Assembly (NCBI RefSeq): GCF_026278345.1 | Contig: NZ_CP111085.1 | Coordinates: forward strand, 1,004,001-1,068,000 | Source: Tellurirhabdus rosea | Lineage (GTDB): Bacteria > Bacteroidota > Bacteroidia > Cytophagales > Spirosomataceae | Direction of reading: 5' to 3' | DNA length: 64,000 bases | Shown here: positions 1 to 64,000 of the stretch, piece after piece | Layout of the letters: each line of letters begins with the position of its first letter | Position numbering within the stretch: position 1 is the first letter of the stretch | The notes under the pieces: generated by a model | What the model was told of the DNA's origin: nothing | Databases searched by the model: none | The model's input: the letters and a program-made list of their open reading frames with translations, nothing else | Position numbers and translations under genes: made by a program

Positions 1-1064
1 CGGTTGAAGTTGGTCTTCATGAAGCTGGTGATGTCCGTTACGTCGGCCTGCGTCACGCGGGATACGTTACCGGAAGTCTGACCACGGTTCACGAACCAGT
101 CCAGAGCGGGCGTGCTCGACGAGAATCGTTCAACGTTCGCAAAAAAGAACAGTTTGTTTTTGATGATCGGGCCACCTACCCGGAAGCCGAACGTCTGTTC
201 GTTGATGTTTACCGCCGGAATTTCTTTTCCGTCTGCTTTTTTACCGACCATCCGGAACGGATTCTTGCTGTTGCGGAACAGGTAGTAGGCAGAACCCGAT
301 ACGTCGTTGGTTCCGGAACGCGTGACGGCGTTGATACCGGCACCGGCAAAACCGGACTGGCGCACGTCGAACGGAGCGACGTTCAGTTGGATTTCGTCCA
401 GCGCGTCGATAGAAACGGCGGTCGTACCCGTCCGGCCACCCGCCTGTGCTGAAGAGCCCAGACCGAAACCGTTGTTGAACACCGAACCGTCGATAGTGAA
501 GTTGTTGAAACGGCTGTCCTGACCACCGAACGAGCGGCCGTTGCCGTAGGCGTTGTACTTGGTGATGTCGTTCACCGTCCGGCCAATGGTCGGAATGGAG
601 TTGATCGCGTCGCGGCCGAAGGTGGCGGCGGCACCCGTACGCTCCGAGCTGAAGATATCGCTGCGGTTGCCCGTCACGGTTACTTCAGAAAGCTGCGTGC
701 TGGCGTCCGTCAGTTTAAAATCGACGTTGGCGGCAGTACCGAGGTTGGCAAAAATGCCTTCTTTCACCTGCTCGTCGAAACCGACAAACGTAACGGTGAT
801 TTTGTAGGGGCCACCGACCCGTACGTTCGGAAGCGTGTAGCGACCTGAGTTGTTGGTCACCGAACCGTAGCGCGTACCCGACGGAACGTGAATGGCTACG
901 ACCGTAGCTCCCGGCAGTTCCGAGCCTTTGTCATCCAGGATAATCCCGTTGATGGCCGAGGATGTTACTTGTGCATTGACCTGGGTTAAACCCATAAAAA
1001 TAGCAGCCAGGACCATGAAAAGTCGCCAAGCTGCCTTTTGCCTTCGTACAAGTTGAAGAGACAT
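1..1064 (-). CDS. TonB-dependent receptor, Oar-like (3' part missing)
   Basis: The N-terminal ~354 residues of an outer-membrane receptor run off the left edge of the window. An N-terminal signal (hydrophobic ~residues 14-28, cleavage near VNAQ) is followed by a CarboxypepD_reg-like beta-sandwich (~33-115; [17 protein letters not shown]) and then a plug-like domain (~120-290) with [17 protein letters not shown] and [13 protein letters not shown], the hallmark of Oar/TonB_dep receptors. It is strongly similar to the complete receptor at 2474-5824, so the two are paralogues. The ATG at 1062-1064 is chosen because it gives the full signal peptide; a second ATG at 1014-1016 is possible. Such proteins import polymer-derived substrates or act in surface protein export; the substrate is unknown. 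Confidence 0.92.
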
Positions 1065-1570
1065 GAAGTTGGTTAAGTTTGATTATGAGAGTGATTGTGT
1101 AATGCTTACTGCCGAGTGTTGCGCCGCCCGGGTATTAATTAGCGAACGGCCTTGCAACTGCCGTAAACGGCTTACTCCAAATCTGCTGCAAAGAAACACG
1201 AAACATTTGTTATCAAAAAACCTTTATCTCCAAAAAATACATTTTTAAGCGCTTCTTAACATTGCGTTAATATTGCACAAAATACGACGTATAGTCACCA
1301 GATTGCGCGTTTTTTGTGACTAAAACATTAAAATATAGTTAATGGAGCATTCAAAAAGGCTCTATCCTTCTTTTTATTCCTTTTTCTTTTTATAAATCCA
1401 GAAGCGGTAAATAGAACTAAGCAAAGGTGAAATTATACAATTTCAAAAACGTAAAATAATTGTGCAGGCGGAAAAGTACCAAAATCTATTTGGCGTATCC
1501 GACTTCCGGCAAATTTATTTTTCGGTCTGATGAATCCAGGCTGCGCATTCCGGCTTCCGTTGGACCGAAC
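1065..1570. other. AT-rich intergenic region, no gene seen
   Basis: About 500 bases between the divergently placed start of the left receptor and the end of the DUF4397 gene. It is clearly richer in A+T than the surrounding genes and contains no convincing ORF, RNA gene or repeat. It probably holds the promoter and 5' leader of the left receptor (minus strand), but I could not pick out an unambiguous TTTG/TAnnTTTG promoter pair. Confidence 0.6.
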
Positions 1571-1601
1571 AAAAAAATCCGGCCGCTACCAGCAGCCGGA
1601 T
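1571..1601 (-). terminator. Rho-independent terminator of the receptor/DUF4397 unit
   Basis: Seven-base arms ATCCGGC (1577-1583) and GCCGGAT (1595-1601) enclose an 11-nt loop. Read on the minus strand the hairpin is followed by seven T residues (1571-1577 on plus), about 20 nt after the stop codon of the DUF4397 lipoprotein gene. Confidence 0.75.
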
Positions 1602-1621
1602 CGTAGCCTGTCAAAAAAACG

Positions 1622-2446
1622 CTAGTTATTCTGAATCACGCCGACCATCGGTGCATTCGCTCCGCTACCTCCCCGCAGGCCGTACGCATAAATCGTGTAG
1701 AGCCGGCCGCTGGCTGCCGTGAGGTTCGTCGAGGCCAGTACGGTCGTGCCGGAGCGGACTTCGGCCCGGAACGTTCTGGCCGGCACCCGGGTAAAGCTGG
1801 AAAAATTGACCGCTGACGTTCCGCTTCCGGCCGTGGTGGCCCGGAACCCACGGGCCGCGTAAGTCACCGTTGGCCCGGTAGTGGCAGGAACCAGAACCAG
1901 CGACAGGTTCCCGCCGTTGGGCACCAGGTTGAAAAAGCGGATGCCCGCGCTGTCGGCGGGAGCGGCGGTCAGCACATCGGTGACGACCAGAAAGCGCGGG
2001 CCGCCGGGGTCCGTCGAGCCCGAAGCCGTTCCGGCAGCCCGGGTCAGGGTGTCGGTCACAAAAACGGTATAGTTCGCATTGGCGGCGGCCGAGAAGTTCG
2101 TCTGGTTGGTCGCGCCCGCCCGGAACAGAATGTCGTTGCTGCCGAGGGTCCCGCCGATGCTGCCGTTGGCCGCCTGTCCGCGCACCTGAACGGTACCAAT
2201 CGGACCGGCGGCATAGGCCGAACTTTGCCCGTAGGCCACATTCTGCGCGAGTGATGCGTTCTCCACCAGAAAATTCAAAGCCGGAGCGCCCGGCGCGGCA
2301 TTCACAAACCGGAACCGGCTGCTCAGCGTCGAAGGCCCGGAGGCCGGCTGCGGGTCCGGGTAGTCCGTATCCTGACAGCCGATGAACAGAGCGGTCAGCG
2401 TGACGAAAAAGGCGATAAACGGGAAGGGCAACTTATACTGGCGCAT
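1622..2446 (-). CDS. DUF4397 domain-containing lipoprotein
   Basis: A 274-aa secreted protein. A signal peptide ends in a lipobox (ALFIGC, Cys ~24), indicating a lipid-anchored envelope protein. The segment RFRFVNAAPGAPALNFLVEN (~45-65) is the typical opening of DUF4397, followed by repeated beta-rich halves (a second RFFNLVPNGGNLSLVLVP around residue 168). DUF4397 proteins are surface or periplasmic beta-proteins of unknown function. It starts 27 nt after the stop of the complete Oar-like receptor on the same strand and is followed by a terminator, so the two almost certainly form an operon; a partner role at the cell surface is an inference. Confidence 0.88.
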   Translation of the reverse strand: MRQYKLPFPFIAFFVTLTALFIGCQDTDYPDPQPASGPSTLSSRFRFVNAAPGAPALNFLVENASLAQNVAYGQSSAYAAGPIGTVQVRGQAANGSIGGTLGSNDILFRAGATNQTNFSAAANANYTVFVTDTLTRAAGTASGSTDPGGPRFLVVTDVLTAAPADSAGIRFFNLVPNGGNLSLVLVPATTGPTVTYAARGFRATTAGSGTSAVNFSSFTRVPARTFRAEVRSGTTVLASTNLTAASGRLYTIYAYGLRGGSGANAPMVGVIQNN

Positions 2447-2473
2447 AGCGTAGGTTGTCTTTTCGGTCAGAGA

Positions 2474-5400
2474 TTAATTGAACGTGTACCGTAAACCCAC
2501 CTGGAGCTGCCAGCGCGAGCTGAGCGTCAGGTTGTTGGTAAACGAATTGGTCAGGGCCGAACCGGCGGACACCTCGGCAAACGAATAAATGGGCCGTCCG
2601 GTGGTCGGGGCGTTGTTGGCCGACGGGAACGGCGTTTCGTACCCCACAAAGTTCAGCAGGTTGGTCCGCGTGGCAATCTGCGCCAGCCCCCAGTCCGAAT
2701 TCAGTAGGTTGAGCAGGTTCTGAATGTCCAGCGAAATCTGGATGGAGTTCCGCTTGCCGCCCACGTTCCGGAAGATGTCCTGAAGTACCCGGAAGTTCAC
2801 CTGATGCTGCCAGGGCAGATAAGCCCCGTTCCGTTCGGCATACTGCCCCCGGCGTTTGCTCAGGTACGGGTCCTGCTCGATGTAGGCGTTCAGCTGGTCC
2901 CAGATCTGCTGCGTTGTCCGGCGGTCCTGGGCGTTGGTCGTTACGAGCAGAATTTCGTTCTGATTACGAGGCACATAGATCAGATCGTTGTTGCTAATGC
3001 CCTCGTTGTTCGGGTTTCCGCCGTATACATACGAGAAATTCCCCGCCGTCTGGCCCTGATACGTCAGCGAGAAGGTGGTCGCCAGAAAACCCAGGTACTC
3101 CAGCCGGTACTGCAGGAAACCGACCACCCGATGCGGAATCAGGTTGTTGGAGAACGAAAGATTCGGATCGTTCGGACTGGTCACGACGGCCTGGCCCGTG
3201 TAAAGGCTACCCGCCGTGGAGGCCGACTGGGCGTTGACGTCCTTCGAATCCGTGAACGTGTACGCCAGCGAGCCGTCGAAGCCACGGCCGAGCCGCTTCT
3301 GAACCTGAGCCGTCAGGCTGAGCGAGTAGCCCCGGTTGATGTTGTCCAGCACCAGCGCCTGCACAATCCGGTCGTTGATCCGCCGGTCGAATGGCTGGCC
3401 GACCGTGGCCGAACCCGCCACGTTGCCCCAGATGGGTCGTCCGTCGCCGGTCAGCGTGCCAACCGGAGCGGCCAGGTTGGCATCCCGGATGAACACGGCG
3501 TTGAGGTCTTTGGTATAGATTCCGTCCAGCGTCAGCACCCAGCCACCCGGCAGGCTTTTGTCAACGCCCAGACTGGTGCGCCAGACCTGCGGAAACCGGA
3601 AATCGCGCGTGGTGGCGTTGATGGTGAACGTCTGCGCCAGCGGTTCGCCCGGCCGACCCGTCAGCCGGGGCACGTAGGCGTTGGGGTCCGGCCTGAACGG
3701 AAAGTCGGCGTTGTTGGCCTGGGTCTGCCGGAGGACGGTCCCGAAGAAAACCCCGTTGTTGCTCACCTGATTCGACAGCCATACGAACGGTACGCGGCCG
3801 GTAAAGATCCCCGTTCCGCCCCGGACCTGCAGCGAACGGTCGCCGAGCACGTCCCAGTTGAAGCCCAGCCTGGGCGACCACAGGAAGTTGGTCCGCGGCA
3901 GTTGGCTTACCTGAATCCGTTCGCCCCCGGCAAACCGCATGGTGTCGGTCACGGCGTTGTTGAGCAGCCGCGAATCGTCGTAGGTCGGAATGTCGAGGCG
4001 AATGCCCGCCGTCAGCCGCAGGTTTTTGGTCACGTTAAAGGCATCCTGAGCATAAAAACCCAATTGAGCGGCTGTAAACTCGGCGACGGGCACGGGCGTT
4101 CCCGGCACGGCGGAATATTGCAGGGCGTACTGCGTTGGGGCGTTGGCGGCCGACGGGTTGCTCACGTTCTGGATAAAATCGTCGATGCTGTTGTACTGAT
4201 ACACGCCCCGAATCTGTGGCGTAAAGCCGTTGTAGAATTTGTAGAACTCATTCGCCGTTCCGACCGAAACCGTGTGTTTTCCCAGAAAAATATCAAACCG
4301 GTCATTGATCTGGGTGACGTCCTGATTCAGGATGTTGTTCGGGGTGAACGGGTCGGGGCCGAAGCTCGTCACGGTATTGCCGTTGGGTCCTAAAATGTCC
4401 ACGGTCGGGAAATTGGGCGTTTCGGCTCCGCCGCCCGCCTCCCGGAAGTCGCGGAAAGCGGTGTACCCCACCTGGAGGTTGTTGGCGAATTTATTGCCGA
4501 ACGTGGAGTTCAGCTCGGCAATGACCGATTTGAGGTTGTTGTTGGTCCGGTACCACGAATACTGGAACGGCAACGCGTTGTTGCTGTTCTGGCGACCGCC
4601 CGGAGGCGCCGATGTGAAGCCCCCCGAGTTGCTCGGCGGCGTATCGCGAAAGGCGTTCAGCTGGTTGTAGCGCACCGTCAGTTTATGCTGGTCGCTGATG
4701 TTCCAGTTAATTTTCGCCAGAAACTTGAAGTTCTGCGTCAGCTGGTCGAAGGTGTCGAACGAGCCCGGATCGAAGGTCCACGTTTTGTTGGGACCCGTAT
4801 TGATCAGGAATTCGCGCAGGCGCTGCAAGTCTTCCGTCCGCTGCTGGTAAGGCCGCCCGTTGGCGTCTGAACCGCCCGCCGGGAACAGCACCGCCGGGTC
4901 TGCCCGCCGCTCCTGTTCGACATTGACGAAGAAAAACAGCTTGTTTTTGATGATCGGGCCTCCTAACCGGGCACCGACGTTGTAAAAGTTAAAATTCAGC
5001 TGCTGCTGCTCCTGCCCTTCTACCTTCCGGCCGACAAAGCTCTGGTTCCGGTAGAAACCGTATACCGAACCCTGAAACTCGTTGGTGCCGCTGCGGGTTA
5101 CGGCATTGACGCCCGCCCCGGTAAAGGAGCCCTGGCTGACGTCATAGGGCGAAAGCGACACGTTGAGCTGGTCGATGGCGTCGATGCTGACCGGCGTTCC
5201 GGCCGCGCCTCCCGGCAGCGCCGACAGCCCGAAGACGTTGTTGGCCGTTGAGCCGTCGATGGAGAAGTTATTGTACAGGTTACTGCGGCCGCCGAACGAA
5301 AAACCGGGTCCGGCTTGGGGCGTGAGAGTACTAAAGTCCGTAAAACTACGGGTGATGGTGGGCAGCCGTTCGAAGTTTTCGCGCCGCAGGTTGGTCGAGG

Positions 5401-5824
5401 CGCCCGTCCGTTCGGAGTCGATCACGCCGCCCCGCTGGGAGGTAATAACCACTTCGGTCAGTTCCTGCCCTTCTTCCGCCAGCCGGAAATCGGCCACGAC
5501 GGGCGTATTCAGCTCGGCCGAAACAATTTCGCGGGATTGTTCCTGAAAGCCGATGAACGTGACGGTTATACGATACGGTCCGCCAATCCGGACGGCCGGG
5601 AGACTGAATCGCCCCTGCGGATTGGTGGTGGTGCCATAACGGGTACCCGATGGCGTGTGAATCGCGATAACGGTCGCGCCCGGCAGCGGTTCATTTTTGG
5701 TGTCAGTCACTACCCCGTTGATGGACGAAGTAGTCACCCCCTGGGCGAGCGCATGATTCGGGCTGAGGCCAAAGCATCCGCTCAACAGCAGCACTACGTG
5801 AAGCCACAGTAGCTTTTTGCTCAT
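2474..5824 (-). CDS. TonB-dependent receptor, Oar-like (complete)
   Basis: A 1116-aa outer-membrane protein. Signal peptide (~1-27, ending ALAQ), CarboxypepD_reg-like domain (~35-115; GVVTDTKNEPLPGATV), plug-like domain (~125-290 with FSFGGRSNLYNNFSIDGS and [13 protein letters not shown]), then a ~800-residue beta-barrel rich in aromatic strands, ending in the typical terminal aromatic strand WQLQVGLRYTFN. The architecture matches Oar-type receptors, which are larger than siderophore receptors. No SusD partner follows; the next gene is a DUF4397 lipoprotein in the same unit. The left-edge receptor is its paralogue, suggesting an old duplication of this surface system. The substrate cannot be told from sequence. 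Confidence 0.95.
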   Translation of the reverse strand: MSKKLLWLHVVLLLSGCFGLSPNHALAQGVTTSSINGVVTDTKNEPLPGATVIAIHTPSGTRYGTTTNPQGRFSLPAVRIGGPYRITVTFIGFQEQSREIVSAELNTPVVADFRLAEEGQELTEVVITSQRGGVIDSERTGASTNLRRENFERLPTITRSFTDFSTLTPQAGPGFSFGGRSNLYNNFSIDGSTANNVFGLSALPGGAAGTPVSIDAIDQLNVSLSPYDVSQGSFTGAGVNAVTRSGTNEFQGSVYGFYRNQSFVGRKVEGQEQQQLNFNFYNVGARLGGPIIKNKLFFFVNVEQERRADPAVLFPAGGSDANGRPYQQRTEDLQRLREFLINTGPNKTWTFDPGSFDTFDQLTQNFKFLAKINWNISDQHKLTVRYNQLNAFRDTPPSNSGGFTSAPPGGRQNSNNALPFQYSWYRTNNNLKSVIAELNSTFGNKFANNLQVGYTAFRDFREAGGGAETPNFPTVDILGPNGNTVTSFGPDPFTPNNILNQDVTQINDRFDIFLGKHTVSVGTANEFYKFYNGFTPQIRGVYQYNSIDDFIQNVSNPSAANAPTQYALQYSAVPGTPVPVAEFTAAQLGFYAQDAFNVTKNLRLTAGIRLDIPTYDDSRLLNNAVTDTMRFAGGERIQVSQLPRTNFLWSPRLGFNWDVLGDRSLQVRGGTGIFTGRVPFVWLSNQVSNNGVFFGTVLRQTQANNADFPFRPDPNAYVPRLTGRPGEPLAQTFTINATTRDFRFPQVWRTSLGVDKSLPGGWVLTLDGIYTKDLNAVFIRDANLAAPVGTLTGDGRPIWGNVAGSATVGQPFDRRINDRIVQALVLDNINRGYSLSLTAQVQKRLGRGFDGSLAYTFTDSKDVNAQSASTAGSLYTGQAVVTSPNDPNLSFSNNLIPHRVVGFLQYRLEYLGFLATTFSLTYQGQTAGNFSYVYGGNPNNEGISNNDLIYVPRNQNEILLVTTNAQDRRTTQQIWDQLNAYIEQDPYLSKRRGQYAERNGAYLPWQHQVNFRVLQDIFRNVGGKRNSIQISLDIQNLLNLLNSDWGLAQIATRTNLLNFVGYETPFPSANNAPTTGRPIYSFAEVSAGSALTNSFTNNLTLSSRWQLQVGLRYTFN

Positions 5825-6057
5825 AATTGTGTGTGGTTAGGTAAAGTTGAATAGAAGTGCATACACCGGTCAGGAGCGGGTCAACCCATCTTTATTTGAT
5901 AGACTGATCATACGTAACCTCCTGTCTTTTACCTACATAACCAATTTTATCGGCGGGTTTCCAAAAAAAATTCCTAAATCGCATCGATTTATGCCGGAAT
6001 GGAATGTTATTTTTTTGTTAACAGCCCAAATCACCAGGCTGTGACCGTTGTTTTATC

Positions 6058-7107
6058 ATGACTCAATCCGAAACATACCGCCTTACTCAATACAGCCACG
6101 GAGCCGGCTGCGGCTGCAAGATTGCGCCCAAAGTGCTGGACAAGATTCTCCACCACAACCAGACCGGCCAGACCGTCATTCAGTCGCTGAACCTGCTGGT
6201 CGGCAACGACAGCCGGGACGACGCGGCCGTGATGGACCTGGGCAACGGCGAAGCCATCATCAGCACCACCGACTTTTTCATGCCCATCGTCGACGATGCG
6301 TTTGATTTTGGCCGCATTGCCTCCGCCAACGCCATCAGCGACGTGTACGCCATGGGCGGCGAACCCCTGATGGCCATCGCCGTTCTGGGCTGGCCGATCG
6401 ACAAACTGCCGCCTGAAGTAGCCGGGGAAGTTCTGGCCGGCAGTCGGGCCGTCTGCGCCGAGGCGGGTATTCCGCTGGCGGGCGGCCACAGCATCGACAG
6501 TCCGGAGCCGATTTTTGGACTGGCCGTGACGGGCCGCGTGCGGGTCGAAAATCTGAAACAGAACAACACCGCCACGGCGGGCTGCCGCCTTTACCTGACC
6601 AAACCGCTGGGCGTTGGCATTCTGACGACCGCGCAGAAAAAGGGCATTCTTAAGCCGGAACATGCCGAACTGGCCCCCCGCCAGATGGCGCAGCTCAACA
6701 AGTTCGGCGCGGTGCTGGGAAAACTGCCGTACGTCAAAGCCCTGACCGACGTCACCGGCTTCGGGCTGCTGGGCCACCTGACCGAAATGGCCGAGGGCAG
6801 CGGACTAAGCGCCGAGGTGGACTTTGCAAACGTTCCGAAACTGCCCGTCGTGGATGAGTATTTGGCCCAGAAAAGCATTCCGGGCGGCACGCACCGCAAC
6901 TGGGACAGCTACGGCCACAAGATTGCCGACCTGCCCGACCAGCAGCGTTTTCTGCTCGCCGACCCGCAGACCAGCGGCGGGCTGCTGATTGCCGTCAAGC
7001 CCGATGCCGCGGCGGAATTTGAACAACTGGCGGCCGAACACGGCTTCAGCCTGCAATCGTTCGGGCAATTGGTCGCCAAACGGGAGAAAGTTGTTTATGT
7101 ACAATAA
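6058..7107 (+). CDS. selD: Selenide, water dikinase
   Basis: A 349-aa enzyme making selenophosphate from selenide and ATP, the selenium donor for selenocysteine and for 2-selenouridine in tRNA. It aligns by eye with E. coli SelD along its whole length. The catalytic motif HGAGCGCKI gives Cys18 (equivalent to E. coli Cys17) and Lys21; metal- and ATP-binding segments [21 protein letters not shown] and [14 protein letters not shown] are intact, and DPQTSGGLL lies near the C-terminus. The active-site residue is cysteine, not selenocysteine, so no SECIS element is needed. No selA, selB, selC or selU/ybbB is in this window, so the selenium use is not shown here. It is divergent from the receptor operon. 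Confidence 0.97.
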
Positions 7108-7114
7108 CGGATAT

Positions 7115-7198
7115 CCACGGAGTACGCGGAGGATGGCCCCGCAGCGGCGTATTGCCGCGTTTAGGGGTCAGCAAGACTTCCTCCGCGTACTTCCGTGG
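7115..7198. repeat. Imperfect intergenic palindrome, CCACGGAGTACGCGGAGGA type
   Basis: Arms of 19 and 20 nt (7115-7133 and 7179-7198) are reverse complements except for one inserted base. Inside them are further nested complementary stretches (GGCCCC/GGGGTC and GCGGC/GCCGC), so the whole 84 bp can fold as one long rod or a cruciform. It fills almost the whole gap between selD and the next gene. It has no poly-T tail, so it is not a classical terminator. Confidence 0.8.
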
Positions 7199-7213
7199 GT
7201 TTAAAAAATCAAT

Positions 7214-7981
7214 ATGGAATTATACTACCGCCAGGTCGGCGACACCGGCCCGGCCATCCTGATTCTTCACGGCGTCTTCGGTTCGTCGGACAACTGGCTG
7301 ACCATTTCCAAAACCATTGCCGACCAGGGCTACCGGGTTTTTCTGCTCGACCAGCGCAATCACGGCCGTTCGCCCCGCAGCGAGGTGTTTGATTACGAAT
7401 CGATGGGCCTCGACCTGCTGGAATTTATTCAGAAGCACCAGTTGGATAAGCCCATTCTCATCGGCCATTCGATGGGCGGAAAAGTGGTCATGCAGTTCGC
7501 AATGGACCATCCGGACCAGTTCAGCAAGCTCGTCATTGTCGATATTGCCCCCAAATTTTACCCGGTTCATCACGGCGAAATCCTGCGCGGGCTTTCCGCC
7601 ATTCCGCTGGCGACGCTCAAAAGTCGCAACGAAGCCGACGCGATTCTGAAGGAGTACGAGCCTTCGGCCACCGTCCGGCAATTTCTGCTGAAAAACCTTT
7701 ACCGCAACGAGCAGGGGCAGTTCGACTGGCGGCTGAATCTGCCCGTCATCGAACGTGAGATTCACGGGGTGGGCGAAGAACTGAGTCACCCGCGTACCGT
7801 CACGGAGCCGACGCTGTTTATCCGGGGCGTCAATTCGGGTTATATCCGGGACGAAGACATTCCGGGCATTCAGAAATTATTCCCCAACGTCAAGGTCGAA
7901 ACCATTCCCGATGCCGGCCACTGGGTGCAGGCCGAACAGCCGGAACTCTTTGTCGAGGCGCTGATTAACTTTATCGTTTAA
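7214..7981 (+). CDS. Alpha/beta-fold hydrolase, YbfF-like esterase
   Basis: A 255-aa cytoplasmic hydrolase. The oxyanion loop is ILHGVFGSSDNW (~17-29), the nucleophile elbow is GHSMGG with Ser86, and the catalytic histidine is at ~236 in DAGHWVQAEQPE. The pattern DQRNHGRSP (~46-54) is characteristic of the YbfF/PNPLA-unrelated acyl-CoA thioesterase/esterase group. Its length fits the family. The substrate is probably a short acyl ester or thioester, but that is not decided by the sequence. The last codons and the stop lie inside the arm of the palindrome that follows. Confidence 0.88.
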   Translation: MELYYRQVGDTGPAILILHGVFGSSDNWLTISKTIADQGYRVFLLDQRNHGRSPRSEVFDYESMGLDLLEFIQKHQLDKPILIGHSMGGKVVMQFAMDHPDQFSKLVIVDIAPKFYPVHHGEILRGLSAIPLATLKSRNEADAILKEYEPSATVRQFLLKNLYRNEQGQFDWRLNLPVIEREIHGVGEELSHPRTVTEPTLFIRGVNSGYIRDEDIPGIQKLFPNVKVETIPDAGHWVQAEQPELFVEALINFIV

Positions 7982-8093
7982 GGATTATGGTTTAAAGTTT
8001 ATGGTTCAGAGTTTGCCGCTGCGCTTGCTTCGCCCTTTATTTTCATTGAGGCAACGCAACTTTAAACCTTAAACATTAAACCTTAAACGATAA
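7970..8093. repeat. Intergenic palindrome, TTTAAGG word type
   Basis: A left arm beginning TTATCGTTTAAGG at the very end of the hydrolase gene (its final codons and TAA stop) is mirrored by a right arm of TTAAACCTTAAAC units that ends with CCTTAAACGATAA at about 8080-8092. The ends are perfectly complementary over ~13 bp and the interior is imperfect. The central part (around 8018-8056) is GC-richer. The element occupies nearly the entire gap before the methyltransferase gene. Confidence 0.8.
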
Positions 8094-8117
8094 GCCCTAA
8101 CCGCTTCCCAACTCACC

Positions 8118-8840
8118 ATGCCTACACTTTACCTCCTCCCCTGCCCCCTCGCCGACGGTACAGCCGACCAGGTGCTGTCGCCGCAAATTCGCGAGGTGGT
8201 CAGCCGGACGGACATCTTTTTTGCCGAGGAACTCCGGACGGCCCGGCGCTTCATCAGCAGCCTGAAAACCGGACGCGCAATTGACGAACTGACTTTTTTT
8301 GAACTCAATAAAGACACGCCGGAAGCGGATACCCGCCGCCAGATGAAGGAAATCACCGGCCCCGACCGGTCGGTCGGTGTGTTGTCGGAAGCCGGTTGCC
8401 CCGGCGTGGCCGATCCGGGGGCCGTGGCCGTAAAGATAGCGCACCAGCTGGACTGGAAGGTATCGCCGCTGGTGGGACCGTCGTCCATTCTGCTGGTGCT
8501 GATGGCCTCGGGCATGAGCGGGCAGTCGTTTGTTTTTCACGGCTATCTGCCCATCGACCGCCACGACCGGGCCCGCATACTGAAGCATCTGGAAAAAGAA
8601 GCCATCCAGCGGCAGCAGACGCAGATTTTTATGGAAACGCCGTACCGCAACAACGCCCTTTTTGCCGATATTCTGGCCCATTGCCAAGCCGACACCCGGC
8701 TCTGCGTGGCCTGCAACGTGACCGCGCCCGACGAATTTATTCGGACGCTGACGGTGCGGGAATGGAAAAGCCAGCCGCCCGATCTGCACAAAAAGCCGAC
8801 GGTATTTTGTCTCAACGGACAGGCCGCCGCGCGGCTTTAG
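8118..8840 (+). CDS. SAM-dependent methyltransferase, RsmI-like (tetrapyrrole methylase fold)
   Basis: A 240-aa protein of the RsmI/uroporphyrinogen methylase fold. The N-terminus LYLLPCPLADG resembles the RsmI nucleotide-binding start, LSEAGCPGVADPG (~92-104) corresponds to the SDAGTPGISDPG motif, and VSPLVGPSSILLVLMASGM is the SAM-pocket segment. RsmI methylates the ribose of C1402 in 16S rRNA. This protein is ~40 residues shorter than E. coli RsmI and diverges in motif 2, so it may be a paralogue with another target; Bacteroidota often carry such a copy. Confidence 0.82.
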   Translation: MPTLYLLPCPLADGTADQVLSPQIREVVSRTDIFFAEELRTARRFISSLKTGRAIDELTFFELNKDTPEADTRRQMKEITGPDRSVGVLSEAGCPGVADPGAVAVKIAHQLDWKVSPLVGPSSILLVLMASGMSGQSFVFHGYLPIDRHDRARILKHLEKEAIQRQQTQIFMETPYRNNALFADILAHCQADTRLCVACNVTAPDEFIRTLTVREWKSQPPDLHKKPTVFCLNGQAAARL

Positions 8841-8926
8841 CCCGTATCTTACCCCCGCAATCTGGCACTAAAACGCCGGGGACTCTTAACTGCAACAAGC
8901 TCACGGGTTAAACCCCGTGGTTACTT

Positions 8927-9568
8927 ATGATACGCATTCATTCTTTTACGTTTTCGCCTTTTCAGGAAAATACGTACGTCCTGTACGACGACTCCCGCGA
9001 GGCCGTCATCATCGATCCCGGCTGCTACACCCGCGCCGAACAGGACGAACTTACCCGTTTCGTCGAGCAGAACGGCCTCAAGCCGGTCAAGCTGCTCAAC
9101 ACCCACGCGCACATCGACCACGTGCTTGGCAACGCTTTTGTCAAGCGGAAGTACGGCATTGAGCTATACCTGCACGAAAAGGACGTTCCGATTCTGAAGG
9201 CAGCCAAGGTCATGGCCCCCAACTACGGGTTTGCGCAGTACGAGGAAGCGGACGTCGATCACTTTCTGGAAGAAGGCAAGTCCGTCGAATTCGGCCATAC
9301 GGTGCTGGAAGTACGTTTTGTGCCGGGGCACGCACCGGGGCACGTGGCGTTTGTCAACCACGAGGCCCGCTTCGTGATCGGTGGCGATGTCCTGTTTCGG
9401 GGCAGCATCGGGCGCACCGATTTCCCGTTTTCGGACTTTGACACGCTGGCGCACAGCATCCGGACGCAGTTTTACACCCTGCCGGACGATTACACGGTTT
9501 ACCCCGGTCACATGGACCCGACCACCATCGGCCGCGAGAAGCTTTCCAACCCGTTCGTAAAAGCATGA
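8927..9568 (+). CDS. MBL-fold metallo-hydrolase (glyoxalase II-like)
   Basis: A 213-aa metallo-beta-lactamase-fold protein. The zinc motif HxHxDH is NTHAHIDH (His60, His62, Asp64, His65); the third-strand histidine lies in VPGHAPGHV (~131-139), the bridging aspartate in GGDVLFRGSIGRTDF (~149-163), and the last histidine in YPGHMDPTT (~195). This set fits hydroxyacylglutathione-hydrolase-like or persulfide-dioxygenase-like enzymes acting on thioesters or related compounds. Its stop overlaps the next start by 4 bp (ATGA), so it is translationally coupled to a TSUP permease, which hints at sulfur-related chemistry. Confidence 0.88.
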   Translation: MIRIHSFTFSPFQENTYVLYDDSREAVIIDPGCYTRAEQDELTRFVEQNGLKPVKLLNTHAHIDHVLGNAFVKRKYGIELYLHEKDVPILKAAKVMAPNYGFAQYEEADVDHFLEEGKSVEFGHTVLEVRFVPGHAPGHVAFVNHEARFVIGGDVLFRGSIGRTDFPFSDFDTLAHSIRTQFYTLPDDYTVYPGHMDPTTIGREKLSNPFVKA

Positions 9569-10302
9569 ACTCCGCCGCCGACTACGTTCTCTTTTTTCTG
9601 GCCGGCCTGCTGGCGGAAGTAGCGGGAACAGTGGCGGGCTTCGGGTCATCGGTATTTTTTGTACCGGTCGCGCTGTATTTCTTTGATTACCGGGTCGTGC
9701 TGGGCATGACCGGCCTGCAGCACGTGTTCAGCAACACGGCCAAGCTCATGCTATTTCGCAGGCATATCGACTGGCCGGTTACCATCCGGATGGGCATTCC
9801 CAGCGTGCTGCTGGTCATTCTGGGCGCTTACCTCAACAAGGACGCGGACCTGTCGCTGGCCGCCCTGACGCTGGGTCTTTTTGTGGCGGCGGTCAGTATT
9901 TTTTTTCTGCTGAAACCGGAAGTCCGGCTTTCGGTAAGTGCGCTGAATCAGGTGGTTGGCGGTGGCGTGGCGGGTTTTCTGGCGGGCTTTATCGGAACGG
10001 GCGGGGCCATTCGCGGCATTGTCCTCGCCTCGCTCAATCTGGAAAAGAATATCTTTGTGGCGACCTCGGCGGCCATCGACTTCGGGGTGGATGCCAGCCG
10101 GACGGTCATTTATCTGGAAAACGACTACCTCGACAGCCGCCATCTGCTGGTAATTCCGCTCCTGTTCGGGGCGGCCTTTGGCGGTTCCTACGCGGGCAAG
10201 TTGCTCCTCAACCGGCTCTCGCAGCGGCAGTTTCAAACCCTGGTGTGGTTGCTGCTGCTGGGTATCGGGCTGGATTTAATTCGTAAAAACTGGATTTGGT
10301 AA
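9565..10302 (+). CDS. TSUP family permease (TauE/SafE)
   Basis: A 245-aa inner-membrane protein with about seven or eight hydrophobic helices. The glycine-rich repeats GTVAGFGSSVFFVPVALYF (~19-37) and GGGVAGFLAGFIGTGGAIRG (~133-152) are the two half-site motifs of the TauE/SafE family, which moves sulfite, organosulfonates or other small anions. It overlaps the upstream metallo-hydrolase by 4 bp and is followed 3 nt later by pssA, so the three genes are one transcription unit. Confidence 0.88.
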   Translation: MNSAADYVLFFLAGLLAEVAGTVAGFGSSVFFVPVALYFFDYRVVLGMTGLQHVFSNTAKLMLFRRHIDWPVTIRMGIPSVLLVILGAYLNKDADLSLAALTLGLFVAAVSIFFLLKPEVRLSVSALNQVVGGGVAGFLAGFIGTGGAIRGIVLASLNLEKNIFVATSAAIDFGVDASRTVIYLENDYLDSRHLLVIPLLFGAAFGGSYAGKLLLNRLSQRQFQTLVWLLLLGIGLDLIRKNWIW

Positions 10303-10305
10303 CCA

Positions 10306-11052
10306 ATGAAACTGCTCCGTCACCTGCCCAACGCCATGACCTGCGGCAATCTGCTGTGCGGGTGTCTGGGAATTCTGGCCGTTTTTGAACACGATCTGAT
10401 GCGGGCGTCCCTGCTCATTTTTCTGGCCGCCGCCCTGGATTTCGGGGACGGGTTCGTGGCGCGTCTGGTCAGAGCACAGTCGGCCATCGGCAAAGAACTG
10501 GATTCGCTGGCCGACTGCGTCACCTTCGGCGTACTGCCCGCGTTCATCGTGTATGCCTTTCTGGTGCCGGATACCGAAGCGATCCAACGGCTTCGGCAGG
10601 TGTCCGGCGCCGCAAGTGAAACCTATTCCACCCTGCTTTTGCCCGGAGGCTATTCCGCTGCGTACCTGGCGTTTCTGCTGGCCATTTTTTCGGCGCTCCG
10701 GCTGGCCAAGTTCAACGTCGATACGCGGCAGACCGACTCGTTCATCGGCGTTCCGACCCCGGCCAACGCGCTGGTCGTTGCGGCGATGCCGTTCATTGTC
10801 GCTTACAACCCCGCTTTTGCCGGACTGATTCTTCACCCGCTGGTGCAGCTCGGGTATGTCGTGGTCATGTCGTACCTGCTGACCTCCGAACTGCCCTTGT
10901 TTGCGCTTAAGTTCAAGACGTTCGGCTGGTCGGAGAACCGCATTAAATACATTTTTCTGCTATTTTCCGCGCTGCTTCTCTTATTTTTGCAGTTCGCAGC
11001 CGTACCGCTGGTGATTTTCCTGTACATCGCACTTTCACTTTTTTCAAAATGA
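10306..11052 (+). CDS. pssA: CDP-diacylglycerol--serine O-phosphatidyltransferase
   Basis: A 248-aa integral membrane enzyme making phosphatidylserine, the precursor of phosphatidylethanolamine. The CDP-alcohol phosphotransferase signature DG(x2)AR(x8)G(x3)D(x3)D is complete from DGFVAR to DSLAD (~47-69). Several hydrophobic helices follow. The length is typical of the type II enzyme. It starts 3 nt after the TSUP gene. The TGA stop codon lies inside the left arm of the intergenic palindrome at 11048-11139. Confidence 0.95.
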   Translation: MKLLRHLPNAMTCGNLLCGCLGILAVFEHDLMRASLLIFLAAALDFGDGFVARLVRAQSAIGKELDSLADCVTFGVLPAFIVYAFLVPDTEAIQRLRQVSGAASETYSTLLLPGGYSAAYLAFLLAIFSALRLAKFNVDTRQTDSFIGVPTPANALVVAAMPFIVAYNPAFAGLILHPLVQLGYVVVMSYLLTSELPLFALKFKTFGWSENRIKYIFLLFSALLLLFLQFAAVPLVIFLYIALSLFSK

Positions 11053-11139
11053 TTGAATGTTGAATGACTGAATGACTGGCTCCGCCCCGGTGCATGAAAC
11101 AGCGAAGCCAGTCATTCAGTCATTCAACATTCAATCATT
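11048..11139. repeat. Intergenic palindrome, GAATGACT word type (34-bp perfect arms)
   Basis: Left arm 11048-11081 and right arm 11106-11139 are perfect reverse complements over 34 bp, separated by a 24-nt loop. The arms are strings of GAATG/GAATGACT-like words; the inner ends read GGCT next to CCGC and GCGA, part of the shared core stem. The left arm contains the pssA stop codon, and the right arm ends 10 nt before the purS start. Confidence 0.93.
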
Positions 11140-11149
11140 CAATAGTAAG

Positions 11150-11398
11150 ATGACTTATATCGCTGAAATCAACGTAATGCCCCAGAAGGAGATTCTGGAC
11201 CCGCAGGGCAAGGCCGTGAAACTGGGCCTGCACAACCTTCACATCGACAACGTCGGCGACGTCCGCATTGGCAAGCACATCCGCCTGGAAGTGGAAGCGG
11301 AATCCGAATCCGCCGCCCGCGAAACCGTCGAAGCCGCCTGCAAGCAGCTGCTCGCCAACCTGATCATGGAGTCATACGAGTACACGATTCACCAGTAG
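11150..11398 (+). CDS. purS: Phosphoribosylformylglycinamidine synthase subunit PurS
   Basis: An 82-aa protein beginning MTYIAEINVMPQKEILDPQG, the conserved PurS opening, followed by VGDVRIGKHIRLEVE (~37-51). PurS forms a complex with PurL and PurQ in the fourth step of purine synthesis, bridging the two subunits. The length fits the family. The ATG at 11150 is chosen over an in-frame upstream ATG at 11072 because the extra 26 residues would be translated from the palindrome. It is isolated from purL and purQ here and is flanked on both sides by palindromes of the same class. Confidence 0.93.
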   Translation: MTYIAEINVMPQKEILDPQGKAVKLGLHNLHIDNVGDVRIGKHIRLEVEAESESAARETVEAACKQLLANLIMESYEYTIHQ

Positions 11399-11400
11399 GG

Positions 11401-11486
11401 AATGATTGAATGACTGAATGACTGAATGACTGACTCCGCTCCAGTGCGTGAAACAGCGGAGCCAGTCATTCAATCATTCAGTCATT
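11401..11486. repeat. Intergenic palindrome, GAATGACT word type
   Basis: Arms 11409-11440 and 11455-11486 (32 nt each) pair with only two mismatches; both mismatches become G-U pairs in a minus-strand transcript. The core is GACTCCGCT/AGCGGAGCC with a 14-nt loop. It lies immediately after the purS stop codon and closely resembles the element on the other side of purS, so purS is bracketed by two copies. Confidence 0.9.
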
Positions 11487-11505
11487 TTCTTCCTTCCGTC
11501 CAATT

Positions 11506-11540
11506 GCCCACAAAAAAATGCTACTTTTGTGGGCTTTTTT
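11506..11540 (+). terminator. Rho-independent terminator before the fabH homologue
   Basis: Perfect 10-bp arms GCCCACAAAA (11506-11515) and TTTTGTGGGC (11525-11534) followed by six T residues (11535-11540). It would end transcription from purS. The right arm also contains TACTTTTG (11522-11529), which matches the Bacteroidota -7 promoter box, so terminator and promoter elements may overlap here. It lies 14 nt upstream of the chosen fabH start. Confidence 0.78.
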
Positions 11541-11553
11541 ATTGACCATCAAG

Positions 11554-12555
11554 ATGATTTATTCAACCATAACGGGGCTGGGGTATTATGTCCCGGAACA
11601 TGTCGTCACGAACGAGGACCTGACGAGTTATATGGAAACCTCGGACGAATGGATTCGGGAACGGACGGGAATTCAGGAACGCCGCTACTTTACCTACGGA
11701 AAAGAAACCAATGCCAGTATGGCCGCCGCGGCCTCACGCATGGCCCTGGAACGGGCCGAAGTAACGGCCAAAGAAGTGGACCTGATCGTTTATGCGACCA
11801 TCACGCCGGACTACTTTTTTCCGGGTTCCGGCTTTCTGATGCAGCGCGAACTGGGCATGGAAGGCATCGGCGTGATCGACATCCGTGACCAGTGCTCGGG
11901 CTTCGTGTATGCCCTCTCGATTGCCGACCAGTTCATCAAATCCGGCATGTACAAAACCATTCTGGTGGTCGGAGCCGAGATTCAGTCTACCTGGATCAAT
12001 AAAAGCACGGAAGGCCGCGGCGTAGCGGTGATCTTCGGCGACGGAGCCGGGGCCGCCGTTGTCCGGGCCACCGATGACGCCGAACACCGCATTTTGTCCA
12101 CCCACCTTCATGCAGACGGGCGCTTTGCGGAGGATTTGTACGTTAAAGACCCCGGCAGCAGCCGCCCGGACCGCGCCGCCACGAAGCAGATGGTGGACGA
12201 AGGCGGCTTCGATGTGGTGATGAACGGCAACGCCGTGTTCAAACACGCTGTCGTGCGCTTTACCGAAGTTATTCACGAGGGTTTGCAGGCCAACGGCTTC
12301 TCGCCCGAAGATATTTCGCTGCTGGTGCCCCACCAGGCCAACGTCCGGATCTCGGAATACGTGCGCAATCAGCTTGGCCTCCCCGAAGACCGCGTCATCA
12401 GCAATATTCACAAATACGGCAATACTACGGCCGCATCTATCCCCATCGCCCTCACGGAAGCCTGGGAACAGGGCCGCGTCAAACCCGGCGACCTGGTCTG
12501 CCTCGCCGCCTTCGGCAGCGGATTCACGTGGGCGTCAGCGCTTATTAAGTGGTAG
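11554..12555 (+). CDS. fabH: 3-oxoacyl-ACP synthase III family (FabH-like)
   Basis: A 333-aa condensing enzyme of the thiolase fold. The catalytic triad of FabH is present: Cys114 (IRDQCSGF), His260 (LVPHQANVR) and Asn290 (HKYGNTTAAS). EWIRERTGI (~32-40) is the usual N-terminal signature. FabH starts fatty acid synthesis by condensing acyl-CoA with malonyl-ACP; some Bacteroidota have several paralogues, so this copy could serve a special lipid. The ATG at 11554 is used, because the in-frame ATG at 11518 lies inside the terminator hairpin. The gene ends just before another palindrome. Confidence 0.9.
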   Translation: MIYSTITGLGYYVPEHVVTNEDLTSYMETSDEWIRERTGIQERRYFTYGKETNASMAAAASRMALERAEVTAKEVDLIVYATITPDYFFPGSGFLMQRELGMEGIGVIDIRDQCSGFVYALSIADQFIKSGMYKTILVVGAEIQSTWINKSTEGRGVAVIFGDGAGAAVVRATDDAEHRILSTHLHADGRFAEDLYVKDPGSSRPDRAATKQMVDEGGFDVVMNGNAVFKHAVVRFTEVIHEGLQANGFSPEDISLLVPHQANVRISEYVRNQLGLPEDRVISNIHKYGNTTAASIPIALTEAWEQGRVKPGDLVCLAAFGSGFTWASALIKW

Positions 12556-12560
12556 AATGG

Positions 12561-12639
12561 TTGAATTTTGAATGATAGATAGGTTGGCTTCGCAGTACCA
12601 GGATTAGCGAAGCCAACCTATCTATCATTCAAAATTCAA
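12561..12639. repeat. Convergent intergenic palindrome, 33-bp perfect arms
   Basis: Left arm 12561-12593 and right arm 12607-12639 are perfect reverse complements with a 13-nt loop. The inner stem GGCTTCGC/GCGAAGCC is the fully paired T-A form of the family core. The right arm supplies the TGA stop codon of the CoA-binding protein on the minus strand (12636-12638), so the element sits exactly between two convergent coding regions. Confidence 0.95.
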
Positions 12640-13001
12640 TAATTCCCAATCGACAGCATCACCAGCGTGCAGGCTTCAATGGGTTCGATGCCTTCTTGTT
12701 TCAGTTCCTGCTCAAATTGCGGATTTTCCGTTCCGGGGTTGAAAATGACCCGGCGCGGCTTCAGGTTTTTAATGTACTCGTAGTAGCCCGGCTGGTTCTT
12801 TGCCGAAACGTATAACGTCACAGTATCGACGTCCGTCAGTTCGGGCAGTCCTTTCTGAATCGGGTTTCCGGCCACACTTCCTTCCCGCAGTCCCACCTGT
12901 TCAATCGCGTGGCCGTGCCGCACCAGACTGTGCGCCGCCCGGTTGGCGTACCGGTCAGGCTTCTCGGATGCCCCAATAATCAACGTTTTTCCTCTACTCA
13001 T
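12636..13001 (-). CDS. CoA-binding domain protein (YccU-like)
   Basis: A 121-aa Rossmann-fold protein of the CoA_binding family. KTLIIGASEKPDRYANRAA (~5-23) is the nucleotide-binding start, and VSAKNQPGYYEYI with RVIFNPGTEN (~86-92) are the conserved later motifs. Such small proteins bind coenzyme A or NAD-like ligands; their cellular role is unclear. It is transcribed convergently to fabH, and its stop codon lies in the palindrome arm. Confidence 0.85.
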   Translation of the reverse strand: MSRGKTLIIGASEKPDRYANRAAHSLVRHGHAIEQVGLREGSVAGNPIQKGLPELTDVDTVTLYVSAKNQPGYYEYIKNLKPRRVIFNPGTENPQFEQELKQEGIEPIEACTLVMLSIGNY

Positions 13002-13084
13002 CGTCCATTCTGATTATAACCGAATAACGGCCCCGGAGCCTCTCCGGTTCAAAATTTGACGTTTCCCGAATTTTCAAAAAATTT

Positions 13085-13106
13085 TTGTTTAACTTTTGTT
13101 AAACAA
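13085..13106. promoter_or_regulatory. Perfect palindrome upstream of the NUMOD4/HNH gene
   Basis: TTGTTTAAC (13085-13093) and GTTAAACAA (13098-13106) are perfect 9-bp arms around TTTT. It lies in the AT-rich divergent region between the CoA-binding gene and the HNH gene, and could be an operator. No protein partner can be named from sequence. Confidence 0.5.
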
Positions 13107-13279
13107 GTGTAAACATTTCACCGTTATATACGTACATTTACGAAGCACAGTATTAGAGGCTTACAAAAACTATCCCGTTTCAAATTGGTCGCATAGCGTT
13201 ATCGGCACTTACCTGCCTGTTTAATCAACCCCTACTTCTATTAAACAAACTAACCTCCATCCGAAAACCGTCCTGAACC

Positions 13280-13870
13280 ATGAGCGACAAAAGAAACAGC
13301 AGTTACTGGAACGAGAAGTGGGTTCCAATTCTGTTTAACGACGTTGAAAATCCCCCCCGTTACGAGGTTTCCAACTACGGCCGGCTCAAAAGCTTCCAGT
13401 CCGACCCCCGCCTCGGTACCATCATCAAAGGATCTGTTATCCAGGGCTACCGTTCACTGAACATCCGGACCGGCGGCAAAACCATCAATCGGTACGTTCA
13501 CAAGCTGGTCGCCGAGCGCTTTGTAGACCGCCCCGGCTCCGAAGCTTCTTTTGTGATTCACCTGGATCACGACAAGAAGAACAACTTCCACGAAAACCTG
13601 AAATGGGTGACGAAAGAGGAGATGATCGAACACAACCGGAACAATCCGGCTTTGAAAAACCGCGAAATGCCGCGCCGCACCCGGAATTACAAGCTGACGG
13701 AATCGAAGGTGCGCATGATCAAGAAATTGCTGCGTAACGAAAAAAACCGCCTGAAGATGATCGCTAAGCAGTTTGGGATCACCCACACCCAGTTGAACCG
13801 CATTCGTTCGGGAGAAAACTGGAAACACGTGACCCTTGAAGACGAACCCCTCACCGTAATCAGTGCATAA
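13280..13870 (+). CDS. NUMOD4/HNH-type protein with C-terminal helix-turn-helix
   Basis: A 196-aa protein. Residues ~10-60 match NUMOD4 (EKWVPI, PRYEVSNYGRLKSF, KGSVIQGYRSLNI), the DNA-contacting module of phage and homing HNH nucleases. Residues ~70-110 carry an HNH_3-like core (VHKLVAERFV, then HLDHDKKNNFHENLKWVT), with both histidines and the NN...NL pattern kept. A C-terminal region (~128-185: LTESKVRMIKKLL, KMIAKQFGITHTQLNRIRSG) looks like a helix-turn-helix. No intron, intein or phage gene is nearby, so it is either a free-standing homing endonuclease or one domesticated as a regulator. It ends at a strong terminator. Confidence 0.85.
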   Translation: MSDKRNSSYWNEKWVPILFNDVENPPRYEVSNYGRLKSFQSDPRLGTIIKGSVIQGYRSLNIRTGGKTINRYVHKLVAERFVDRPGSEASFVIHLDHDKKNNFHENLKWVTKEEMIEHNRNNPALKNREMPRRTRNYKLTESKVRMIKKLLRNEKNRLKMIAKQFGITHTQLNRIRSGENWKHVTLEDEPLTVISA

Positions 13871-13878
13871 CTTGTACC

Positions 13879-13920
13879 CCTGCTGGCTTTAGCCGGGCAC
13901 AAACGGCCGAAGCCAGCAGG
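13879..13920. terminator. Bidirectional terminator between HNH gene and sensor kinase
   Basis: Arms CCTGCTGGCTTT (13879-13890) and GAAGCCAGCAGG (13909-13920) pair over 12 bp with one G-T wobble, and a smaller inner stem (GCC/GGC) is possible. A T-rich stretch TTTCTTTAT follows on the plus strand. It lies between two convergent genes. Confidence 0.75.
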
Positions 13921-13925
13921 TTTCT

Positions 13926-16900
13926 TTATACCGTTATCGTCTTCGATTTCCCGTTGAGCAGGCCCACCGAATCGGTAGCGTCGGCGACGGGAATTGACAC
14001 GAAGAACGTAGTGCCCTCACCTTCTTCGGTTTCGAACCAGATACTACCCCCGGCGTGCTCGACGCCCCGTTTGGCAATGGCCAGTCCCAGGCCGGAGCCT
14101 CCCTGCTTAGTACTGAAATTGGGCAGAAAGACCTTCGCCCGAATCATCTCCGGGATGCCGGAGCCGTTATCACTCACTTCGATATTGACGTTCCCTTCGC
14201 TCACTACCAGCCGCAGACGGATCATCGGCTTCCGGTCGGTCGGTACCGACTGAATGCCGTTGATGATCAGGTTGGTCAGAATCCGGCCGATGAGCTGGCG
14301 GTCGCCCACCACCATGACCGGATACGGGGCCACTTCGCGGAGGAGGGAGATTTTCCCGTCGTCGGCGTACAGATCGGCGGCCTTGTTGATGACCGTCGTG
14401 ATCTCGAACAGTTCGTTTTTCGGCAGCGGCATTTTGGCAAAGTCCGAAAACGACGTGGCGATGTCGCTCAGGTTGTCGATCTGGTCGAGAAGGGAGTTCA
14501 GCGCCCGCTGGATGACCCGCCGGGACGGTGTATTGTCGGGCGGAAGCGTCCGTTGCAGATGCTGAAGGGTCAGTTTCATCGGCGTCAGCGGGTTCTTGAT
14601 TTCGTGCGCCACCTGTTTGGCCATTTCCCGCCAGGCCGACTGTTTTTCGCTCTGCGACAGCGCGCGTTTGTTTTCCTCCAGTTTAATCAGCATCCGGTTG
14701 TATTCCCCGATCAGCAGGCCGATTTCGTCATCCGACTGCCATTGAATCGGCTCGTTGAGCTTGTCCAGGTTCGTGCGGCGCAGTTTGTGCGTCAGCATCC
14801 GCAGCGGCTTGGTCAGGATGGTGGAAGCCCAGTACGACACGAACACGAAGATCAGCAGCAGCACGGTGAAGACGCTCAGCACGGTGGCGATGATCTCGAT
14901 CAGCTGCCGGTCCAGTTCCAGAATCGAATCGTAATGCGGTACGCCGATGACGGCCAGCAACTGCCCGTCGAAGGTCTTCACGGCGGCATAGGCCGTCCTG
15001 AACTGTTTGGTTCCCAGCGATTCGTTCAGCAGAATCTGGTTTTCTTTGTCTTCAATCAGGTGGGCATACGCGTCCGGATTGATGAATTTGGACAAATGAC
15101 CGCTTTCAAAAACCAGCGGCTGGGTAGACGTCCAGAGCTTGCCGGCCGGCGTATACAGGTTGATGTCCACTCCGTAGCTCCGGGCCATTTTTCGCAGTTC
15201 GTCCTCCATGTACGCCTTGCTGGTGTGGCCGTTCAGGAAGGCCTGCAGGTACGGCAGGAAGTTGGAACCGATGTTTTTTGAAGAGTCCACGTAGTTCCGC
15301 TCCTGATTGCTGTCGAAGTTGGAACTGATGACACTCAGGGTAATGACCACGATCAGCAGCAGCGGCAGGAAGAAAGCAATATTGAGCAGAATCTGGGTTT
15401 TCGTCGCGTAATTCAGCCGGCTGTGCGAGAACCGGTAGCGCACGGCATAAGCCAGAATGACCGCCAGCACGTATACGATCAGGACCAGATACAGGAACGA
15501 AAAGTTTGAAACCAGATAGGTAAGCGGGTATTCTTTGGAAGAAACCACCACCATCCGCCCGTCGCGGCCTCGCTGGGCGACATGCTTGTAGGCATTGTAC
15601 AGAACGCCTTCGCGGTACAGCGTCGAGTCGGCCAGCAGTTCGACGGGGAGGCGGCGCTGGTAGTTGTAATCGCCCGAGCTGTGCAGCACCCGCTGCTGCC
15701 GGTTGTAAAGCGCAAAGCTGTACGCCCGCGTTTCAGGTGCCTGGTTGAACTGCCGTCCGACGAGCATATCCGGATAAAGTCCCCGCATCCGCTCCGGCCG
15801 CAGTTTCATGTTCAGAATGATATGGCCTTTGCCCGGAATGTCTACAAACGTGACGTACTGGGTAGCAAAGTTATTCTCCGCGTCGTTGATGAAATACAGG
15901 TCCTCGTAGCGGGTCTGGTACCGTTTATGCCGGAAAAGACCGGCGAAATAGCTGTATTCGGAAGCAAAAAGCTGATTGTCCAGCGTCAGCCCGTTGGCGT
16001 CGAACGACAGCACTTCCACATCGTAGCGGTCGAAGTACTTATCGATATGAACCGACTTGATGCGCTGCTGAATCCGCTCCCGGGCCAGCAGCGTGTCGGA
16101 CGAAAGCGACCCGCGCAAAACGCTGTCGGCGGCGATGGACCGGTGAATTTTGTTCAGCAGAAACTCCCCGAGGTCGTCGTTTTCGGCCAGCAACTGCTTT
16201 CCAAACAGCTTTTTGTTGACAATGTCCTTCTGGTTTTCCTGATTGAAGACAACGTAGGTAGACAGGGCCGCGCAGGTCAGGGCGCCCAGCGACAGGTAAA
16301 TCGTCGTTTTGTACCGGAACGAATACAGCGTCCGCGGGAAACGGCTGCTGTACAGAATCAGGAAGTACAGGCCGTGCAGAGCAAACACGTAGTCGACGTG
16401 CGGGTCGTAGGTCCACATCCCCGCTCCCGCCAGCGCCGTGCCCAGCAGAAACCACAGCAGCCCCCAGCCAAAGGTCACGTTCAGGCGAATGAACAGGCTC
16501 GCCAGCACGTGCAGCACCAGAAAATAGGTCGTGGAAATAAGAACGAAAATCAGCAGGCAGGCAATCTTCAGCGTCGGGAACGTAATGCTCAGCGTGATGT
16601 CGAGCGTAAACTGCGACTTTTCGTAGATGCTGTTCAGTTCGAGCAGGCAGGCGTAAAACACGCCGTAACCGCCCGCCGCGATGGCAATCGAAAGCGGCAC
16701 TTTGACCCAGCGGGGCTGCCGGAGCATCCAGTAGTAAAAACCGGCGCGGTGAAACGTGTTGGCAATGTAAAAAGCGACAATCGCCACGCACAGAATATTC
16801 AAAAGCAGGTCGCCCAGCGACGGAGCCAGCACCGACGAACCGTAATGCCGCGGATTGAATACGTCGATTTCAAAGAAAAGAAACGGGACCCGGAAGTACA

Positions 16901-17702
16901 GCATGACGCCCCGCAGCAGCACCAGATAGCTCAGCAGCAGCAGCAGACCCAGGCCCGGCTTCTGCCGACGGGCGGAAGAAAGGATGTACTGAAAAACGTA
17001 GAGTCCCAGAAAAAACAGGGCCAGCGTTCCCGAAAAGACCGAGTTGACCGGCAGGCTCTGGCTCCGCGCGTCCACCACCGGCGGGTCTACCGAAAACAGA
17101 AAAGCCGGAGTGGCATCAAAAATATTATGGTAGGTTTCCGCCGCCTGCCGGGAGTCGATGCGCCGGGGGTCCATCGAAAACAGGCTGGTGTTGTAGCCCG
17201 AGCGGAGGTAGTTGTTCTCATTCTGGAAGCTCCGGTAGAGGTCCACCATCGAGAAAATTTCGTACTGGCCGGACGTCGTTTTCACCTGCCGGACGCTAAC
17301 CAGAAAAGTGCCCTGCGGAAGCGTCACCAGTCGGGTGGCACTCAGGCCGCGCAGGCAGTCGTAATCGGGAATAAACCGGTGGTCGGACCAGTAAAACAGC
17401 TGTTGGTTGCGGAAAATGTAGTACGGGTAGGCCGTCTCCGTTTTCAGCCGGGCAAAGGCGGGATTCGCTTCGTTCAGGTGGTGGCCCACCGCATCCAGAT
17501 CGGCCGCCGAGCGGGCCAGCTCCTGCCGGACACGTTCCTGCACAGTCCTTAAATACTGCTCATCGGTGGCGCTGATAGCTCCCCGTTCCAGTACCAAGTA
17601 CGAAAACAGCGAGGAACACAGGGCCAGAATCGACAACAGTAAAAAAATATGCCTGTTCAGAAAGCGCACGAGCGGATTATGTTTGGTGGGTTCACTTCGC
17701 AT
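13926..17702 (-). CDS. Large membrane sensor histidine kinase
   Basis: A 1258-aa inner-membrane kinase. N-terminal helix (~14-34), an extracytoplasmic sensor segment (~35-225), a block of about seven helices (~230-480, 7TM-like), a second extracytoplasmic segment, further helices (~750-800 and ~955-975), then a HAMP-like region (SYWASTILTKPLRMLTHKL), the HisKA H-box AHEIKNPLTPMK with His1033, the N-box LTNLIINGIQS, G1 SDNGSGIPE and G2 GGSGLGLAIAK. All catalytic boxes are intact; the enzyme should autophosphorylate. NtrY-like kinases have a similar end, but the long 7TM-like front is unusual. No response regulator is adjacent, so the partner is unknown. Confidence 0.92.
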   Translation of the reverse strand: MRSEPTKHNPLVRFLNRHIFLLLSILALCSSLFSYLVLERGAISATDEQYLRTVQERVRQELARSAADLDAVGHHLNEANPAFARLKTETAYPYYIFRNQQLFYWSDHRFIPDYDCLRGLSATRLVTLPQGTFLVSVRQVKTTSGQYEIFSMVDLYRSFQNENNYLRSGYNTSLFSMDPRRIDSRQAAETYHNIFDATPAFLFSVDPPVVDARSQSLPVNSVFSGTLALFFLGLYVFQYILSSARRQKPGLGLLLLLSYLVLLRGVMLYFRVPFLFFEIDVFNPRHYGSSVLAPSLGDLLLNILCVAIVAFYIANTFHRAGFYYWMLRQPRWVKVPLSIAIAAGGYGVFYACLLELNSIYEKSQFTLDITLSITFPTLKIACLLIFVLISTTYFLVLHVLASLFIRLNVTFGWGLLWFLLGTALAGAGMWTYDPHVDYVFALHGLYFLILYSSRFPRTLYSFRYKTTIYLSLGALTCAALSTYVVFNQENQKDIVNKKLFGKQLLAENDDLGEFLLNKIHRSIAADSVLRGSLSSDTLLARERIQQRIKSVHIDKYFDRYDVEVLSFDANGLTLDNQLFASEYSYFAGLFRHKRYQTRYEDLYFINDAENNFATQYVTFVDIPGKGHIILNMKLRPERMRGLYPDMLVGRQFNQAPETRAYSFALYNRQQRVLHSSGDYNYQRRLPVELLADSTLYREGVLYNAYKHVAQRGRDGRMVVVSSKEYPLTYLVSNFSFLYLVLIVYVLAVILAYAVRYRFSHSRLNYATKTQILLNIAFFLPLLLIVVITLSVISSNFDSNQERNYVDSSKNIGSNFLPYLQAFLNGHTSKAYMEDELRKMARSYGVDINLYTPAGKLWTSTQPLVFESGHLSKFINPDAYAHLIEDKENQILLNESLGTKQFRTAYAAVKTFDGQLLAVIGVPHYDSILELDRQLIEIIATVLSVFTVLLLIFVFVSYWASTILTKPLRMLTHKLRRTNLDKLNEPIQWQSDDEIGLLIGEYNRMLIKLEENKRALSQSEKQSAWREMAKQVAHEIKNPLTPMKLTLQHLQRTLPPDNTPSRRVIQRALNSLLDQIDNLSDIATSFSDFAKMPLPKNELFEITTVINKAADLYADDGKISLLREVAPYPVMVVGDRQLIGRILTNLIINGIQSVPTDRKPMIRLRLVVSEGNVNIEVSDNGSGIPEMIRAKVFLPNFSTKQGGSGLGLAIAKRGVEHAGGSIWFETEEGEGTTFFVSIPVADATDSVGLLNGKSKTITV

Positions 17703-17876
17703 ATTTTTCTAAAATCGTGCCAAGAACTGGAAAAAAGTAGAAAATAGACCGGCCGACTCCGGCCCCGGCCGCATTATCAGACATACCGAAAAGAGACGAA
17801 CGGGATGAAAAAGCGATTAAAGGACCGTTTGGGCAACCGTTCCAGACAATATCAGACAGCAGAAAAAATTAGTCAG

Positions 17877-18203
17877 TTACTGCGGGTTCTTTTCCAGCTC
17901 GGATGCCTTCGTGATGGTAAAGCCCCGCCAGTCTTCCGAAGCTTCATAGCCGACCTGCGCTCCCAGGACGTACAGAAGGTGTTTGACATCAATAATAACG
18001 CGCACACCGTCAATAACATAGACCTGATCGGCCGGCCCCGGTTCGTCGAAGCCGAGTTGCCACGACGAGCCGCACCCGCCGCCCCGTACGCCCACCCGAA
18101 GCCCGTACGTTTCCGGAATTTTATTCGCTTTCAGCGTTTCGGTAATCTGTTTATGCGCCTCGGACGTTATCAATATCGGACGCTCCAGTCCCTCAGAAAC
18201 CAT
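17877..18203 (-). CDS. HesB/IscA-like protein with a single conserved cysteine
   Basis: A 108-aa protein of the IscA fold. The motif RVGVRGGGCGSSWQLGFDEP (~36-55) contains the first conserved Cys of A-type Fe-S carriers, and VIIDVKHLLYVLGAQVGYE (~69-87) is the family core. The C-terminal CGC/CxC motif that completes cluster binding in IscA, SufA and ErpA is absent; the tail reads GFTITKASELEKNPQ. Bacteroidota proteins of this type are common, but their ability to hold a cluster is not established. It lies 174 nt upstream of the sensor kinase on the same strand; the gap between them holds no gene. Confidence 0.82.
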   Translation of the reverse strand: MVSEGLERPILITSEAHKQITETLKANKIPETYGLRVGVRGGGCGSSWQLGFDEPGPADQVYVIDGVRVIIDVKHLLYVLGAQVGYEASEDWRGFTITKASELEKNPQ

Positions 18204-18264
18204 ATACCATTTTCATTTGCACGGCTAATTTACAAAATTTGCCCCTGTTTAATTCCTTCTGTCC

Positions 18265-18789
18265 ATGAGTGTGATTGCCGAATTGCTCAAACTGCTGATT
18301 CCCGCCGGGCTTGTCCTCTACGGCATGTACCTGACGGTCCGGGTGATGATTGACCGCGAGTTCAGACAGAAACAGGAAGAGGTACGCTCCCGCAACAGCG
18401 AAGCCATAACGCCCATCCGACTGCAGGCGTACGAGCGTATGACGCTTTTTCTGGAACGGATCAGCCCCAACAACCTGCTGCTCCGGCTGGCCAACGGGGC
18501 ACCCACCGCCCTCGACCTGCAGCAACTGCTGCTGCGCGACATCCGGGAAGAGTTCAACCACAACCTTTCGCAGCAAATCTACATGAGCCAGCCGACCTGG
18601 GACCTGATCACCTCGGCCATGAACGAAGTGATGGCGCTGATCAACCAGGCGGCCGCCGAAGTGCCCCCCGAAGCCCCGGCGATTGATCTGTCCAAACGGA
18701 TTTTCGACAAGGTCATCCAGCAGAACGCCCAGCCCGTTGGCCCGGCCCTGCGCGCCGTGAAGGAAGAAGTTCAGCAGACCTTCATGTAA
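18265..18789 (+). CDS. Conserved protein with one N-terminal membrane helix
   Basis: A 174-aa protein I do not recognise by function. An N-terminal helix (~5-27, LLKLLIPAGLVLYGMYLTVRVMI) anchors it with the rest in the cytoplasm; residues ~30-60 are highly charged (REFRQKQEEVRSRNSEAITPIRL), and ~70-170 is alpha-helical (FLERISPNNLLLRL, LRDIREEFNHNLSQQIY). Proteins with this layout occur widely in Bacteroidota as unnamed families. It is divergent from the IscA-like gene (61-nt shared promoter region) and convergent with the HMG-CoA lyase gene, with only 19 nt between the stops. Confidence 0.75.
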   Translation: MSVIAELLKLLIPAGLVLYGMYLTVRVMIDREFRQKQEEVRSRNSEAITPIRLQAYERMTLFLERISPNNLLLRLANGAPTALDLQQLLLRDIREEFNHNLSQQIYMSQPTWDLITSAMNEVMALINQAAAEVPPEAPAIDLSKRIFDKVIQQNAQPVGPALRAVKEEVQQTFM

Positions 18790-18808
18790 CCACCGCCGGA
18801 AAGCCGTC

Positions 18809-19651
18809 TTACAGGATTTCGGAAGCCAGCCGTTCGCCTTCGGCCAGGGCGGCTTTGTTGAGGTTCATGTCCGCGCCTTCCTGCTCCAGCACGGCAATCA
18901 TTTCCTCGGTCGCCAGGTTTCCAGTCAGATCGTCTTTGGCCATCGGGCAGCCGCCGAAGCCTTTCAGCGCACCGTCCATGCGGCGGACGCCCGCCCGCCA
19001 GGCCGCCCGGACTTTCTCGGCCGTTTCGCCGGGACGGGCGTGCAGGTGCGCCCCGAACTCAACCTCCGGATAGCGGCTAATCAGGTGCCGGAACAGCGAT
19101 TCGATGCCCTCCGGCGTCGACGACCCCACCGTGTCGGAAGGCGCGATGATGCGGACGCCCAAATCGATCAGCCGTTCGGAGAACTGTCCGACAATCTCCG
19201 GGCTGTACGGGTCGCCGTACGGATTGCCGAAGCCCATCGACAGGTACACCACCAGTTCCCTGCCCGCTTCCCGACAAAGTCTGTTTATGGTTTCCACCTC
19301 CGCAAACGCCTGCCCGATGGTCTTATTCGTGTTACGCAACTGGAAAGTTTCGGAAACGGAGAGCGGAAAGCCCAGGTAGCGGATGGCTTCGTGGCGCACG
19401 GCATCCTCGGCTCCGCGCCCGTTGGCTACAATGGCCAGCAGTTGGGTGCGGGTGTCCGTTAAATCCAGTCCGGCCAGCACGTCGGCCGTGTCGCGCATCT
19501 GCGGGATGGCCTTCGGCGAAACAAACGAGCCGAAGTCCAGCGTGTCGAAGCCCACTTTCAGCAGGGTATTGAGATAACGGATTTTCTCCCCGGTCGGAAT
19601 AAAGTGCGGCAGGCCCTGCATGGCGTCGCGCGGGCATTCAATGAGTTTCAT
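18809..19651 (-). CDS. Hydroxymethylglutaryl-CoA lyase
   Basis: A 280-aa TIM-barrel lyase splitting HMG-CoA to acetyl-CoA and acetoacetate in leucine and ketone-body breakdown. The start IECPRDAMQGLPHFIPTGEK is the HMGL-like metal-site opening (D-A/x-Q), FGSFVSPKAIPQMRD (~41-55) is the conserved substrate loop, VVYLSMGFGNPYGDPY follows, FGAHLHARPG (~197-206) contains the metal-binding HxH, and GGCPMAKDDLTGNL (~232-245) carries the catalytic cysteine of HMG-CoA lyases. The length is slightly below the usual ~300. Confidence 0.9.
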   Translation of the reverse strand: MKLIECPRDAMQGLPHFIPTGEKIRYLNTLLKVGFDTLDFGSFVSPKAIPQMRDTADVLAGLDLTDTRTQLLAIVANGRGAEDAVRHEAIRYLGFPLSVSETFQLRNTNKTIGQAFAEVETINRLCREAGRELVVYLSMGFGNPYGDPYSPEIVGQFSERLIDLGVRIIAPSDTVGSSTPEGIESLFRHLISRYPEVEFGAHLHARPGETAEKVRAAWRAGVRRMDGALKGFGGCPMAKDDLTGNLATEEMIAVLEQEGADMNLNKAALAEGERLASEIL

Positions 19652-19731
19652 GGGAAAAACGGAGTGTGGTTGGGCGCCCTGTACGGCAATATCACCTCAA
19701 TAAATTAAGAATCAAAAATAGGACAAAGCCG

Positions 19732-19739
19732 TACCTTTG
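19732..19739 (+). promoter_or_regulatory. Probable -7 promoter box of mutS2
   Basis: TACCTTTG matches the Bacteroidota -7 consensus TAnnTTTG exactly and lies ~110 nt upstream of the mutS2 start. No good TTTG is seen at the expected -33 distance, so this is a partial match only. Confidence 0.45.
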
Positions 19740-19849
19740 CGGCCTGATTTGGCCTTTCGTTTCTTTTAACGCATAAAGAACCGGCTTTTGTCCAAAAACG
19801 TTATTCATTACGGCAGCAACGTCAACCCTGCCTTTGCTATACTGACTAA

Positions 19850-22261
19850 ATGCTTTATCCTGAGTCATTCGAACAGAAACTAGGTTTCGATAAAATACGC
19901 GAACTGTTGCGGCAGGCCTGCCTGAGCCCGCTGGGACAGACGTACGTGGAAAAAATCCGGTTTTCGGAGAATTTCCAGCTCATTGAAAAAATGCTGCGGC
20001 AGACGGCGGAGTTCAAAACCATCGTGCAGTACGAAACGGACTTCCCGTCGACCAACTACCTCGACATCCGCCCGCAACTCGAAAAAGCCCGCATCGAGGG
20101 TTTTATGCTGACGGAAGAGGAGTTTTTTGACCTCAAACTCACCCTGCGGACCATCCAGCAGTGCCTGCGCTTTCTGGACGACGACCGGCGGCAGTCGTAC
20201 CCGTATCTGGCCGAGCAGGCGGGCATTATTTCGGTCGATAAAAAACTGACCGATGCCATCGAGCGCGTCATCGACGACCGGGGCAAGGTCCGCGACTCCG
20301 CCTCCCCCACGCTGGCCGACCTGCGCCGCCGCATTATTTCGGAACAGGCCGGACTGCGCAAAAAACTCGACGGACTGCTCCGAAACGCCAAACAGCAGGG
20401 CTGGGTGGCCGACGACGTGTCGCTGACCATCCGGAACGGGCGCATGGTGATTCCGGTGGCGGCCGAGCACAAACGGCGGCTCAAAGGCTTCATCCACGAC
20501 GAATCGGCAACGGGACAGACGGTCTTCATCGAACCCGCCGAAGTGTTCGATACCAACAACGAAATCCGCGAACTGGAGTACGAGGAACGCCGCGAAGTCC
20601 ACCGCATCCTGCGCGAACTGACGGATACGCTGCGGCCCTCTTTGCCGGACCTGCACCGCGCAACGACGTTTCTGGGCCTGATCGACTTTTTCCGGGCCAA
20701 AGCGAAACTGGCGCTGCAACTGAACGCCGAACTGCCCGCGCTGGTCAACCAGCCGATGGTCGACTGGCAGGGCGCACGCCATCCGCTGTTGCACCTTTCG
20801 TTCGAAAAACAGGGCAAAAAGGTGGTGCCGCTGACCATTCGCCTGGACTCCAAACAGCGGATTCTGCTCATTTCGGGGCCGAATGCGGGCGGGAAGTCCG
20901 TCTCGCTGAAAACCATCGGGCTGCTGCAGTACATGGTGCAGTGCGGCCTGCTGATTCCGGTCTACGAAGGCTCGACGGCGGGCATTTTCCAGAACCTGTT
21001 CATCGACATCGGCGACGAGCAATCGCTGGAGAACGACCTCAGCACCTACAGTTCGCACCTGATGAGCATGAAGTCGTTCCTGACGCTGTCGAACAAACGG
21101 ACGCTGTTTCTGATCGACGAGTTCGGGACGGGGACGGAGCCGAGTCTGGGCGGTGCCATTGCGGAAGCCATTCTGGAGCAGCTGAATGCATCAGGCGCAT
21201 ACGGCGTCATCAACACGCACTACACCAACCTGAAGATGTTTGCGGACAAAACGCCGGGGCTGGTCAACGGAGCCATGCGCTTCGACGGCGAACACCTCGA
21301 ACCCCTGTACGAGCTGGAAATCGGTCGGCCGGGGAGTTCGTTTGCCTTCGAAATTTCCACCAAAATAGGTCTGCCGAAAGCCGTTATCGAACGGGCGAAA
21401 GAGAAACTCGGCACCCAGCAGGTGAATTTCGAGAAACTGCTGAAAGAGCTGGACATCGAAAAACGGGTCTTTTCGGAGAAAAACATGGAAGTCAGCATCA
21501 ACCAGCGCAAACTGGCGCAGCAGCTGGCCGAAACGACCGCCCTCCAAACCCGCCTCGACAACGAGCAGAAGCGCATCCTGAACGACGCCAAGCAGAAAGC
21601 GAAGGCGCTGGTGGCCGAAGCGAACCAGCGGATCGAGAACACCATCCGCGAAATCAAGGAGAAAGGCGCGGAACGCGAGCAGACGAAGCAGGTCCGGCAG
21701 CAGCTGGAGAAGTTTGAGAAACAGGCGCTGAGAACCGAGGTGCTGGTCGATGAACCCAAACCGCAGGCCGAAGAGGAATATACGCTCGAATCGGGGGCCA
21801 TTACGATCGGCAGCTACGTCCGCATCAAGGGCCAGACGGCGGTGGGCGAAGTGCTCGCGCTGAAAGGCAAGGACGTTGAAATCCGGATTGGCGACCTCAA
21901 ATCGAACATCAAGCTAGCCCGACTCGAAAAAGTAAGCCGGAAAGCGTACCGCGATGCCACGGGCGAGTCCGCGAAGCCGAAAATGACGGGCATTGACCTG
22001 AACGAGAAAATGATGACGTTCAGCTTCAACCTCGACATTCGCGGCAAACGCGGCGAGGAGGCGATGGTAGAACTGGACAATTTCATGAACAACGCCATCA
22101 TGCTGGGCTATCCCGAACTGCGCATTGTGCACGGCAAAGGCGACGGGATTCTCCGCAATCTCATCCGCCAGCAGCTGCGCACGTTCCCGCAGGTGGCGGG
22201 CATGCACGACGAACATGCCGACCGGGGCGGCGCGGGCGTGACGATTGTGAAAATGAAGTAA
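19850..22261 (+). CDS. mutS2: MutS2 family ATPase/Smr nuclease
   Basis: An 803-aa protein. MutS core and lever helices (~1-310), Walker A GPNAGGKSVSLKT (~343-355), Walker B LFLIDEFGTGTEP (~419-431), then a long coiled coil (~510-640, rich in K/E/Q), a KOW-like segment (~650-700), and a C-terminal Smr domain (LDIRGKRGEEAMVEL, then IVHGKGDGILRNLIRQQL) with the catalytic LDxRG and HGxGxG motifs. MutS2 resolves recombination intermediates, and in some Gram-positive bacteria also rescues collided ribosomes. The full length and both motifs suggest it is active. A convergent terminator follows. Confidence 0.96.
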   Translation: MLYPESFEQKLGFDKIRELLRQACLSPLGQTYVEKIRFSENFQLIEKMLRQTAEFKTIVQYETDFPSTNYLDIRPQLEKARIEGFMLTEEEFFDLKLTLRTIQQCLRFLDDDRRQSYPYLAEQAGIISVDKKLTDAIERVIDDRGKVRDSASPTLADLRRRIISEQAGLRKKLDGLLRNAKQQGWVADDVSLTIRNGRMVIPVAAEHKRRLKGFIHDESATGQTVFIEPAEVFDTNNEIRELEYEERREVHRILRELTDTLRPSLPDLHRATTFLGLIDFFRAKAKLALQLNAELPALVNQPMVDWQGARHPLLHLSFEKQGKKVVPLTIRLDSKQRILLISGPNAGGKSVSLKTIGLLQYMVQCGLLIPVYEGSTAGIFQNLFIDIGDEQSLENDLSTYSSHLMSMKSFLTLSNKRTLFLIDEFGTGTEPSLGGAIAEAILEQLNASGAYGVINTHYTNLKMFADKTPGLVNGAMRFDGEHLEPLYELEIGRPGSSFAFEISTKIGLPKAVIERAKEKLGTQQVNFEKLLKELDIEKRVFSEKNMEVSINQRKLAQQLAETTALQTRLDNEQKRILNDAKQKAKALVAEANQRIENTIREIKEKGAEREQTKQVRQQLEKFEKQALRTEVLVDEPKPQAEEEYTLESGAITIGSYVRIKGQTAVGEVLALKGKDVEIRIGDLKSNIKLARLEKVSRKAYRDATGESAKPKMTGIDLNEKMMTFSFNLDIRGKRGEEAMVELDNFMNNAIMLGYPELRIVHGKGDGILRNLIRQQLRTFPQVAGMHDEHADRGGAGVTIVKMK

Positions 22262-22286
22262 GGCTGCGGCCAAACGCCTTCCGGCT

Positions 22287-22330
22287 GCGAATGCCCCTTT
22301 TTCCCAATGCGGACAAAAAGGGGCGTTCGC
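22287..22330. terminator. Bidirectional terminator between mutS2 and the M64 protease gene
   Basis: Arms 22287-22302 (GCGAATGCCCCTTTTT) and 22315-22330 (AAAAAGGGGCGTTCGC) pair over 16 bp with one mismatch around a 12-nt loop. The A and T runs are inside the arms, which suits termination from both directions. It ends 2 nt before the stop codon of the convergent protease gene. Confidence 0.8.
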
Positions 22331-22332
22331 GG

Positions 22333-24150
22333 TTATTCCACCATTACCTTGCCGGTGGTCTGTCGCCCCTGTTGGGTGATCCGGTAGAAGTAAACGCCCT
22401 TTGCCAGATCGGCCAGCGGCATCGTAAGGTTGCTTTCAAAGGTCCGGGCTATTCTCAGTCTTCCGCTCAGGTCAAAGAGCTGAAACCGGACTTCGCCGGA
22501 AAGCGACGTTTCAACCGTTAACAGGTCGCGGGCCGGGTTGGGATACACTCGGATAACGCCCACGGGCAGCCGCTCTTCCAGCTGAAGCAGGGGCGACACT
22601 ACGACCGTCGTGCGGGCCGTGTCCTGACATCCGTCCGCGTTTATCCCTTCCACCACGTATTGACCCGCCTGCCGCATCCGGATGTTCGAAAGCCGGGGAC
22701 TTTCCGCCGCCGACACAAAGCCATCGGGGCCCGTCCAGGCGTAGGAAATCCCTCCCGTGGCGGTCAGCGTTACCGTTTCGCCTTCCAGGGCCGGGCCGCT
22801 GTTGGTCGCCCGGATGTCCGGTCGTGGGCTCACGTTCATCGTAATTTGGCCCGGAATCACGACGAACGCCCCGCCGACGGAGCAGGTGGCCGTGTAGGTG
22901 GTCGGTGCGGTCGGCTGCACGGCGATGGTCGGGCCGCTCTGCCCCGTTGACCAGACAACGGTTCCCTGCAGGCAACCTTCGGCGGTGAGCACCGTCTGAC
23001 TCCCGAGGCAAACCGGATTGCGGGCGGCCGCTACCCGTACCCGAAGCGTGTCCAGCGGTCGGTCCAGATTCCAGTCCCGGTTGTAAGTCAGGTACGGGCG
23101 GCCTCCCTCCATCCGGATCAGGTCCGTTGTGTCCGCCACGGTAGCCGTCAGCCGCCCGGTGCGATTGGGTATCTGAGCGGGCGAAAGCGTCACCTCGTCC
23201 GTGTTGCGGCCCACCAGCGCGCCGTCGAGGCGCCACTCCACGCGCAGCGTGTTGGGGAACGGCCTGAGCAGGTTCAGCCGGAAGGTTTCGGGCTTTCGGA
23301 CGACGACCGGGCCGCTGGTGGCAGGGTTGTAGCCTTCCACCGGATTGACCCGCTGCAGGATGCGGCGCACGGTAGCCTCCCGGCAAACCGCGCACAGCTG
23401 CTGGTCCAGCCGCTCCATCAGGCACTGCTGGCTGGTGGGTTTATACCAGCCCGTTCCGTGGCCGAAAACGCCGATATTGAACGTCTGGAGCCAGGCCTTC
23501 CAGACGACGGTCGCCGGATTGCTGTTGCGGGTCATGTTGGGCGCTTCGGCGGCAAATTGCTCACCGGCCCAATACTCATCTTTCAGAAAGCCAAACGAGT
23601 GCCCCATTTCGTGCAGGGCAATCAGGTACGCCGTGGAGTGGAGCGTGAACACGGTATGCGGTCCGCCCGAACCGCCGTACCAGGGCGAGTTGACGATAAC
23701 CACCACCTGACTGTAGGCCGGAAAGTTTTCGGCCAGAACATTCGTAAGCGCCGAATATTTTTGAACGACCACCAGCCGGTGAATATTCAGGGCACCAAAC
23801 GACGCGCCGAAATAGGTGTCCTTCGTTTCGACGGGCTGGTCCGGATAGGCGTCGGGGGCGGTGCCGGGATTGGTCGCTCCGCTTTCCTTCGAGGGCACCT
23901 GAATCGCAAAAAAATTAAAGTACTGCTGGTAATTCCGGTAAGGAGCCGACTCCAGAAAGGCGTTCATGAAGCGGCGGGCCGCCTCCGAAAAGGCGTTCAT
24001 TTCCTGGGCCGTAAACCCGTCGCCGACGATGACAATGTTGACTCGGTTCGGTAACGGCCCTGTTTTTTGCAGCGTATCAACCGGAAACCGCTGCGCCTGC
24101 GTGGCTTCCACCAGCCACAGAAAAAGCAGACTGGTAACGTAGTACTTCAT
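22333..24150 (-). CDS. Secreted M64 metallopeptidase with type IX sorting domain
   Basis: A 605-aa exported protease. Signal peptide ~1-19 (ATQAQ), then the M64 (IgA-peptidase-like) start NRVNIVIVGDGFTAQEM (~35-51). The zinc motif is HEMGHSFGFLKD with His180, Glu181, His184 and Asp191 (HExxHxxGxxxD). Two Ig/PKD-like beta domains (~385-520) follow, and the C-terminus (~530-605: VYPNPARDLLTVE, LFDLSGR, LAKGVYFYRI, KVMVE) is a Por secretion/T9SS type A sorting domain. It should be secreted through the type IX system and act outside the cell; the substrate is unknown. Its start overlaps the upstream lipoprotein stop by 4 bp. Confidence 0.93.
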   Translation of the reverse strand: MKYYVTSLLFLWLVEATQAQRFPVDTLQKTGPLPNRVNIVIVGDGFTAQEMNAFSEAARRFMNAFLESAPYRNYQQYFNFFAIQVPSKESGATNPGTAPDAYPDQPVETKDTYFGASFGALNIHRLVVVQKYSALTNVLAENFPAYSQVVVIVNSPWYGGSGGPHTVFTLHSTAYLIALHEMGHSFGFLKDEYWAGEQFAAEAPNMTRNSNPATVVWKAWLQTFNIGVFGHGTGWYKPTSQQCLMERLDQQLCAVCREATVRRILQRVNPVEGYNPATSGPVVVRKPETFRLNLLRPFPNTLRVEWRLDGALVGRNTDEVTLSPAQIPNRTGRLTATVADTTDLIRMEGGRPYLTYNRDWNLDRPLDTLRVRVAAARNPVCLGSQTVLTAEGCLQGTVVWSTGQSGPTIAVQPTAPTTYTATCSVGGAFVVIPGQITMNVSPRPDIRATNSGPALEGETVTLTATGGISYAWTGPDGFVSAAESPRLSNIRMRQAGQYVVEGINADGCQDTARTTVVVSPLLQLEERLPVGVIRVYPNPARDLLTVETSLSGEVRFQLFDLSGRLRIARTFESNLTMPLADLAKGVYFYRITQQGRQTTGKVMVE

Positions 24151-24635
24151 GGTTTTATACGAATGGAGTGGATGCGATGCGGTCCCCGGTCGGGTGTCTG
24201 GCTGAACAATTCCACCCGAGTTAGCGAACGGTCGTACTGAATACGCAGCGAAAGGTGTCCCTCCCGGGCCGAAACCGGACGCCGGTCCAGACTACCGTCC
24301 GGGTCAAAAAGTTCTACCGTACGCAGCAGGGGGTGCTCATAGGTTTCGGTCACGGGCGGCCGGCCGTCGCTGTACTGGTAGGTACACAGCAGCCGGTAAC
24401 CGCCGTGAAAGGCCGCCTGCCCGCATTCCCGGCACAGTCCTTCCGCCGCTACCGCGTTGATTATCTGCACCATTTCGGGTCCGGCGGCGCCTTCCCGCGT
24501 AATCAACAGGTCCAGAAACAGCAACTGCTGCGGGCGGTCCGGCGCAAAATTTCGCACCTGCTCCATACGGATGGTCCGCCCGGCGGTGCAGCCCGCCAGA
24601 AGCATCATCAAAACCAGCCCGCCGAATCCTTTCAT
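24147..24635 (-). CDS. Small lipoprotein coupled to the M64 protease
   Basis: A 162-aa protein I do not recognise. The signal MKGFGGLVLMMLLAGC ends in a lipobox with Cys16. The rest is a soluble domain with a possible CxxC (GLCRECGQAAF, ~91-101) and beta-rich C-terminal half. Its stop codon overlaps the protease start (ATGA), so the pair is translationally coupled. It may be a chaperone, inhibitor or surface partner for the protease, but this is inferred from position only. Confidence 0.78.
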   Translation of the reverse strand: MKGFGGLVLMMLLAGCTAGRTIRMEQVRNFAPDRPQQLLFLDLLITREGAAGPEMVQIINAVAAEGLCRECGQAAFHGGYRLLCTYQYSDGRPPVTETYEHPLLRTVELFDPDGSLDRRPVSAREGHLSLRIQYDRSLTRVELFSQTPDRGPHRIHSIRIKP

Positions 24636-24714
24636 CTTTTTTTGTCATTACGCGGCCCGCGGCGTCGAACAGCCGGGCAGTCCGGACAGTTTACAAGTAC
24701 CTAAGCTATTCATT

Positions 24715-25617
24715 ATGAGAAAAGGAAGTTGGATTGTTGTGGGCTTGTTATTAATCGGTTTAGGCGGAGCTTATTTCTGGTATCAGAAGCAGAAGAACCG
24801 GGCCGACGACGAACCGTACGGAACGGCCCTGAAACCGCGCCTCGAAATGAGTTCGTTCGAGTTTACGAACATCACCAGCGAACGGGCGGACATGACCATG
24901 AAAATGCTCATCGATAACCCGCTGCCGGTCGCTTTCAAGGCGAAGGGAGTCGATTACAAAGTCTATATCGGCGACGCGCTAGTGGCCGAGGACGCCTACC
25001 GGAAGACGATTCAGGTGGAGTCCGACGACAGCACACTGGTCCAGATGCCGGTCAAGGTGTATCTCAAAAAAATGACGGAAGTGCTGAAAACGCTGGAAAA
25101 CAAGGGCGTCGACAGCGTCGATTACCGCATTCAGTCCACCTTCGACATGGACGTGCCGATCATGGGCGAGCGGACCTTCAGCGTCAACACGAGCAAAAAA
25201 CTGCCCGTCTACTACATTCCGAAGGTCAAAATTGAAGAAATAGACCTCGGGAAGCTGGGCCTGAAGCGGACCGATCTGGCCGTGAAAGTGGACATTACCA
25301 ACAAAAATCAGTTTCCCTTCAAATTCCGGGACACCAAATACACCGTCAGCATAGACGGTGAGGTCATTGCGGAAGGCACCCAGTCCGACGACATCCGGAT
25401 TGCCAAGGACGCCGTAACCCCCGTCGTTTTTCCGGTAACGATGCGGCCCAACAAGCTGGATAACGTGGTCTGGAAAGCCCTTTTTGAAAAGAAAAACACG
25501 CCCTACGAGGTAATTCTGGACTGCAAACTCATCAGCGAAGACAACAGCTTCAAAAACAGTCCCTTCAAAACCCGGATTTCGGGGACGCTGGAAGACCTCA
25601 AAGGCGCAAAAAAATAA
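24715..25617 (+). CDS. LEA type 2 (WHy domain) membrane-anchored protein
   Basis: A 300-aa protein with an N-terminal anchor helix (~5-22) and two successive LEA_2/WHy-like domains: ~44-150 (FEFTNITSERADMTMKMLIDNPLP) and ~165-290 (VKIEEIDLGKLGLKRTDLAVKV, then ITNKNQFPFKFRD). Both show the typical pattern of an N-P or N-x-F motif after a hydrophobic strand. LEA14-like proteins are linked to desiccation and stress tolerance and are beta-sandwich proteins; the bacterial role is uncertain. The ATG at 24715 is used, because upstream in-frame codons overlap the divergent lipoprotein gene and would not give a signal. Confidence 0.85.
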   Translation: MRKGSWIVVGLLLIGLGGAYFWYQKQKNRADDEPYGTALKPRLEMSSFEFTNITSERADMTMKMLIDNPLPVAFKAKGVDYKVYIGDALVAEDAYRKTIQVESDDSTLVQMPVKVYLKKMTEVLKTLENKGVDSVDYRIQSTFDMDVPIMGERTFSVNTSKKLPVYYIPKVKIEEIDLGKLGLKRTDLAVKVDITNKNQFPFKFRDTKYTVSIDGEVIAEGTQSDDIRIAKDAVTPVVFPVTMRPNKLDNVVWKALFEKKNTPYEVILDCKLISEDNSFKNSPFKTRISGTLEDLKGAKK

Positions 25618-25625
25618 GACCGCTT

Positions 25626-25790
25626 ATGTTTTCCCATTCCGACTGGGCCCTTCTGGCCGCCCAATTGCTTAGCCTGGCCCTTACCGTCCTGCTCGTTTAC
25701 GGACTTTTCCTCCTGATCCGGGTGCTGCGCAAAGCAGACCGCGTACTGGACGAAGTGTCGGATTACGTCCGGAACCGCAAGGGCCTCTGA
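25626..25790 (+). CDS. Small membrane protein, 54 aa
   Basis: An ORF of 54 codons starting with ATG 8 nt after the LEA-2 stop. It has one long hydrophobic helix (~8-33, LLAAQLLSLALTVLLVYGLF) followed by a charged tail RVLRKADRVLDEVSDYVRNRKGL. The base composition and codon use match the neighbours and the spacing suggests an operon with the LEA-2 gene. The function is unknown; the layout resembles small DUF948-like anchors. Confidence 0.7.
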   Translation: MFSHSDWALLAAQLLSLALTVLLVYGLFLLIRVLRKADRVLDEVSDYVRNRKGL

Positions 25791-25832
25791 GCACTTAAAT
25801 TCGGGCACATTGGTAAAAAAAGTGTTTCTTTA

Positions 25833-25878
25833 CTCGTTATTTCCAAAACCAGCCTCCTCGGCCTGACCGAATAACGAG
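25833..25878 (+). promoter_or_regulatory. Leader hairpin before yfhO
   Basis: Perfect 9-bp arms CTCGTTATT (25833-25841) and AATAACGAG (25870-25878) enclose a GC-rich 28-nt loop and end 5 nt before the ATG of the YfhO gene. In the mRNA this would place a stem directly at the ribosome-binding region. Confidence 0.45.
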
Positions 25879-25883
25879 CTTTT

Positions 25884-28415
25884 ATGAATTTTAAACGTTT
25901 TTTGCCGCACCTGTTCGCCGTCATCGGGTTTGCGGTTCTGGCTATCCTTTACGCTTCGCCCGTCCTGAACGGCAAACGGCTCAACCAGCACGACATCATT
26001 CAATCCGTGTCGGCCGCCCGCGAGGTAGTCGAGTTTCATAAACAGACCGGCGAACGGTCGTGGTGGACCAACTCCATGTTCGGCGGGATGCCGACGTACA
26101 TGATTGCCGGGGATTATCCCACCAGCCTGACCACCAAACTCGGCCAATATATCAATCTTCTCCTCCCCGACCCGGCCAACTACCTCTGGCTCATCATGCT
26201 CGGCGGATACATCCTGATGGTTTCGCTGGGCATGGGCGTCTGGCTCTCGGCGCTGGGGGCCGTGGCCTACGGCTTTGCGTCGTACCACCTGCTGAGCCTG
26301 GAAGCCGGACACGTCTCCAAAGTACTGGCCATCGCCTACGCCCCCGGCGTGCTGGCGGGCATCATTCTGGCTCTGCGGGGTCGTTATCTGGCCGGAGCAG
26401 CCCTGACGGCCCTCTTCCTCGGACTTGAACTCTACGCCAACCACATCCAGATCACGTATTATCTGGCGGTAGGCATTCTCATTTTTATTGCCCTCGAAAG
26501 CGTCAAAGCCATCCGGGAAGGCCGCATCCGGCACCTGCTGCTGGCGGGCAGTTCGCTGGCCGTCGCCGCGCTGATCGCCGTCGGTACGCACACGACCCGT
26601 CTGTGGAGCGCCGCCGATTATTCAACGGTGACCACCCGCGGGAAGTCGGAGCTGACGATTGCCCCGCCCAACGCCCCCGGCGACGCGGCCGGAAAGGTAT
26701 CCAGCCCCAAAAGCGGATTGGACAAGGATTACGCTTTTCAATACAGCTACGGAAAAGGCGAGACCTTCACGCTGCTGGTGCCCAACTTCGCGGGCGGCGC
26801 CTCCGTGGGCTCGCTGACAACCGACTCCGAAACCTACAAAAAGCTGACGTCCATCGGCGTGGATGCCGGAATGGCGCAGCAGTTTATCCAGCAGATTCCG
26901 CTTTACCACGGCGTTATCTACGCGACCGGCGGGCCTGCTTATGCCGGGGCGATCGTCGTGTTCCTGTTTGTGCTCGGTCTGCTGACGGTTCGCGGCCCGC
27001 TCAAATGGTGGGCGCTGGCGACCTTTGTGCTGTACGTGGTCTGGTCCTGGGGTAAAAACTTCGAAGCGGTCAACTATTTCTTCTTCGACTACTTCCCCGG
27101 TTTCAACAAATTCCGGGCGGTGACGATGGTGCTTTCGCTGGCGCAGATTCCGATGGTGGTGCTGGGCATGGTCGGGCTGAAACAGCTGCTGGAGAAAAAA
27201 CAGCCGCTGGCCGAGATCAACCGCAGTCTGCTCATCAGTCTGGGCGTCACGGGGGGGCTTTCGTTGCTGATGGCGCTGGTGCCGACGGTCTTTGCTTCCT
27301 TCCGCGGAGTGAACGACGAGCAGTTTGTGGCCAGTCTGGAACAGGGCTTCCAGAACCGCGAGCTGGCCAATCAGGTGATGGCGGCGCTGATCGACGACCG
27401 GATTGGCCTGTTCCGCTCCGATGCTTTCCGTTCGGCCGTGCTCATTCTGCTGCCGGGCGGGCTGCTGTGGCTGTATCTGCGCGACAAGCTGAAAACGGGC
27501 GTCCTCTACCCCGCCCTGCTCCTGCTGGTGATTTTCGACCTGTTTGGCGTGGACAAGCGGTATTTGAACAACGATGATTTTATCAGCAAAAGCGCCATTC
27601 AGCAGACCCTGGCCCCCTCTCCGGCCGACGAGCAGATTCTGGCCGACAAAGACCCGAATTTCCGCGTTCTGGACCTGACCACCAGTTTCATGAGTGACGC
27701 CCGGGCTTCCTATTTCCACAAATCGCTGGGCGGTTATCACGCGGCCAAAATGCGGCGGTATCAGGAACTGATTGAATATCAGGTAGCGGGGCGCAACAAC
27801 CAGAAAGTCGTGGACATGCTGAACACCCGGTACATCCTCGGCCAGGGACAGGGAGCGCAGGGGCAGCCCGGTGCGCCCACCGCCCAGCTTAACCCCGGCG
27901 CGTACGGAAACGCCTGGTTTGTGAACGAGTACCGGCTGGTGCCCGATGCCAATGCCGAGATGAAAGCGATGGATGCGCTCGACCCGCGCCGCACGGCCGT
28001 GGTCGATCAACGGTTCGCCGACCAGTTGCAGGGCCTGACCATCCAGCCGGATTCCGCCGCCAACACCATCCGCCTGACGAAATACAAGCCCAACGAACTG
28101 ACCTACGAGAGCAACGCCCGTACCGAGCAGTTAGCGGTTTTCTCCGAAATCTACTATAACGTCCGCGATGACTGGAAAGTGACCATCGATGGTAAGGAAG
28201 TACCGCACCTGCGGGCCGATTACGTGCTGCGGGCTCTGCGCGTCCCCGCCGGAAAACACACCATCGTCTTCCGCTTCGACCCGGTTTCGATTTCGGCCGG
28301 GAAGACCATCGACCTGGTAGCTTCCATTCTGCTGGTGGCGTTTATCGGGCTGGCGTTTTTTGCCGAAAACCGTCGCCGCAAAAGCGCAGACGTGAAGGAA
28401 CGCCAATTGTCCTGA
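25884..28415 (+). CDS. YfhO family multispanning membrane protein
   Basis: An 843-aa inner-membrane protein with about 12 hydrophobic helices and a large C-terminal extracytoplasmic region. The N-terminal signature NGKRLNQHDIIQSVSAAREVVEF and the following WWTNSMFGGMPTYM (~53-66) are typical of the Bacteroidota YfhO family, related to GT-C-fold glycosyltransferases; in Firmicutes YfhO attaches sugars to lipoteichoic acid. An asparagine/aspartate-rich end (RAYYFH-like RASYFHKSLGGYHAAKMRRYQ, ~610-630) is conserved too. It likely glycosylates an envelope polymer, but the acceptor is unknown. A strong terminator follows. Confidence 0.9.
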   Translation: MNFKRFLPHLFAVIGFAVLAILYASPVLNGKRLNQHDIIQSVSAAREVVEFHKQTGERSWWTNSMFGGMPTYMIAGDYPTSLTTKLGQYINLLLPDPANYLWLIMLGGYILMVSLGMGVWLSALGAVAYGFASYHLLSLEAGHVSKVLAIAYAPGVLAGIILALRGRYLAGAALTALFLGLELYANHIQITYYLAVGILIFIALESVKAIREGRIRHLLLAGSSLAVAALIAVGTHTTRLWSAADYSTVTTRGKSELTIAPPNAPGDAAGKVSSPKSGLDKDYAFQYSYGKGETFTLLVPNFAGGASVGSLTTDSETYKKLTSIGVDAGMAQQFIQQIPLYHGVIYATGGPAYAGAIVVFLFVLGLLTVRGPLKWWALATFVLYVVWSWGKNFEAVNYFFFDYFPGFNKFRAVTMVLSLAQIPMVVLGMVGLKQLLEKKQPLAEINRSLLISLGVTGGLSLLMALVPTVFASFRGVNDEQFVASLEQGFQNRELANQVMAALIDDRIGLFRSDAFRSAVLILLPGGLLWLYLRDKLKTGVLYPALLLLVIFDLFGVDKRYLNNDDFISKSAIQQTLAPSPADEQILADKDPNFRVLDLTTSFMSDARASYFHKSLGGYHAAKMRRYQELIEYQVAGRNNQKVVDMLNTRYILGQGQGAQGQPGAPTAQLNPGAYGNAWFVNEYRLVPDANAEMKAMDALDPRRTAVVDQRFADQLQGLTIQPDSAANTIRLTKYKPNELTYESNARTEQLAVFSEIYYNVRDDWKVTIDGKEVPHLRADYVLRALRVPAGKHTIVFRFDPVSISAGKTIDLVASILLVAFIGLAFFAENRRRKSADVKERQLS

Positions 28416-28431
28416 TTGTCGGATAACAAAC

Positions 28432-28463
28432 AAAAAAGCCCCGGAACGCTCCGGGGCTTTTTT
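28432..28463. terminator. Bidirectional terminator after yfhO
   Basis: AAAAAAGCCCCGGA (28432-28445) pairs with TCCGGGGCTTTTTT (28450-28463) around a 4-nt loop, giving a GC-rich stem flanked by A and T runs. It serves yfhO on plus and probably the convergent patatin gene on minus. Confidence 0.92.
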
Positions 28464-28478
28464 GTTGAGTCACTTTAA

Positions 28479-30632
28479 TCAAAGCGCCTTCCTTACCGTC
28501 TCGTACGCTTTCTGATTAAGTCCGGACTGCCGGAGGTCGGCCGCCTGCCGGGTCATGGTTTCCTGCGCCGCCCGGGACAGATACCAGCCCAGCGGAATGA
28601 TCTGGCGGTCTTTTCTCACCAACCGAAAAACCTGTAGTTCCGCGTTGCTGGTATCGGCGGCCAGGTAGGCGTTAAAATCCCCGATGGTGGCCGGTCCCCG
28701 ATTGCTCCACGCGTTCAGGAAGGCCGAGGCAGGCGCAAAATCGGTTTTGGCCCGGCTGTCCTTTTCCGGTTCGTAGTCGCCGTTCTGAATGAACAGCACC
28801 ACAGGTTTGATGATCTTATTCCCGAGTTTCGCCTTCAGCGCCGATTTGCGGCTTTGCACCAGTTGGAGTAGCTGGTAAGCGGTATGCAATCCGGTGTTTT
28901 CATAATAGCCGCCGTCCACCAGGCGATACGAGCCTTTCGGGTATAACGGAACGGTTCCCGCGGGCGTCACCACGGGAAACCGCGAGCAAAGGCCCATGAC
29001 CGTTTTGAGGGGAATGTCTTTCCGGGTGTCCGCAAAAACGTCGCGGGCGTCATAAAAAAAGCGCGGACTCAGCTTTACCGGCGCAAATACCGCTTTCTTG
29101 CCCGTTTCCACCACCGTTGAATTCAGCAGTAACAGGGGCCTGGCGGGACTCCGACCGTCCTCGTTCCGGTACAGGGCAACAAAACCCGAATCCAGCGTCG
29201 CCGCGCCGGTCACGTTGTAGTAAGCGTCCGAGAAGCTGTCCTCCAGCCGCCGGGCCCGGTCCAGCGCGGGGATGAACGGAAAGAAAAGGCCGGACAAGGC
29301 GTCCGGGTAGCAGAACGCCCCGACCAGACCGGACAGAAAATCACTTCCGGCAATTTTGGCAAGCTTCCCCGGCACCTCCTTCCGGTCAGGCACATCTTCA
29401 AGCGCGGAGATAAAGAACGAACCTCCGACGTTGCCGCCAGACACGCCGGAAATAGCCAGCAGGTGTTCCCGAAAGCGGGGAATGCTGTCCAGCTTTGCCA
29501 GTACGGCGGCCGTCCAGTAGGCCGACCGGCTGCCGCCTCCTTCCGCCGCAACGATGAAAACGGGAAGGATCTGCTCATTGCCCTTGCTGGTATCCAGCAG
29601 CCAGTTATCGACATACCGGATGTCCTGCACCCGTTCCGGCAGCGGCGGTTTGGCAAGGCGAATCGTCCGGCGGTACACGTTGAAACCGAAAACGTAAATA
29701 AGCCCCGCCAGACACACAATGGCTCCCAGAAAGGAGATCTGGCGGGCCCGCAACTGGTGACGAATCCACATCAACAGCAGGGTATATCCTCCCAGAGCGA
29801 AAACGAACAGGCTGCCAAATCCCGGCAGAGCAGCCCAGTTGAGCCGCAGGTCTTTTACAAAAAAATTGTAATCCAGCAGTCCGAAAACGAGCAGAAGTCC
29901 CAGGTTAAGCCAGATCAGCAGATGCACCCATTTTTTGAAAAGCGGGTACACGCCCGGGTCCTGCGGCCCGAATTGGTTAATGTCCTTCACAAACTCCCCG
30001 GAAGCCGATTTATCGCTACGGATCAGCCGTCGGTAGATGGCTTGCAGCAGCAGGGCGTCAAGGCCGATAAAAAGCAGGAAAATGGCGGGCCAGAACCAGT
30101 CGGACCAGTGCCTGTTTTCGGCCTGCACAACCACCGCCGTCATCGAAACCAGCATGATGAAATAAGGAAATGCGCCCATCAGACGCGGCATTTTGACCAT
30201 CAGCCACAATTGCAGTCCGTGAACCCGGTCCGCCAGCGCCGGGTATTCTTTCCGGACGGGCACAGGCTGTACATTGGCCACAAAAAGGCACCAGCGGGAG
30301 GTAAACGCCAGCGACAGCGACCAGACCAGCAGGGCAAAAACGAATGCAGAATCCCGAAAGATGATCCGCCACCATTGAGAAAAAACGGTATTTTCGCGGG
30401 TAATCAGGGCTTTCCAGTCAAGGCGCATGGCAATCAGCAGGTCCGTAAACTGATCGGAGGCGTTGAAGAGGACCGTCGCCAGCAGAATCAGCAGCAGGCC
30501 CACTCCCAGGACAGAAGTGATGCTCAGCACCGCCTGCAGCCATTTGAACGAAGGGTACAATCGGGGAAATACGGACCTCGCCCACAGCAGGGTAAGTCTG
30601 TCTTTCAGCGCGTTTAGGTTCAAAGAGTTCAT
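28479..30632 (-). CDS. Membrane-anchored patatin-like phospholipase
   Basis: A 717-aa protein with an N-terminal half of about seven or eight hydrophobic helices (~35-330) and a C-terminal patatin-like hydrolase. The oxyanion-hole motif is AAEGGGSRSAYW (~361-372), the nucleophile is in ISGVSGGNVGG (Ser ~394), and the catalytic aspartate is in YRLVDGGYYENTGL (~568-581); this Ser-Asp dyad is typical of patatins. The multi-helix front is not found in small bacterial patatins, so substrates may be reached from the membrane. It is divergent from the molybdoenzyme gene. Confidence 0.85.
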   Translation of the reverse strand: MNSLNLNALKDRLTLLWARSVFPRLYPSFKWLQAVLSITSVLGVGLLLILLATVLFNASDQFTDLLIAMRLDWKALITRENTVFSQWWRIIFRDSAFVFALLVWSLSLAFTSRWCLFVANVQPVPVRKEYPALADRVHGLQLWLMVKMPRLMGAFPYFIMLVSMTAVVVQAENRHWSDWFWPAIFLLFIGLDALLLQAIYRRLIRSDKSASGEFVKDINQFGPQDPGVYPLFKKWVHLLIWLNLGLLLVFGLLDYNFFVKDLRLNWAALPGFGSLFVFALGGYTLLLMWIRHQLRARQISFLGAIVCLAGLIYVFGFNVYRRTIRLAKPPLPERVQDIRYVDNWLLDTSKGNEQILPVFIVAAEGGGSRSAYWTAAVLAKLDSIPRFREHLLAISGVSGGNVGGSFFISALEDVPDRKEVPGKLAKIAGSDFLSGLVGAFCYPDALSGLFFPFIPALDRARRLEDSFSDAYYNVTGAATLDSGFVALYRNEDGRSPARPLLLLNSTVVETGKKAVFAPVKLSPRFFYDARDVFADTRKDIPLKTVMGLCSRFPVVTPAGTVPLYPKGSYRLVDGGYYENTGLHTAYQLLQLVQSRKSALKAKLGNKIIKPVVLFIQNGDYEPEKDSRAKTDFAPASAFLNAWSNRGPATIGDFNAYLAADTSNAELQVFRLVRKDRQIIPLGWYLSRAAQETMTRQAADLRQSGLNQKAYETVRKAL

Positions 30633-30800
30633 ACGGCAGGATAGAAAGTGAATTACTAAACTATGTTTTGGGGTAACTTGTCTTTACTTCGTTCCTCAGT
30701 AATTCGCTCGTTTATGACGACTTCCGCTTCATGCTGCGCGATCGTCAACATATCGCTTCCATCGGCGGTTGTATAACGGTTACACAACCTGATTATCCTC

Positions 30801-31511
30801 ATGGAACCCAATCAGTCTCCCGAACAAACGGCCAAACTCGACCGCATCATCGAGGCGCGGATGAAACTCAAGCGCCGTTTTGAAGAACAGATGGCCAGCA
30901 CGCCGTCCATGACCGACGATAAGCCGCTTGGCTCCGGCCCGCCAAACCGCCACGGCATGCCCCAAATTCCCAAAAGTCAGACGGTCACTAAAAAATGGCC
31001 CGTCCTCGACCTGGGCTATCATCCCAACATCCCGACAGACAAGTGGCAGCTGAATCTGGACGGGGAAGTGGAGAATCCGACCCGGCTCAAGTGGCCGGAC
31101 TTCATGGCCCTGCCGCAGACGGAGGACGTCAGCGATTTCCACTGCGTGACGACGTGGTCGCAGCTGGATATGCCCTGGGTGGGCGTTCGGTTTATGGATC
31201 TGGCGGCGCTGGTGATGCCCAAAGAAACGGCTACGCACGTCATGTGCTACGGCTACGACGGTTACTGCACCAACCTCTCACTGGCCGAAGCCCTCAAGCC
31301 CGACGTGCTGCTCGTCCATACCTTCAACGGCGCCCCGCTGCCGCTCGAACATGGCGGACCCGTCCGCATGATTACGCCCCAGCTCTACGCCTGGAAAGGC
31401 TCCAAATGGATCAAACGCATCGAATTCCTGGCCGGCGACCGCAAAGGTTTCTGGGAAGAACGCGGCTACTCCAACACGGCATACCCGTGGCGGAATGACC
31501 GGTACAGTTGA
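30801..31511 (+). CDS. MsrP/YedY-like molybdopterin oxidoreductase, no export signal
   Basis: A 236-aa protein of the sulfite-oxidase molybdopterin fold. The Mo-coordinating cysteine is Cys115 in DFHCVTTWS, followed by WVGVRFMDL, HVMCYGYDGYCTNLSL and HGGPVRMITPQLYAWKGSKWIKRIEF, all classic for this fold. MsrP proteins are Tat-exported and pair with the haem protein MsrQ, but this one begins with a polar stretch (MEPNQSPEQTAKLD) with no Tat signal, and no msrQ is near. It is therefore probably a cytoplasmic member with unknown substrate. Its TGA stop is 4 nt before a convergent palindrome. Confidence 0.85.
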   Translation: MEPNQSPEQTAKLDRIIEARMKLKRRFEEQMASTPSMTDDKPLGSGPPNRHGMPQIPKSQTVTKKWPVLDLGYHPNIPTDKWQLNLDGEVENPTRLKWPDFMALPQTEDVSDFHCVTTWSQLDMPWVGVRFMDLAALVMPKETATHVMCYGYDGYCTNLSLAEALKPDVLLVHTFNGAPLPLEHGGPVRMITPQLYAWKGSKWIKRIEFLAGDRKGFWEERGYSNTAYPWRNDRYS

Positions 31512-31515
31512 GAAA

Positions 31516-31617
31516 GAATGATTGAATGTTGAATGATTGAATGACTGAATAGCTCCGCCAAGTTATGATTTGCGAAGCTATTCAGTCATTCAGTCAATCA
31601 ATCATTCAGTCATTCAA
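31516..31617. repeat. Convergent intergenic palindrome, GAATGACT word type
   Basis: The inner 17 bp (TGAATGACTGAATAGCT and its complement) are perfect, the outer parts are imperfect copies of the same words. The core reads AGCTCCGC...GCGAAGCT, with one mismatch that is a G-U pair in the minus transcript. The right arm supplies the TGA stop codon of the SIS gene (31610-31612). Confidence 0.9.
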
Positions 31618-32173
31618 TAAAGCAATAGCACAGCATATGGCAGATCGCCATGTGTGCGTCTTCGACGCGGCCGTAGTGGGTGTCTTCGATGACGATGGAT
31701 TCCTGGGCGATTTCGGCGAGGCGACCGCGTTTGCCGCCGACGAGGGCAATGGTGATCAGGCCGTTTTCGTTGGCCCATTCAACGGCTTTAACGACGTTGG
31801 GCGAGTTGCCGCTAACGCTCATGGTGAGCACCACGTCGCCCGGACGGCCGTAGTTTTGCAGCTGGCCGAAAAACACGTCTTCGTAGGCATAATCGTTGCC
31901 CAGCGCCGTGATCCACGACACATTATCGCTCAGCGAAAAGCAGCGAAACCGGCGAAGGCCGTTCTGTCCGGCCTGTTTGTCGGAAGCACTTTTCCCGAGA
32001 TCGGTAATGAAATGGGACGCGTTGGTGCCGCTCCCGCCGTTGCCAAAAGCGAAAAGCTGGCGGTCTTCGGACCAGCATTTTTTCAGGATGTCGGCCAGTT
32101 GGGCCACCCGGTCGGTCGGAATGGATTCGAGGGTGCGGTGATGCTGGTCGAGGTAGGTTCGGAAGTAGTTCAT
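31610..32173 (-). CDS. SIS-domain sugar phosphate isomerase (GmhA-like)
   Basis: A 187-aa SIS protein. FGNGGSGTNASHFITDLGKSA (~42-62) corresponds to the GNGGSAADAQHFAAEL motif of sedoheptulose-7-phosphate isomerase, and VVLTMSVSGNSPNVVKAVEWA (~114-134) is the second SIS phosphate site. The length fits GmhA (~190). The ATG at 32171-32173 is chosen because upstream in-frame residues are not GmhA-like and overlap the ROK gene. It is the last gene of a HAD-ROK-SIS operon, suggesting isomerisation of a sugar phosphate handled by its neighbours. The stop codon lies in the palindrome. Confidence 0.88.
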   Translation of the reverse strand: MNYFRTYLDQHHRTLESIPTDRVAQLADILKKCWSEDRQLFAFGNGGSGTNASHFITDLGKSASDKQAGQNGLRRFRCFSLSDNVSWITALGNDYAYEDVFFGQLQNYGRPGDVVLTMSVSGNSPNVVKAVEWANENGLITIALVGGKRGRLAEIAQESIVIEDTHYGRVEDAHMAICHMLCYCFIE

Positions 32174-32246
32174 GCTGTTTTTTTGAAAGTGATGGCCCGC
32201 AGAAAAACGGGGTGATATTTCGCCGTTACGCGGCGGATTTGACTGT

Positions 32247-33137
32247 TTACAACGAAAGGGCCCCCATCGGCACCACATCTTCCCCCAGTTTGGCGAGCCG
32301 GATGGCCGAGGGCGGCTGGAACGCCTGCATGACGTAGTCCGGCAGGATTTTCTCGACGCCCGCCCGCAGGGGTTCGCCGATGAGCGAAAGCCCGCCGCCG
32401 AGAATGATCACCTCCGGATGAAAAAGGTGAACCACGTGCGACAGTCCAAAGGCAAGGTCATCGCAGAGCCGGTGCAGAATCCGGCGGGCCGTGCCGTCGC
32501 CCCGCGCCCAGGCTTCTCCCAGAAAGCGGGCCTCACCGCTGGTCTGCTCACCCACGAGCCGTTTCAGCAGGGATTCGCTGGGCAGTTCATCCAGCGCCCG
32601 GCGGATTTCGCGGTCCACGGCCCAGCCCGAACAGACGGACTCCAGAGTCTTGCCGTACCGATCCAGCCGGAGGTGCCCGATTTCGGCCTCGCCGGGCATG
32701 GCTCCCCGGTAAATCTGGCCGCCGACGACCATGCCTCCGCCGACGCCGCTGCCCAGCGTTACGTAAAAAACGTGCCTGAAACCGCGCCCGGCTCCGTGCA
32801 GGGCCTCGCCGAGAGCGGCCACGTTGGCATCGTTTTCCACCCGAATCTGCGGGCAGCGGGTCCGTTCGCGGAGCCAGTCGGCGAGGCCGAATCCGGTCCA
32901 GCCGTCAATCTGGTGCGAGGTGGTGATCCGGCCCGTCTGTCCGTCCACGGGTCCGCCGAAGCCGACGCCCACGGCGTCGATTTGCCCGTTCACCTGCGTC
33001 AAGGCACGTTCGATCTGTTCCAGAATGCCCGTTGCGCCCTGGGCCTTATCCACGGCAAACCGGAAACGCTGTTCGATCTGCCCGTTGCCCGACACCACCT
33101 GCAGTTTGGTGCCGCCAATTTCGATGCCTACGTTCAT
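32247..33137 (-). CDS. ROK family sugar kinase
   Basis: A 296-aa kinase. The phosphate-1 motif is GIEIGGTKLQVV (~4-15), the DxGxxR-like and GVGFGGPVDGQTG (~58-70) motifs follow, and VTLGSGVGGGMVVGGQIYRG (~125-144) is the ROK signature. The usual zinc site CxCGxxGC is not present; the equivalent region is TLESVCSGWAVD with a single cysteine, as in a subgroup of ROK kinases. The substrate is likely a hexose or aminosugar. It overlaps the HAD gene by 4 bp and precedes the SIS gene. Confidence 0.88.
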   Translation of the reverse strand: MNVGIEIGGTKLQVVSGNGQIEQRFRFAVDKAQGATGILEQIERALTQVNGQIDAVGVGFGGPVDGQTGRITTSHQIDGWTGFGLADWLRERTRCPQIRVENDANVAALGEALHGAGRGFRHVFYVTLGSGVGGGMVVGGQIYRGAMPGEAEIGHLRLDRYGKTLESVCSGWAVDREIRRALDELPSESLLKRLVGEQTSGEARFLGEAWARGDGTARRILHRLCDDLAFGLSHVVHLFHPEVIILGGGLSLIGEPLRAGVEKILPDYVMQAFQPPSAIRLAKLGEDVVPMGALSL

Positions 33138-33808
33138 AGCCAGTTGTCCAATCGGTGTAAACCCCGTTCCAGACCGGCCTCAAAGTTCGGGATGATGTGA
33201 TGCGCCCCGCAGCCGGCCAGTTCGCCGGGCGTGTGCGTGGTGGCGAGCGCAACCACTTTCATCCCGGCCCGCAGCCCCGCTTCGATGCCCGAGTAGGCAT
33301 CTTCAAAAACCACGCAGCGGGATGGCGGCACTCCCAGCCGTTCGGCGGCCTGGAGGTAGATTTCGGGGTCCGGCTTCCCGCGGGAAATCATGGAAGCATC
33401 GACAACGGCGTCGAAATACGACCGGATGCGGAGGCCGTCGAGGGTAAAACCGATGTTGCTGAACGGGGCAGAAGTCCCCACGGCCAGCCCCGTTCCGGAA
33501 GTTTTGAGGGTCTGCAAAAACGGAATCAGGCCGGGCGTCGGCTGAAGGTCCGGGCCGTAAAGCTGCCGGTAGGTGGCTTCTTTTTCTTCGGTAAACGCCA
33601 CGATCTCATCGCGGCTCAGGTCGCGCCCGAGGACAAACGGCAGCGCATCGGCCGCGACCCGTCCGTTGACGTGCCGGAAATAATCTTCCAGCGTCAGGGT
33701 GCGCCCGTGGTGGTGGGCAAAAGTGCGCCACGCCTGGACATGGTAATTCAGGTTATCGACCAGAACGCCGTCCATGTCAAACAGCGCGGCAAAAGAGAAT
33801 CCGCTCAT
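33134..33808 (-). CDS. HAD family phosphatase/beta-phosphoglucomutase-like
   Basis: A 224-aa HAD-superfamily protein. Motif I is FDMDGVLVDN (DxDG nucleophile, ~10-19), a cap domain typical of beta-phosphoglucomutase/HAD-IA enzymes follows, motif II is VGTSAPFSN (~105-113), and motif III/IV are RGKPDPEIYLQAAERLG and VFEDAYSGIEAGLRAGM (~144-185). It could be a sugar phosphatase or a mutase. It is the first gene of the operon with ROK and SIS genes, overlapping ROK by 4 bp. Confidence 0.88.
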   Translation of the reverse strand: MSGFSFAALFDMDGVLVDNLNYHVQAWRTFAHHHGRTLTLEDYFRHVNGRVAADALPFVLGRDLSRDEIVAFTEEKEATYRQLYGPDLQPTPGLIPFLQTLKTSGTGLAVGTSAPFSNIGFTLDGLRIRSYFDAVVDASMISRGKPDPEIYLQAAERLGVPPSRCVVFEDAYSGIEAGLRAGMKVVALATTHTPGELAGCGAHHIIPNFEAGLERGLHRLDNWL

Positions 33809-33876
33809 TCGGGCAAAAATAAAAGTTCTCCTCAGAAACTGGCCGGAGTCGGCAAAGACGGGCCGTTTCGGAATAC

Positions 33877-34635
33877 TTATTTCTTAAAACTCTGCTGGTT
33901 TACGTGCTGGTGGCCTTTGCCGCTCAGCGCCGGCAGTTGGATAATCTCGCCCTTTTCCCAGGAATTCGCGCCGGGAATTACCGGCGGGTTGGGAATGTCG
34001 CGACGCTGTTCCCGTTTTTCGGGTGTCGAGACGCCGAAACGCCTGTCGCGGTCCTGCACCAGGCCGGGTTTGATCTGTCCGTCCTTCGTAAAGCCCATCA
34101 TCAGGGCCGGACTACCCATCGGCAGCTTCAAATCCTGATCCGTATGCCAGGTATGCCAGGTTTTGCCGTAGGTCGTCACGATGGTTTCCATGAGCTTATG
34201 CTCGGCCGCGGCGGGCAGACCGGGGGCAATCAGCGTTCCGCTTTTCACTTCATGGTGGTGGCTGTGCCAGAGTTTTTTCTCGTCTTCGGGCAGCATCCGG
34301 TAGACCCGTTCGGACACGATGTACTCCACACCCATGATTTTGGCGTCTTTGCCGTTGCCGTCGAAAATGACGCACTGCGTCAGGTCCTCGTTCAGCTTGG
34401 TGCAGTAGTGGTGGGCTTCCATCTGGCCGTCGAGATGTCCGTTGTAAAAGTGGAAGCCGTTGAGGTAGATCTCCATCCGGCGCAGGGGTGTCTTGTCCTG
34501 CAGCGCCGCCGCCCCGGCCTCCAGCACCTTCGTTTTGGTCGATTTTTCGGCTCCCGGCGATTGCACATTAGACGACGTATTCTTCCCCCCGCAGGCCAGC
34601 GCCAGCCAGAGAAACAGCCCGTAGGTTGGCTTCAT
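33877..34635 (-). CDS. DUF1264 (OBAP-like) lipoprotein
   Basis: A 252-aa secreted protein. The signal LFLWLALACGGK suggests a lipoprotein with Cys ~15. Residues ~60-215 match DUF1264, the family of plant oil-body-associated proteins: LNGFHFYNGHLDGQMEAHHYC, FDGNGKDAKIMGVEYIVSERVY, LWHSHHHEVKSG and KTWHTWHTD. The function in bacteria is unknown. It lies downstream of, and in the same direction as, the sugar isomerase-like gene, separated by a palindrome. Confidence 0.82.
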   Translation of the reverse strand: MKPTYGLFLWLALACGGKNTSSNVQSPGAEKSTKTKVLEAGAAALQDKTPLRRMEIYLNGFHFYNGHLDGQMEAHHYCTKLNEDLTQCVIFDGNGKDAKIMGVEYIVSERVYRMLPEDEKKLWHSHHHEVKSGTLIAPGLPAAAEHKLMETIVTTYGKTWHTWHTDQDLKLPMGSPALMMGFTKDGQIKPGLVQDRDRRFGVSTPEKREQRRDIPNPPVIPGANSWEKGEIIQLPALSGKGHQHVNQQSFKK

Positions 34636-34644
34636 TCTGTTTAT

Positions 34645-34726
34645 GGTTTAACGTTGAAGGTTTAACGTGGAAGGCATAGCCGCGCAGCGTCCAACGTTAA
34701 ACCTTCAACCTTCAACTTTCAACGTT
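34645..34726. repeat. Intergenic palindrome, AACGTTGAAGG word type
   Basis: Left words GGTTTAACGTTGAAGGTTTA are mirrored by CCAACGTTAAACCTTCAAC and CTTCAACTTTCAACGTT. GTTGAAGGTTTAACGTGG pairs with its partner save for one extra base. The loop is GC-rich (GCATAGCCGCGCAGCG). The element fills the 106-nt gap between two minus-strand genes. Confidence 0.8.
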
Positions 34727-34741
34727 TTTCCCTTTCTTTCT

Positions 34742-35689
34742 TTAGCTAACGGGCAGCATTTTGCGGAGGGTTTCCAGGTCACGGCGCATGGCTTCGTATA
34801 CTTTTTCCTTTGGAATGGTGAGGGTTTTGTTGCCGTGTTCTGCGCCGCCGAGCGGGTATTCGAGGTGCAGCGAAATGGGGGCGTGGAAGTTGGCCGCTTT
34901 CAGGAGGGCAAAAAACGATTTAAAATCGACCATGCCTTCGCCCAGCGGCACGTTGACGACCTGCCATTTACCGTCCCGTTTTTCCCAGACGAAATCCTTG
35001 ATGGCCAGAAACCGGATGTGCGGCATGATCAGCTTCAGCCCATTCGACCAGCTCATGCCGCCTTCGACGGTCGCGTGCCGGATGTCGTACTGAACGCCCA
35101 TATTCGGGCTTTTGATGGCCGTAAGCACCTGGGCCAGATCCCAGACCGCCGCGCCGAAGTTTGTTCCGGCATGATTCTGATACGCACCGGCCAGTCCGTA
35201 CGCCTCGTTCAGTCGGGCCAGTTCGGTCAGTTGCTGCTGGTAGTTCCAGATCGTCGCCGCCACGGGTTGGTTGGGCGGGTAAGGCAGCCAGCCCGTCCGG
35301 TAGCAGCGCACGCCTGTCTGGGCCGCCGTTTCCAGAATGGGGCGGGTGGCCGAATGGTCGGCGGCGGTGATGGCCGTGGTCATCATCAGCAGCGGCAGAT
35401 TCCGTTGCTGGAGAGCCTCGGCGGCGCGCGGCAGCATCTGTTTTGCCAGTGCGGGTTCCACGTGTCCGCCGGGCCGAACGGTCAGGTCCACGCCGTCAAA
35501 GCCGATATCCGAGGCGACGGCTGCCAGTTCGGTAAAATTGAGAAATTGCAGGTGTTTGGAAAAAACATGCACTCCGAACGGTTTCACGGCCCGGGGAGCG
35601 GCTTCGGCCGGTTGGGGCAGGGCCGCCGCAAGGCCGGTAGCCAGCAGACCTTTCAGCACGTCGCGGCGAGGCAGGGAAGTTTCAGACAT
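34742..35689 (-). CDS. Tat-exported sugar phosphate isomerase/epimerase-like protein
   Basis: A 315-aa xylose-isomerase-like TIM-barrel protein (AP_endonuc_2 family). The N-terminus SLPRRDVLKGLLATGLAAAL (~4-23) is a twin-arginine-type signal ending EAAPRA. The core has FDGVDLTVRPGGHVEP, NHAGTNFGAAVWD and QYDIRHATVEGG, with conserved Glu/Asp/His expected for metal binding. The ATG at 35687-35689 is preferred to a GTG eight codons upstream because it gives a compact Tat signal. Periplasmic members of this family are common in Bacteroidota carbohydrate metabolism; the substrate is unknown. Confidence 0.85.
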   Translation of the reverse strand: MSETSLPRRDVLKGLLATGLAAALPQPAEAAPRAVKPFGVHVFSKHLQFLNFTELAAVASDIGFDGVDLTVRPGGHVEPALAKQMLPRAAEALQQRNLPLLMMTTAITAADHSATRPILETAAQTGVRCYRTGWLPYPPNQPVAATIWNYQQQLTELARLNEAYGLAGAYQNHAGTNFGAAVWDLAQVLTAIKSPNMGVQYDIRHATVEGGMSWSNGLKLIMPHIRFLAIKDFVWEKRDGKWQVVNVPLGEGMVDFKSFFALLKAANFHAPISLHLEYPLGGAEHGNKTLTIPKEKVYEAMRRDLETLRKMLPVS

Positions 35690-35777
35690 AGCAGGAAGCG
35701 GTTGTATATCCACAGAAGATCAGGTACGGCACGAATTACTGAAAAAATAGTATGTTTACTTCACAACTTCCTATGCC

Positions 35778-36158
35778 ATGAAAAAATTGCTTTCCACGCT
35801 GTTCACCTTTGCTCTTTTAACCGCTGTTCCGGCGGCCTTTGCCCAGCAGCCGGTTGCCCAGCAGCGATCCGAACCGGCCCCCGCTCCCGCCCTGACGGAG
35901 TATGCCGGAACCTACAAGTTTTCGGACAACGGGTACTTCACCAAACTGACCCTGACGGTTGAGAACGGCAAGCTCTACGGCCAGGTGGACGAAAACGAAA
36001 AATACGAATACGTTCGTCAGACAAACCCCGACGCGTTCAAATCGACCAGTTCCTACGGTTCGCTGTTCACGTTTACCCGCGACGCCGCTTCCAGACAGGT
36101 AACGGGATTCACGATGCAGATTCAGGGCAACGAGATTAGCGGCAAAAAAGAGAAGTAA
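35778..36158 (+). CDS. Small secreted protein, DUF3471-like
   Basis: A 126-aa exported protein. Signal ~1-22 (PAAFAQQ), a proline/alanine-rich linker, then a ~85-residue beta domain: YAGTYKFSDNGYFTKLTLTV, NGKLYGQVDENEKYEYVRQ, FTFTRDAASRQVTGFTMQIQG. This resembles DUF3471, a lipocalin-like beta domain often attached to serine hydrolases, but here it stands alone. The function is unknown. A TATCTTTG (-7-like) motif overlaps its end and may serve the next gene. Confidence 0.75.
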   Translation: MKKLLSTLFTFALLTAVPAAFAQQPVAQQRSEPAPAPALTEYAGTYKFSDNGYFTKLTLTVENGKLYGQVDENEKYEYVRQTNPDAFKSTSSYGSLFTFTRDAASRQVTGFTMQIQGNEISGKKEK

Positions 36159-36160
36159 GT

Positions 36161-36168
36161 TATCTTTG
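36161..36168 (+). promoter_or_regulatory. Probable -7 box of the PAS protein gene
   Basis: TATCTTTG matches TAnnTTTG and lies 59 nt before the ATG at 36227, directly after the previous stop codon. No clear TTTG is at the -33 distance. Confidence 0.4.
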
Positions 36169-36226
36169 CCGTCTCAAACGCTCTGTCCAGCAGCCTTTTA
36201 TTCGACCACCCGCTATCCTTTGTCTT

Positions 36227-36712
36227 ATGTCACCCGAACAAAGTCCACCGGTTTCTTTCGCCTACGACCCGGCCAAAATCCGGGAAATGGAGCAAGAGCT
36301 TGTCAAACTGCGCCGCAACGATCTGCAATACCGAACCCTGCTGGTGAGTATGCCCGCCGGCGTCCTGCTTGAAGACGAAAACCGGGGCATTATCCAGGTC
36401 AACCAGCTTTTCTGCAACCTTTTCGGCATGCCTCAGCAGCCGGACGAACTGATCGGCATCGACTGTTCGCAGTCGGCCGAATACAGCAAACATCTGTTCC
36501 GCGAACCCGAAACGTTTGTCCGCCGCATTGAAGAAATCCTGCACCGGCGCGAACTGGTGACGGGCGAATCCCTCGACATGGCCGATGGCCGCATCCTCGA
36601 ACGCGATTATATTCCGCTTTTTCTGGACGGCTACTACCTCGGGCACCTCTGGCGTTATACGGACGTGACGGAGCAGCGGCGGCTTCTGGAAAAACTCAAA
36701 TCCGTGCAATAA
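36227..36712 (+). CDS. Single PAS domain protein
   Basis: A 161-aa cytoplasmic protein with a short N-terminal coiled coil (~15-28, KIREMEQELVKLRRND) and one PAS fold (~30-150: YRTLLVSMPAGVLLEDENRGII, NQLFCNLFGM, LERDYIPLFLDGYYLGHLWRYTDVTEQ). It ends with a second short helix, the usual junction to a histidine kinase, but no kinase or output domain follows. It may be a stand-alone sensor that binds a partner kinase or a remnant of one; no frameshift is seen downstream. Confidence 0.82.
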   Translation: MSPEQSPPVSFAYDPAKIREMEQELVKLRRNDLQYRTLLVSMPAGVLLEDENRGIIQVNQLFCNLFGMPQQPDELIGIDCSQSAEYSKHLFREPETFVRRIEEILHRRELVTGESLDMADGRILERDYIPLFLDGYYLGHLWRYTDVTEQRRLLEKLKSVQ

Positions 36713-36787
36713 CCGGCCGCCGGGAACTTAATTGTCTATCATTCCCTATCTTTAAATAGAGCAACGTACAAAATAAGGTAGGGAGGC

Positions 36788-37153
36788 ATGGCAAAACGGT
36801 GGTATACATACTTTCTCAGTTTCTGGCTGACCGGACTGCTGGCTGCATGGCTGGCAACCGGCCCGACGGCGTCGGTACCCGCGCGGGTGCAGACACCGTC
36901 GGCAGCCCGGCAACTGGTCCCGAAAGCGCCGTCCGCCGAAGCCGTTCTGCCCGCGCTGAGCCTCTCCCACGTTCACGCTCCGGCGTTTCACCCGCTTCCG
37001 CATTCCTTCGGTAAAGCCGTTTCGTCGGTGCTGTACGCCGACTGGCGGAAGGTTTATGCCCTCTTCCCGGTCGCCAATCCCCGGCCGGTTCCGGTGCGTC
37101 TGGCCTATTTCAGGCATCTTTTCCGGCACGGCATTTCCATCAACGCCCCGTAA
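36788..37153 (+). CDS. Small exported hypothetical protein
   Basis: A 121-aa protein not recognised. A hydrophobic N-terminus (~8-27, FLSFWLTGLLAAWLATG) may be a signal or anchor; the rest is proline-, alanine- and histidine-rich (LSLSHVHAPAFHPLPHSFG). It has a good Shine-Dalgarno (GGGAGG, 4 nt before the ATG), unusual for this window and in favour of a real gene. The composition and codon usage match the neighbours. Confidence 0.6.
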   Translation: MAKRWYTYFLSFWLTGLLAAWLATGPTASVPARVQTPSAARQLVPKAPSAEAVLPALSLSHVHAPAFHPLPHSFGKAVSSVLYADWRKVYALFPVANPRPVPVRLAYFRHLFRHGISINAP

Positions 37154-37273
37154 GGCGGGCTTTTTCTTCTTTTTTCGGGCCGAAACAGGGCGACCACGCT
37201 CCTCTATTCCGGCTTCCAGTCCATTTTATCATCCGGCGCCCCCTGATTTCGGGCGCTCCCAATCGGCTTTTCC

Positions 37274-38185
37274 ATGAATACCATGACTCCCCCCGCGGCC
37301 GTTGCCGCTCCACGGGTTGAAACCCGTTTCAGACGTTATTTCAAAGATTTTTTCCTGATTATCGCCGGTGTGCTGAGCGCCGGAATGGGCCTGAAAGGCT
37401 TTCTGCTGCCCAATAATTTTCTCGACGGCGGCGCGATGGGTATTTCGCTGCTGCTCGAACTGAAGACCGAAATCAATCTGGCGCTGCTGGTCGTGCTGGT
37501 CAATATTCCGTTCATCTGGATGGGCTACCGGCAGATGTCCGGGACGTTCGCCCTGAAAACGTTGCTGGCCATCAGTCTGCTGGCGCTGTGCCTGGTGCTG
37601 GTGCCCTACCCGGTCGTGACGACGGATAAGCTGCTAATCGCCGTTTTCGGCGGCTTTTTCCTCGGCGCCGGCATCGGTCTGGCCATGCGGGGTGGCAGCG
37701 TGCTGGACGGTACGGAAGTGCTGGCCATTTACATCAGCCGCCGCTCTCCCCTGACCGTCGGCGACGTCATTATGATCATCAACGTCCTTATTTTCGGCTC
37801 GGCGGCCATTCTGATCAACATCGAAACGGCCCTCTACGCGATGCTGACGTACCTGGCGGCTTCCAAAACCATCGACTTCCTGATTCACGGGATTGAAGAA
37901 TACACCGCCGTGGTCATTGTCTCGGACGAGCACGAAGCGGTGCGGACGATGATTGCCGAAGATATGAATCGGGGCGTTACGATCCTGAAAGGAGAAAAAG
38001 GCTACGGCAAACGCGGCCGGGAACAGGGGCCGCTCGACATCGATGTTCTGTACACGATTGTGACGCGCCTGGAAGTCACGCGGCTGAAAGACAAGGTGGA
38101 ACAGATTGACGAAAATGCGTTCATCATCCAGCACGGCATCGACGACGCCCGCGGCGGACTGGTGAAAGGCCGCCCGCTGCATTAA
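37274..38185 (+). CDS. YitT family membrane protein (DUF161/DUF2179)
   Basis: A 303-aa protein with about six hydrophobic helices (~30-215) including GLKGFLLPNNFLDGGAMGISLL, the typical YitT repeat, and a C-terminal DUF2179 domain (~220-300: EYTAVVIVSDEHEAVRTMI, MNRGVTILKGEKGYGKR, RLEVTRLKDKVEQIDENAFI). The function of YitT proteins is unproven; the soluble domain is thought to bind a small ligand. The rhodanese gene follows after 77 nt. Confidence 0.88.
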   Translation: MNTMTPPAAVAAPRVETRFRRYFKDFFLIIAGVLSAGMGLKGFLLPNNFLDGGAMGISLLLELKTEINLALLVVLVNIPFIWMGYRQMSGTFALKTLLAISLLALCLVLVPYPVVTTDKLLIAVFGGFFLGAGIGLAMRGGSVLDGTEVLAIYISRRSPLTVGDVIMIINVLIFGSAAILINIETALYAMLTYLAASKTIDFLIHGIEEYTAVVIVSDEHEAVRTMIAEDMNRGVTILKGEKGYGKRGREQGPLDIDVLYTIVTRLEVTRLKDKVEQIDENAFIIQHGIDDARGGLVKGRPLH

Positions 38186-38225
38186 CATTCCGGTTTGGGA
38201 CAAAAGTCACAGACCGAAAGACCGT

Positions 38226-38270
38226 CTGAGCATAGTTTTGAGCTGTAAACCAAGTCAAAACTATGCTCAG
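38226..38270 (+). promoter_or_regulatory. 16-bp perfect palindrome covering the rhodanese start codon
   Basis: CTGAGCATAGTTTTGA (38226-38241) and TCAAAACTATGCTCAG (38255-38270) are perfect reverse complements with a 13-nt loop. The ATG of the rhodanese gene (38263-38265) is inside the right arm, so a transcript starting upstream would hide its own start codon in a stem. The left arm also contains TAGTTTTG (38233-38240), a match to the -7 promoter box, so the same bases may instead be a promoter with an operator. Confidence 0.75.
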
Positions 38271-38565
38271 CTTCATAAAAACCATCTTTGGCGGCTCCGA
38301 AGACGCCACGCTTCAGGAAGTGCTCGCCAAGGACTCCGTCATCATCGACGTTCGGACTCCGGCCGAATTCAGCGGCGGACACGCGCCCCGGGCCATCAAC
38401 ATTCCGCTGGACGAGCTACCCCGCAAAATCGCGTTCATTCGCGCGCAGCAGAAGCCCGTGGTGGTCTGCTGCGCGTCCGGCATGCGCAGCGCCCGCGCCA
38501 AATCCCTGCTGGCCCAAAACGGCATCACAGACGTTCACGACGCCGGAAGCTGGCGAAAGCTGTGA
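38263..38565 (+). CDS. Single-domain rhodanese-like sulfurtransferase
   Basis: A 100-aa rhodanese. VIIDVRTPAEFSGGHAPRAINIPLDEL (~27-52, in part) is the CH2A-type motif with the conserved DVR and GH, and the active-site loop is CCASGMRSAR with Cys70 as the likely persulfide carrier. GlpE/PspE-like enzymes move sulfane sulfur to cyanide or thiols. The start codon is inside a perfect palindrome. A palindrome follows before the OsmC gene. Confidence 0.9.
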   Translation: MLSFIKTIFGGSEDATLQEVLAKDSVIIDVRTPAEFSGGHAPRAINIPLDELPRKIAFIRAQQKPVVVCCASGMRSARAKSLLAQNGITDVHDAGSWRKL

Positions 38566-38570
38566 AAGCG

Positions 38571-38682
38571 GGAAGAGTTTAAGGTTTATAGTTTGGAGCT
38601 TTTGACAGACGGACAAAGGGTGACCAATTGGCTATCACGCATTTAACTATAAACTCTAAACCATAAACCCTAAACTCTTCTC
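38571..38682. repeat. Intergenic palindrome, TTTAAGG word type
   Basis: The left arm GAAGAGTTTAAGGTTTATAG... (38572 on) is mirrored by AACTATAAACTCTAAACCATAAACCCTAAACTCTTC (given here in outline) ending about 38680. Most differences are A/G transitions. The middle (38604-38644) is unrelated GC-richer sequence. It lies between two plus-strand genes. Confidence 0.75.
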
Positions 38683-38718
38683 CAACCCCTTCCACTTCAA
38701 ACCAAAAACTGCTCCCCT

Positions 38719-39177
38719 ATGGAAGCCCATACCTATGAGGTTGACCTTGCTTGGCAGCATGACCGGCTGGGAAAGCTCAGTTCTCCTGTTCTCCGGCAAA
38801 CGCTGGAAGTAGCCACGCCTCCCGAATTTCCCAAAGGCATGCCCGGCATCTGGTCGCCCGAGCACCTGCTGGTAGCGGCCGTCAGCAGTTGCCTGATGAC
38901 AACCTTTCTGGCAATTGCCGAAAATTCAAAGCTGGCCTTTGAGCAGTTCGATTGCCGGGCGGTCGGCACGCTCGAAACGGTCGAAGGCCGGTGGATGGTC
39001 AGCGAAGTCCGGTTGTTTCCCACGGTTGTTGTGGCCCATCCGAACGACCTCGAAAAGGCGGGTCGGGTGCTGGCCAAAGCGGAGAAAGCCTGTCTGATAT
39101 CCAATTCGGTCCGCTCGCAGATAACGATGAATCCCGTCTTTCAGACAGCCGTGCTTTCCGACTCCAACCCATTATAA
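38719..39177 (+). CDS. OsmC/Ohr-family peroxide-protection protein
   Basis: A 152-aa protein of the OsmC fold. GIWSPEHLLVAAVSSCLMTTFLAIA (~47-71) includes the first reactive cysteine, and KAEKACLISNSV (~122-133) carries the second. Family members reduce organic hydroperoxides with dithiols. The neighbouring rhodanese suggests a common thiol or sulfur stress context, but each gene is separated by a palindrome and may be expressed alone. Confidence 0.9.
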   Translation: MEAHTYEVDLAWQHDRLGKLSSPVLRQTLEVATPPEFPKGMPGIWSPEHLLVAAVSSCLMTTFLAIAENSKLAFEQFDCRAVGTLETVEGRWMVSEVRLFPTVVVAHPNDLEKAGRVLAKAEKACLISNSVRSQITMNPVFQTAVLSDSNPL

Positions 39178-39261
39178 ATCAATTAACTGGAACGGCTTTT
39201 TTCTGGATTTTGTTAATTATTCAGCTGGTATTCCGGCCAAGGAACTGTGTCTGATCAAGCC

Positions 39262-39459
39262 ATGAAAAAGCAAAATATTGTCCTGGAACTTTCCCCCGCA
39301 GAAGTGGAGACCCTAAGCTTTCTGATCCGCATCGGCGCCGAGCATCTGACGACCAGCATGGCCCTGCGCGAACGGGCAAAGGTGAGCCTGAAAGATATCC
39401 AGGCCGCCGAGAAGGTCCGGAAGCTGCTGGTGAACCAGGTAGGGCGAAAGGCGGCGTGA
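39262..39459 (+). CDS. Small helical protein, 65 aa
   Basis: A 65-aa protein of unknown function: MKKQNIVLELSPAEVETL, then a helical region SFLIRIGAEHLTTSMALRERAKVSLKDIQAAEKVRKLLVNQ. No membrane segment or cysteine. A GTG 15 nt upstream (39247) is in frame. Codon usage matches the neighbours, and the amphipathic pattern supports a real coding region. Confidence 0.6.
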   Translation: MKKQNIVLELSPAEVETLSFLIRIGAEHLTTSMALRERAKVSLKDIQAAEKVRKLLVNQVGRKAA

Positions 39460-39633
39460 GGGAATTATACAAAAGCGTAAAGCGGAATCGGCCTGGTGGC
39501 GGTTCCGCTTTTTGTTGCCAGCCATTTATTGAAGTTACTTGTCTTTGACTATACACACTTTATTCTGGCCGTGTAGTCTCCTCACACTTACGTCTAGGAT
39601 GAATAAAGCGGCTGGGCAGCGCAAAGCCGTTTC

Positions 39634-39704
39634 TGTCGCGTTGCGACCCAATGTTTGTAGAAAAACAGGCAGGAAGGTACCCGGCGTGCCGTGGGTACGC
39701 CACC
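39634..39704 (+). repeat. Dispersed ~70-bp repeat, copy 1
   Basis: Begins TGTCGCGTTGCGACCCAATG and continues TTTGTAG, ends GTGCCGTGGGTACGCCACC. It shares both ends with copies 2 and 3; the middle ~25 bp is variable. It is arranged head-to-head with copy 2, leaving 14 nt between them, so the pair forms a ~154-bp palindrome. Confidence 0.85.
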
Positions 39705-39718
39705 CTACGCTTACAAAG

Positions 39719-39787
39719 GTGGCGTACCTACGGCACACTCAACGCCCCCTCCATTTAGGGCTACAAACATTGGGTCGCTACGCGACG
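39719..39787 (-). repeat. Dispersed ~70-bp repeat, copy 2 (inverted)
   Basis: On the minus strand it begins GTCGCGTAGCGACCCAATG, passes TTTGTAG and GGGCGTTGAG, and ends GTGCCGTAGGTACGCCACC. Nearly identical in its conserved ends to copies 1 and 3, and closer to copy 3 in the middle (GGCGTTGAG shared). Confidence 0.87.
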
Positions 39788-39852
39788 AATAGACCCTGAT
39801 AGTCAGGCAATCAAGTCGCCCCCGATCCCCAGACTTCCCCCTTCAACCGGCC

Positions 39853-40539
39853 TCAGTCCACCTGCCGATGCTCCGCTTTCGCCAGCAGCGCCCGGATGGG
39901 GGCTACTACCGTTTCGGGATGGGTGAAGAGCGTGAAGTGGTCGCCGGGGACTTCGTGGAACGGCTCTTTGGGCGGTTTGATGATCGTGTCGGCGCGGGCG
40001 TGAATCCGGAGGTCGGGCACCACCGGCTTTAGGGGCTTGACCGGCGTCAGAATCAGGCGCAGCTGGTTCACTACGGCTTCTTTGGGACTGTTTATCAGCC
40101 GATCGAACGCATCTTCAAATATGGAACGCGACGGCTTCTTTTTGTATTCGAGCTGGACGGTCATCCATTTGTACAGGGGCGTAAACACCACCCCGGCCCG
40201 TACCAGCGGCGCCACAACGGCCAGATTTTTCAGCGGAAAGGCCACCCGGTCGGCCTCCGTCCAGGACGCAATCTGCACAATAGGACAGCCGACGCACTGC
40301 TTGATGTGGTAGGCGATCCAGCCGCCCATCGAATGCCCAATCAGCAGATCGTCCGGCGTGAGGGCGTACTGGTCAATAAGTTCTCGGGCAAAATCAGGAA
40401 CGGTCGTCGTTGGACGGGGCTGATCGCCCAGTAGCGACCAGACGTCAACAAAGGTATGGTCGCCGGGAAGTTCAGGCGCTATTTTGCTGAACACAAGCTC
40501 GCTTTCGCCAAAACCGGGAATGAAGAAGACGCGGGGCAT
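39853..40539 (-). CDS. Alpha/beta-fold hydrolase
   Basis: A 228-aa cytoplasmic hydrolase. FIPGFGESELVFSKIA (~6-21) is the oxyanion segment, and LLIGHSMGGWIAYHI (~65-79) the nucleophile elbow with the serine at ~70. The later segment PGDHFTLFTHPE (~207-218) carries the catalytic histidine, with Asp around 190 (RIHARADTII). No signal peptide. The substrate is unknown. It is divergent from the topoisomerase gene, with 156 nt between them that hold no other gene. Confidence 0.85.
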   Translation of the reverse strand: MPRVFFIPGFGESELVFSKIAPELPGDHTFVDVWSLLGDQPRPTTTVPDFARELIDQYALTPDDLLIGHSMGGWIAYHIKQCVGCPIVQIASWTEADRVAFPLKNLAVVAPLVRAGVVFTPLYKWMTVQLEYKKKPSRSIFEDAFDRLINSPKEAVVNQLRLILTPVKPLKPVVPDLRIHARADTIIKPPKEPFHEVPGDHFTLFTHPETVVAPIRALLAKAEHRQVD

Positions 40540-40695
40540 AAAGGCCGGAATGTTTCTGAAAGGGAATTTAGGATATATCGCCTCGTTTATCCAAACGAAA
40601 AACGCCGGTCGTAGAAAAACTTTGCCGGATTCGGCACGGCAACCTGCTAACCCAAACCCATCCCTTCGGAGTTATGTAGGAAATAACTCAACGCA

Positions 40696-41760
40696 ATGGA
40701 TTTACTCGAACTTGCTCAGGACCCCGTGAAGGTCGCCAAAGCAGTTAAATTGCAATACGTCAGCGATTCCATGCCGGGCATCACGCGCCAGCCGGAAGGC
40801 GACCGATTTGTCTACCACGACCCGAAAGGGGAAGAAATAACGGACGAAGCCACGCTGGAACGCATTCGCCAGATGGCCCTGCCGCCAGCCTGGGAACGGG
40901 TCTGGATTTGCCCAAAACCAAACGGACACCTGCAGGCGACGGGTATTGACACCAAAAACCGGAAACAGTACCGCTACCACGCTTCCTGGAACGCCATTCG
41001 CAGCGAAACGAAGTTTTTCCGCATGATCGCTTTCGGCGAACGACTGCCCCAGCTCCGCGAACGGCTCTACAAGGACCTGAAACAACGGGAACTGACGAAA
41101 GAGAAAGTCATCGCCATTGCCCTGAGCGTGATGGAACAGACGCTGATCCGGATCGGCAATGCGGCCTACGAAAAGGAGTACGGCTCCTACGGCCTGACGA
41201 CCCTTAAGGATAAACACGTGCAGGTCGGGACGGAAGCCATCAAGTTTCGCTTCAAAGGAAAGAAAGGCATCTTCCACGACATCAAACTACAGGACCGGCG
41301 GCTCGCCCGGCTGGTGAAAGCCTGCCGCGATATTCCCGGCAAGGAGCTTTTTCAGTACTACGACGAGAACGGCGAACACCGCAGCATCGACTCCGGTATG
41401 GTGAACGACTACCTGCGCGAAACCACCGGGGAGGAGTTTTCGGCCAAAGACTTCCGGACCTGGGCCGGCACGGTCAACGCCCTGCGCATGCTGTCGGAAC
41501 TGGAACCCTGCGAAACGGAAAAGGAGCTGAAAAAGAACGTCAATACCGTCCTTGAAAACGTGGCGCACAAGCTGGGCAATACCCGGACCGTTTGCCGCAA
41601 ATACTACGTCCATCCGCAGGTGCTCGAAGCCTACGAGTGCCAGGACCTCAACCCCTATTTCAAACGCATGTCCCGCTTCCGCCAAACCAGCCAGTACGGC
41701 CTCGACTCAGTAGAAAAGCTGCTGCTGGCGTTTTTGAAGGACAGAGTTAAGGTTGAATGA
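40696..41760 (+). CDS. DNA topoisomerase IB
   Basis: A 354-aa type IB topoisomerase related to the poxvirus enzyme. N-terminal DNA-binding domain (~25-105, PPAWERVWICPKPNGHLQATG), then the catalytic domain with RYHASWNAIRSETKF (~95-109), the Arg/Lys residues in YGSYGLTTLKDKHV (~166-179) and FRTWAGTVNAL (~256-266), and the nucleophile tyrosine Tyr304 in CRKYYVHPQVL. All catalytic positions appear intact. It relaxes supercoils. The TGA stop codon lies at the start of the palindrome that follows. Confidence 0.95.
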   Translation: MDLLELAQDPVKVAKAVKLQYVSDSMPGITRQPEGDRFVYHDPKGEEITDEATLERIRQMALPPAWERVWICPKPNGHLQATGIDTKNRKQYRYHASWNAIRSETKFFRMIAFGERLPQLRERLYKDLKQRELTKEKVIAIALSVMEQTLIRIGNAAYEKEYGSYGLTTLKDKHVQVGTEAIKFRFKGKKGIFHDIKLQDRRLARLVKACRDIPGKELFQYYDENGEHRSIDSGMVNDYLRETTGEEFSAKDFRTWAGTVNALRMLSELEPCETEKELKKNVNTVLENVAHKLGNTRTVCRKYYVHPQVLEAYECQDLNPYFKRMSRFRQTSQYGLDSVEKLLLAFLKDRVKVE

Positions 41761-41858
41761 CTGAATGGTTGAATGACTGAATAGCTTTGCAAATTTTGAC
41801 ACTGCCAAACTATTCAGTCATTCAGTCAATCAATCATTCAGTCATTCAACATTCAATC
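41751..41858. repeat. Convergent intergenic palindrome, GAATGACT word type
   Basis: GGTTGAATGACTGAATGG... on the left is mirrored by TTCAGTCATTCAACATTCAA on the right. The inner core AGCTTTGC/GCCAAACT is a diverged version of the family core. The left arm supplies the TGA stop of the topoisomerase gene (41758-41760), and the right arm ends 1-2 nt before the stop codon of the YetF-like gene. Confidence 0.88.
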
Positions 41859-41859
41859 A

Positions 41860-42576
41860 CTACGTTACCCTCTCCGTCCGCCGGGCCATGACCCAGGTGT
41901 GGTTTTTGCAGCGTTCGCAGGTGCAGATCTGGTCTTTGCGGAGGGCTTTGACGTTGCCGCAGAAACAGCAGGCGAAATAACCGTCGCAACCGATTTGCTG
42001 CATCTGCATCCGGAAGTCGTCGGGGAGGATCGGCAGGCCGTAGCGGGTTTCCGGGTTGGGGTAGAAATAGACGCTCATCTCGCCGTTGGGTTCGCGAATG
42101 GCCGAGCGCACCTGCCCCAGATGCTCCACGCCCGACTGGCGGAGTTCACTGAAAAACTCGTCCAGGCTCAGGTCTTCCGAGTCAAAATCCTCGATGGAAA
42201 ACTGGCCTTCCTTGATGATGTAAACGGGCTTGCCAAGCAGAAATTCCTCTACCTTCTGCTGCTTCAGGATGAGGGCGGTGACCAATCGGTAACAGGAAAT
42301 CATGACGACGAAAACCACCAGCGCCGACAGCAGCGGCACATCGTGGTACAGCATCGGGTCGCCGGCGGCAGAGCCGAGGCCGACAATCAGCACCAGTTCG
42401 AAGACGGACAGTTGCCGCACTTCGCGTTTCCCGGATAATTTGAGCGAAAACAGAATCACGCTGAACATAACCAGCGTCCGCAGGGCCACTTCCCCCAGAT
42501 AAAGCCAGGGAAAGTTGTCAATCAGCATGCGGTGCCAGTCGAACGGCTGCAAATCAGCCTGACCGGGAGCGCTCAT
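41860..42576 (-). CDS. YetF/DUF421 membrane protein with C-terminal zinc-knuckle
   Basis: A 238-aa protein. Three hydrophobic helices (~28-48, 56-72, 82-104) and the YetF core (LKLSGKREVRQLSVFELVLIVGLGSA, DLSLDEFFSELRQSGVEHLGQV) define DUF421, a family linked to spore and stress physiology in Bacillus. The C-terminus (~197-223) adds seven cysteines: Cys197, C203-x-x-C206 and C220-x-x-C223 among them, a probable zinc ribbon. The ATG at 42574-42576 overlaps the stop of the upstream small gene by 4 bp (ATGA), so the pair is coupled; an in-frame ATG 30 codons upstream would overlap that gene and is rejected. Confidence 0.85.
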   Translation of the reverse strand: MSAPGQADLQPFDWHRMLIDNFPWLYLGEVALRTLVMFSVILFSLKLSGKREVRQLSVFELVLIVGLGSAAGDPMLYHDVPLLSALVVFVVMISCYRLVTALILKQQKVEEFLLGKPVYIIKEGQFSIEDFDSEDLSLDEFFSELRQSGVEHLGQVRSAIREPNGEMSVYFYPNPETRYGLPILPDDFRMQMQQIGCDGYFACCFCGNVKALRKDQICTCERCKNHTWVMARRTERVT

Positions 42577-42815
42577 GACGCCTTCCCGCCATGCCCGCTG
42601 TCCGAATGGTCTTTTTTCTCCGGCGCGTGGTCTTTCCGAACTTTCATATCGCGGTTGGCGGCCCATTCCTCCGCCCGGGCCGTGGCGATGGCAATGGCCC
42701 GTCCTTCTTCCATTCCTTCCTCAAGCAGCGCGTTGGCGATCTCGATGGCTTTATTCCGTACCGGCGCCATAAAATTTTTCAAAGAGGCCGGATACTCCTT
42801 TGTGTTCCAGGGCAT
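42573..42815 (-). CDS. YdaT-like small protein
   Basis: An 80-aa cytoplasmic protein. MPWNTKEYPASLKNFMAPVR and KAIEIANALLEEGMEEGRA, then IAIATARAEEWA, closely match the N-terminal half of Bacillus YdaT-like proteins. Unlike YdaT, the C-terminal DUF2188 domain is missing and replaced by a short charged tail rich in His, Asp and Lys (KDHAPEKKDHSDSGHGGK), which may bind metal. It is translationally coupled to the YetF-like gene, supporting a joint function. Confidence 0.8.
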   Translation of the reverse strand: MPWNTKEYPASLKNFMAPVRNKAIEIANALLEEGMEEGRAIAIATARAEEWAANRDMKVRKDHAPEKKDHSDSGHGGKAS

Positions 42816-42820
42816 AAAGC

Positions 42821-42929
42821 AGTTATGAGTTATGAGTTATGAGTCTGAACAGGAATAGAAACTGAATGTTTGTACGTACGCTAACTCTTAACTCATAACT
42901 CTTAATTCATAACTCTTAATTCATAACTA
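42821..42929. repeat. Intergenic palindrome, TTATGAG word type
   Basis: AGTTATGAGTTATGAGTTAT on the left is mirrored by blocks of AACTCATAACTCTTAATTCA on the right, with a ~40-nt centre. The right arm supplies the TAG stop codon of the TolC gene (42927-42929). Confidence 0.8.
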
Positions 42930-44291
42930 AAAAATGGTGCTGGTCAGGCGGAGGAGTTCGATTTCGGCTACTTTGGCGTTGTATTCGGCATCGATGAGGC
43001 GGGTTTCGGCCGCTACGGCGTTGCGCTGCACATCGCGGAATTCAACGGCGGTGGAGTTGCCGACCCGGTAGCGTTCGAAAGCGATATCGACGTTCTGCCG
43101 GGCGATGTTGAAGTTCTGCACCTCCAGATTCAGCAGGGTCAGGCTGTTCTGGTACTGCGTGAAGGTCTGTTCGAGGGCCGACACCAGTTGCAGGCGCTGG
43201 TCGAGTTCCTGCCGCTCGGCAATCTGGGTGTTGATCTTCGCGTTGTTGATCTGGCGACGCAGGTTGTAGCCGTTGAAAATAGGCACGGCGGCGGTCAGCG
43301 AGTACGTCAGGCCGCGGTTGTGGGCCGTAGCCACGCCAAATCCGCCCTGGTTGTTGATGAACGTCTGGTTGTATCCGGTTGTGATCCCAACCTGCGGCAG
43401 CTGCTGGGCACGGGCAATGCGCACGTCGATATCCGCCAGCCGACGGTTCAGAACGGCCTGCACCAGCAGCGGGTTGTTGCTGACGGCCTGCCGGAGCGGT
43501 TCCAGTTGCAGATCGGTCCGGACCAGAATCGTATCCCGGACGGCAAACTCGGTCAGCGGCTCCCGCACCATCAGCGTATTGAGGACAATTTTGGCGTTTC
43601 GCAGACTCTGTTCCTGCGCAACCAGCGCGGCGCTGTCGGCGTTGTAGTCCACCTGGGCGCTCAGGTAATCCACCCGCGAGCGGGTGCCCACTTCGTAGTT
43701 GGCGCGGGCCAGTTCGAGGCGTTCGCGGGAAATACTGAGGGCCTGCCGGAAGGCAATCAGGCGCTGCAGCTGCCGGATCACGTCGTAGTACGTCGAGGTT
43801 ACGCTGGCGGCCGTAGCTTCCATGTTGGCGCGGGTCGTCACTTCGCTGAACCGCACCAGTTCGCCGAGCCGGTTGTAGTTCAGGCCCCGGTCAAAATCCA
43901 GAATATTGTACGTGGCGTTGAGCCCGACCGTGTTGGTCCGGTTGAAAGCGCCCCGGATTTCCTGGGGCGGCCGGAGGTTTTGCAAAAAGGTCTGGTTAAT
44001 GTTCTGCAGCGAACCGTTGCTGGTGAAGTTCCCGGTGACGATGGGCAGATAGCCGGCCGCTCCCCGGTCGTAGTTGTTGCGGGCGATCTCCTGCTCGGCC
44101 CGCGTGATCTGAATCTGGTAATTCTTTTCAATCGCCGTTTGCACGGCCTGCTGGAGGGAAATCTGCTCCCCCGGCTGAGGAATCGTCGCCACCGTCAGCG
44201 TACGCTGCAACGCACGCTGCATGTTCGTAGGTTGCTGACAATAGGCGGAAAACGGAATCAGGGAAATTAAAAGACCAATAGCTACTTTCAT
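42927..44291 (-). CDS. TolC family outer membrane efflux protein
   Basis: A 454-aa outer membrane channel. Signal peptide ~1-18 (FSAYCQQ); two OEP-like repeats with long alpha-helices: LQQAVQTAIEKNYQIQITRAEQEIARNNYDR and RLADIDVRIARAQQLPQVGI (split here for length), and the alternation of beta-strand and helical stretches found in TolC. Such proteins complete tripartite export systems, but no adjacent MFP or RND pump gene is seen. The ATG at 44289-44291 (ten codons downstream of an upstream ATG) starts the signal peptide cleanly. The stop codon lies in a palindrome. Confidence 0.9.
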   Translation of the reverse strand: MKVAIGLLISLIPFSAYCQQPTNMQRALQRTLTVATIPQPGEQISLQQAVQTAIEKNYQIQITRAEQEIARNNYDRGAAGYLPIVTGNFTSNGSLQNINQTFLQNLRPPQEIRGAFNRTNTVGLNATYNILDFDRGLNYNRLGELVRFSEVTTRANMEATAASVTSTYYDVIRQLQRLIAFRQALSISRERLELARANYEVGTRSRVDYLSAQVDYNADSAALVAQEQSLRNAKIVLNTLMVREPLTEFAVRDTILVRTDLQLEPLRQAVSNNPLLVQAVLNRRLADIDVRIARAQQLPQVGITTGYNQTFINNQGGFGVATAHNRGLTYSLTAAVPIFNGYNLRRQINNAKINTQIAERQELDQRLQLVSALEQTFTQYQNSLTLLNLEVQNFNIARQNVDIAFERYRVGNSTAVEFRDVQRNAVAAETRLIDAEYNAKVAEIELLRLTSTIF

Positions 44292-44360
44292 TGAGAGAAG
44301 GATTGGAAGGAAGAAACCCAAAATTACGAGAGTGGATGAATAGTTGAAAAGTTAAGCGAA

Positions 44361-44398
44361 GGTTTTCCCCGAACTATTATGTTTGTTACCGGAAAACC
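44361..44398 (+). promoter_or_regulatory. Promoter -7 box inside an inverted repeat before the amidohydrolase
   Basis: TATGTTTG (44378-44385) matches the Bacteroidota -7 consensus. It lies between arms GGTTTTCC (44361-44368) and GGAAAACC (44391-44398), a perfect 8-bp inverted repeat, 8 nt upstream of the ATG. The arms could form an operator or leader stem. No good -33 box is seen. Confidence 0.45.
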
Positions 44399-44405
44399 CA
44401 TCTGC

Positions 44406-46043
44406 ATGAAAAAGGCATTTTACCCGTTTATTGTACTTGCTCTTCTGGTGCAAAGCTGCTCTTTTAAGAGAAAAGCGGACCTGATTGTTCACAACGCCAC
44501 CGTTTATACGGTCGATTCGACTTTTTCCACGGCTCAGGCCTTTGCGGTCAAAGACGGAAAATTTATCGAAGTGGGTTCGTCAGCCGACATTCTGAACGCC
44601 TACGAGGCCGACAGCGTCGCCGACCTCGGCGGTAAACCGGTTTATCCCGGTTTCTACGACCCACACGCACATTTTATGGGCCTGGGCCAGATGCTCGACC
44701 AGGCGGACCTCGTGGGCGCAGCCTCCTACGAAGAGGTTATTTCGCGCCTCAAAACGTACCACGCCGCCCACCCGGACGCCATGTGGATCATCGGCCGGGG
44801 CTGGGACCAGAACGACTGGCCGGACAAGCGTTTTCCGACAAAAGAAAAACTGGACGCCGCGTTCCCGAACATTCCCGTCGCCCTGACCCGCGTGGACGGA
44901 CACGCCCTGCTGGTCAACTCCAAAGCCCTGCGGCTGGCGCAGATAACGGCCGGGACCAAAATGACCGGCGGCGATGTGCTGCTTGAAAACGGCCAGCCCA
45001 CGGGCGTCCTGATCGACAATGCCATGCAGATGGTCCGCCGGGTGATTCCGCAGCCGGAGGAACAAGACCGGGAACGGATGCTGCTGGCCGCGCAGAAAGT
45101 CTGCCTGTCGCTGGGCCTGACGACGGTTTCCGACGCGGGCCTGAACCGGCCGGATATCGAACTGGTCGAAAAAATGCAGAAAGACGGGCGGCTCAAAATT
45201 CGGGATTATGTCATGATCAGCCTCGGTGAGCCGAATATTGACTACTACCTCAAACGTGGCCCGTTCCAGACCGACCGGCTGACGGTCCGGTCCTTCAAGC
45301 TCTACGCCGACGGGGCGCTGGGGTCGCGCGGGGCCTGTCTGCGCCAGCCGTACACCGACCGCCCCGAAACGGCGGGTTTTCTGCTGCTGAGTCCGCAGGA
45401 ACTGGAACGGATTCTGACGCTGCTGGCCAACAGTTCGTTTCAGGCCAACACCCACTGCATCGGCGATTCGGCCAACCACCTCATTCTGGACCTGTACGGA
45501 AAGCTGCTGAAAGGGAAGAACGACCGGCGCTGGCGAATTGAACACGCGCAGGTGGTGTCGCCGGAAGATTTCTGGAAATTTGGCCGGTACAGCGTCATCC
45601 CGTCCGTGCAGCCGACCCACGCCACCTCGGATATGTACTGGGCCGAAGAACGGCTCGGTCCAGTGCGGGTCAAGGGAGCCTATGCTTTCAAAGATTTGAT
45701 GAAGCAAAACGGGCTGGTTTCGTTCGGCAGTGATTTTCCGGTGGAGGCTCCCAACCCGCTGTTTGGTTTTCACTCCGCTGTGGCTCGCGTCGATGCCAAA
45801 GAATACCCGAAAGGCGGCTACCAGATGGAAAATGCCGTAGACCGCGCCTCGGCCCTGAAAGCCATGACTCGCTGGGCCGCTTTCGCCTGCTTTGAAGACC
45901 ACCTGCGCGGCTCCATCGAACCGGGCAAACAGGCCGATTTCGTCGTTCTCCAGCAGGACATCATGAAAATTCCCGTCCCGCAACTCCGCAACGTAAAGAC
46001 GGCGCAGACCTGGATCGGCGGGGAAAAGCTTTTTGAGTTATGA
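44406..46043 (+). CDS. Amidohydrolase lipoprotein (YtcJ-like)
   Basis: A 545-aa metal-dependent hydrolase. The N-terminus MKKAFYPFIVLALLVQSC is a lipoprotein signal with Cys18. The amidohydrolase HxH is GFYDPHAHFMGLG (~85-95); a second motif is VALTRVDGHALLVNS (~158-172), His residues in NTHCIGDSANH and RWRIEHAQVVSPED follow, and the catalytic aspartate is in FGSDFPVEAPNPLFG (~444-458). This is the YtcJ group of uncertain substrate (formamidase- and imide-like activities are reported for relatives). The ATG at 44406 is preferred because the upstream in-frame ATG (44379) overlaps the promoter box. Confidence 0.88.
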   Translation: MKKAFYPFIVLALLVQSCSFKRKADLIVHNATVYTVDSTFSTAQAFAVKDGKFIEVGSSADILNAYEADSVADLGGKPVYPGFYDPHAHFMGLGQMLDQADLVGAASYEEVISRLKTYHAAHPDAMWIIGRGWDQNDWPDKRFPTKEKLDAAFPNIPVALTRVDGHALLVNSKALRLAQITAGTKMTGGDVLLENGQPTGVLIDNAMQMVRRVIPQPEEQDRERMLLAAQKVCLSLGLTTVSDAGLNRPDIELVEKMQKDGRLKIRDYVMISLGEPNIDYYLKRGPFQTDRLTVRSFKLYADGALGSRGACLRQPYTDRPETAGFLLLSPQELERILTLLANSSFQANTHCIGDSANHLILDLYGKLLKGKNDRRWRIEHAQVVSPEDFWKFGRYSVIPSVQPTHATSDMYWAEERLGPVRVKGAYAFKDLMKQNGLVSFGSDFPVEAPNPLFGFHSAVARVDAKEYPKGGYQMENAVDRASALKAMTRWAAFACFEDHLRGSIEPGKQADFVVLQQDIMKIPVPQLRNVKTAQTWIGGEKLFEL

Positions 46044-46106
46044 GTCAACGCTTTTTGGGGTGAACAGGGCTTTGTTGCCTGGACCCGGAAACGCCAAGCC
46101 CCTTTT

Positions 46107-46175
46107 TGTCGCGTAGCGCCCCAATGTTTGTAGCCTTCAAATGGGTGGCGTTGAGCGTGCCGTAGGTACGCTACC
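46107..46175 (+). repeat. Dispersed ~70-bp repeat, copy 3
   Basis: Begins TGTCGCGTAGCGCCCCAATG, then TTTGTAG, GGCGTTGAG, and ends GTGCCGTAGGTACGCTACC. Matches copies 1 and 2 at 39634-39787; unlike them it stands alone, but within an outer 11-bp inverted repeat. Confidence 0.87.
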
Positions 46176-46271
46176 TTCACGCGAAAGGTCACCGGGCCCT
46201 CGAAGGCGACGAACGAACCCAAAAAACCGAGCAACAAAGCCGGTAAGAATTACGAAAAGCCGTTATAAATT

Positions 46272-46373
46272 AAGCGTTATGAGTTTTGAGTCAGCACCGC
46301 TATTTTTGAATACCTTACAACCTCCGCACACAACTCTTAACTCATAACTCCTAACTCCTAACTCTTAACTCAA
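46272..46373. repeat. Intergenic palindrome, TTATGAG word type
   Basis: CGTTATGAGTTTTGAGTC on the left is mirrored by AACTCTTAACTCATAACTCC and further ACTCCTAACTCTTAACTC units on the right, with a ~40-nt centre. The right arm ends 1 nt before the ATG of the ion channel, so its mRNA has no Shine-Dalgarno at all. Confidence 0.78.
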
Positions 46374-46374
46374 A

Positions 46375-47208
46375 ATGCCCACCGTCGCCCGCCGTCCCAA
46401 GACCTCTGTTCGAACGCCTTTGCGGAAGACGTTTTACCGGATTCTGGAAACGTCGGCGGGGCATCGGCGGGGCTGGAGTCAGGTCTTCAACGGGCTTCTG
46501 ATCACCATTATCTCGCTGAATTCCGTTGCCATTGTGCTGCATACCGTACCGGAGCTGAACCAGCGGTACGAGCAGGTCTTTTACGACTTCGAACTGTTTT
46601 CGGTTACCTTTTTTACTCTTGAGTATCTGCTCCGGGTCTGGGTCTGCGTCGAAAATGACCGATACAGCCATCCGGTCTGGGGCCGGGTCCGCTACCTGTT
46701 TTCGACGGCCGCCATCATCGACTTTCTGGCCATTTTTCCGTTTTACTTCACCCTGTTTGCTACCGATCTGGCCATTGTCCGGATTCTTCGGCTGTTCCGG
46801 ATTTTCCGGCTCTTTCGGGTTACGCGGTATTCGCACGCCTTCAAGGTGATTCGGAATGCGGTGGAGGACAAGAAGGAGGAACTGATTCTAAGCCTGGTGT
46901 TTGTGCTGTTCATGCTCATCATTGTGTCCAGCCTGATGTATTACGTCGAGCACTCGGCCCAGCCCGACAAGTTTTCGAGCATTCCTGCTACCATGTGGTG
47001 GGGCATCAGCGCCATGACGACGGTCGGCTACGGCGATATGCACCCGATTACGCCGCTGGGAAAAGTGCTCGGCGGTCTGGCGGCTATTCTCGGCATCGGC
47101 CTTTTCGCCCTCCCGACCGGTATTCTGGTGTCGGGCTTTACGGAGCAGATTCGCACGCAGAAAGCCCCCACCAAACATCGCTGCCCGCATTGCGGAAAAG
47201 AATACTGA
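46375..47208 (+). CDS. Voltage-gated-type potassium channel
   Basis: A 277-aa inner-membrane channel. Six helices: S1-S3 (~45-65, 78-98, 118-135), a voltage-sensor S4 with regular arginines (VRILRLFRIFRLFRV, ~140-154), pore helix, the selectivity filter TTVGYGDMHP (~217-226), and S6 (LGGLAAILGIGLFALPTGILVSGF). The C-terminus CPHCGKEY has one CxxC pair. The layout is that of a Kv-type channel; its gating is unknown. It begins directly at the end of a palindrome. Confidence 0.92.
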   Translation: MPTVARRPKTSVRTPLRKTFYRILETSAGHRRGWSQVFNGLLITIISLNSVAIVLHTVPELNQRYEQVFYDFELFSVTFFTLEYLLRVWVCVENDRYSHPVWGRVRYLFSTAAIIDFLAIFPFYFTLFATDLAIVRILRLFRIFRLFRVTRYSHAFKVIRNAVEDKKEELILSLVFVLFMLIIVSSLMYYVEHSAQPDKFSSIPATMWWGISAMTTVGYGDMHPITPLGKVLGGLAAILGIGLFALPTGILVSGFTEQIRTQKAPTKHRCPHCGKEY

Positions 47209-47252
47209 CGGTCCGGCCTTTTATTCTTTTAAACGCATTTGTCAACCGTTCG

Positions 47253-47669
47253 ATGCCTTCTTCCTTCTCTCACTCTCTGCGCGTTCGCTGGTCCGAGGTC
47301 GATGCCTACGGGGTTGTTTTCAACGGAAACTACCTGAATTATTTCGACGTGGCGATTACCGAATACTTCCGGAATCTGGGCCTTCAGTTCACCAATCCCG
47401 AAGCCATCGGCGGCGAGTTTTACGTCCGCAAGGCCACGCTGGAATATCACGGCCCCGCCCGTTTCGACGATTTGCTGGACATTCAGGTCCGGTGCGGCCG
47501 GATCGGCAACAGCAGTCTCCAGTTGCTGCTGCTCATCACGCGGAACGGTGAACTGCTGGTTTCCGGCGAAATCATTTACGTCAACACCGACCCCGCCACC
47601 CGGACCGCCGCTCCCGTGTCCCCGTCCCTGCGTCAGCGAATCGAGGCTTTTGAGAACCCATCCGACTGA
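47253..47669 (+). CDS. Hotdog-fold acyl-CoA thioesterase
   Basis: A 138-aa thioesterase of the 4HBT/YbgC group. LRVRWSEVDAYGVVFNGNYL (~9-28) includes the catalytic aspartate and the substrate-loop GVVFxxxY pattern, followed by YFDVAITEYFRNLGL. The length is typical. The ATG at 47253 is used; an in-frame upstream extension would overlap the channel gene. It is followed after 81 nt by the PGM1-related ligase, and both may be part of a small-molecule pathway, but this is unproven. Confidence 0.87.
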   Translation: MPSSFSHSLRVRWSEVDAYGVVFNGNYLNYFDVAITEYFRNLGLQFTNPEAIGGEFYVRKATLEYHGPARFDDLLDIQVRCGRIGNSSLQLLLLITRNGELLVSGEIIYVNTDPATRTAAPVSPSLRQRIEAFENPSD

Positions 47670-47750
47670 AAATCAAGTCCCGGGCATGACCGGCGTCATC
47701 ACCTGCCTGCCTTTGCGGCGTTAATTTCCGGCCTGATTATTCCTATTCCC

Positions 47751-49301
47751 ATGCTGGATTTTACGACGACCTCCCCAACCCGTTCGGAAACGGTTTCCGC
47801 GTTTTCTGCCCAGACGCCCTTTCAGCGGCTCCAGCGCCAGATGAGCGCGCAGTTTCGCGATTTATGGACAGACCCGCTGCGGCCCCGGGTGGTGGTGGTG
47901 GTTCCCAGCATCACGCTGGATGAAACGCTAAGCGCGCACCTGCCCGGCGATATTCACTACGAAGAACGGCTGTTGTGTCTCCTGATGCTGCTGCGGCAGC
48001 CCCGCACGCGGCTGATTTACGTGAGCAGTCTGCCCATCGCCCCGGCCATCGTCGATTATTACCTGCACCTGCTGCCCGGCGTTCCGGGGGCGCACGCCCG
48101 CAAACGGCTGACACTGCTAAACTGCCACGACACTTCCGCCCGGCCGCTGACCCGCAAGATTCTGGAACGGCCCCGCCTCATGGAGCGAATCCGGCAGGAG
48201 CTTTCGGAGGAAGCCCCGGCCCACCTGACCTGCTACAATGTGACCGAGCTGGAAGCCCAGTTGTCGGTAGAACTGGGCATTCCGCTGTACGGCTGCGACC
48301 CCGCGCTGCTCCCGCTGGGGTCCAAAAGCGGCAGTCGCCAGCTTTTCCGGGAGGCCGGCGTTCCGCTGCCGGACGGTTCTGAGGATCTTTTCTCCGAAAA
48401 CGAAGTGATTGATGCGCTCGCCGCCCTAAAACGCCGCCAGCCAACGCTCCGAAAGGCCGTTGTCAAACTGAACGAAGGGTTTTCCGGCAAAGGCAACGCC
48501 ACCGTTTCCCTGAGCGATGCGCCGACCGATGAACAGCTGACCGACTGGCTCCGGCAGGAACTCCCCCACCGCCTGCGGCTGGTGGACCACGAACTGACTT
48601 ACGAAACGTTTTTTGCGCAGTTGAAAAGCATGGGCGGCATTGTCGAAGCCTTCATCGACGGCGGTCGCAAAACGTCCCCCTCCGTGCAGTGCCGCATTGA
48701 CCCGCTGGGCGGGGTCTCCGTCATTTCGACCCACGATCAGATTCTGGACGAAGAAACGGGGCAGGAATACCTCGGCTGCCGGTTTCCGGCGGATGCGGCG
48801 TACCACCGCGATCTGGCTGAGGCTGGTCACCGGATTGCCTCCCGCCTGCGGGAACGCGGCGTGCTGGGCCGGTTTGGCGTCGATTTCATGTCGGTCCAGC
48901 AGGCTGACGGAAGCTGGAAGTCGTTTGCCATTGAAATCAACCTGCGAAAAGGCGGGACCACGCACCCGTTTCTGCTGCTCCAGTTCCTGACCGACGGGCA
49001 GTACAACCCGGAAAAGGGCGAGTTTGAACTTCCGAAGGGCGGCCATCTTCACTATTTCGCTTCCGACAATCTGCACAGCGAACGCTACCGCGGCCTGACC
49101 CCCGACGACCTGATGGACATTCTGGTCCTCCACGCCCTGCACTACGACAGCACCGTGCAGGAGGGCGTCGTTTTCCACATGATGGGTGCACTCTCCGAAT
49201 TTGGCAAGCTCGGCGTCACGGCTATCGCCCACACGCCCGAACGCGCCTACGCACTCTACGAACGGGTTGTAGAAGTGCTGAATGGGGAGGTTTTGGATTA
49301 A
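47751..49301 (+). CDS. PGM1-related ATP-grasp peptide ligase
   Basis: A 516-aa ATP-grasp protein. N-terminal domain (~1-180, VVVVVPSITLDETLSAHLPG, then LTLLNCHDTSARPLTRKILE), a pre-ATP-grasp helix (PLYGCDPALLPLGSKSGSR), and the ATP-grasp core (~190-410) with RKAVVKLNEGFSGKGN, VEAFIDGG and the metal/ATP site FAIEINLRKGGTTHPF. The C-terminal ~80 residues (YDSTVQEGVVFHMMGAL, LGVTAIAHTPERAYALY) correspond to the PGM1_C type region. PGM1 ligates peptides to nonproteinogenic amino acids in pheganomycin synthesis. No biosynthetic cluster surrounds it, so the product here is unknown. Confidence 0.85.
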   Translation: MLDFTTTSPTRSETVSAFSAQTPFQRLQRQMSAQFRDLWTDPLRPRVVVVVPSITLDETLSAHLPGDIHYEERLLCLLMLLRQPRTRLIYVSSLPIAPAIVDYYLHLLPGVPGAHARKRLTLLNCHDTSARPLTRKILERPRLMERIRQELSEEAPAHLTCYNVTELEAQLSVELGIPLYGCDPALLPLGSKSGSRQLFREAGVPLPDGSEDLFSENEVIDALAALKRRQPTLRKAVVKLNEGFSGKGNATVSLSDAPTDEQLTDWLRQELPHRLRLVDHELTYETFFAQLKSMGGIVEAFIDGGRKTSPSVQCRIDPLGGVSVISTHDQILDEETGQEYLGCRFPADAAYHRDLAEAGHRIASRLRERGVLGRFGVDFMSVQQADGSWKSFAIEINLRKGGTTHPFLLLQFLTDGQYNPEKGEFELPKGGHLHYFASDNLHSERYRGLTPDDLMDILVLHALHYDSTVQEGVVFHMMGALSEFGKLGVTAIAHTPERAYALYERVVEVLNGEVLD

Positions 49302-49303
49302 AG

Positions 49304-49349
49304 ATTTAACGTAGCTCCGCTTCTCACCATTATACGTTCAACGTTCAAC
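49304..49349. repeat. Short palindrome between PGM1-related gene and ispD
   Basis: TTTAACGTAGCTCCGC on the left and TATACGTTCAACGTTCAACC on the right, with AACGTA/TACGTT complementary. Weaker than the others but with the same words and core fragment (GCTCCGC). The right arm supplies the TGA stop of ispD (49338-49340). Confidence 0.6.
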
Positions 49350-50012
49350 CAAAAAGCTTTCCGCCCACACCAGGTCTTCCGGGGTGGTGATTTTGATGTT
49401 TTCGTAGGCGCCGTCGATGAGGGTGATGGGGAAGCCGGCGTATTCGACGACGGAGGCGCAATCGGTGAAGAAGGGCTGTTCGGGCGTCAGGAAAGCGTTG
49501 CGGAAAAGAGCGAGCTGGAAAGTCTGCGGCGTCTGGATCAGGCGGTACTGCGTGCGGTCGACGGCTTCGCTGCGGCCATCGGGGTGGAGCAGCCGGGCGG
49601 AATCTTTCAGCGGAACACAGGTAACGGCCGAGCCGGTGCGGGCGGCCGTTTCAAAACCGTTCCGGATCATGTCGGTCGTCACGAACGGACGGACCCCGTC
49701 GTGCACGGCCACCAGCCCCTCTTCCGACGGGATGCGGGAGAGGCCGTTCCGCACGGACTGGAAACGGGATGCGCCGCCGGGCGTCACCTCGACCGGCTCG
49801 GCAAACTGATGCGTTCGGCAAAGGTCTTCCCAAACCGGAATCTGGGCTTCGGGCAGTACCAGAATGGGCTTCAGATCGGCCGAATACAGCCGAAAACGCC
49901 GGATGGTGTGCATCAGAATGGGCAGTCCGCCCACCGGCAGAAACTGCTTGGGCATCTCGCTCCCCATCCGGCTGCCGCTTCCTCCGGCAACAATTATGAC
50001 GAATTGATTCAT
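49338..50012 (-). CDS. ispD: 2-C-methyl-D-erythritol 4-phosphate cytidylyltransferase
   Basis: A 224-aa enzyme of the MEP isoprenoid pathway. VAGGSGSRMGSEMPKQFLPV (~8-27) is the nucleotide-binding signature, SRFQSVRNGL (~84-93) and VAVHDGVRPFV (~102-112) follow, and TQTPQTFQLALFRNAF-like IQTPQTFQLA and FFTDCASVVEYAG (~165-185) close the fold. The ATG at 50010-50012 is used, because an in-frame ATG 16 codons upstream would be translated from the palindrome. Bacteroidota use the MEP pathway, so the enzyme is expected to be essential. Confidence 0.95.
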   Translation of the reverse strand: MNQFVIIVAGGSGSRMGSEMPKQFLPVGGLPILMHTIRRFRLYSADLKPILVLPEAQIPVWEDLCRTHQFAEPVEVTPGGASRFQSVRNGLSRIPSEEGLVAVHDGVRPFVTTDMIRNGFETAARTGSAVTCVPLKDSARLLHPDGRSEAVDRTQYRLIQTPQTFQLALFRNAFLTPEQPFFTDCASVVEYAGFPITLIDGAYENIKITTPEDLVWAESFLVER

Positions 50013-50028
50013 GGAAAAAGGAGGAAAG

Positions 50029-50113
50029 GGAGGAAAGGAGGAAGGGGAGGAAAAGAGCAAGGTTATCCGAATGGCTATACCTTGCTCTTTTCCTCCCCTT
50101 CCTCCTTTCCTCC
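50029..50113. repeat. Intergenic palindrome, GGAGGAA word type (35-bp perfect arms)
   Basis: Left arm 50029-50063 and right arm 50079-50113 are perfect reverse complements over 35 bp with a 15-nt loop. The left arm is purine-only except near the centre, the right arm pyrimidine. The right arm supplies the first base of the queA stop codon (plus 50113-50115). It lies between queA and ispD on the minus strand. Confidence 0.93.
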
Positions 50114-51156
50114 TAAAGAATCAACATCGCGTCTCCGTAGCTGAAGAAGCGGTATTTCTCCCGGATGGCTTCCTCGTAGGCTTTCATCACCAGATCGTAT
50201 CCGCCAAAGGCGCAGGTCATCATGATGAGAATAGACTCCGGAAGGTGGAAGTTGGTCAGCAGCGAGTTGGCAATTTTAAATTCGTAAGGCGGGAAGATGA
50301 ACTTGTCCGTCCAGCCCTCCACCCCTTTCAGGCGGCTGTTGGCCGAAACCGAAGACTCCACCGCTTTCAGGGACGTTGTGCCTACGGCGCAGACCCGTCG
50401 GCCGTTGTCCAGCGCGTCGTTGACGAGTTTGGCCGAAGGGTCCGTGATGATGTAATTCTCCGAATCCGTCTTGTGCTTGGTCAGGTCCTCCACATCCACC
50501 GGGCGGAAGGTGCCGAGTCCGACGTGCAGAGTGATGGGCGCGAAGTGGATGCCTTTGATTTCCATGCGCTTCATGATGGCTTTCGTGAAGTGCATCCCGG
50601 CGGTCGGTGCGGCCACGGCTCCGATGTGTTCGGCGAAGATAGTCTGGTACCGGTCGCGGTCGGCGTCCTCCGTTTTGCGGCGGATTTCGCGGGGCAGCGG
50701 GGTTTCACCCAGTTCATCGACAGCCTTCATGAATTCCTCATGCGAGCCTTCGAAAAGGAACCGTATGGTCCGGCCGCGCGAGGTCGTGTTGTCGATCACT
50801 TCCGCAACCAGGTCACTGTCACCGAAATACAATTTGTTGCCGACACGGATTTTCCGGGCGGGATCAACCAGCACATCCCACAGACGCATTTCCCGGTTCA
50901 GTTCGCGAAGCAGGAAAACCTCGATTTTGGCACCGGTTTTTTCCTTGTTTCCGTACAGGCGCGCCGGAAAAACTTTGGTGTTGTTGATGACCATGACATC
51001 ACCGTCGTCGAAGTACGACAGGATATCCGAGAATTGCTTATGTTCAATGGTCTTGGTCTTACGATCAACCACCATCAGCCGGGCCTCCCCACGGTCCGGC
51101 GGGTATAGTGCAACAAGACTTTGGGGCAAGTCAAACTTGAATTCGGACAGTTTCAT
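50113..51156 (-). CDS. queA: S-adenosylmethionine:tRNA ribosyltransferase-isomerase
   Basis: A 347-aa enzyme of queuosine synthesis, transferring the ribosyl of SAM to preQ1 in t[23 protein letters not shown] (~9-28), [16 protein letters not shown] (~54-69), [15 protein letters not shown] (~187-201) and [14 protein letters not shown] (~225-238), ending with TSLKAVESS and [14 protein letters not shown], are all QueA motifs. The length fits. A TATTTTTG -7 box lies upstream on the minus strand (51192-51199). Confidence 0.95.
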
Positions 51157-51191
51157 ACAGTCAGAAAAGAACGAGTGTTCCTAAAGGAGCG

Positions 51192-51199
51192 CAAAAATA
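51192..51199 (-). promoter_or_regulatory. Probable -7 promoter box of queA
   Basis: On the minus strand this reads TATTTTTG, an exact match to TAnnTTTG, 36 nt upstream of the queA ATG. No clear TTTG lies at the -33 distance. Confidence 0.45.
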
Positions 51200-51339
51200 G
51201 GAAAAAAGTAGGCAGTTGATGGTGAATGACTAATAGATTTTTGCAATTAAGCAAAAACATGCACCTATTTCTTTTAATGGTAACGGACAAAATTGGCAAA
51301 ATCCAATTCAGGCGTCCCCCGTCCGCTACCCGCAGAAAC

Positions 51340-51714
51340 TTATTGCTCACCATTCTCTGCCAGACCAACGGCTTTGATGGGCTGGACGGCCCCTTCCGTG
51401 TTGACGTCGGGCCGGTCGGAGATGGAGAATTTCTGCATGAGCGCCGCCGAAGCTTCGTTGGCGTAGGCTCCCATGCCAAACACAAAGACGCCCTTGAGTC
51501 CGTTGCTGGTCGAGATGCCGAACAACGTCATTTCATCGCCGGGGTCGGAGGTGCCTTCAAAACGGTGGAATTCATCCACGTGAAATTCGTCACTTTTAAA
51601 CTGCTTGCTGCTGCCGGTTTCTTCCAGAAAATCGCCTTTGGGGGCAAATTCGGCCGTATACCCGCGTTCCCGCAGGTCTTCCATGGCTTCCGTGAGGGTT
51701 TCAAAATGTTTCAT
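51340..51714 (-). CDS. Conserved small Bacteroidota protein
   Basis: A 124-aa cytoplasmic protein: MKHFETLTEAMEDLRERGYT, EFHVDEFHRFEGTSDPGDEM, FGISTSNGLKGVFVFGMGAY. Relatives are common in Bacteroidota and are often labelled phosphoribosylpyrophosphate synthetase, but no PRPP-loop or catalytic motif of that enzyme is present, so I do not adopt that name. The tail after ~100 is longer than in the relatives I recall. The start at 51714 is used, three codons into an upstream ATG. Confidence 0.75.
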   Translation of the reverse strand: MKHFETLTEAMEDLRERGYTAEFAPKGDFLEETGSSKQFKSDEFHVDEFHRFEGTSDPGDEMTLFGISTSNGLKGVFVFGMGAYANEASAALMQKFSISDRPDVNTEGAVQPIKAVGLAENGEQ

Positions 51715-51909
51715 AACGAACAAAATAGAGTCGGTGTATACTGTGAAACCGGGAAAGCAGGGAGATGTTTCGGCACAAAGTCGGTGTTTGGAGGCCGTTC
51801 TGTAAAATTAAGCAAACAAAAGAGGTAACAACATCTTTTATGCACGGGCCGCCGCTCTCCCGGCGGCCTCGCCTGACCATATCTTCTCCACTCCAAACTT
51901 ACACAGCGT

Positions 51910-52884
51910 ATGAAAAGAACCTGGTACTCCACGGCCTTACTCGTCACGGCAATCTCCGGCCTTACCGCCTGCGAAGACCATCCGGCCAGCCCCAACGCCG
52001 GTTTTCCGGAGCGAATCGAATTTGTGGCACCGCGCCAGTACCCCGAAGGCATTGCCTATTCGGCCCAGCTGAACCGGTTTGTCATTACGTCGCTGACGCA
52101 GGGAAAGCTGGGCACCGTGGATGTCAACGGCAAGTATGAAGACCTGATTGCCCCGCCCGAACTCATCAGCGGGGTGGGCGTTAAAGTTGCCGACGGGCGG
52201 ATTCTGGTCTGCAACAGCGACAACGGCGTTTCGACCAAAAGTTCGCCACAAACGGCCACCAAAACGGCCGAACTGCTGGTGATCAACATCGGCTCCCGCC
52301 AGTTGGAACGCCGGGTTGACCTCGACAACCTGCTGCCGAACGTCAACCACTTCGCCAACGACCTCGCCATCGCTCCTGATGGCACCGTTTACGTCACCGA
52401 TTCCTTCGCGCCGGTGGTCTACCGCGTTACCCGCGACGGGCAGGCGAGCATTCTGGTCAACGATTCCCGGTTTGCCAGCACCAGTTTTGGTCTGAACGGC
52501 ATCGTGTACCACCCGAACGGCTATCTGATCGTGGTGAAAACGAGCGAAGGCAAGCTCTTCAAAATTGACCTTCAGAACAACAACGCCATCTCGGAAGTGA
52601 GCGGCGTTACTCTTCAGGGCGGCGACGGCATGACGCTGGTCGGCAATGACCTGTACATCGTCACCGGCAGCGGCAGCCAGGTTTCGCAGGTCCGCAGCAC
52701 CAACAACTGGCAGTCGGCCTCGCTCGTGAAAAACGACACCCAGGGCTATTTCCAGGCGACCACCAACACGCCCGTGAACGGTCGCATCTACACGCTCAAC
52801 GCCCGCATCGGCGAAATCCAGCAGGCAATGGGTAACCCCGCGCTGCTGCAATCGAATAACTACAGCATTCAGGCGTTTAAGTGA
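51910..52884 (+). CDS. Beta-propeller (SMP-30/NHL-like) lipoprotein
   Basis: A 324-aa exported protein. The signal STALLVTAISGLTAC (Cys21) is a lipobox. The rest is a six- or seven-blade propeller with repeats such as YPEGIAYSAQLNRFVITSL, NDLAIAPDGTVYVTDSF and LNGIVYHPNGYLIVVK, resembling SMP-30/gluconolactonase and NHL-type propellers. The metal ligands of SMP-30 are not clear, so enzymatic activity is unproven. A convergent palindrome follows and its left arm begins within the TGA stop codon. Confidence 0.85.
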   Translation: MKRTWYSTALLVTAISGLTACEDHPASPNAGFPERIEFVAPRQYPEGIAYSAQLNRFVITSLTQGKLGTVDVNGKYEDLIAPPELISGVGVKVADGRILVCNSDNGVSTKSSPQTATKTAELLVINIGSRQLERRVDLDNLLPNVNHFANDLAIAPDGTVYVTDSFAPVVYRVTRDGQASILVNDSRFASTSFGLNGIVYHPNGYLIVVKTSEGKLFKIDLQNNNAISEVSGVTLQGGDGMTLVGNDLYIVTGSGSQVSQVRSTNNWQSASLVKNDTQGYFQATTNTPVNGRIYTLNARIGEIQQAMGNPALLQSNNYSIQAFK

Positions 52885-52983
52885 ATGATTGAATTTTGAA
52901 TGATTGAATGATTGATTGGCTCCGCCAGTTTCTGCATTGATGCGGAGCCAATCAATTATTCAATCGTTCAAAATTCAATCATT
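52884..52983. repeat. Convergent intergenic palindrome, 42-nt arms
   Basis: Arms 52884-52925 and 52942-52983 pair over 42 nt with two mismatches and a 16-nt loop. The core GGCTCCGC/GCGGAGCC is the fully paired C-G form. It begins on the last base of the plus-strand stop codon and ends on the first base of the minus-strand stop codon, filling the gap exactly. Confidence 0.95.
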
Positions 52984-53630
52984 TACAAAACCTTCACCAT
53001 AATATCCTTATAAAGCACCTTGCTGGCCGGGTCGTGGCCCTGGATGGCGATGGTGCCGTGGTTCAGCACTTTCCGGACGCTGCCTCCTTTGCGGTCGGGG
53101 TTGGTGGCTTCGGTGTATTCGTTAATGACTTTGTCGTTGACCTTGATCGTCACCTTGTTGTCTTTCACGATGATGTGCTGGGTGTACCACTCGTTGTCTT
53201 TTACAAACACGTCCCGCACGTCCTGAAAAGCGTAAACGCTGCCCGTTTTCCGCCAGTCTTCGTGGGTCTGGTTCACCTGAATTTCGTGCCCGACGTTCGG
53301 CCAGCCTTTTTCCTGGTAAGCCGTGTGAATGAACATGCCGGAGTTGGCCCCGGGTGCCGTTTTGATGGTCGCTTTCCACTCAAAATTCTTGAAATCGTGG
53401 TTACCGATAGGGCCTTCGTAGAACAGGTGGGCCCGTTCGCCGTAAACGACCAGCGCGCCGTCCTGAATGGTGAAGGTGGACGGATTTTCGGCGGCTTTCC
53501 AGCCGGTAAAGGTCTTGCCGTCAAATATGCGAACCCAGCCGTCTTTGGTAGCCGACGAGTTTGTGTTTTTGGAACCGGCGCAACCGGCCAGCAGGGCGGT
53601 TGCCATCAGGAAGGTAAACAGGCGTTTCAT
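52983..53630 (-). CDS. DUF1080 (3-keto-disaccharide hydrolase-like) lipoprotein
   Basis: A 215-aa lipoprotein: signal MKRLFTFLMATALLAGCAG with Cys17. The DUF1080 beta-jelly-roll follows with WVRIFDGKTFTGWKAAEN (~33-50), DFKNFEWKATIKTAPGANSGMFI (~84-106), VGHEIQVNQTHE and AIQGHDPASKVLYKDIMVK. Family members act on glycosides, including 3-keto sugars. The ATG at 53628-53630 gives a proper signal; upstream in-frame residues are arginine-rich and unlike a signal. Its stop codon abuts a palindrome. Confidence 0.9.
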   Translation of the reverse strand: MKRLFTFLMATALLAGCAGSKNTNSSATKDGWVRIFDGKTFTGWKAAENPSTFTIQDGALVVYGERAHLFYEGPIGNHDFKNFEWKATIKTAPGANSGMFIHTAYQEKGWPNVGHEIQVNQTHEDWRKTGSVYAFQDVRDVFVKDNEWYTQHIIVKDNKVTIKVNDKVINEYTEATNPDRKGGSVRKVLNHGTIAIQGHDPASKVLYKDIMVKVL

Positions 53631-53822
53631 GGGATACGGAATTGTTTTGTCATCTGCCGATAGGAAGGAACAGGACCGTCGATTATACTCAATCCGCGGC
53701 CTCAATCCGGCGACCTTCTTACGACCTGAAAGTGCGTTCTGATTCGTTCGGGATCGCGGGGTTGCCGTTGATAAGCCAGGAGCAATTGCGTTCTGCACAG
53801 CCGTTCAGGTTGATAGCCCCGG

Positions 53823-55322
53823 TTAACCGAGCCGCCGCTCGCGCCATTTGCTCTTTTGCGTCACCACTTCCCCCGCCGCGGCTTTTCCTTTCGGCTTGCC
53901 GGTTTCGAGCAGGTAGGCCGCCAGAGCCGCCGCCAGTCGGGTTTCGGTAGCATCCCCCGTTTGCTGCAGCATTTCGGGCGTGAAATACCGCTGCACAAAA
54001 TGCGTGTCGAACTGGCCGCTGCGGAAGGCTTCGTGCTCCATCACAAAGCGGCAGAACGGCAGGGTCGTCTGCACCCCGGAAATCTGGTATTCGTCGATCG
54101 CCCGGATCATTTTTTCGATGGCTTCCTCGCGGGTGGCTCCGTAGGTGATGAGTTTGGCGATCATCGGGTCGTAGAAGATCGGGATGGTCATGCCTTCCTC
54201 AAAGCCGTCGTCCAGACGAACGCCGTTGCCCTGCGGCCGGACATACGTGTGCAGCGTCCCGACGTCGGGCAGGAAGTTGTTGGCCGGGTCTTCGGCGTAG
54301 ACGCGGACCTCCACGGCATGGCCTTTGATTTCCAGCGCCTCCTGTCTGATTTCCAGTGGCTTGCCTTCGGCAATGTAAATCATCTGCTTCACCAGGTCAA
54401 TGCCCGTAATCTGCTCGGTGACAGGGTGCTCGACCTGGAGGCGGGTGTTCATTTCCAGGAAATAAAAATTCAGTTGGTCGTCCACGATAAATTCGACGGT
54501 CCCGGCCCCGTAGTAACCACAGGCACGGGCCACGTCCACCGCGCAGCGGCCCATTTCGGCCCGGATCTGGGGCGTCAGGATGGCCGAGGGGGCTTCTTCG
54601 ACCACTTTCTGGTGCCGCCGCTGCACCGAACATTCCCGCTCGAAGAGGTGAATGATGTTGCCGTGCTGGTCGCCAAGCACCTGAATCTCCACGTGCCGGG
54701 GCGAGGTAACGTACTTTTCGATAAACACCGACCCGTCGCCGAAAGCGGAAATGGCTTCGCTGACGGCCCGGTCCATGCCTTCGTCGAACTCTTCTTCCCG
54801 CTCGACGATCCGCATGCCTTTGCCGCCGCCGCCCGCGCTGGCCTTGATCAGAATCGGGTAACCGATCTGGGCCGCCGTCCGTTTGGCCTCCCCGCGGTCC
54901 ATGATGGCATCCGGCGTGCCGGGCACCATCGGAATGTTGTACGCCGCCACGGCCGCCTTGGCGCCGAGCTTGCTGCCCATGATTTCGATGGCTTCGGGCG
55001 ACGGGCCGACAAAGATCAGTCCCGCCTCGCGGACCAGCCGGGCAAAAGCCGCATTTTCGGACAAAAAGCCGTACCCGGGATGAATCGCGTCGACGTTGAG
55101 TTTGCGGCACACGTCGATGATGACGTCGGCTTTCAGATACGACTCTGCGGAAGGTGCCGGACCGACACACACCGCTTCGTCGGCGTACCGGACGTGGGGC
55201 GACAGCCGGTCGGCTTCGCTGTAAATGGCAACGGTCCGGATGCCCATTTCGCGGGCCGTACGCATCACGCGCAGCGCAATTTCGCCCCGGTTGGCGACGA
55301 GAAGTTTCCTGATTTTGGTCAT
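53823..55322 (-). CDS. accC: Acyl-CoA carboxylase biotin carboxylase subunit
   Basis: A 499-aa ATP-grasp enzyme carboxylating biotin. KLLVANRGEIALRVMRTARE (~6-25), HPGYGFLSENAAFA, the glycine-rich KASAGGGGKGMRIVE (~158-172), SVQRRHQKVVEEAPS, and FLEMNTRLQVEHPVTEQITGID (~283-304; catalytic Glu/Arg) are all intact. A ~50-residue extension after the core (~450-499) is common in propionyl/acetyl-CoA carboxylase subunits of this phylum. No biotin carrier or carboxyltransferase gene is adjacent, so it could serve either enzyme. The ATG at 55320-55322 is chosen; the upstream in-frame ATG adds 24 nonconserved residues. Confidence 0.93.
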   Translation of the reverse strand: MTKIRKLLVANRGEIALRVMRTAREMGIRTVAIYSEADRLSPHVRYADEAVCVGPAPSAESYLKADVIIDVCRKLNVDAIHPGYGFLSENAAFARLVREAGLIFVGPSPEAIEIMGSKLGAKAAVAAYNIPMVPGTPDAIMDRGEAKRTAAQIGYPILIKASAGGGGKGMRIVEREEEFDEGMDRAVSEAISAFGDGSVFIEKYVTSPRHVEIQVLGDQHGNIIHLFERECSVQRRHQKVVEEAPSAILTPQIRAEMGRCAVDVARACGYYGAGTVEFIVDDQLNFYFLEMNTRLQVEHPVTEQITGIDLVKQMIYIAEGKPLEIRQEALEIKGHAVEVRVYAEDPANNFLPDVGTLHTYVRPQGNGVRLDDGFEEGMTIPIFYDPMIAKLITYGATREEAIEKMIRAIDEYQISGVQTTLPFCRFVMEHEAFRSGQFDTHFVQRYFTPEMLQQTGDATETRLAAALAAYLLETGKPKGKAAAGEVVTQKSKWRERRLG

Positions 55323-55435
55323 GGGTTTGGGGTCTGGCCCGGTTACCGCAGGCGAAAGGGGCCCGGAATCAGCCAAAAATTTTAATGTCGTCAAAAATAA
55401 CTTTCATCCCCGGAATTTCAATTCGAGTCTGTAGA

Positions 55436-55466
55436 TTTGCCCTTAAGTGAATTTCACTTACTTTTG
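55436..55466 (+). promoter_or_regulatory. Strong Bacteroidota promoter with palindromic spacer
   Basis: TTTG (55436-55439), a 19-nt spacer, and TACTTTTG (55459-55466) match the -33/-7 consensus exactly. The spacer holds the perfect palindrome AAGTGAATTTCACTT (55445-55459; 7-bp arms), which overlaps the first base of the -7 box. This is where a dimeric repressor would block polymerase. The promoter should serve the alpha-oxoamine synthase, ~50 nt downstream. Confidence 0.82.
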
Positions 55467-55516
55467 CACTTATCACAATAAAATTCTCATTATAAACCGA
55501 TAAAACAGGCTATAAA

Positions 55517-56788
55517 GTGGATTTATTCGAGAAATTACGCAGCAATTTAGGCCCTATCGGCTCTTATTCTCAGGCACTCAAAGGACACCATTATTTCGCA
55601 TTTCCGAAGCTGGAAGGCGAATTGGGACCGCATATGACCTTTCGGGGACGGGAAGTTCTCAACTGGAGTCTGAACAACTACCTTGGTCTCGCCAATCATC
55701 CGGAAGTCCGTCAGGTAGACGCGGAAGCGTCAGCGCAGTGGGGTCTGGCCTATCCGATGGGTGCCCGCATGATGTCCGGGAACTCCGACCTGCACGAGCA
55801 TTTCGAAAAAGAACTCGCCGAATTCGTCGGCAAAGAAGACGCCTTCCTGCTGAACTACGGCTACCAGGGCGTCATGTCGGCCATTGAGGCGGTCGTTGAC
55901 CACCGCGACGTCATTGTGTACGATGCCGAATGCCACGCCTGTCTGATCGACGGTATTCGCCTCCACAAAGCGAAGATGGGCGAATATTATAAATTCAACC
56001 ACAACGATATCGAAAGCCTCGAAAAGAACCTGATCCGGGCCACTAAGAAAGCCGAAGAAAAAGGCGGCGGCATTCTGGTGATTACGGAAGGGGTGTTCGG
56101 CATGTCGGGCAAAGTCGGCGCGCTGAAAGAAATCGTGGACCTGAAACAGAAATACGAATTCAAGCTGCTGGTCGACGACGCGCACGGCTTCGGTACGATG
56201 GGCGCAACCGGCGCGGGTGTCGGCGAAATGCAGGGTTGTCAGGACGGCATCGACCTGTACTTCTCGACCTTCGCCAAGTCGATGGCCGCCATCGGTGCTT
56301 TCATCGCCGGCGACCACGACATCATCATGTACCTGAAGTACAACATGCGCTCGCAGACCTACGCCAAGGCCCTGCCGATGCCGTATGTGGTCGGTGGCCT
56401 GAAACGCCTGGAACTGATCAAAACCCGCCCCGAACTGCGCGAAAAGCTGTGGGAGAACGTACGCGCCCTGCAGAACGGTCTGCGTGAGCGGGGTTTCAAC
56501 ATCGGCGATACCACTTCGCCGGTCACGCCGGTGCTGATGCAAAGCGACGGCGGCGTTCCGGAAGTGACGGCGCTGGTACGGGACATGCGCGAAAACCACG
56601 GCATTTTCTGTTCGATCGTGGTGTACCCGGTGGTTCCGAAAGGCGTGGTGATGCTGCGGATCATTCCGACGGCCGCGCACACCCTGGAAGACGTCGAATT
56701 CACGCTGAACGCCTTCTCGGACGTAGCCCGGAAGCTTTCGGAAGGCTTCTACCGCCAGACCGAACTAGCCACGGCCCCGACCGCCTGA
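55517..56788 (+). CDS. Alpha-oxoamine synthase, serine palmitoyltransferase-like
   Basis: A 423-aa PLP enzyme. NWSLNNYLGLANHPEVR (~48-64), FLLNYGYQGVMSAIEAVV (~114-131), LLVDDAHGFGTMGATGAG (~217-234) and the PLP lysine Lys254 in STFAKSMAAIGAF define the alpha-oxoamine synthase family. The sequence fits serine palmitoyltransferase-like proteins of Bacteroidota, which make sphingolipids; cysteate acyltransferases that make sulfonolipids look similar. It is longer than KBL or BioF. The start is GTG. Its promoter has an operator-like palindrome; a strong terminator follows. Confidence 0.85.
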   Translation: MDLFEKLRSNLGPIGSYSQALKGHHYFAFPKLEGELGPHMTFRGREVLNWSLNNYLGLANHPEVRQVDAEASAQWGLAYPMGARMMSGNSDLHEHFEKELAEFVGKEDAFLLNYGYQGVMSAIEAVVDHRDVIVYDAECHACLIDGIRLHKAKMGEYYKFNHNDIESLEKNLIRATKKAEEKGGGILVITEGVFGMSGKVGALKEIVDLKQKYEFKLLVDDAHGFGTMGATGAGVGEMQGCQDGIDLYFSTFAKSMAAIGAFIAGDHDIIMYLKYNMRSQTYAKALPMPYVVGGLKRLELIKTRPELREKLWENVRALQNGLRERGFNIGDTTSPVTPVLMQSDGGVPEVTALVRDMRENHGIFCSIVVYPVVPKGVVMLRIIPTAAHTLEDVEFTLNAFSDVARKLSEGFYRQTELATAPTA

Positions 56789-56812
56789 TTAGGACAAAAC
56801 AAAGATTGAGCC

Positions 56813-56861
56813 GGTGGCTCGCACCCGGGATTCGGATTCCGGTGCGAGCCACCTTTTTTTT
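56813..56861 (+). terminator. Rho-independent terminator of the alpha-oxoamine synthase gene
   Basis: Perfect 13-bp arms GGTGGCTCGCACC (56813-56825) and GGTGCGAGCCACC (56841-56853) around a 15-nt loop, followed by eight T residues. It lies 25 nt after the stop codon. Confidence 0.93.
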
Positions 56862-56973
56862 ATCGGTCAGGCCCAAAAAATCCGCAAATTCCGCTAAAAA
56901 AGCCCACTCGTTGACCACTGCCTAATGAAAAAGCTTTTTTTTGGACTTTTCCTTTGATTTTTTTACCTGTCTA

Positions 56974-57004
56974 CTTGCGCTGTTTCATATAATGCGTATA
57001 TTTC
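56974..57004 (+). promoter_or_regulatory. Promoter of the histone H1-like gene
   Basis: CTTG (56974-56977), a 19-nt spacer and TATATTTC (56997-57004) match TTTG-N19-TAnnTTTG with one mismatch in each box. The region is AT-rich and has several G/A-rich repeats (GGCGTTTTAAGGCG) just before the gene, 67 nt upstream of the ATG. Confidence 0.65.
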
Positions 57005-57070
57005 GCAAAAAGCGCGATTTTTAGGCGTTTTAAGGCGTTTTTTCATTCACTTAAACCCATACGTATCGAT

Positions 57071-57256
57071 ATGGCACGTTTCGATGAGATCAAGAATCTG
57101 GTAATGTCACTGGAATCAGATTTTGAAAAATTCTACGAGAAAGGCAACCAGGCTGCGGGCACCCGCGTTCGCAAAGGCATGCAGGACCTGAAGACCCTTG
57201 CTCAGGAAATCCGTTCGGAAGTTCAGGATAAGAAAAACTCTACGGAGAAAGCCTAA
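57071..57256 (+). CDS. Histone H1-like DNA-binding protein
   Basis: A 61-aa basic protein: MARFDEIKNLVMSLESDFEK, FYEKGNQAAGTRVRKGMQDL, KTLAQEIRSEVQDKKNSTEK. It matches the Bacteroidota histone H1 (Hc1-like) family, which are small helical proteins with a conserved ARF..IKxLxxSLExDFEKFYxKGNQAAGTRVRKGMQ core. They bind and compact DNA. The Lys-rich tail of chlamydial Hc1 is short here. It has its own promoter and a strong terminator, suggesting a highly expressed monocistronic gene. Confidence 0.92.
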   Translation: MARFDEIKNLVMSLESDFEKFYEKGNQAAGTRVRKGMQDLKTLAQEIRSEVQDKKNSTEKA

Positions 57257-57270
57257 TCCTCCCGACTCAA

Positions 57271-57304
57271 TCAAAAAGGCGACCCGCTCGGGTCGCCTTT
57301 TTGA
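57271..57304. terminator. Terminator after the histone H1-like gene
   Basis: Perfect 15-bp arms TCAAAAAGGCGACCC (57271-57285) and GGGTCGCCTTTTTGA (57290-57304) around GCTC, with A and T runs. It can act in both directions between the histone gene and the convergent MaoC gene. Confidence 0.93.
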
Positions 57305-57339
57305 TTTTCCCCGGTCAGGGTCTGTGACCGCTGACGGGG

Positions 57340-57753
57340 TTATTGAATCTTTTCCCGGTGCATCAGCGTCGCGATACCCCGCGTAGTGACCTTTCCCGTT
57401 TGCAGGTCCTTCAGTTCGCCCTGGATGTCGGCCGTGTGCTTGTCGGAATTAATGGAAATCACCGTAAAAACCGCTTCGTAATCCGTATCGACGAACATCG
57501 GCCGCAGAAATTCCAGCGTCTGCTTCAGGTAGACCGATCCATATCCCGGAAATTCGGTTCCCAGTACTTTCGTAAAAATGCTGGCGCCCAGCATACCGTG
57601 GATGATCGGTCGTTTGAAGGGCGTCTGGGCCGCGTATTCGGCATCGAGGTGAAGCGGGTTATTATCGCCGGTCACGCGGGCGAACTCTTCTACATCGGCC
57701 TGTGAAAACCGGAAGCGGTGCGTGTGCACGGCATTGACAGAAATTGGCGTCAT
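57340..57753 (-). CDS. MaoC-like hotdog dehydratase
   Basis: A 137-aa (R)-enoyl-CoA hydratase-like protein. FSQADVEEFARVTGDNNPLH (~14-33) followed by LDAEYAAQTPFKRPIIHGML (~34-53) is the hydratase-2 motif with catalytic Asp and His, and LEFLRPMFVDTDYEAVFTV is the second conserved strand. The ATG at 57751-57753 is used; the upstream in-frame ATG adds 40 residues overlapping the next gene's promoter region. Such enzymes act on (R)-3-hydroxyacyl thioesters in fatty acid or polyhydroxyalkanoate metabolism. Confidence 0.88.
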   Translation of the reverse strand: MTPISVNAVHTHRFRFSQADVEEFARVTGDNNPLHLDAEYAAQTPFKRPIIHGMLGASIFTKVLGTEFPGYGSVYLKQTLEFLRPMFVDTDYEAVFTVISINSDKHTADIQGELKDLQTGKVTTRGIATLMHREKIQ

Positions 57754-57842
57754 GAATCTGGAGTTGAAACGGCAAAAATACAGGTTTGCCGGTAATTCTG
57801 GTTCTGCTGGCGGTGCGACGGAAAAGGGTTCACCCGTACCCG

Positions 57843-58274
57843 TCAGCTGGAATGATCGCTTACAATCACCCATTTCCCACCGATTTTCTGCCAGAGCAGC
57901 GTAAACGAACCGCCGACATCGCCGATCTGGGGCCGGGTCAGGTGCCAGCGGCCAATGACGTAGGCCGCACCTTTGGCCGGAAACGTCAGGCGGAGAATGT
58001 CAAACTTGAGCGTACCCATCGAAGCCCGGTCGGGATAGCGCTTGCGGTAGTTGGAAAGCGTGGCGTCGTACCCGTAGGTCACGCCGACCTTGCCCACAAA
58101 CGTCAGGGAGTCCGACTTCCAGTAGCCGTTCATGAAGGCGTCGACGTTGCCGGCGTTCCAGTCAGCAATCTGCCGGTTCAAAATGCCCAGAATGGCTTTC
58201 CGGTCTTGTGGCGACTGCGCCAGGGCGGTGTAAAAAGTGAAAAGACAAAGGAAAAGACAGGCGATTCGTTTCAT
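57843..58274 (-). CDS. SnoaL/DUF4440-like secreted protein
   Basis: A 143-aa protein with a signal peptide (~1-19, YTALAQ). The NTF2/SnoaL-like cone fold follows: ILGILNRQIADWNAGNVDAF (~28-47), GYWKSDSLTFVGKVGVTYGY and a C-terminal beta-sheet ending GGKWVIVSDHSS. DUF4440 proteins are diverse and often of unknown activity. It lies upstream of the MaoC gene on the same strand, with 89 nt between them that hold nothing else. Confidence 0.83.
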   Translation of the reverse strand: MKRIACLFLCLFTFYTALAQSPQDRKAILGILNRQIADWNAGNVDAFMNGYWKSDSLTFVGKVGVTYGYDATLSNYRKRYPDRASMGTLKFDILRLTFPAKGAAYVIGRWHLTRPQIGDVGGSFTLLWQKIGGKWVIVSDHSS

Positions 58275-58340
58275 TTTTGTGGGGAAATAGTTGGAACTTT
58301 AGGCCGGTGAAAAGGCTGGCTTGCAGCCCAAACTTACAAA

Positions 58341-58454
58341 ATGAACCGAATTCGCAAATTTTACGAAGACTATAAACCTTACATCTTTTCCGACGGCTGG
58401 TATTACGTCTTCATTATCCTCTTCATCCTCCTTCTGTTCGTTTTCTTCTCCTGA
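58341..58454 (+). CDS. Tiny membrane protein, 37 aa, before the lipid kinase
   Basis: An ORF of 37 codons, ATG at 58341 and TGA two bases before the GTG of the lipid kinase. MNRIRKFYEDYKPYIFSDGW, then a single long hydrophobic helix YYVFIIL to VFFS. Basic residues before the helix suggest an N-in anchor. The tight spacing to the kinase implies translational coupling, and the base composition matches coding DNA. It is too short for standard gene-finding cut-offs. The function is unknown. Confidence 0.65.
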   Translation: MNRIRKFYEDYKPYIFSDGWYYVFIILFILLLFVFFS

Positions 58455-58456
58455 AC

Positions 58457-59332
58457 GTGGCCCGACCGGATTTACTGCTCATTATTAACCCCTTATCGGG
58501 AACGGCTTCCCTCCCGGCCAAGCAGCGACTGGTGGCTGATCTGCAGAAACTGGCCGCCCGGGAAGGCTTCACGCCGGAGGCCGTCTTCACCGAACGTCCC
58601 GGCCACGCCACCGAACTGGCCCGCACAGCCGTCGATGCCGGATTGGGGCGGGTCATCGCCATCGGCGGTGACGGCACCCTGAACGAAACGGCCAACGCGC
58701 TGCTCCACACCCGAACGGCCCTCGGCATGGTGCCCGTCGGGTCGGGCAACGGCCTGGCGCGGCACCTCGGCATTCCGCTTTCGCCCCGGCAGGCGGCGGC
58801 ACGGGCCGTTTCCGGCAGACCGGTCGTGATCGACAGCGGGCGGATCAACGAACTGCCGTTTTTCTGCACGGCGGGCGTCGGCTTCGACGCACACGTGGCG
58901 CATTTGTTCGCCCGGCAGCCTACCCGGGGATTGCCTTCCTACATCCGCACAGCCTTCGGCGCGTTTCAGACCTACCGCCCCCAGACCTACCGCATCGACG
59001 GACAGCCCCACACGCTTTTCTCGCTGACCGTCGCCAATGCCGGGCAGTTCGGCAACAACGCCTGGATTGCGCCGCAGGCCAACATTGCGGACGGACAGCT
59101 CGATCTCTGCGCGCTTCAGCCGTTCCCGAAGCAGGCGGCCGGGATACTGGCCTGGCGGCTTTTCCGCAAAACGCTGCATCAGTCGCCCTACCTGCAAACC
59201 CAGCGATTCCGGTCTGTCACGATTTCGGGCGAGGGACCGCTTTCCATTCACATCGACGGCGAGCCGGTAGAACTACTTACCGACACCATGCGGGTGCAGG
59301 TCGTGCCGAACAGCCTTCTGGTCATTTTATAA
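58457..59332 (+). CDS. Diacylglycerol kinase family lipid kinase
   Basis: A 291-aa kinase of the DagK/YegS/sphingosine kinase family. LLIINPLSGTASLPAK (~6-21) is the P-loop-like start, GGDGTLNETANALL (~73-86) the catalytic GGDGT motif, and VPVGSGNGLARHLGIP (~94-109) the second conserved motif. The C-terminal beta-domain includes FCTAGVGFDAHVAHLF. It phosphorylates a lipid such as diacylglycerol or a sphingoid base; the presence of an SPT-like gene 2 kb away makes a sphingoid substrate possible. The GTG start follows the 37-aa ORF by 2 nt. Confidence 0.92.
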   Translation: MARPDLLLIINPLSGTASLPAKQRLVADLQKLAAREGFTPEAVFTERPGHATELARTAVDAGLGRVIAIGGDGTLNETANALLHTRTALGMVPVGSGNGLARHLGIPLSPRQAAARAVSGRPVVIDSGRINELPFFCTAGVGFDAHVAHLFARQPTRGLPSYIRTAFGAFQTYRPQTYRIDGQPHTLFSLTVANAGQFGNNAWIAPQANIADGQLDLCALQPFPKQAAGILAWRLFRKTLHQSPYLQTQRFRSVTISGEGPLSIHIDGEPVELLTDTMRVQVVPNSLLVIL

Positions 59333-59333
59333 A

Positions 59334-59371
59334 AAAGGCTGACAGCCGGGTGGTGCCCCGCGTCAGCCTTT
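59334..59371. terminator. Terminator after the lipid kinase
   Basis: AAAGGCTGAC (59334-59343) pairs with GTCAGCCTTT (59362-59371) around an 18-nt loop that can itself pair partly. It lies between the lipid kinase and the convergent PepSY-like lipoprotein gene. Confidence 0.72.
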
Positions 59372-59397
59372 CCGGTTGTCAACCCAATCATTCTCTC

Positions 59398-60207
59398 CTA
59401 TCGGCGGTGTTCGAGCTTCTGCACAAAGGTGCCGTCAGCCGCGAAAACCAGCGCCACCGGACGACCCGTGGCCGGTTTCACCCACACCAGAAACTGGCCG
59501 GATGCATTTTTGCCCGCTACTTCAATCGTCGAACCGGCGTAGTTCTTCGAGACGTATTCCGTTACGGCCGTCGGCAGGGTAGCCACGTCGATCCGTTCAA
59601 ACTTCTCTTTCGGTTTGCGGACCAGCTCTTCCTTGAACGTCCCGTCGGTGTTGAAGACCAGCGTCTTCTTCTCGTTGTTGACCGTAATCATCACGAAATA
59701 ACCGCGGCTGGCATCTTTGGCGGCCAGATGGATGGTCGCGCCGGCGTAGGTCGCGGCGATGTACGACTTGATGTTGGCGGGCAGATCCGCTTCCGCAACC
59801 GTCTGCAGGCTGTCGCGTCCGCCTCTCGGACCCGGTTTACGGCCTTCCGGACGAGCTACCTCCCGGTTGAATGTCCCATCCGAATTGAAAAGCAGCGTTT
59901 TGCGCTCGTTGTTCTGCGTCAGGGCCACCAGAATATTGCCGGAATCGTCCTTTGCCGCATAAGCGATCGTGGCACCGGAATAATTCGTCGAAACGTAGCT
60001 GGAAACCGTGGCAGGCAGTTCCGTTGCGGCGATCTTGGTCAGTTTCTTTTTGCTGTGAAAGCCGGTGGTATCTCCCGCCAGGCGGGCGGTGCTATTGACG
60101 GCGGTATCGGCCGTTTCCGGCTCAACAGCGGTCTGATTCTGATCACATGACCATAAGGCCACACTAACAAGGGCAACGGCCCCCAGGTACAGCACTCCTT
60201 TTTTCAT
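59398..60207 (-). CDS. PepSY-like lipoprotein with three tandem repeats
   Basis: A 269-aa lipoprotein (signal ending VALWSC, Cys21). Three successive ~65-residue PepSY-like (DUF2874-type) units are visible, each with LPxxVxxYVxxNYxGAT, a KDxSGxxxV centre and a TLLFNSDGTF-type end: ~63-114, ~142-195 and ~210-265. The middle linker is rich in Pro, Arg and Gly. Periplasmic PepSY-like proteins bind or inhibit other proteins; the triplication probably arose within the gene. It follows the Rieske gene by 39 nt on the same strand, indicating an operon. Confidence 0.83.
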   Translation of the reverse strand: MKKGVLYLGAVALVSVALWSCDQNQTAVEPETADTAVNSTARLAGDTTGFHSKKKLTKIAATELPATVSSYVSTNYSGATIAYAAKDDSGNILVALTQNNERKTLLFNSDGTFNREVARPEGRKPGPRGGRDSLQTVAEADLPANIKSYIAATYAGATIHLAAKDASRGYFVMITVNNEKKTLVFNTDGTFKEELVRKPKEKFERIDVATLPTAVTEYVSKNYAGSTIEVAGKNASGQFLVWVKPATGRPVALVFAADGTFVQKLEHRR

Positions 60208-60246
60208 GGTTTTGTACGTTTGATTTGGGAAAATTGTAGTTAAAAC

Positions 60247-60651
60247 TTAGGAATACACCCGGACGATTGGCCCTTTCTGGTCCACTTTGTAGACGGTCAG
60301 ACCGCGTCGTCCGTTGGCATTGAGCCCGTTGCCGCCGGTATCGAAGCGGGCACCGTGGGCGGTACAGTAAAATTCATTGTTGCGAAACGTGATCTGCCGC
60401 TGTCCTTCGTGGCTGCATACCTGGGAAGCCGCCACCAGCGCCCCGGTCAGCGTGCGGGCCACGACAACGCTGTTTCGCACCACGTAGCCGCCCGGTTTCA
60501 GAAGCAGCGCATTGGCGGGCTCGCTCAGGTCCAGATCGAAATCCACCGGACCAATGGGAGTCACCTCCTGGCTGTTCTGACAGGACGCCAGCAGAGCCCA
60601 AAGCGCAGCCCCCCGGAAACCCATTGATTTTAAAAATTCATTTCGATTCAT
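60247..60651 (-). CDS. Rieske [2Fe-2S] lipoprotein
   Basis: A 134-aa exported Rieske protein. The N-terminus MNRNEFLKSMGFRGAALWAL and LLASC give a lipoprotein signal with Cys24. The cluster ligands are Cys79 and His81 (VCSHEGQ) and Cys96 and His99 (YCTAHGARFD), the complete Rieske set. The ATG at 60649-60651 is used; twenty upstream codons lack a signal. It could carry electrons in the periplasm or at the membrane surface; its partner redox protein is not in the window. It is divergent from the ECF sigma gene. Confidence 0.9.
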   Translation of the reverse strand: MNRNEFLKSMGFRGAALWALLASCQNSQEVTPIGPVDFDLDLSEPANALLLKPGGYVVRNSVVVARTLTGALVAASQVCSHEGQRQITFRNNEFYCTAHGARFDTGGNGLNANGRRGLTVYKVDQKGPIVRVYS

Positions 60652-60859
60652 GCTTCCTCGACAGAATACCCGTTCGTCGGTGGCAATCAGGCCGGGTTTG
60701 CTTCTGTTCATGGGTAAATACGCCGGGGCTCAAAAGCTGTGTTGCAGCGGGATTAAAAAATTTTCGGAATTTTATTTTTATGAAAAATTATACGACAGGC
60801 CGCAACGATTCGTTGCCGAACCACGTATTTGTCTCTGTAACGATAATCGACAAAGGCCT

Positions 60860-61468
60860 TTGTTTTTTCGTAAACGCTCTTCTTTCTCGGAACAGGACCT
60901 GGACAGCGTCCTGACGGCTTGCCTGGCGGGGGAAGCGCAGGCCCAGCGTACCCTCTTCCGGCAGTTCTACAGCTACGCCAAGAGCGTCTGCCTGCGCTAC
61001 GCCGCTTCCACCGAAGAGGCCGAAGAGATTCTCAATGACAGCTTCCTGAAAGTCTTCCAGCGGCTGCACCAGTACGACCGCGCACACGCCTTCAAGGGCT
61101 GGCTGCGGGCCATCGTTATCAACACGGCCATCAGTTATCACCGAAAATACCACAAGCTGGACACGGTGGCGGGTCTGGAGGCGGGCATGGACGCGACCTT
61201 CGACGAGAGTGTGGTCGACCGCATTGCCGCCGACGAGATTCTGGCGATGGTTCAGCAGTTGCCGCCCTCGCACCGCACGGTGTTTTCGCTGCATGTAGTC
61301 GATGGCTACAGCCTCCGCGAAATTGCCGGGATGCTGGACAGCAACGAAGCCACGGTCCGGTCGCATTTTCTGCGGGCGCGGCTCCGCTTGCAGGAGATGA
61401 TCCGCGCGGCCTACCCGGTTTTTTTTTCGAGTGACACGTTGACGAATACAAAATTGTATGAAAACTGA
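60860..61468 (+). CDS. ECF-family RNA polymerase sigma factor
   Basis: A ~202-aa sigma factor with regions 2 (~18-85: LACLAGEAQAQRTLFRQFYS-like, AEEILNDSFLKVFQRLHQY, FKGWLRAIVINTAIS) and 4 (~125-180: LPPSHRTVFSLHVVDGYSLR, EIAGMLDSNEATVRSHFLRAR). The start is uncertain: the ORF is open from an ATG at 60650, but conserved homology begins near the TTG at 60860 (FFRKRSSFSEQDL), which is used here. The 60652-60859 stretch is AT-rich and likely regulatory. It overlaps the next gene by 11 bp, so sigma factor and partner are coupled. Confidence 0.85.
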   Translation: MFFRKRSSFSEQDLDSVLTACLAGEAQAQRTLFRQFYSYAKSVCLRYAASTEEAEEILNDSFLKVFQRLHQYDRAHAFKGWLRAIVINTAISYHRKYHKLDTVAGLEAGMDATFDESVVDRIAADEILAMVQQLPPSHRTVFSLHVVDGYSLREIAGMLDSNEATVRSHFLRARLRLQEMIRAAYPVFFSSDTLTNTKLYEN

Positions 61469-63008
61469 TAAGTTCAACGAATCCATCCGCCGCAAACTGG
61501 AAAGCGTCGATCCTGATTATCAGGAATCTGCGTGGACCCGTTTGCAGTCCCGGCTACCCGCTCCGGTTGTGAAACCGATGTGGCAGCTGCGGTGGGGGCT
61601 GACAGCGGCCGCGGCCTCCGTGGCGACGGTGCTGCTGGCCGGGTCCTTCTGGCTCTACCAGGCCAACCAGCAAAAGGCGGCGGCCATCGAAGTGCTGCGG
61701 TCTCAGGTGGCTGCGTTGAAGAAGAAACAACAACCCACGGGTTCGGCGGCGCTGCCCACACCTGTCCGGGAAGTGGATACGGTTTACATTACCCGGTACG
61801 TCGAAAAACCGGTTTATCTGACACCGGACGGCCAGCGTCCGGGCACTGAAGAAGCGCTGGCAGACCGGGTTCAATCTGACCGGAATGAGGCGCTTTCGGC
61901 CGCTGACCGGGACACGAAAGCGGAAACCGGCACGGCGCCGGACCGGGAGGCGGTTCCGTCCAACCCGGATGAGTCAAACGGCAACGCTTCGGAAAACCGG
62001 CTCCGTACCGGCACCCGTCCGGACAGCCGCCGGGTTACCTCCCGGTCGGGCAATTCCTTGCAGAACACAGCGGAAGAGGCTGGCGGAAGCAACAGACGAA
62101 GCGGTGATTTCCGCAAAAATGACTCTTACGCGGGTCGCCGCACGGGCGGGAACCAGCCTTTGGGGCCGACGTATTCCACGCCTTCCGGGACCTCCGGCAA
62201 CCGGGGCGGCAGCGGGGCGATGGACAGTCCTGCTCCGTCGGCCAGCGGCTCGGAAGCGGGTTCCGCCCCTACCGGTCTGGCCGCTCTTGAGCTGATGAAA
62301 AGCCTCCCGATTCGTCCGGACTCGGCCTATTTTGTCGACCGATACGCGCGCCGCTCCCGGCGGGTACGGTTCCAGACCAATCCGGCCCTGCTGAGCAAGC
62401 CCACCATCGAAGAACCGGTGCCCCTTTTCCGGGTACGGGCCGGACTCGGCGGCGATCTGGCGATTGGGCAGCGCAGTGTCGGCTTTGCCGGAGAAGTGCT
62501 GCTCGGTCGGCATCTGGTGGTCAGTGCCGGAATCAACCGCAGTGTGCTCATCGGCGGCGACTTCCTGACGGACATCGAATTCAACCGGAAAACCCTTAAA
62601 GACTTCCGGCGTGACTACGTTCCCGGCATCGACCCCCGCCACGACATCACCAACATTGACCGGAAGACGGTTTTGTGGCAGGTCCCGGTATCGGTCGGGG
62701 TACGCCTGCCGATCGGCAACGGGTTTACGGCGATTCCTTCGGCCGGAGCCACGTTCAGCCTTCAGGCGGACGAGCGCATTACGTTCACCTACCGCCGCGG
62801 ACCGGGCGATTTTAACCAGAAACTTATCGGCGTCCGCCGCCCCAACGACTGGTACACGACCTGGGCGGTGTCGATGCCCATCGAAAAACAGTGGGACCGG
62901 ATTGCGCTGCAGGTCGGGCCGCTGATTAATGTACCGTTCAAAACGGCTCCGAACGGCTTCAACACCTTCACCGGCGGCGTCCGGGCCCGCGTTTTGTACC
63001 AGTTTTAG
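61458..63008 (+). CDS. Anti-sigma-like membrane protein with large periplasmic part
   Basis: A 516-aa protein overlapping the sigma gene. Residues 1-40 are cytoplasmic (FNESIRRKLESVDPDYQESA) and could hold the sigma factor, a single helix follows (~45-66), a short coiled coil (~68-92), a long low-complexity Ser/Gly/Arg/Asp-rich region (~110-275), and a C-terminal ~200-residue domain with outer-membrane beta-barrel-like strands (~330-516: FRVRAGLGGDLAIGQRSVGF, VSVGVRLPIGNGFTAIPSAGA, VRARVLYQF). This resembles Bacteroidota anti-sigma proteins that span the envelope, but the barrel fusion is unusual. Confidence 0.7.
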   Translation: MKTDKFNESIRRKLESVDPDYQESAWTRLQSRLPAPVVKPMWQLRWGLTAAAASVATVLLAGSFWLYQANQQKAAAIEVLRSQVAALKKKQQPTGSAALPTPVREVDTVYITRYVEKPVYLTPDGQRPGTEEALADRVQSDRNEALSAADRDTKAETGTAPDREAVPSNPDESNGNASENRLRTGTRPDSRRVTSRSGNSLQNTAEEAGGSNRRSGDFRKNDSYAGRRTGGNQPLGPTYSTPSGTSGNRGGSGAMDSPAPSASGSEAGSAPTGLAALELMKSLPIRPDSAYFVDRYARRSRRVRFQTNPALLSKPTIEEPVPLFRVRAGLGGDLAIGQRSVGFAGEVLLGRHLVVSAGINRSVLIGGDFLTDIEFNRKTLKDFRRDYVPGIDPRHDITNIDRKTVLWQVPVSVGVRLPIGNGFTAIPSAGATFSLQADERITFTYRRGPGDFNQKLIGVRRPNDWYTTWAVSMPIEKQWDRIALQVGPLINVPFKTAPNGFNTFTGGVRARVLYQF

Positions 63009-63013
63009 ATTAG

Positions 63014-63075
63014 CCAAAAAAGAGACGGCCCGGCTTGTTCTGTCAGAATTGAACAAGCCGGGCCGTTTCTTTTGG
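63014..63075. terminator. Bidirectional terminator at the right edge
   Basis: A ~25-bp stem: ACGGCCCGGCTTGTTC (63025-63040) and GAACAAGCCGGGCCGT (63051-63066) pair perfectly, extended by A-rich and T-rich ends (63014-63024 and 63067-63075) with small mismatches. It serves the convergent anti-sigma-like and LD-carboxypeptidase genes. Confidence 0.9.
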
Positions 63076-63079
63076 CGCT

Positions 63080-63988
63080 TTAGGAAAAAATCAGCCGGGC
63101 ACCGGAGTCCAGTACCTCTAGGGTCGCCTCGTGGCCAACCGGCAGGGCCAGATTCAGGGCCACGTGTCCGACCGGAAAATTAAAGCAGACCGGGTAATCG
63201 TAACCGGCTACGTGTTCCGCGATGATTTCGTCCGTTGTTTTGCCAAAAGGGGCCGTTTCGTTGATCCGCATGTCCGAAAACTGACCGACCAACAGCCCCG
63301 CCAGCTTTTCCAGTCGCCCGGCGCGCCGCAGTTGCAGCAGCATCCGGTCGAGGGAGAAATACGTCTCGTCGATGTCTTCGATAAACAGAATTCTGCCGCG
63401 ATAGTCCACGTCCGAGGGGGTTGCCAGCATGTTGGTCAGCATGGTCAGGTTGCCGCCCAGCAGCGGGCCGGTGGCCTTTCCCGGGCGGTTCAGCGGGTGC
63501 GGCGCGGTGGCGTACGGAGCGACCTTCTCGCCAAAAAGCCATTGCCGGAGCGTTTCAACGGCCGGGCCGCCGCCCTCCTGCCCGAACAGTTTGGGCATAA
63601 CGGCATGCAGACTTTCGACGCCCAGGGTCTGCAAATGGTAGTGGACCGCTGTAATGTCGCTGAAACCCACGACCCATTTCGGATGGTTTTGAAAACCGGT
63701 AAAATCCAGCCCGTCGAGCAGCCGGTAGCTTCCGTACCCGCCCCGGACGGAGAAAACGGCCCGAACGTCCGGATTGTCGAGCATGTGCTGGAAGTCGTGG
63801 AGCCGCAGGGCATCGTCCCCGGCAAACTGAAAGTGGCTGCTGGTCAGGGACTGGCCTTCCAGCACGTTCAGCTTCCACTCGTCGCGGAGAATTCGGAAAG
63901 CAGGTTCGAGGGTATCGTAATCGAGGCGGCTGGCCAGGGCAACGAGGCCAACGGTATCGCCGGGCCTGAGAAATGGGGGAACGCGCAT
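63080..63988 (-). CDS. LD-carboxypeptidase (S66 family)
   Basis: A 302-aa cytoplasmic serine peptidase that cuts the terminal D-Ala from murein tetrapeptides during cell-wall recycling. The nucleophile is Ser110 in VVGFSDIT, the catalytic glutamate is in LFIEDIDETYFSLDRML (~201-217), and the histidine in NFPVGHVALN (~269-278). Length and motifs fit LdcA/S66. The gene is complete, with a start near the right edge (63986-63988). Confidence 0.93.
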   Translation of the reverse strand: MRVPPFLRPGDTVGLVALASRLDYDTLEPAFRILRDEWKLNVLEGQSLTSSHFQFAGDDALRLHDFQHMLDNPDVRAVFSVRGGYGSYRLLDGLDFTGFQNHPKWVVGFSDITAVHYHLQTLGVESLHAVMPKLFGQEGGGPAVETLRQWLFGEKVAPYATAPHPLNRPGKATGPLLGGNLTMLTNMLATPSDVDYRGRILFIEDIDETYFSLDRMLLQLRRAGRLEKLAGLLVGQFSDMRINETAPFGKTTDEIIAEHVAGYDYPVCFNFPVGHVALNLALPVGHEATLEVLDSGARLIFS

Positions 63989-64000
63989 GAGGTATTGTTA

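Follow-up and report, generated by a model that had tools for sequence, protein, structure and literature searches.

Word palindromes at gene 3′ ends and the spelling of stop codons in Tellurirhabdus rosea

The STRR heptamers of cyanobacteria are tandem degenerate heptamers that lie between genes and are generally not palindromic. TAACTGA heptamer repeats, known from Beggiatoaceae, Cyanobacteria and some Bacteroidetes, carry stop codons in three frames and overlap the ends of upstream genes (PMC4679880). In enterobacteria (Erwinia), fusion of the RU-1 element to the 3′ end of a gene deletes the native stop codon and gives the protein a new C terminus and a new stop (PMC2759123), and QMITE1 and QMITE2 of Coxiella burnetii overlap the C termini of functional genes by 1–50 bp, with protein masses not significantly altered (PMC5896051). 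REPs of Escherichia coli that lie within 15 nt of a stop codon have been reported to lower translation (PMC12306157). Stop donation by repeats is thus already known from RU-1, the QMITEs and the TAACTGA repeats; our literature search found no description, in Spirosomataceae, of the palindromes considered here, which are built from short tandem words. Here we report an analysis of these word palindromes in Tellurirhabdus rosea and its relatives. The elements lie at the 3′ ends of genes, the spelling of the adjoining stop codon follows the word family, and protein ends are for the most part unchanged.

The window is a 64,000-nt stretch (G000:C1:1004001-1068000) of the single 5.58-Mb T. rosea chromosome. 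Its inverted repeats were catalogued, and the nine stop codons named by the original prediction were examined directly. Comparisons used 1.264 Mb of T. rosea and 0.8 Mb of a second species of the genus (G001), in both cases under a quarter of the genome, with G001 as the single source of every congener comparison; the nearest named relatives include Rudanella, Larkinella, Runella, Spirosoma and Dyadobacter, consistent with a position in the Spirosomataceae. Genes were called with a hexamer-trained caller written for the analysis, the word-family labels are likewise our own, and palindromes were detected as inverted repeats with ungapped arms and a score of at least 18. The orthologue set of the two congeners comprises 117 reciprocal best pairs within the sampled DNA.

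The T. rosea sample contains 163 palindromes, compared with 27 mirror-repeat controls, and none of the 163 in this 1.264 Mb is intragenic. A palindrome is present at 64/181 gene pairs that converge, at 90/675 in tandem and at 5/145 that diverge (divergent pairs versus the rest, p=9e-7); only 5 of the 159 classified sites are divergent gaps, which places the elements mostly at the 3′ ends of genes. Their density is about 129 per Mb in T. rosea and 21 per Mb in the 0.8 Mb of G001, where no word-family palindrome was found. The distribution along the T. rosea chromosome looks uneven. The forward-strand TGAATGA-word matches listed (exact or with one mismatch) leave out the interval from about 1.57 to 3.13 Mb, and stretches sampled at 1.9, 2.1, 3.5 and 3.7 Mb contained no palindromes.

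The words are 7–8 nt long and stand in tandem between genes, as in intergenic heptamer repeats. Their arrangement is not the direct one of such repeats: TGAATGA words paired within 120 nt occurred 25 times in forward-then-reverse order and never in the opposite order. The pattern TGAATGACTGAATGAC, with at most two mismatches, was found 290 and 291 times on the two T. rosea strands (reversed pattern, 3 and 6). A core, GCTYCGC...GCGRAGC, is common to several word families and occurs 47 times in the T. rosea sample and once in that of G001; in related genera, one word family can be replaced by another in the same gap. The idea that every family has been selected for an inward-pointing stop-bearing strand was discarded: the TGAATGA and AAGTCG words are oriented in this manner, the GTTTAA and CGCAGATT words the opposite way. 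Also recurring near gene ends (L284, L293, L330 and L335) is a palindrome of a different, compact kind, AAATGCCATATCT-nnn-AGATATGGCATTT; L335 holds three copies, inside one of which both convergent genes end QP* (asterisk, stop codon).

According to the original prediction, nine stop codons of the window lie in or at the end of a palindrome. Five are inside an arm, those of pssA, the CoA-binding gene, topoisomerase IB, the propeller gene and the esterase gene, whereas the remaining four are edge cases or lie outside (Table 1): queA overlaps its palindrome by a single base, the SIS and TolC stops fall only among the outer words, and no palindrome at ispD reaches the threshold. The stops of fabH and of the gene convergent to the propeller gene were missing from that list. 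The accompanying statement that the words carry stops in every frame describes the TGAATGA arms well, 93% of which close all three frames, but only 67% of the GAGTTAA/TTATGAG arms and 20% of the TTTAAGG arms do so, and the word of the GGAGGAAA element at queA is without any stop codon.

Table 1 Palindromes and adjoining stop codons in the window
Feature	Position	Strand	Remark
TTTAAGG-word palindrome	7971..8093		Esterase end
Esterase stop	7979-7981		Inside arm 7971-8001
TGAATGA-word palindrome, core GGCTCCGC..GCGAAGCC	11048..11139		Includes pssA stop
pssA stop	11050-11052		Inside arm 11048-11085
Second TGAATGA palindrome	11401..11486		Begins 3 nt past purS stop 11396-11398
fabH stop	12553-12555	+	Last base is first base of palindrome 12555..12645
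TGAATGA-word palindrome	12555..12645		Occupies convergent fabH/CoA-binding gap
CoA-binding stop	12636-12638	-	Wholly within arm 12607-12645
TGAATGA-word array and palindrome	31516..31617		Outer words hold SIS stop
SIS stop	31610-31612	-	In outer word array, beyond best ungapped arm
TTTAAGG/GTTGAAG-word palindrome	34646..34716		Separates two minus-strand genes
TTTAAGG-word palindrome	38572..38680		
TGAATGA-word palindrome	41744..41858		Topoisomerase IB end
Topoisomerase IB stop	41758-41760		In arm 41749-41782, as are last codons KVE
TTATGAG/GAGTTAA-word palindrome	42821..42928		TolC stop at edge
TolC stop	42927-42929	-	Outer word array, beyond best ungapped arm
TTATGAG-word palindrome	46262..46375		
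ispD stop	49338-49340	-	No palindrome reaching threshold
GGAGGAAA-word palindrome	50029..50113		Between ispD and queA
queA stop	50113-50115	-	Shares one base (50113) with palindrome arm
TGAATGA-word palindrome	52881..52986		Two convergent stops in same register
Propeller stop	52882-52884	+	Inside arm 52881-52925
Stop of gene convergent to propeller	52983-52985	-	Inside palindrome 52881..52986

The purS gene (11150-11398) is bracketed by the palindromes at 11048-11139 and 11401-11486, which are 354 bp apart and 91% alike over 66 nt including the loop; inversion or deletion of purS could follow from such a pair.

Across the T. rosea sample, 218–220 gene ends face a palindrome, and the arm enters the gene at 64 of them. 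Stop overlap is found at 52/127 ends facing word palindromes (41%) and at 12/91 facing non-word hairpins (13%; p=9e-6). Because the elements fill a median of 71% of their gap, uniform placement alone would give about 54 overlaps among 218 ends, and tight packing thus accounts for much of the observed overlap. TGA is used at 20/34 ends adjoined by TGAATGA words and at 3/29 adjoined by GAGTTAA words (p=7e-5), compared with 270/844 palindrome-free genes. Stop spelling follows the word family, and the elements therefore supply stop letters, as the original prediction had proposed, and often write the stop codon of the neighbouring gene. At TGAATGA elements, TGA is enriched also at stops a few bases outside the arm, and part of the association may stem from gaps that favour TGA or from ungapped arms that were cut short. 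In Larkinella, the SIS and TolC stops are TGA at a GAGTTAA-type element and mostly TAA or TAG at other families.

The overlap reaches into coding sequence at 36/218 facing ends, where the arm covers one sense codon or more, and the endings ND*, NE*, S*, VKN* and IKS* recur among the arm-coded ends. In 8/23 close convergent pairs, the palindrome centre lies midway between the two stops, against 1.3 expected. A further idea, that convergent genes on one palindrome would share the same stop codon, was discarded, as 11/23 such pairs and 53/118 pairs without a palindrome do so. The median distance to the next in-frame stop is 5 codons beside TGAATGA elements and 7 beside GAGTTAA elements, compared with 24 at palindrome-free genes.

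The proteins of the window differ in how constant their ends are. The last codons of fabH (ALIKW*), the CoA-binding gene (GxY*) and queA (AMLI[LI]*) are constant across relatives, with a single fabH excepted, whichever word family occupies the adjoining gap, and equally where that gap holds a simple terminator or is empty; the QueA end YGD[AV]MLI[LI] is invariant in the 30 ends compared. The propeller protein ends SIQxFK in both congeners, with TAA as the stop in G001, and its near orthologues end SIxxF[KR]*. The pssA stop is TGA in T. rosea and TAG in G001, with one residue different. By contrast, the tails of SIS, topoisomerase IB, TolC, the esterase and ispD vary among relatives whether or not an element is present, that of topoisomerase IB in all of them. 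The esterase ends FIV* in T. rosea and FLES* in G001; SIS orthologues carry 1–6 extra residues where T. rosea has none; and TolC, which ends STIF* in T. rosea and STISQELR*, SQILQQTK* or similar in relatives, is trimmed by about 4–5 residues. The exceptional fabH is that of Larkinella rosea (L045/L066), in which the stop TGA is replaced by GGA and seven added codons, GKLTNDH, lead to the TGA of an ATTGACC-word element. In G070 (L048), a relative of L. rosea whose element is related, the fabH TGA is at the normal place. We infer a stop loss in L. rosea, since all other relatives stop normally. The element served as a backup stop in this gene, which fits the shorter median distance to the next in-frame stop at TGAATGA and GAGTTAA ends.

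How far do such changes go? The original prediction held that insertion at gene ends could trim and re-terminate proteins; taken as a rule, this would make C termini diverge between relatives. A minority of T. rosea genes does have element-coded tails, such as IKS* (L286:18573-19121) and VKN* (L320:17766-18488), or has lost 4–7 residues: L322:78-452 ends WND*, 6 residues short of the WNNTPAGKR* of G001, L330:10525-11202 is 7 residues shorter than in G001, and SIS and TolC are also shorter than their orthologues. However, 20/25 overlapped genes and 64/78 palindrome-free genes end within 2 residues of their G001 orthologues, so the C termini of overlapped genes do not differ more than usual, and the conserved ends of fabH (that of L. 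rosea aside), the CoA-binding gene and QueA are untouched, with the same last codons and stop position where no element is present, the very outcome that the original prediction had named as its refutation. Trimming as the usual outcome is thus distinctly unlikely. The direction of causation could also be the reverse, with elements arising or inserting where a native end already resembles a word, so that stop spelling would be the cause rather than the result. In relatives, SIS ends like TTTATTGAA, as well as AGTTAA ends in Larkinella, do resemble the words found at those sites in other species. Yet all eight overlapped TGA stops that have a G001 orthologue, a small number, are TAA or TAG in G001, and the propeller and pssA stops are TAA or TAG in relatives, which makes seeding by native ends an unlikely origin of the spelling.

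A second group of alternatives concerns the nature of the palindromes. Ordinary bidirectional intrinsic terminators near stops, with incidental overlap, would account for the preference for convergent gaps and 3′ ends and for the near exclusion from divergent gaps. Stems kept as RNA hairpins are expected to carry more G-U than A-C mismatches in the sense strand, and terminator-like hairpins in the same two genomes do so, with 47 G-T and 8 A-C. The word palindromes do not: in tandem contexts their stems have 75 G-T and 86 A-C mismatches (difference, p=2.7e-7). Furthermore, a T run of at least 5 follows the hairpin at just 8/128 word ends, and the words are common genome-wide in T. rosea, whereas the 0.8-Mb sample of G001 holds no word family. 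A terminator reading is therefore improbable. In the queA/ispD gap of eight Larkinella species (L204-L211), one inherited ACAAGAG-word palindrome fills nearly all of the space separating the queA stop from the ispD start, and at three pairs both partners have changed with pairing retained; arm-to-arm copying or selection, on RNA for instance, could each suffice to explain these. A RAYT (Y1) transposase could also have mobilised the palindromes as REP sequences, for there are two Y1 matches in T. rosea and none in G001, where word palindromes were not found. However, one of the two, the Y1 gene in L392, is interrupted by two in-frame stops. The hairpins beside it, clustered at about 2050-2350, belong to a GTAG-tagged REP family of its own, GTCGCGTAGCGAC...GTTTGTAG, and are not word palindromes; no word palindrome that was read carries a tag of the GTTTGTAG type. 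Mobilisation by RAYT is thus highly improbable. GTAG-tagged REP hairpins of this RAYT kind occur in the window itself, at 39622-39786 and 46095-46133. As to MITE features, symmetric ends were seen but no precise empty site, and the gap TGA-ACGGG-TTA of G053, which is short, has diverged too far to reveal a target-site duplication.

The explanation that we prefer, and consider probable, is that the word palindromes are made and kept at the DNA level and extend through the gap to the last codon that cannot be spared, respelling the stop. Palindromes of 7- or 8-base words, many of them on the GCTYCGC...GCGRAGC core, lie in the gap downstream of a gene, and their border with the gene would be drawn by selection for an intact protein end. 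Most words include a TGA, TAA or TAG, so it is often the outermost one that forms the stop codon or swaps letters within it. The usual outcome is a respelt stop at an unchanged position, followed by backup stops a few codons on; occasionally, up to about 7 dispensable terminal residues are exchanged or lost. The likeness of the arms would arise at the DNA level, through copying between them or through insertion, rather than from selection for an RNA hairpin. A bolder version, in which arm-to-arm copying continually rewrites gene 3′ borders and the local word family, rather than the gene, thereby sets both stop choice and the last few residues across this bacterial family, we put forward tentatively and regard as rather unlikely.

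The link between repeats and stop spelling is real and measurable, and its consequence for proteins is ordinary. Abundant intergenic repeats help to set stop spelling and nearby backup stops while leaving proteins nearly untouched, so stop-codon usage, 3′-end annotation and small C-terminal differences in these genomes should be interpreted with repeats in mind; the wobble-bias count provides a simple separator of DNA-level palindromes from RNA terminators. Compared with the described systems, the word palindromes resemble the TAACTGA repeats as intergenic tandem heptamers that overlap upstream stop codons, but those are mostly direct and point toward a start codon, whereas the T. rosea words are palindromic, lie at 3′ ends and form several families. 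STRR are likewise tandem intergenic heptamers, generally without the palindromic arrangement. RU-1 shares stop donation, but is a MITE-like unit of 127 bp with a fixed sequence and adds extensions of tens of residues. The QMITEs also overlap gene ends with overall protein size judged unchanged, and differ in being MITEs, which carry terminal inverted repeats and direct repeats. REPs are extragenic palindromes too, some of them near stop codons, but they are 20–40 bp long with a consensus, and many are GTAG- or CGTC-tagged (PMC12306157, PMC3733652); about 11% of E. coli REPs are reported to lie within 15 nt of a stop (PMC12306157), compared with 111/128 word ends in T. rosea that are this near or overlap it. 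What distinguishes the elements of T. rosea and its relatives is the palindromic arrangement, the existence of several families, the replacement of one family by another at a single gap, and the spelling of the stop codon by family.

Follow-up and report, generated by a model that had tools for sequence, protein, structure and literature searches.

A predicted stand-alone ATP-grasp ligase of the BesA/PGM1 superfamily in Tellurirhabdus rosea, and possible links of some of its relatives to low oxygen

The ligase locus and its neighbours

The window, by which we mean the whole 64-kb stretch of DNA analysed here, is part of the complete 5.58-Mb genome of Tellurirhabdus rosea, which encodes a single PGM1_C protein. 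This protein, an ATP-grasp ligase of 516 aa (47751..49301, + strand), was assigned to the BesA/PGM1 superfamily by Pfam, by a sequence match to BesA and by an AlphaFold2 model. Upstream, on the same strand, lie the genes for an ion-channel protein of 277 aa (Ion_trans and Ion_trans_2 in Pfam, 46375..47208) and for a hotdog acyl-CoA thioesterase of 138 aa (47253..47669), the latter identified by Pfam and by its score of 82.4 bits, against a cut-off of 68.7, for the YbgC/FadM subfamily TIGR00051. The gap between channel and thioesterase genes is 44 nt, and the two may be co-transcribed; the gap between thioesterase and ligase genes is 81 nt, with no terminator-like site in it. On the other side ispD (49338..50060, − strand, Pfam), convergent to the ligase gene, lies 36 nt past it.

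A sequence-only reading of this DNA had pointed to the PGM1_C gene and to the thioesterase gene upstream, and both genes are real. It had also placed the ligase outside any recognisable biosynthetic cluster, with no precursor, carrier or tailoring gene, which agrees with our analysis: the neighbours are the channel, thioesterase and ispD genes, no carrier or tailoring gene adjoins the ligase gene, and none of the short frames near the thioesterase–ligase gap (58 aa at 47548-47724, + strand, overlapping the thioesterase gene; 31 aa on the opposite strand; 17 aa) is an obvious precursor peptide when judged by eye. The Rfam models gave no match at gathering threshold between window positions 44000 and 52000. 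Recent transfer of the ligase gene was rejected as far as composition can tell, since its GC and GC3 are ordinary (GC3 of 0.750 vs 0.723-0.783 in the neighbours).

The same reading proposed the thioesterase as partner of the ligase, a pairing that should recur where the ligase does. We collected 149 loci, 147 of which hold a ligase copy (the window's included), with at least 600 nt of DNA upstream in 142 and downstream in 134. A relative of the thioesterase was found near the ligase in none of the 146 other loci with a ligase copy (tblastn, E <= 0.01), a highly redundant set with about 104 distinct loci beyond the window; the pairing is therefore not conserved, and the thioesterase looks like a bystander. 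Likewise, the thioesterase matched no ORF in 89 other ligase loci, two of them duplicates. Thioesterase, channel, amidohydrolase and ispD genes were all rejected as candidate partners, each occurring in the window alone among these 90 loci (the window and the 89 others). Among 16 family members, one has a close relative of the thioesterase (69%), on a different contig from ispD.

Comparison with close genomes places a boundary beside the ligase gene. A genome of the same genus (G001) and a further one (G017) have the ispD side in common with the window and not the ligase side; in G001, which has no ligase, the common block comprises ispD, queA and two further genes. Synteny with G001 breaks between the ligase gene and ispD (window 49301-49338), through either an insertion or a rearrangement. 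Two other family members with the ligase have different neighbours, namely an acetyl-CoA hydrolase gene in L022 (L022:1210-2592, Pfam) and a cytochrome-c-like gene in L202 (by eye). An acetyl-CoA hydrolase/transferase-like gene also lies near the ligase in L202 (3549-4862, by eye); the window has none.

Sequence, fold and core residues of the ligase

PGM1/BesA-type ligases are known from natural-product clusters. The enzyme class proposed earlier, a PGM1-related ATP-grasp ligase, holds, as both Pfam domains score above their cut-offs: PGM1_C (PF18105, residues 453-506, 49107..49268, + strand) at 42.9 bits vs a curated cut-off of 22.5, C-terminal to the ATP-grasp domain, and ATP-grasp_IQCH at 89.1 vs 27. 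The nearest solved sequence is BesA, the L-propargylglycine--L-glutamate ligase of Streptantibioticus (Streptomyces) cattleyicolor (PDB 8yi6, NCBIfam NF042917), which is about 30% identical to the ligase and was matched at E 2.3e-46 with the single sequence, at 3e-59 with a profile of 10 clade members and at 3.2e-67 with one of 89 rows. The match spans nearly the whole length of the ligase, in sequence as in structure.

An AlphaFold2 model built from a 77-row alignment had a mean pLDDT of 91.5, with values below 50 for residues 1-20; as the first 20 or so residues are disordered, the true start may be slightly downstream. In VIA-align the model matched BesA with Z 42.8 (447 residues, rmsd 2.1), followed by 3wvq (Z 32.0, 407 residues, rmsd 2.9) and 3wvr (Z 31.7), which we take to be PGM1, and by the Streptomyces ATP-grasp peptide ligase 8ynd (Z 29.9), whereas purK and other ATP-grasp enzymes reached Z of about 22 or less. 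The whole-length fold is common to the ligase, BesA and 3wvq/3wvr. The 8ynd/8ynq enzyme has the same fold (Z 28-30) at about 18% identity, with a borderline sequence match (E 0.044).

The core of the enzyme is conserved. The ligase and BesA both have E72-R73, K192, K239, G248-N249, E299, HDQ 328-330, FP 345-346, DF 378-379 and E395-N397-R399; K192, K239, E299, H328-D329-Q330, E395, N397 and R399 are also invariant in the 89 aligned rows, and we assume their roles to be catalytic. The segment KLNEGFSGKGNA (residues 239-250, 48465..48500, + strand), in which K239, G246 and G248 are invariant in the 89-row alignment, we call the glycine-rich loop, presumably equivalent to that of other ATP-grasp enzymes. 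HDQ is encoded at 48732..48740 (+ strand). Towards the C-terminus, EINLRKGGTTHP (residues 395-406, 48933..48968, + strand) contains E395 and N397, which we expect to be the Mg-binding positions. From its fold and conserved core, we expect the protein to be catalytically active, as a ligase of the BesA/PGM1 superfamily.

The ligase is nevertheless distinct from both characterised enzymes. It has EINLRKGGTTHP where BesA has EINLRKVGPSH, and EFGKLG where BesA has ACGFVE (near 483-488); its gene has no adjoining alkyne-amino-acid cluster genes, and it scores 163.4 bits against a cut-off of 750 for the BesA equivalog NF042917, so that the substrates of BesA need not apply to it. The kinship with PGM1 suggested by the sequence-only reading stands in so far as the PGM1_C domain and the overall fold (Z about 32) are common to both; by sequence the nearest characterised enzyme is BesA, itself a carboxylate-amine ligase, and 3wvq/3wvr, at about 18% identity, fall outside the sequence-profile matches at E <= 10. 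The outcome that the reading had named as its refutation is half borne out: homologues show no link to the thioesterase, and the enzyme they group nearest to is BesA. PGM1 of pheganomycin biosynthesis, reportedly described by Noike et al. in 2015, is to be recognised by a precursor and a guanidino-amino-acid pathway in its cluster and by closest sequence kinship to PGM1; neither was found for the window ligase, which has no ribosomal precursor, guanidino-amino-acid or NRPS genes nearby.

Distribution and gene neighbours of the ligase family

The ligase gene is rare around the window. Of the 59 nearest genomes, none but the window's own carries it; counting that genome, it was found in 9 of 395 genomes of the phylum and in 5 of 395 of the class. 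When 219 genomes were sampled from the family of L022, a Spirosomataceae MAG, 2 had the gene. It is missing from the one same-genus genome searched. Given this rarity and the absence from the same genus, it is no housekeeping gene here.

More widely, at least 557 relatives were found among at least 580 pattern matches in genome_contigs, with alignment A2 as query; the single ligase protein as query found none. The best 80 of the 557 were taken, at 50-60% identity, and come from Bacteroidota, Rhodothermota, Alphaproteobacteria, Gemmatimonadota, Acidobacteriota, Actinomycetota, Planctomycetota, Myxococcota and Ignavibacteriota, many of them MAGs. Most members of the stand-alone clade (L011 and L014-L101) are 49-58% identical to the ligase over the whole length. 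Phage or viral copies were considered and set aside, as viral_contigs gave no relatives with patterns from one sequence only. One relative, at 35% identity (L160, in G851), has a single in-frame TAG.

In a tree of 92 rows (a quick LG+G4 search, with four outside rows on long branches), 88 rows, the window's included, form one starred clade. The copies from S. cattleyicolor (L134, presumably BesA), Nonomuraea, Robbsia and Streptomyces lie outside it. Phylum labels cluster on the tree, with 11 changes vs 30.4 when shuffled, as expected for mostly vertical descent. The window row falls inside a starred set of 49 rows, nearly all of them Bacteroidota, its nearest row being L022 (59% identity), a pairing without support. 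By its sequences, then, the ligase clade is a large uncharacterised branch of BesA/PGM1 ligases that appear to stand alone, without a cluster, across many phyla, and in the open-licence literature we recognised no study that treats it. The distant PGM1-related gene of Robbsia andropogonis plasmid p3 (L012:3332-14036) lies beside genes for an inosamine-phosphate amidinotransferase, a SIS-domain protein, an aldehyde dehydrogenase and an EctB-like aminotransferase, a set that looks like a real biosynthetic cluster.

The neighbours of the relatives are scattered over many families, 62 Pfam families for the upstream genes of 64 loci and 80 for the downstream genes of 65, which argues against any general partner of the ligase. 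In Bacteroidota there is no conserved partner. The commonest upstream families are AnmK and AstE_AspA_cat (8 of 64 each); the AnmK adjacency, seen in Chitinophagaceae, is probably inherited synteny. A gamma-glutamyltransferase gene follows the ligase gene in three genomes of one branch; such a gene lies just downstream at L015:2206-3909 and L026:11531-13288. A wax-ester-synthase-type gene lies upstream of the ligase in L026 and L041.

In Pseudomonadota, 9 of 20 loci have a gene of the aspartoacylase/succinylglutamate-desuccinylase type directly upstream of the ligase (gap of -4 to 56 nt), and one more has it 2.5 kb upstream. The alphaproteobacterial examples directly upstream are L036:8918-9991, L037:8891-9961, L052:8739-9842, L054:1001-2068, L073:8843-9910, L075:8826-9887, L083:13-1185 and L084:5644-6717. 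Eight aligned copies of the encoded protein have invariant H65, E68 and H151, presumably zinc ligands; its model is of moderate quality (pLDDT 73.6), with desuccinylases and aspartoacylases as best matches at a TM of only about 0.5. An aspartoacylase-type partner elsewhere in the window's genome was also considered and rejected, as the alphaproteobacterial protein has no match there (G000); a weak match (E 3e-6) occurs in 1 of 19 genomes.

The ligase gene of a few Rhodothermales is embedded in cbb3-oxidase operons. In L042 (Rubricoccaceae, L042:13-13769) the order is COX1, FixO and FixP (cbb3 subunits), FixG, a universal stress protein (USP), ligase, CHAD, Na/Pi cotransporter, PPK2, PPK2 and P-type ATPase, and in L014 (5072-14131) it is FixP, FixG, USP, ligase, USP, P-type ATPase and FixS. 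A ligase gene directly between FixG and FixI/FixS is seen at L186:2-5042. When 114 genomes of the order of L042 and L014 were sampled, 20 had the ligase. Within the flanking stretches examined, 5 of these have cbb3-type genes near it (G787, G1196, G1210, G1194 and G1207, the last by a 46% match at a contig end) and 6 have USP genes (G787, G1196, G1194, G1192, G1184 and G1185); one or the other is present in 8 of the 20 and neither in the remaining 12, some of which have short flanks. G1210, G1194 and G1192 are additions to our first locus set.

In Rhodobacter capsulatus the FnrL regulon includes PPK2 and a USP gene (PMC4634722), which prompted us to search for FNR-type boxes. Scanned directly ahead of the ligase, 88 loci yielded 5 loose matches vs 1.3 expected and 2 strict ones vs 0.56, a weak signal when taken alone, which became clear once the head of the aspartoacylase–ligase operon was used instead. 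Of 19 Pseudomonadota operon heads preceded by 150 nt or more, 8 have an exact TTGAN6TCAA and 12 have it when one mismatch is allowed; these heads are not independent, because the species are related. The corresponding counts are 3 and 13 among the 614 other ORFs of these loci that reach 150 aa. The box is the most conserved block upstream of 8 aligned aspartoacylase-led operons, and is present in 8 of the 10 such operons for which upstream DNA suffices (exactly in 5, with a single mismatch in 3; that of L083 stops at 12 nt) vs neither of the 2 new ones on replication. It is also present in all three members of the L028/L049/L061 branch. An exact box is missing from the remaining 8 of the 19 heads, one of which, L100, has a box with a single mismatch.

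The box replicated poorly. When 377 genomes were sampled from the order of L075, 11 matched: 4 had been in the set from the start (L075, L073, L052 and L089), one was a 35% relative with an in-frame TAG, and 6 were new; 2 of these 6 have an aspartoacylase-type gene upstream and no box, and 4 have neither. Among 368 genomes of the order of L061 there was no further close copy, only that of L061's own genome and a weak match of 66 residues.

Some members of the stand-alone clade thus have aspartoacylase-type hydrolase, USP, cbb3-oxidase, PPK2 or gamma-glutamyltransferase genes beside the ligase, whereas the window has none of them. No cbb3 or USP gene adjoins the window ligase, and the 64 kb contain no exact TTGAN6TCAA box vs 0.96 expected by chance. 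The window ligase may be under other low-oxygen control; our results suggest that the low-oxygen link is a lead for some branches, while the window itself bears no mark of it.

Proposed activity and alternatives

We consider it likely, from sequence and model, that the window encodes one ATP-grasp carboxylate-amine ligase with an intact catalytic core, a member of the BesA/PGM1 superfamily within a stand-alone clade that works without a biosynthetic cluster. ATP would phosphorylate a carboxylate, for which the analogy with BesA points tentatively to the side chain of glutamate or aspartate, or to some other small acid. An amino acid or small amine would then attack the acyl phosphate through its amino group, leaving an amide, ADP and phosphate. 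Other reactions of ATP-grasp enzymes are thioester formation, phosphorylation and carboxylation. We infer the substrates and the product, and likewise that the enzyme makes a small molecule and not a tag on a protein.

A different use of the same fold, in which the enzyme would modify protein or tRNA by adding an amino acid to the macromolecule, as RimK- or CDC123-like ATP-grasp enzymes do, would suit a single-copy stand-alone gene, and PMC4431377 predicts that stand-alone ATP-grasp ligases of the R2K clade tag proteins. We regard this as very improbable, as the best match in both sequence and structure is a small-molecule ligase and no ribosomal or translation gene recurs among the neighbour families listed (the first 25 of the 62 upstream and of the 80 downstream). 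A true pheganomycin-like ligase, which would couple an unusual amino acid to a peptide, ribosomal or free, and have its precursor encoded elsewhere in the genome, is unlikely too. The PGM1_C domain and the presence of 3wvq/3wvr, taken to be PGM1, among the fold matches speak for it. So does the occurrence of PGM1 homologues in RiPP clusters (PMC13417212). However, the sequence searches do not reach 3wvq/3wvr, whose Z of 32 compares with 42.8 for BesA, the window has neither cluster genes nor an evident precursor, and the clade has no cluster genes in common.

The short gaps, common strand and lack of a terminator-like site would fit a unit of two or three genes, in which the thioesterase, perhaps with the channel, provides or cleaves off an acyl group and its product is coupled by the ligase to give a small acylated amino acid or peptide. 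Conservation makes this highly improbable: the 146 other loci, many of them redundant, lack a thioesterase relative beside the ligase (142 of the 147 have at least 600 nt upstream), the two other family members with the ligase have different neighbours, and the same-genus genome keeps only the ispD side.

Within the stand-alone ligase reading, the relatives suggest a more specific role, which we hold only tentatively and think rather unlikely as a whole. The clade would be a low-oxygen or energy-stress enzyme that makes a small amide, such as a gamma-glutamyl or beta-aspartyl amino acid, when respiration falters; the FNR-controlled aspartoacylase-type partner of Alphaproteobacteria would break the same bond, and the window gene would be a sporadic Bacteroidota carrier without the partner. 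The kin alone suggest a role for the amide at low oxygen or under energy stress, and likewise that the alphaproteobacterial hydrolase breaks what the ligase makes.

For the window itself the result is modest: it holds one orphan enzyme at an ordinary-looking locus, and its thioesterase neighbour can be set aside. What is of interest is the ligase branch. If some members of the clade take part in the response to low oxygen, there is an amide metabolite still to be discovered, and the cbb3 operons that enclose the gene, together with the FNR-type boxes, would point to a concrete growth condition and to genetically accessible strains, such as photosynthetic Bradyrhizobium, in which to look for it.
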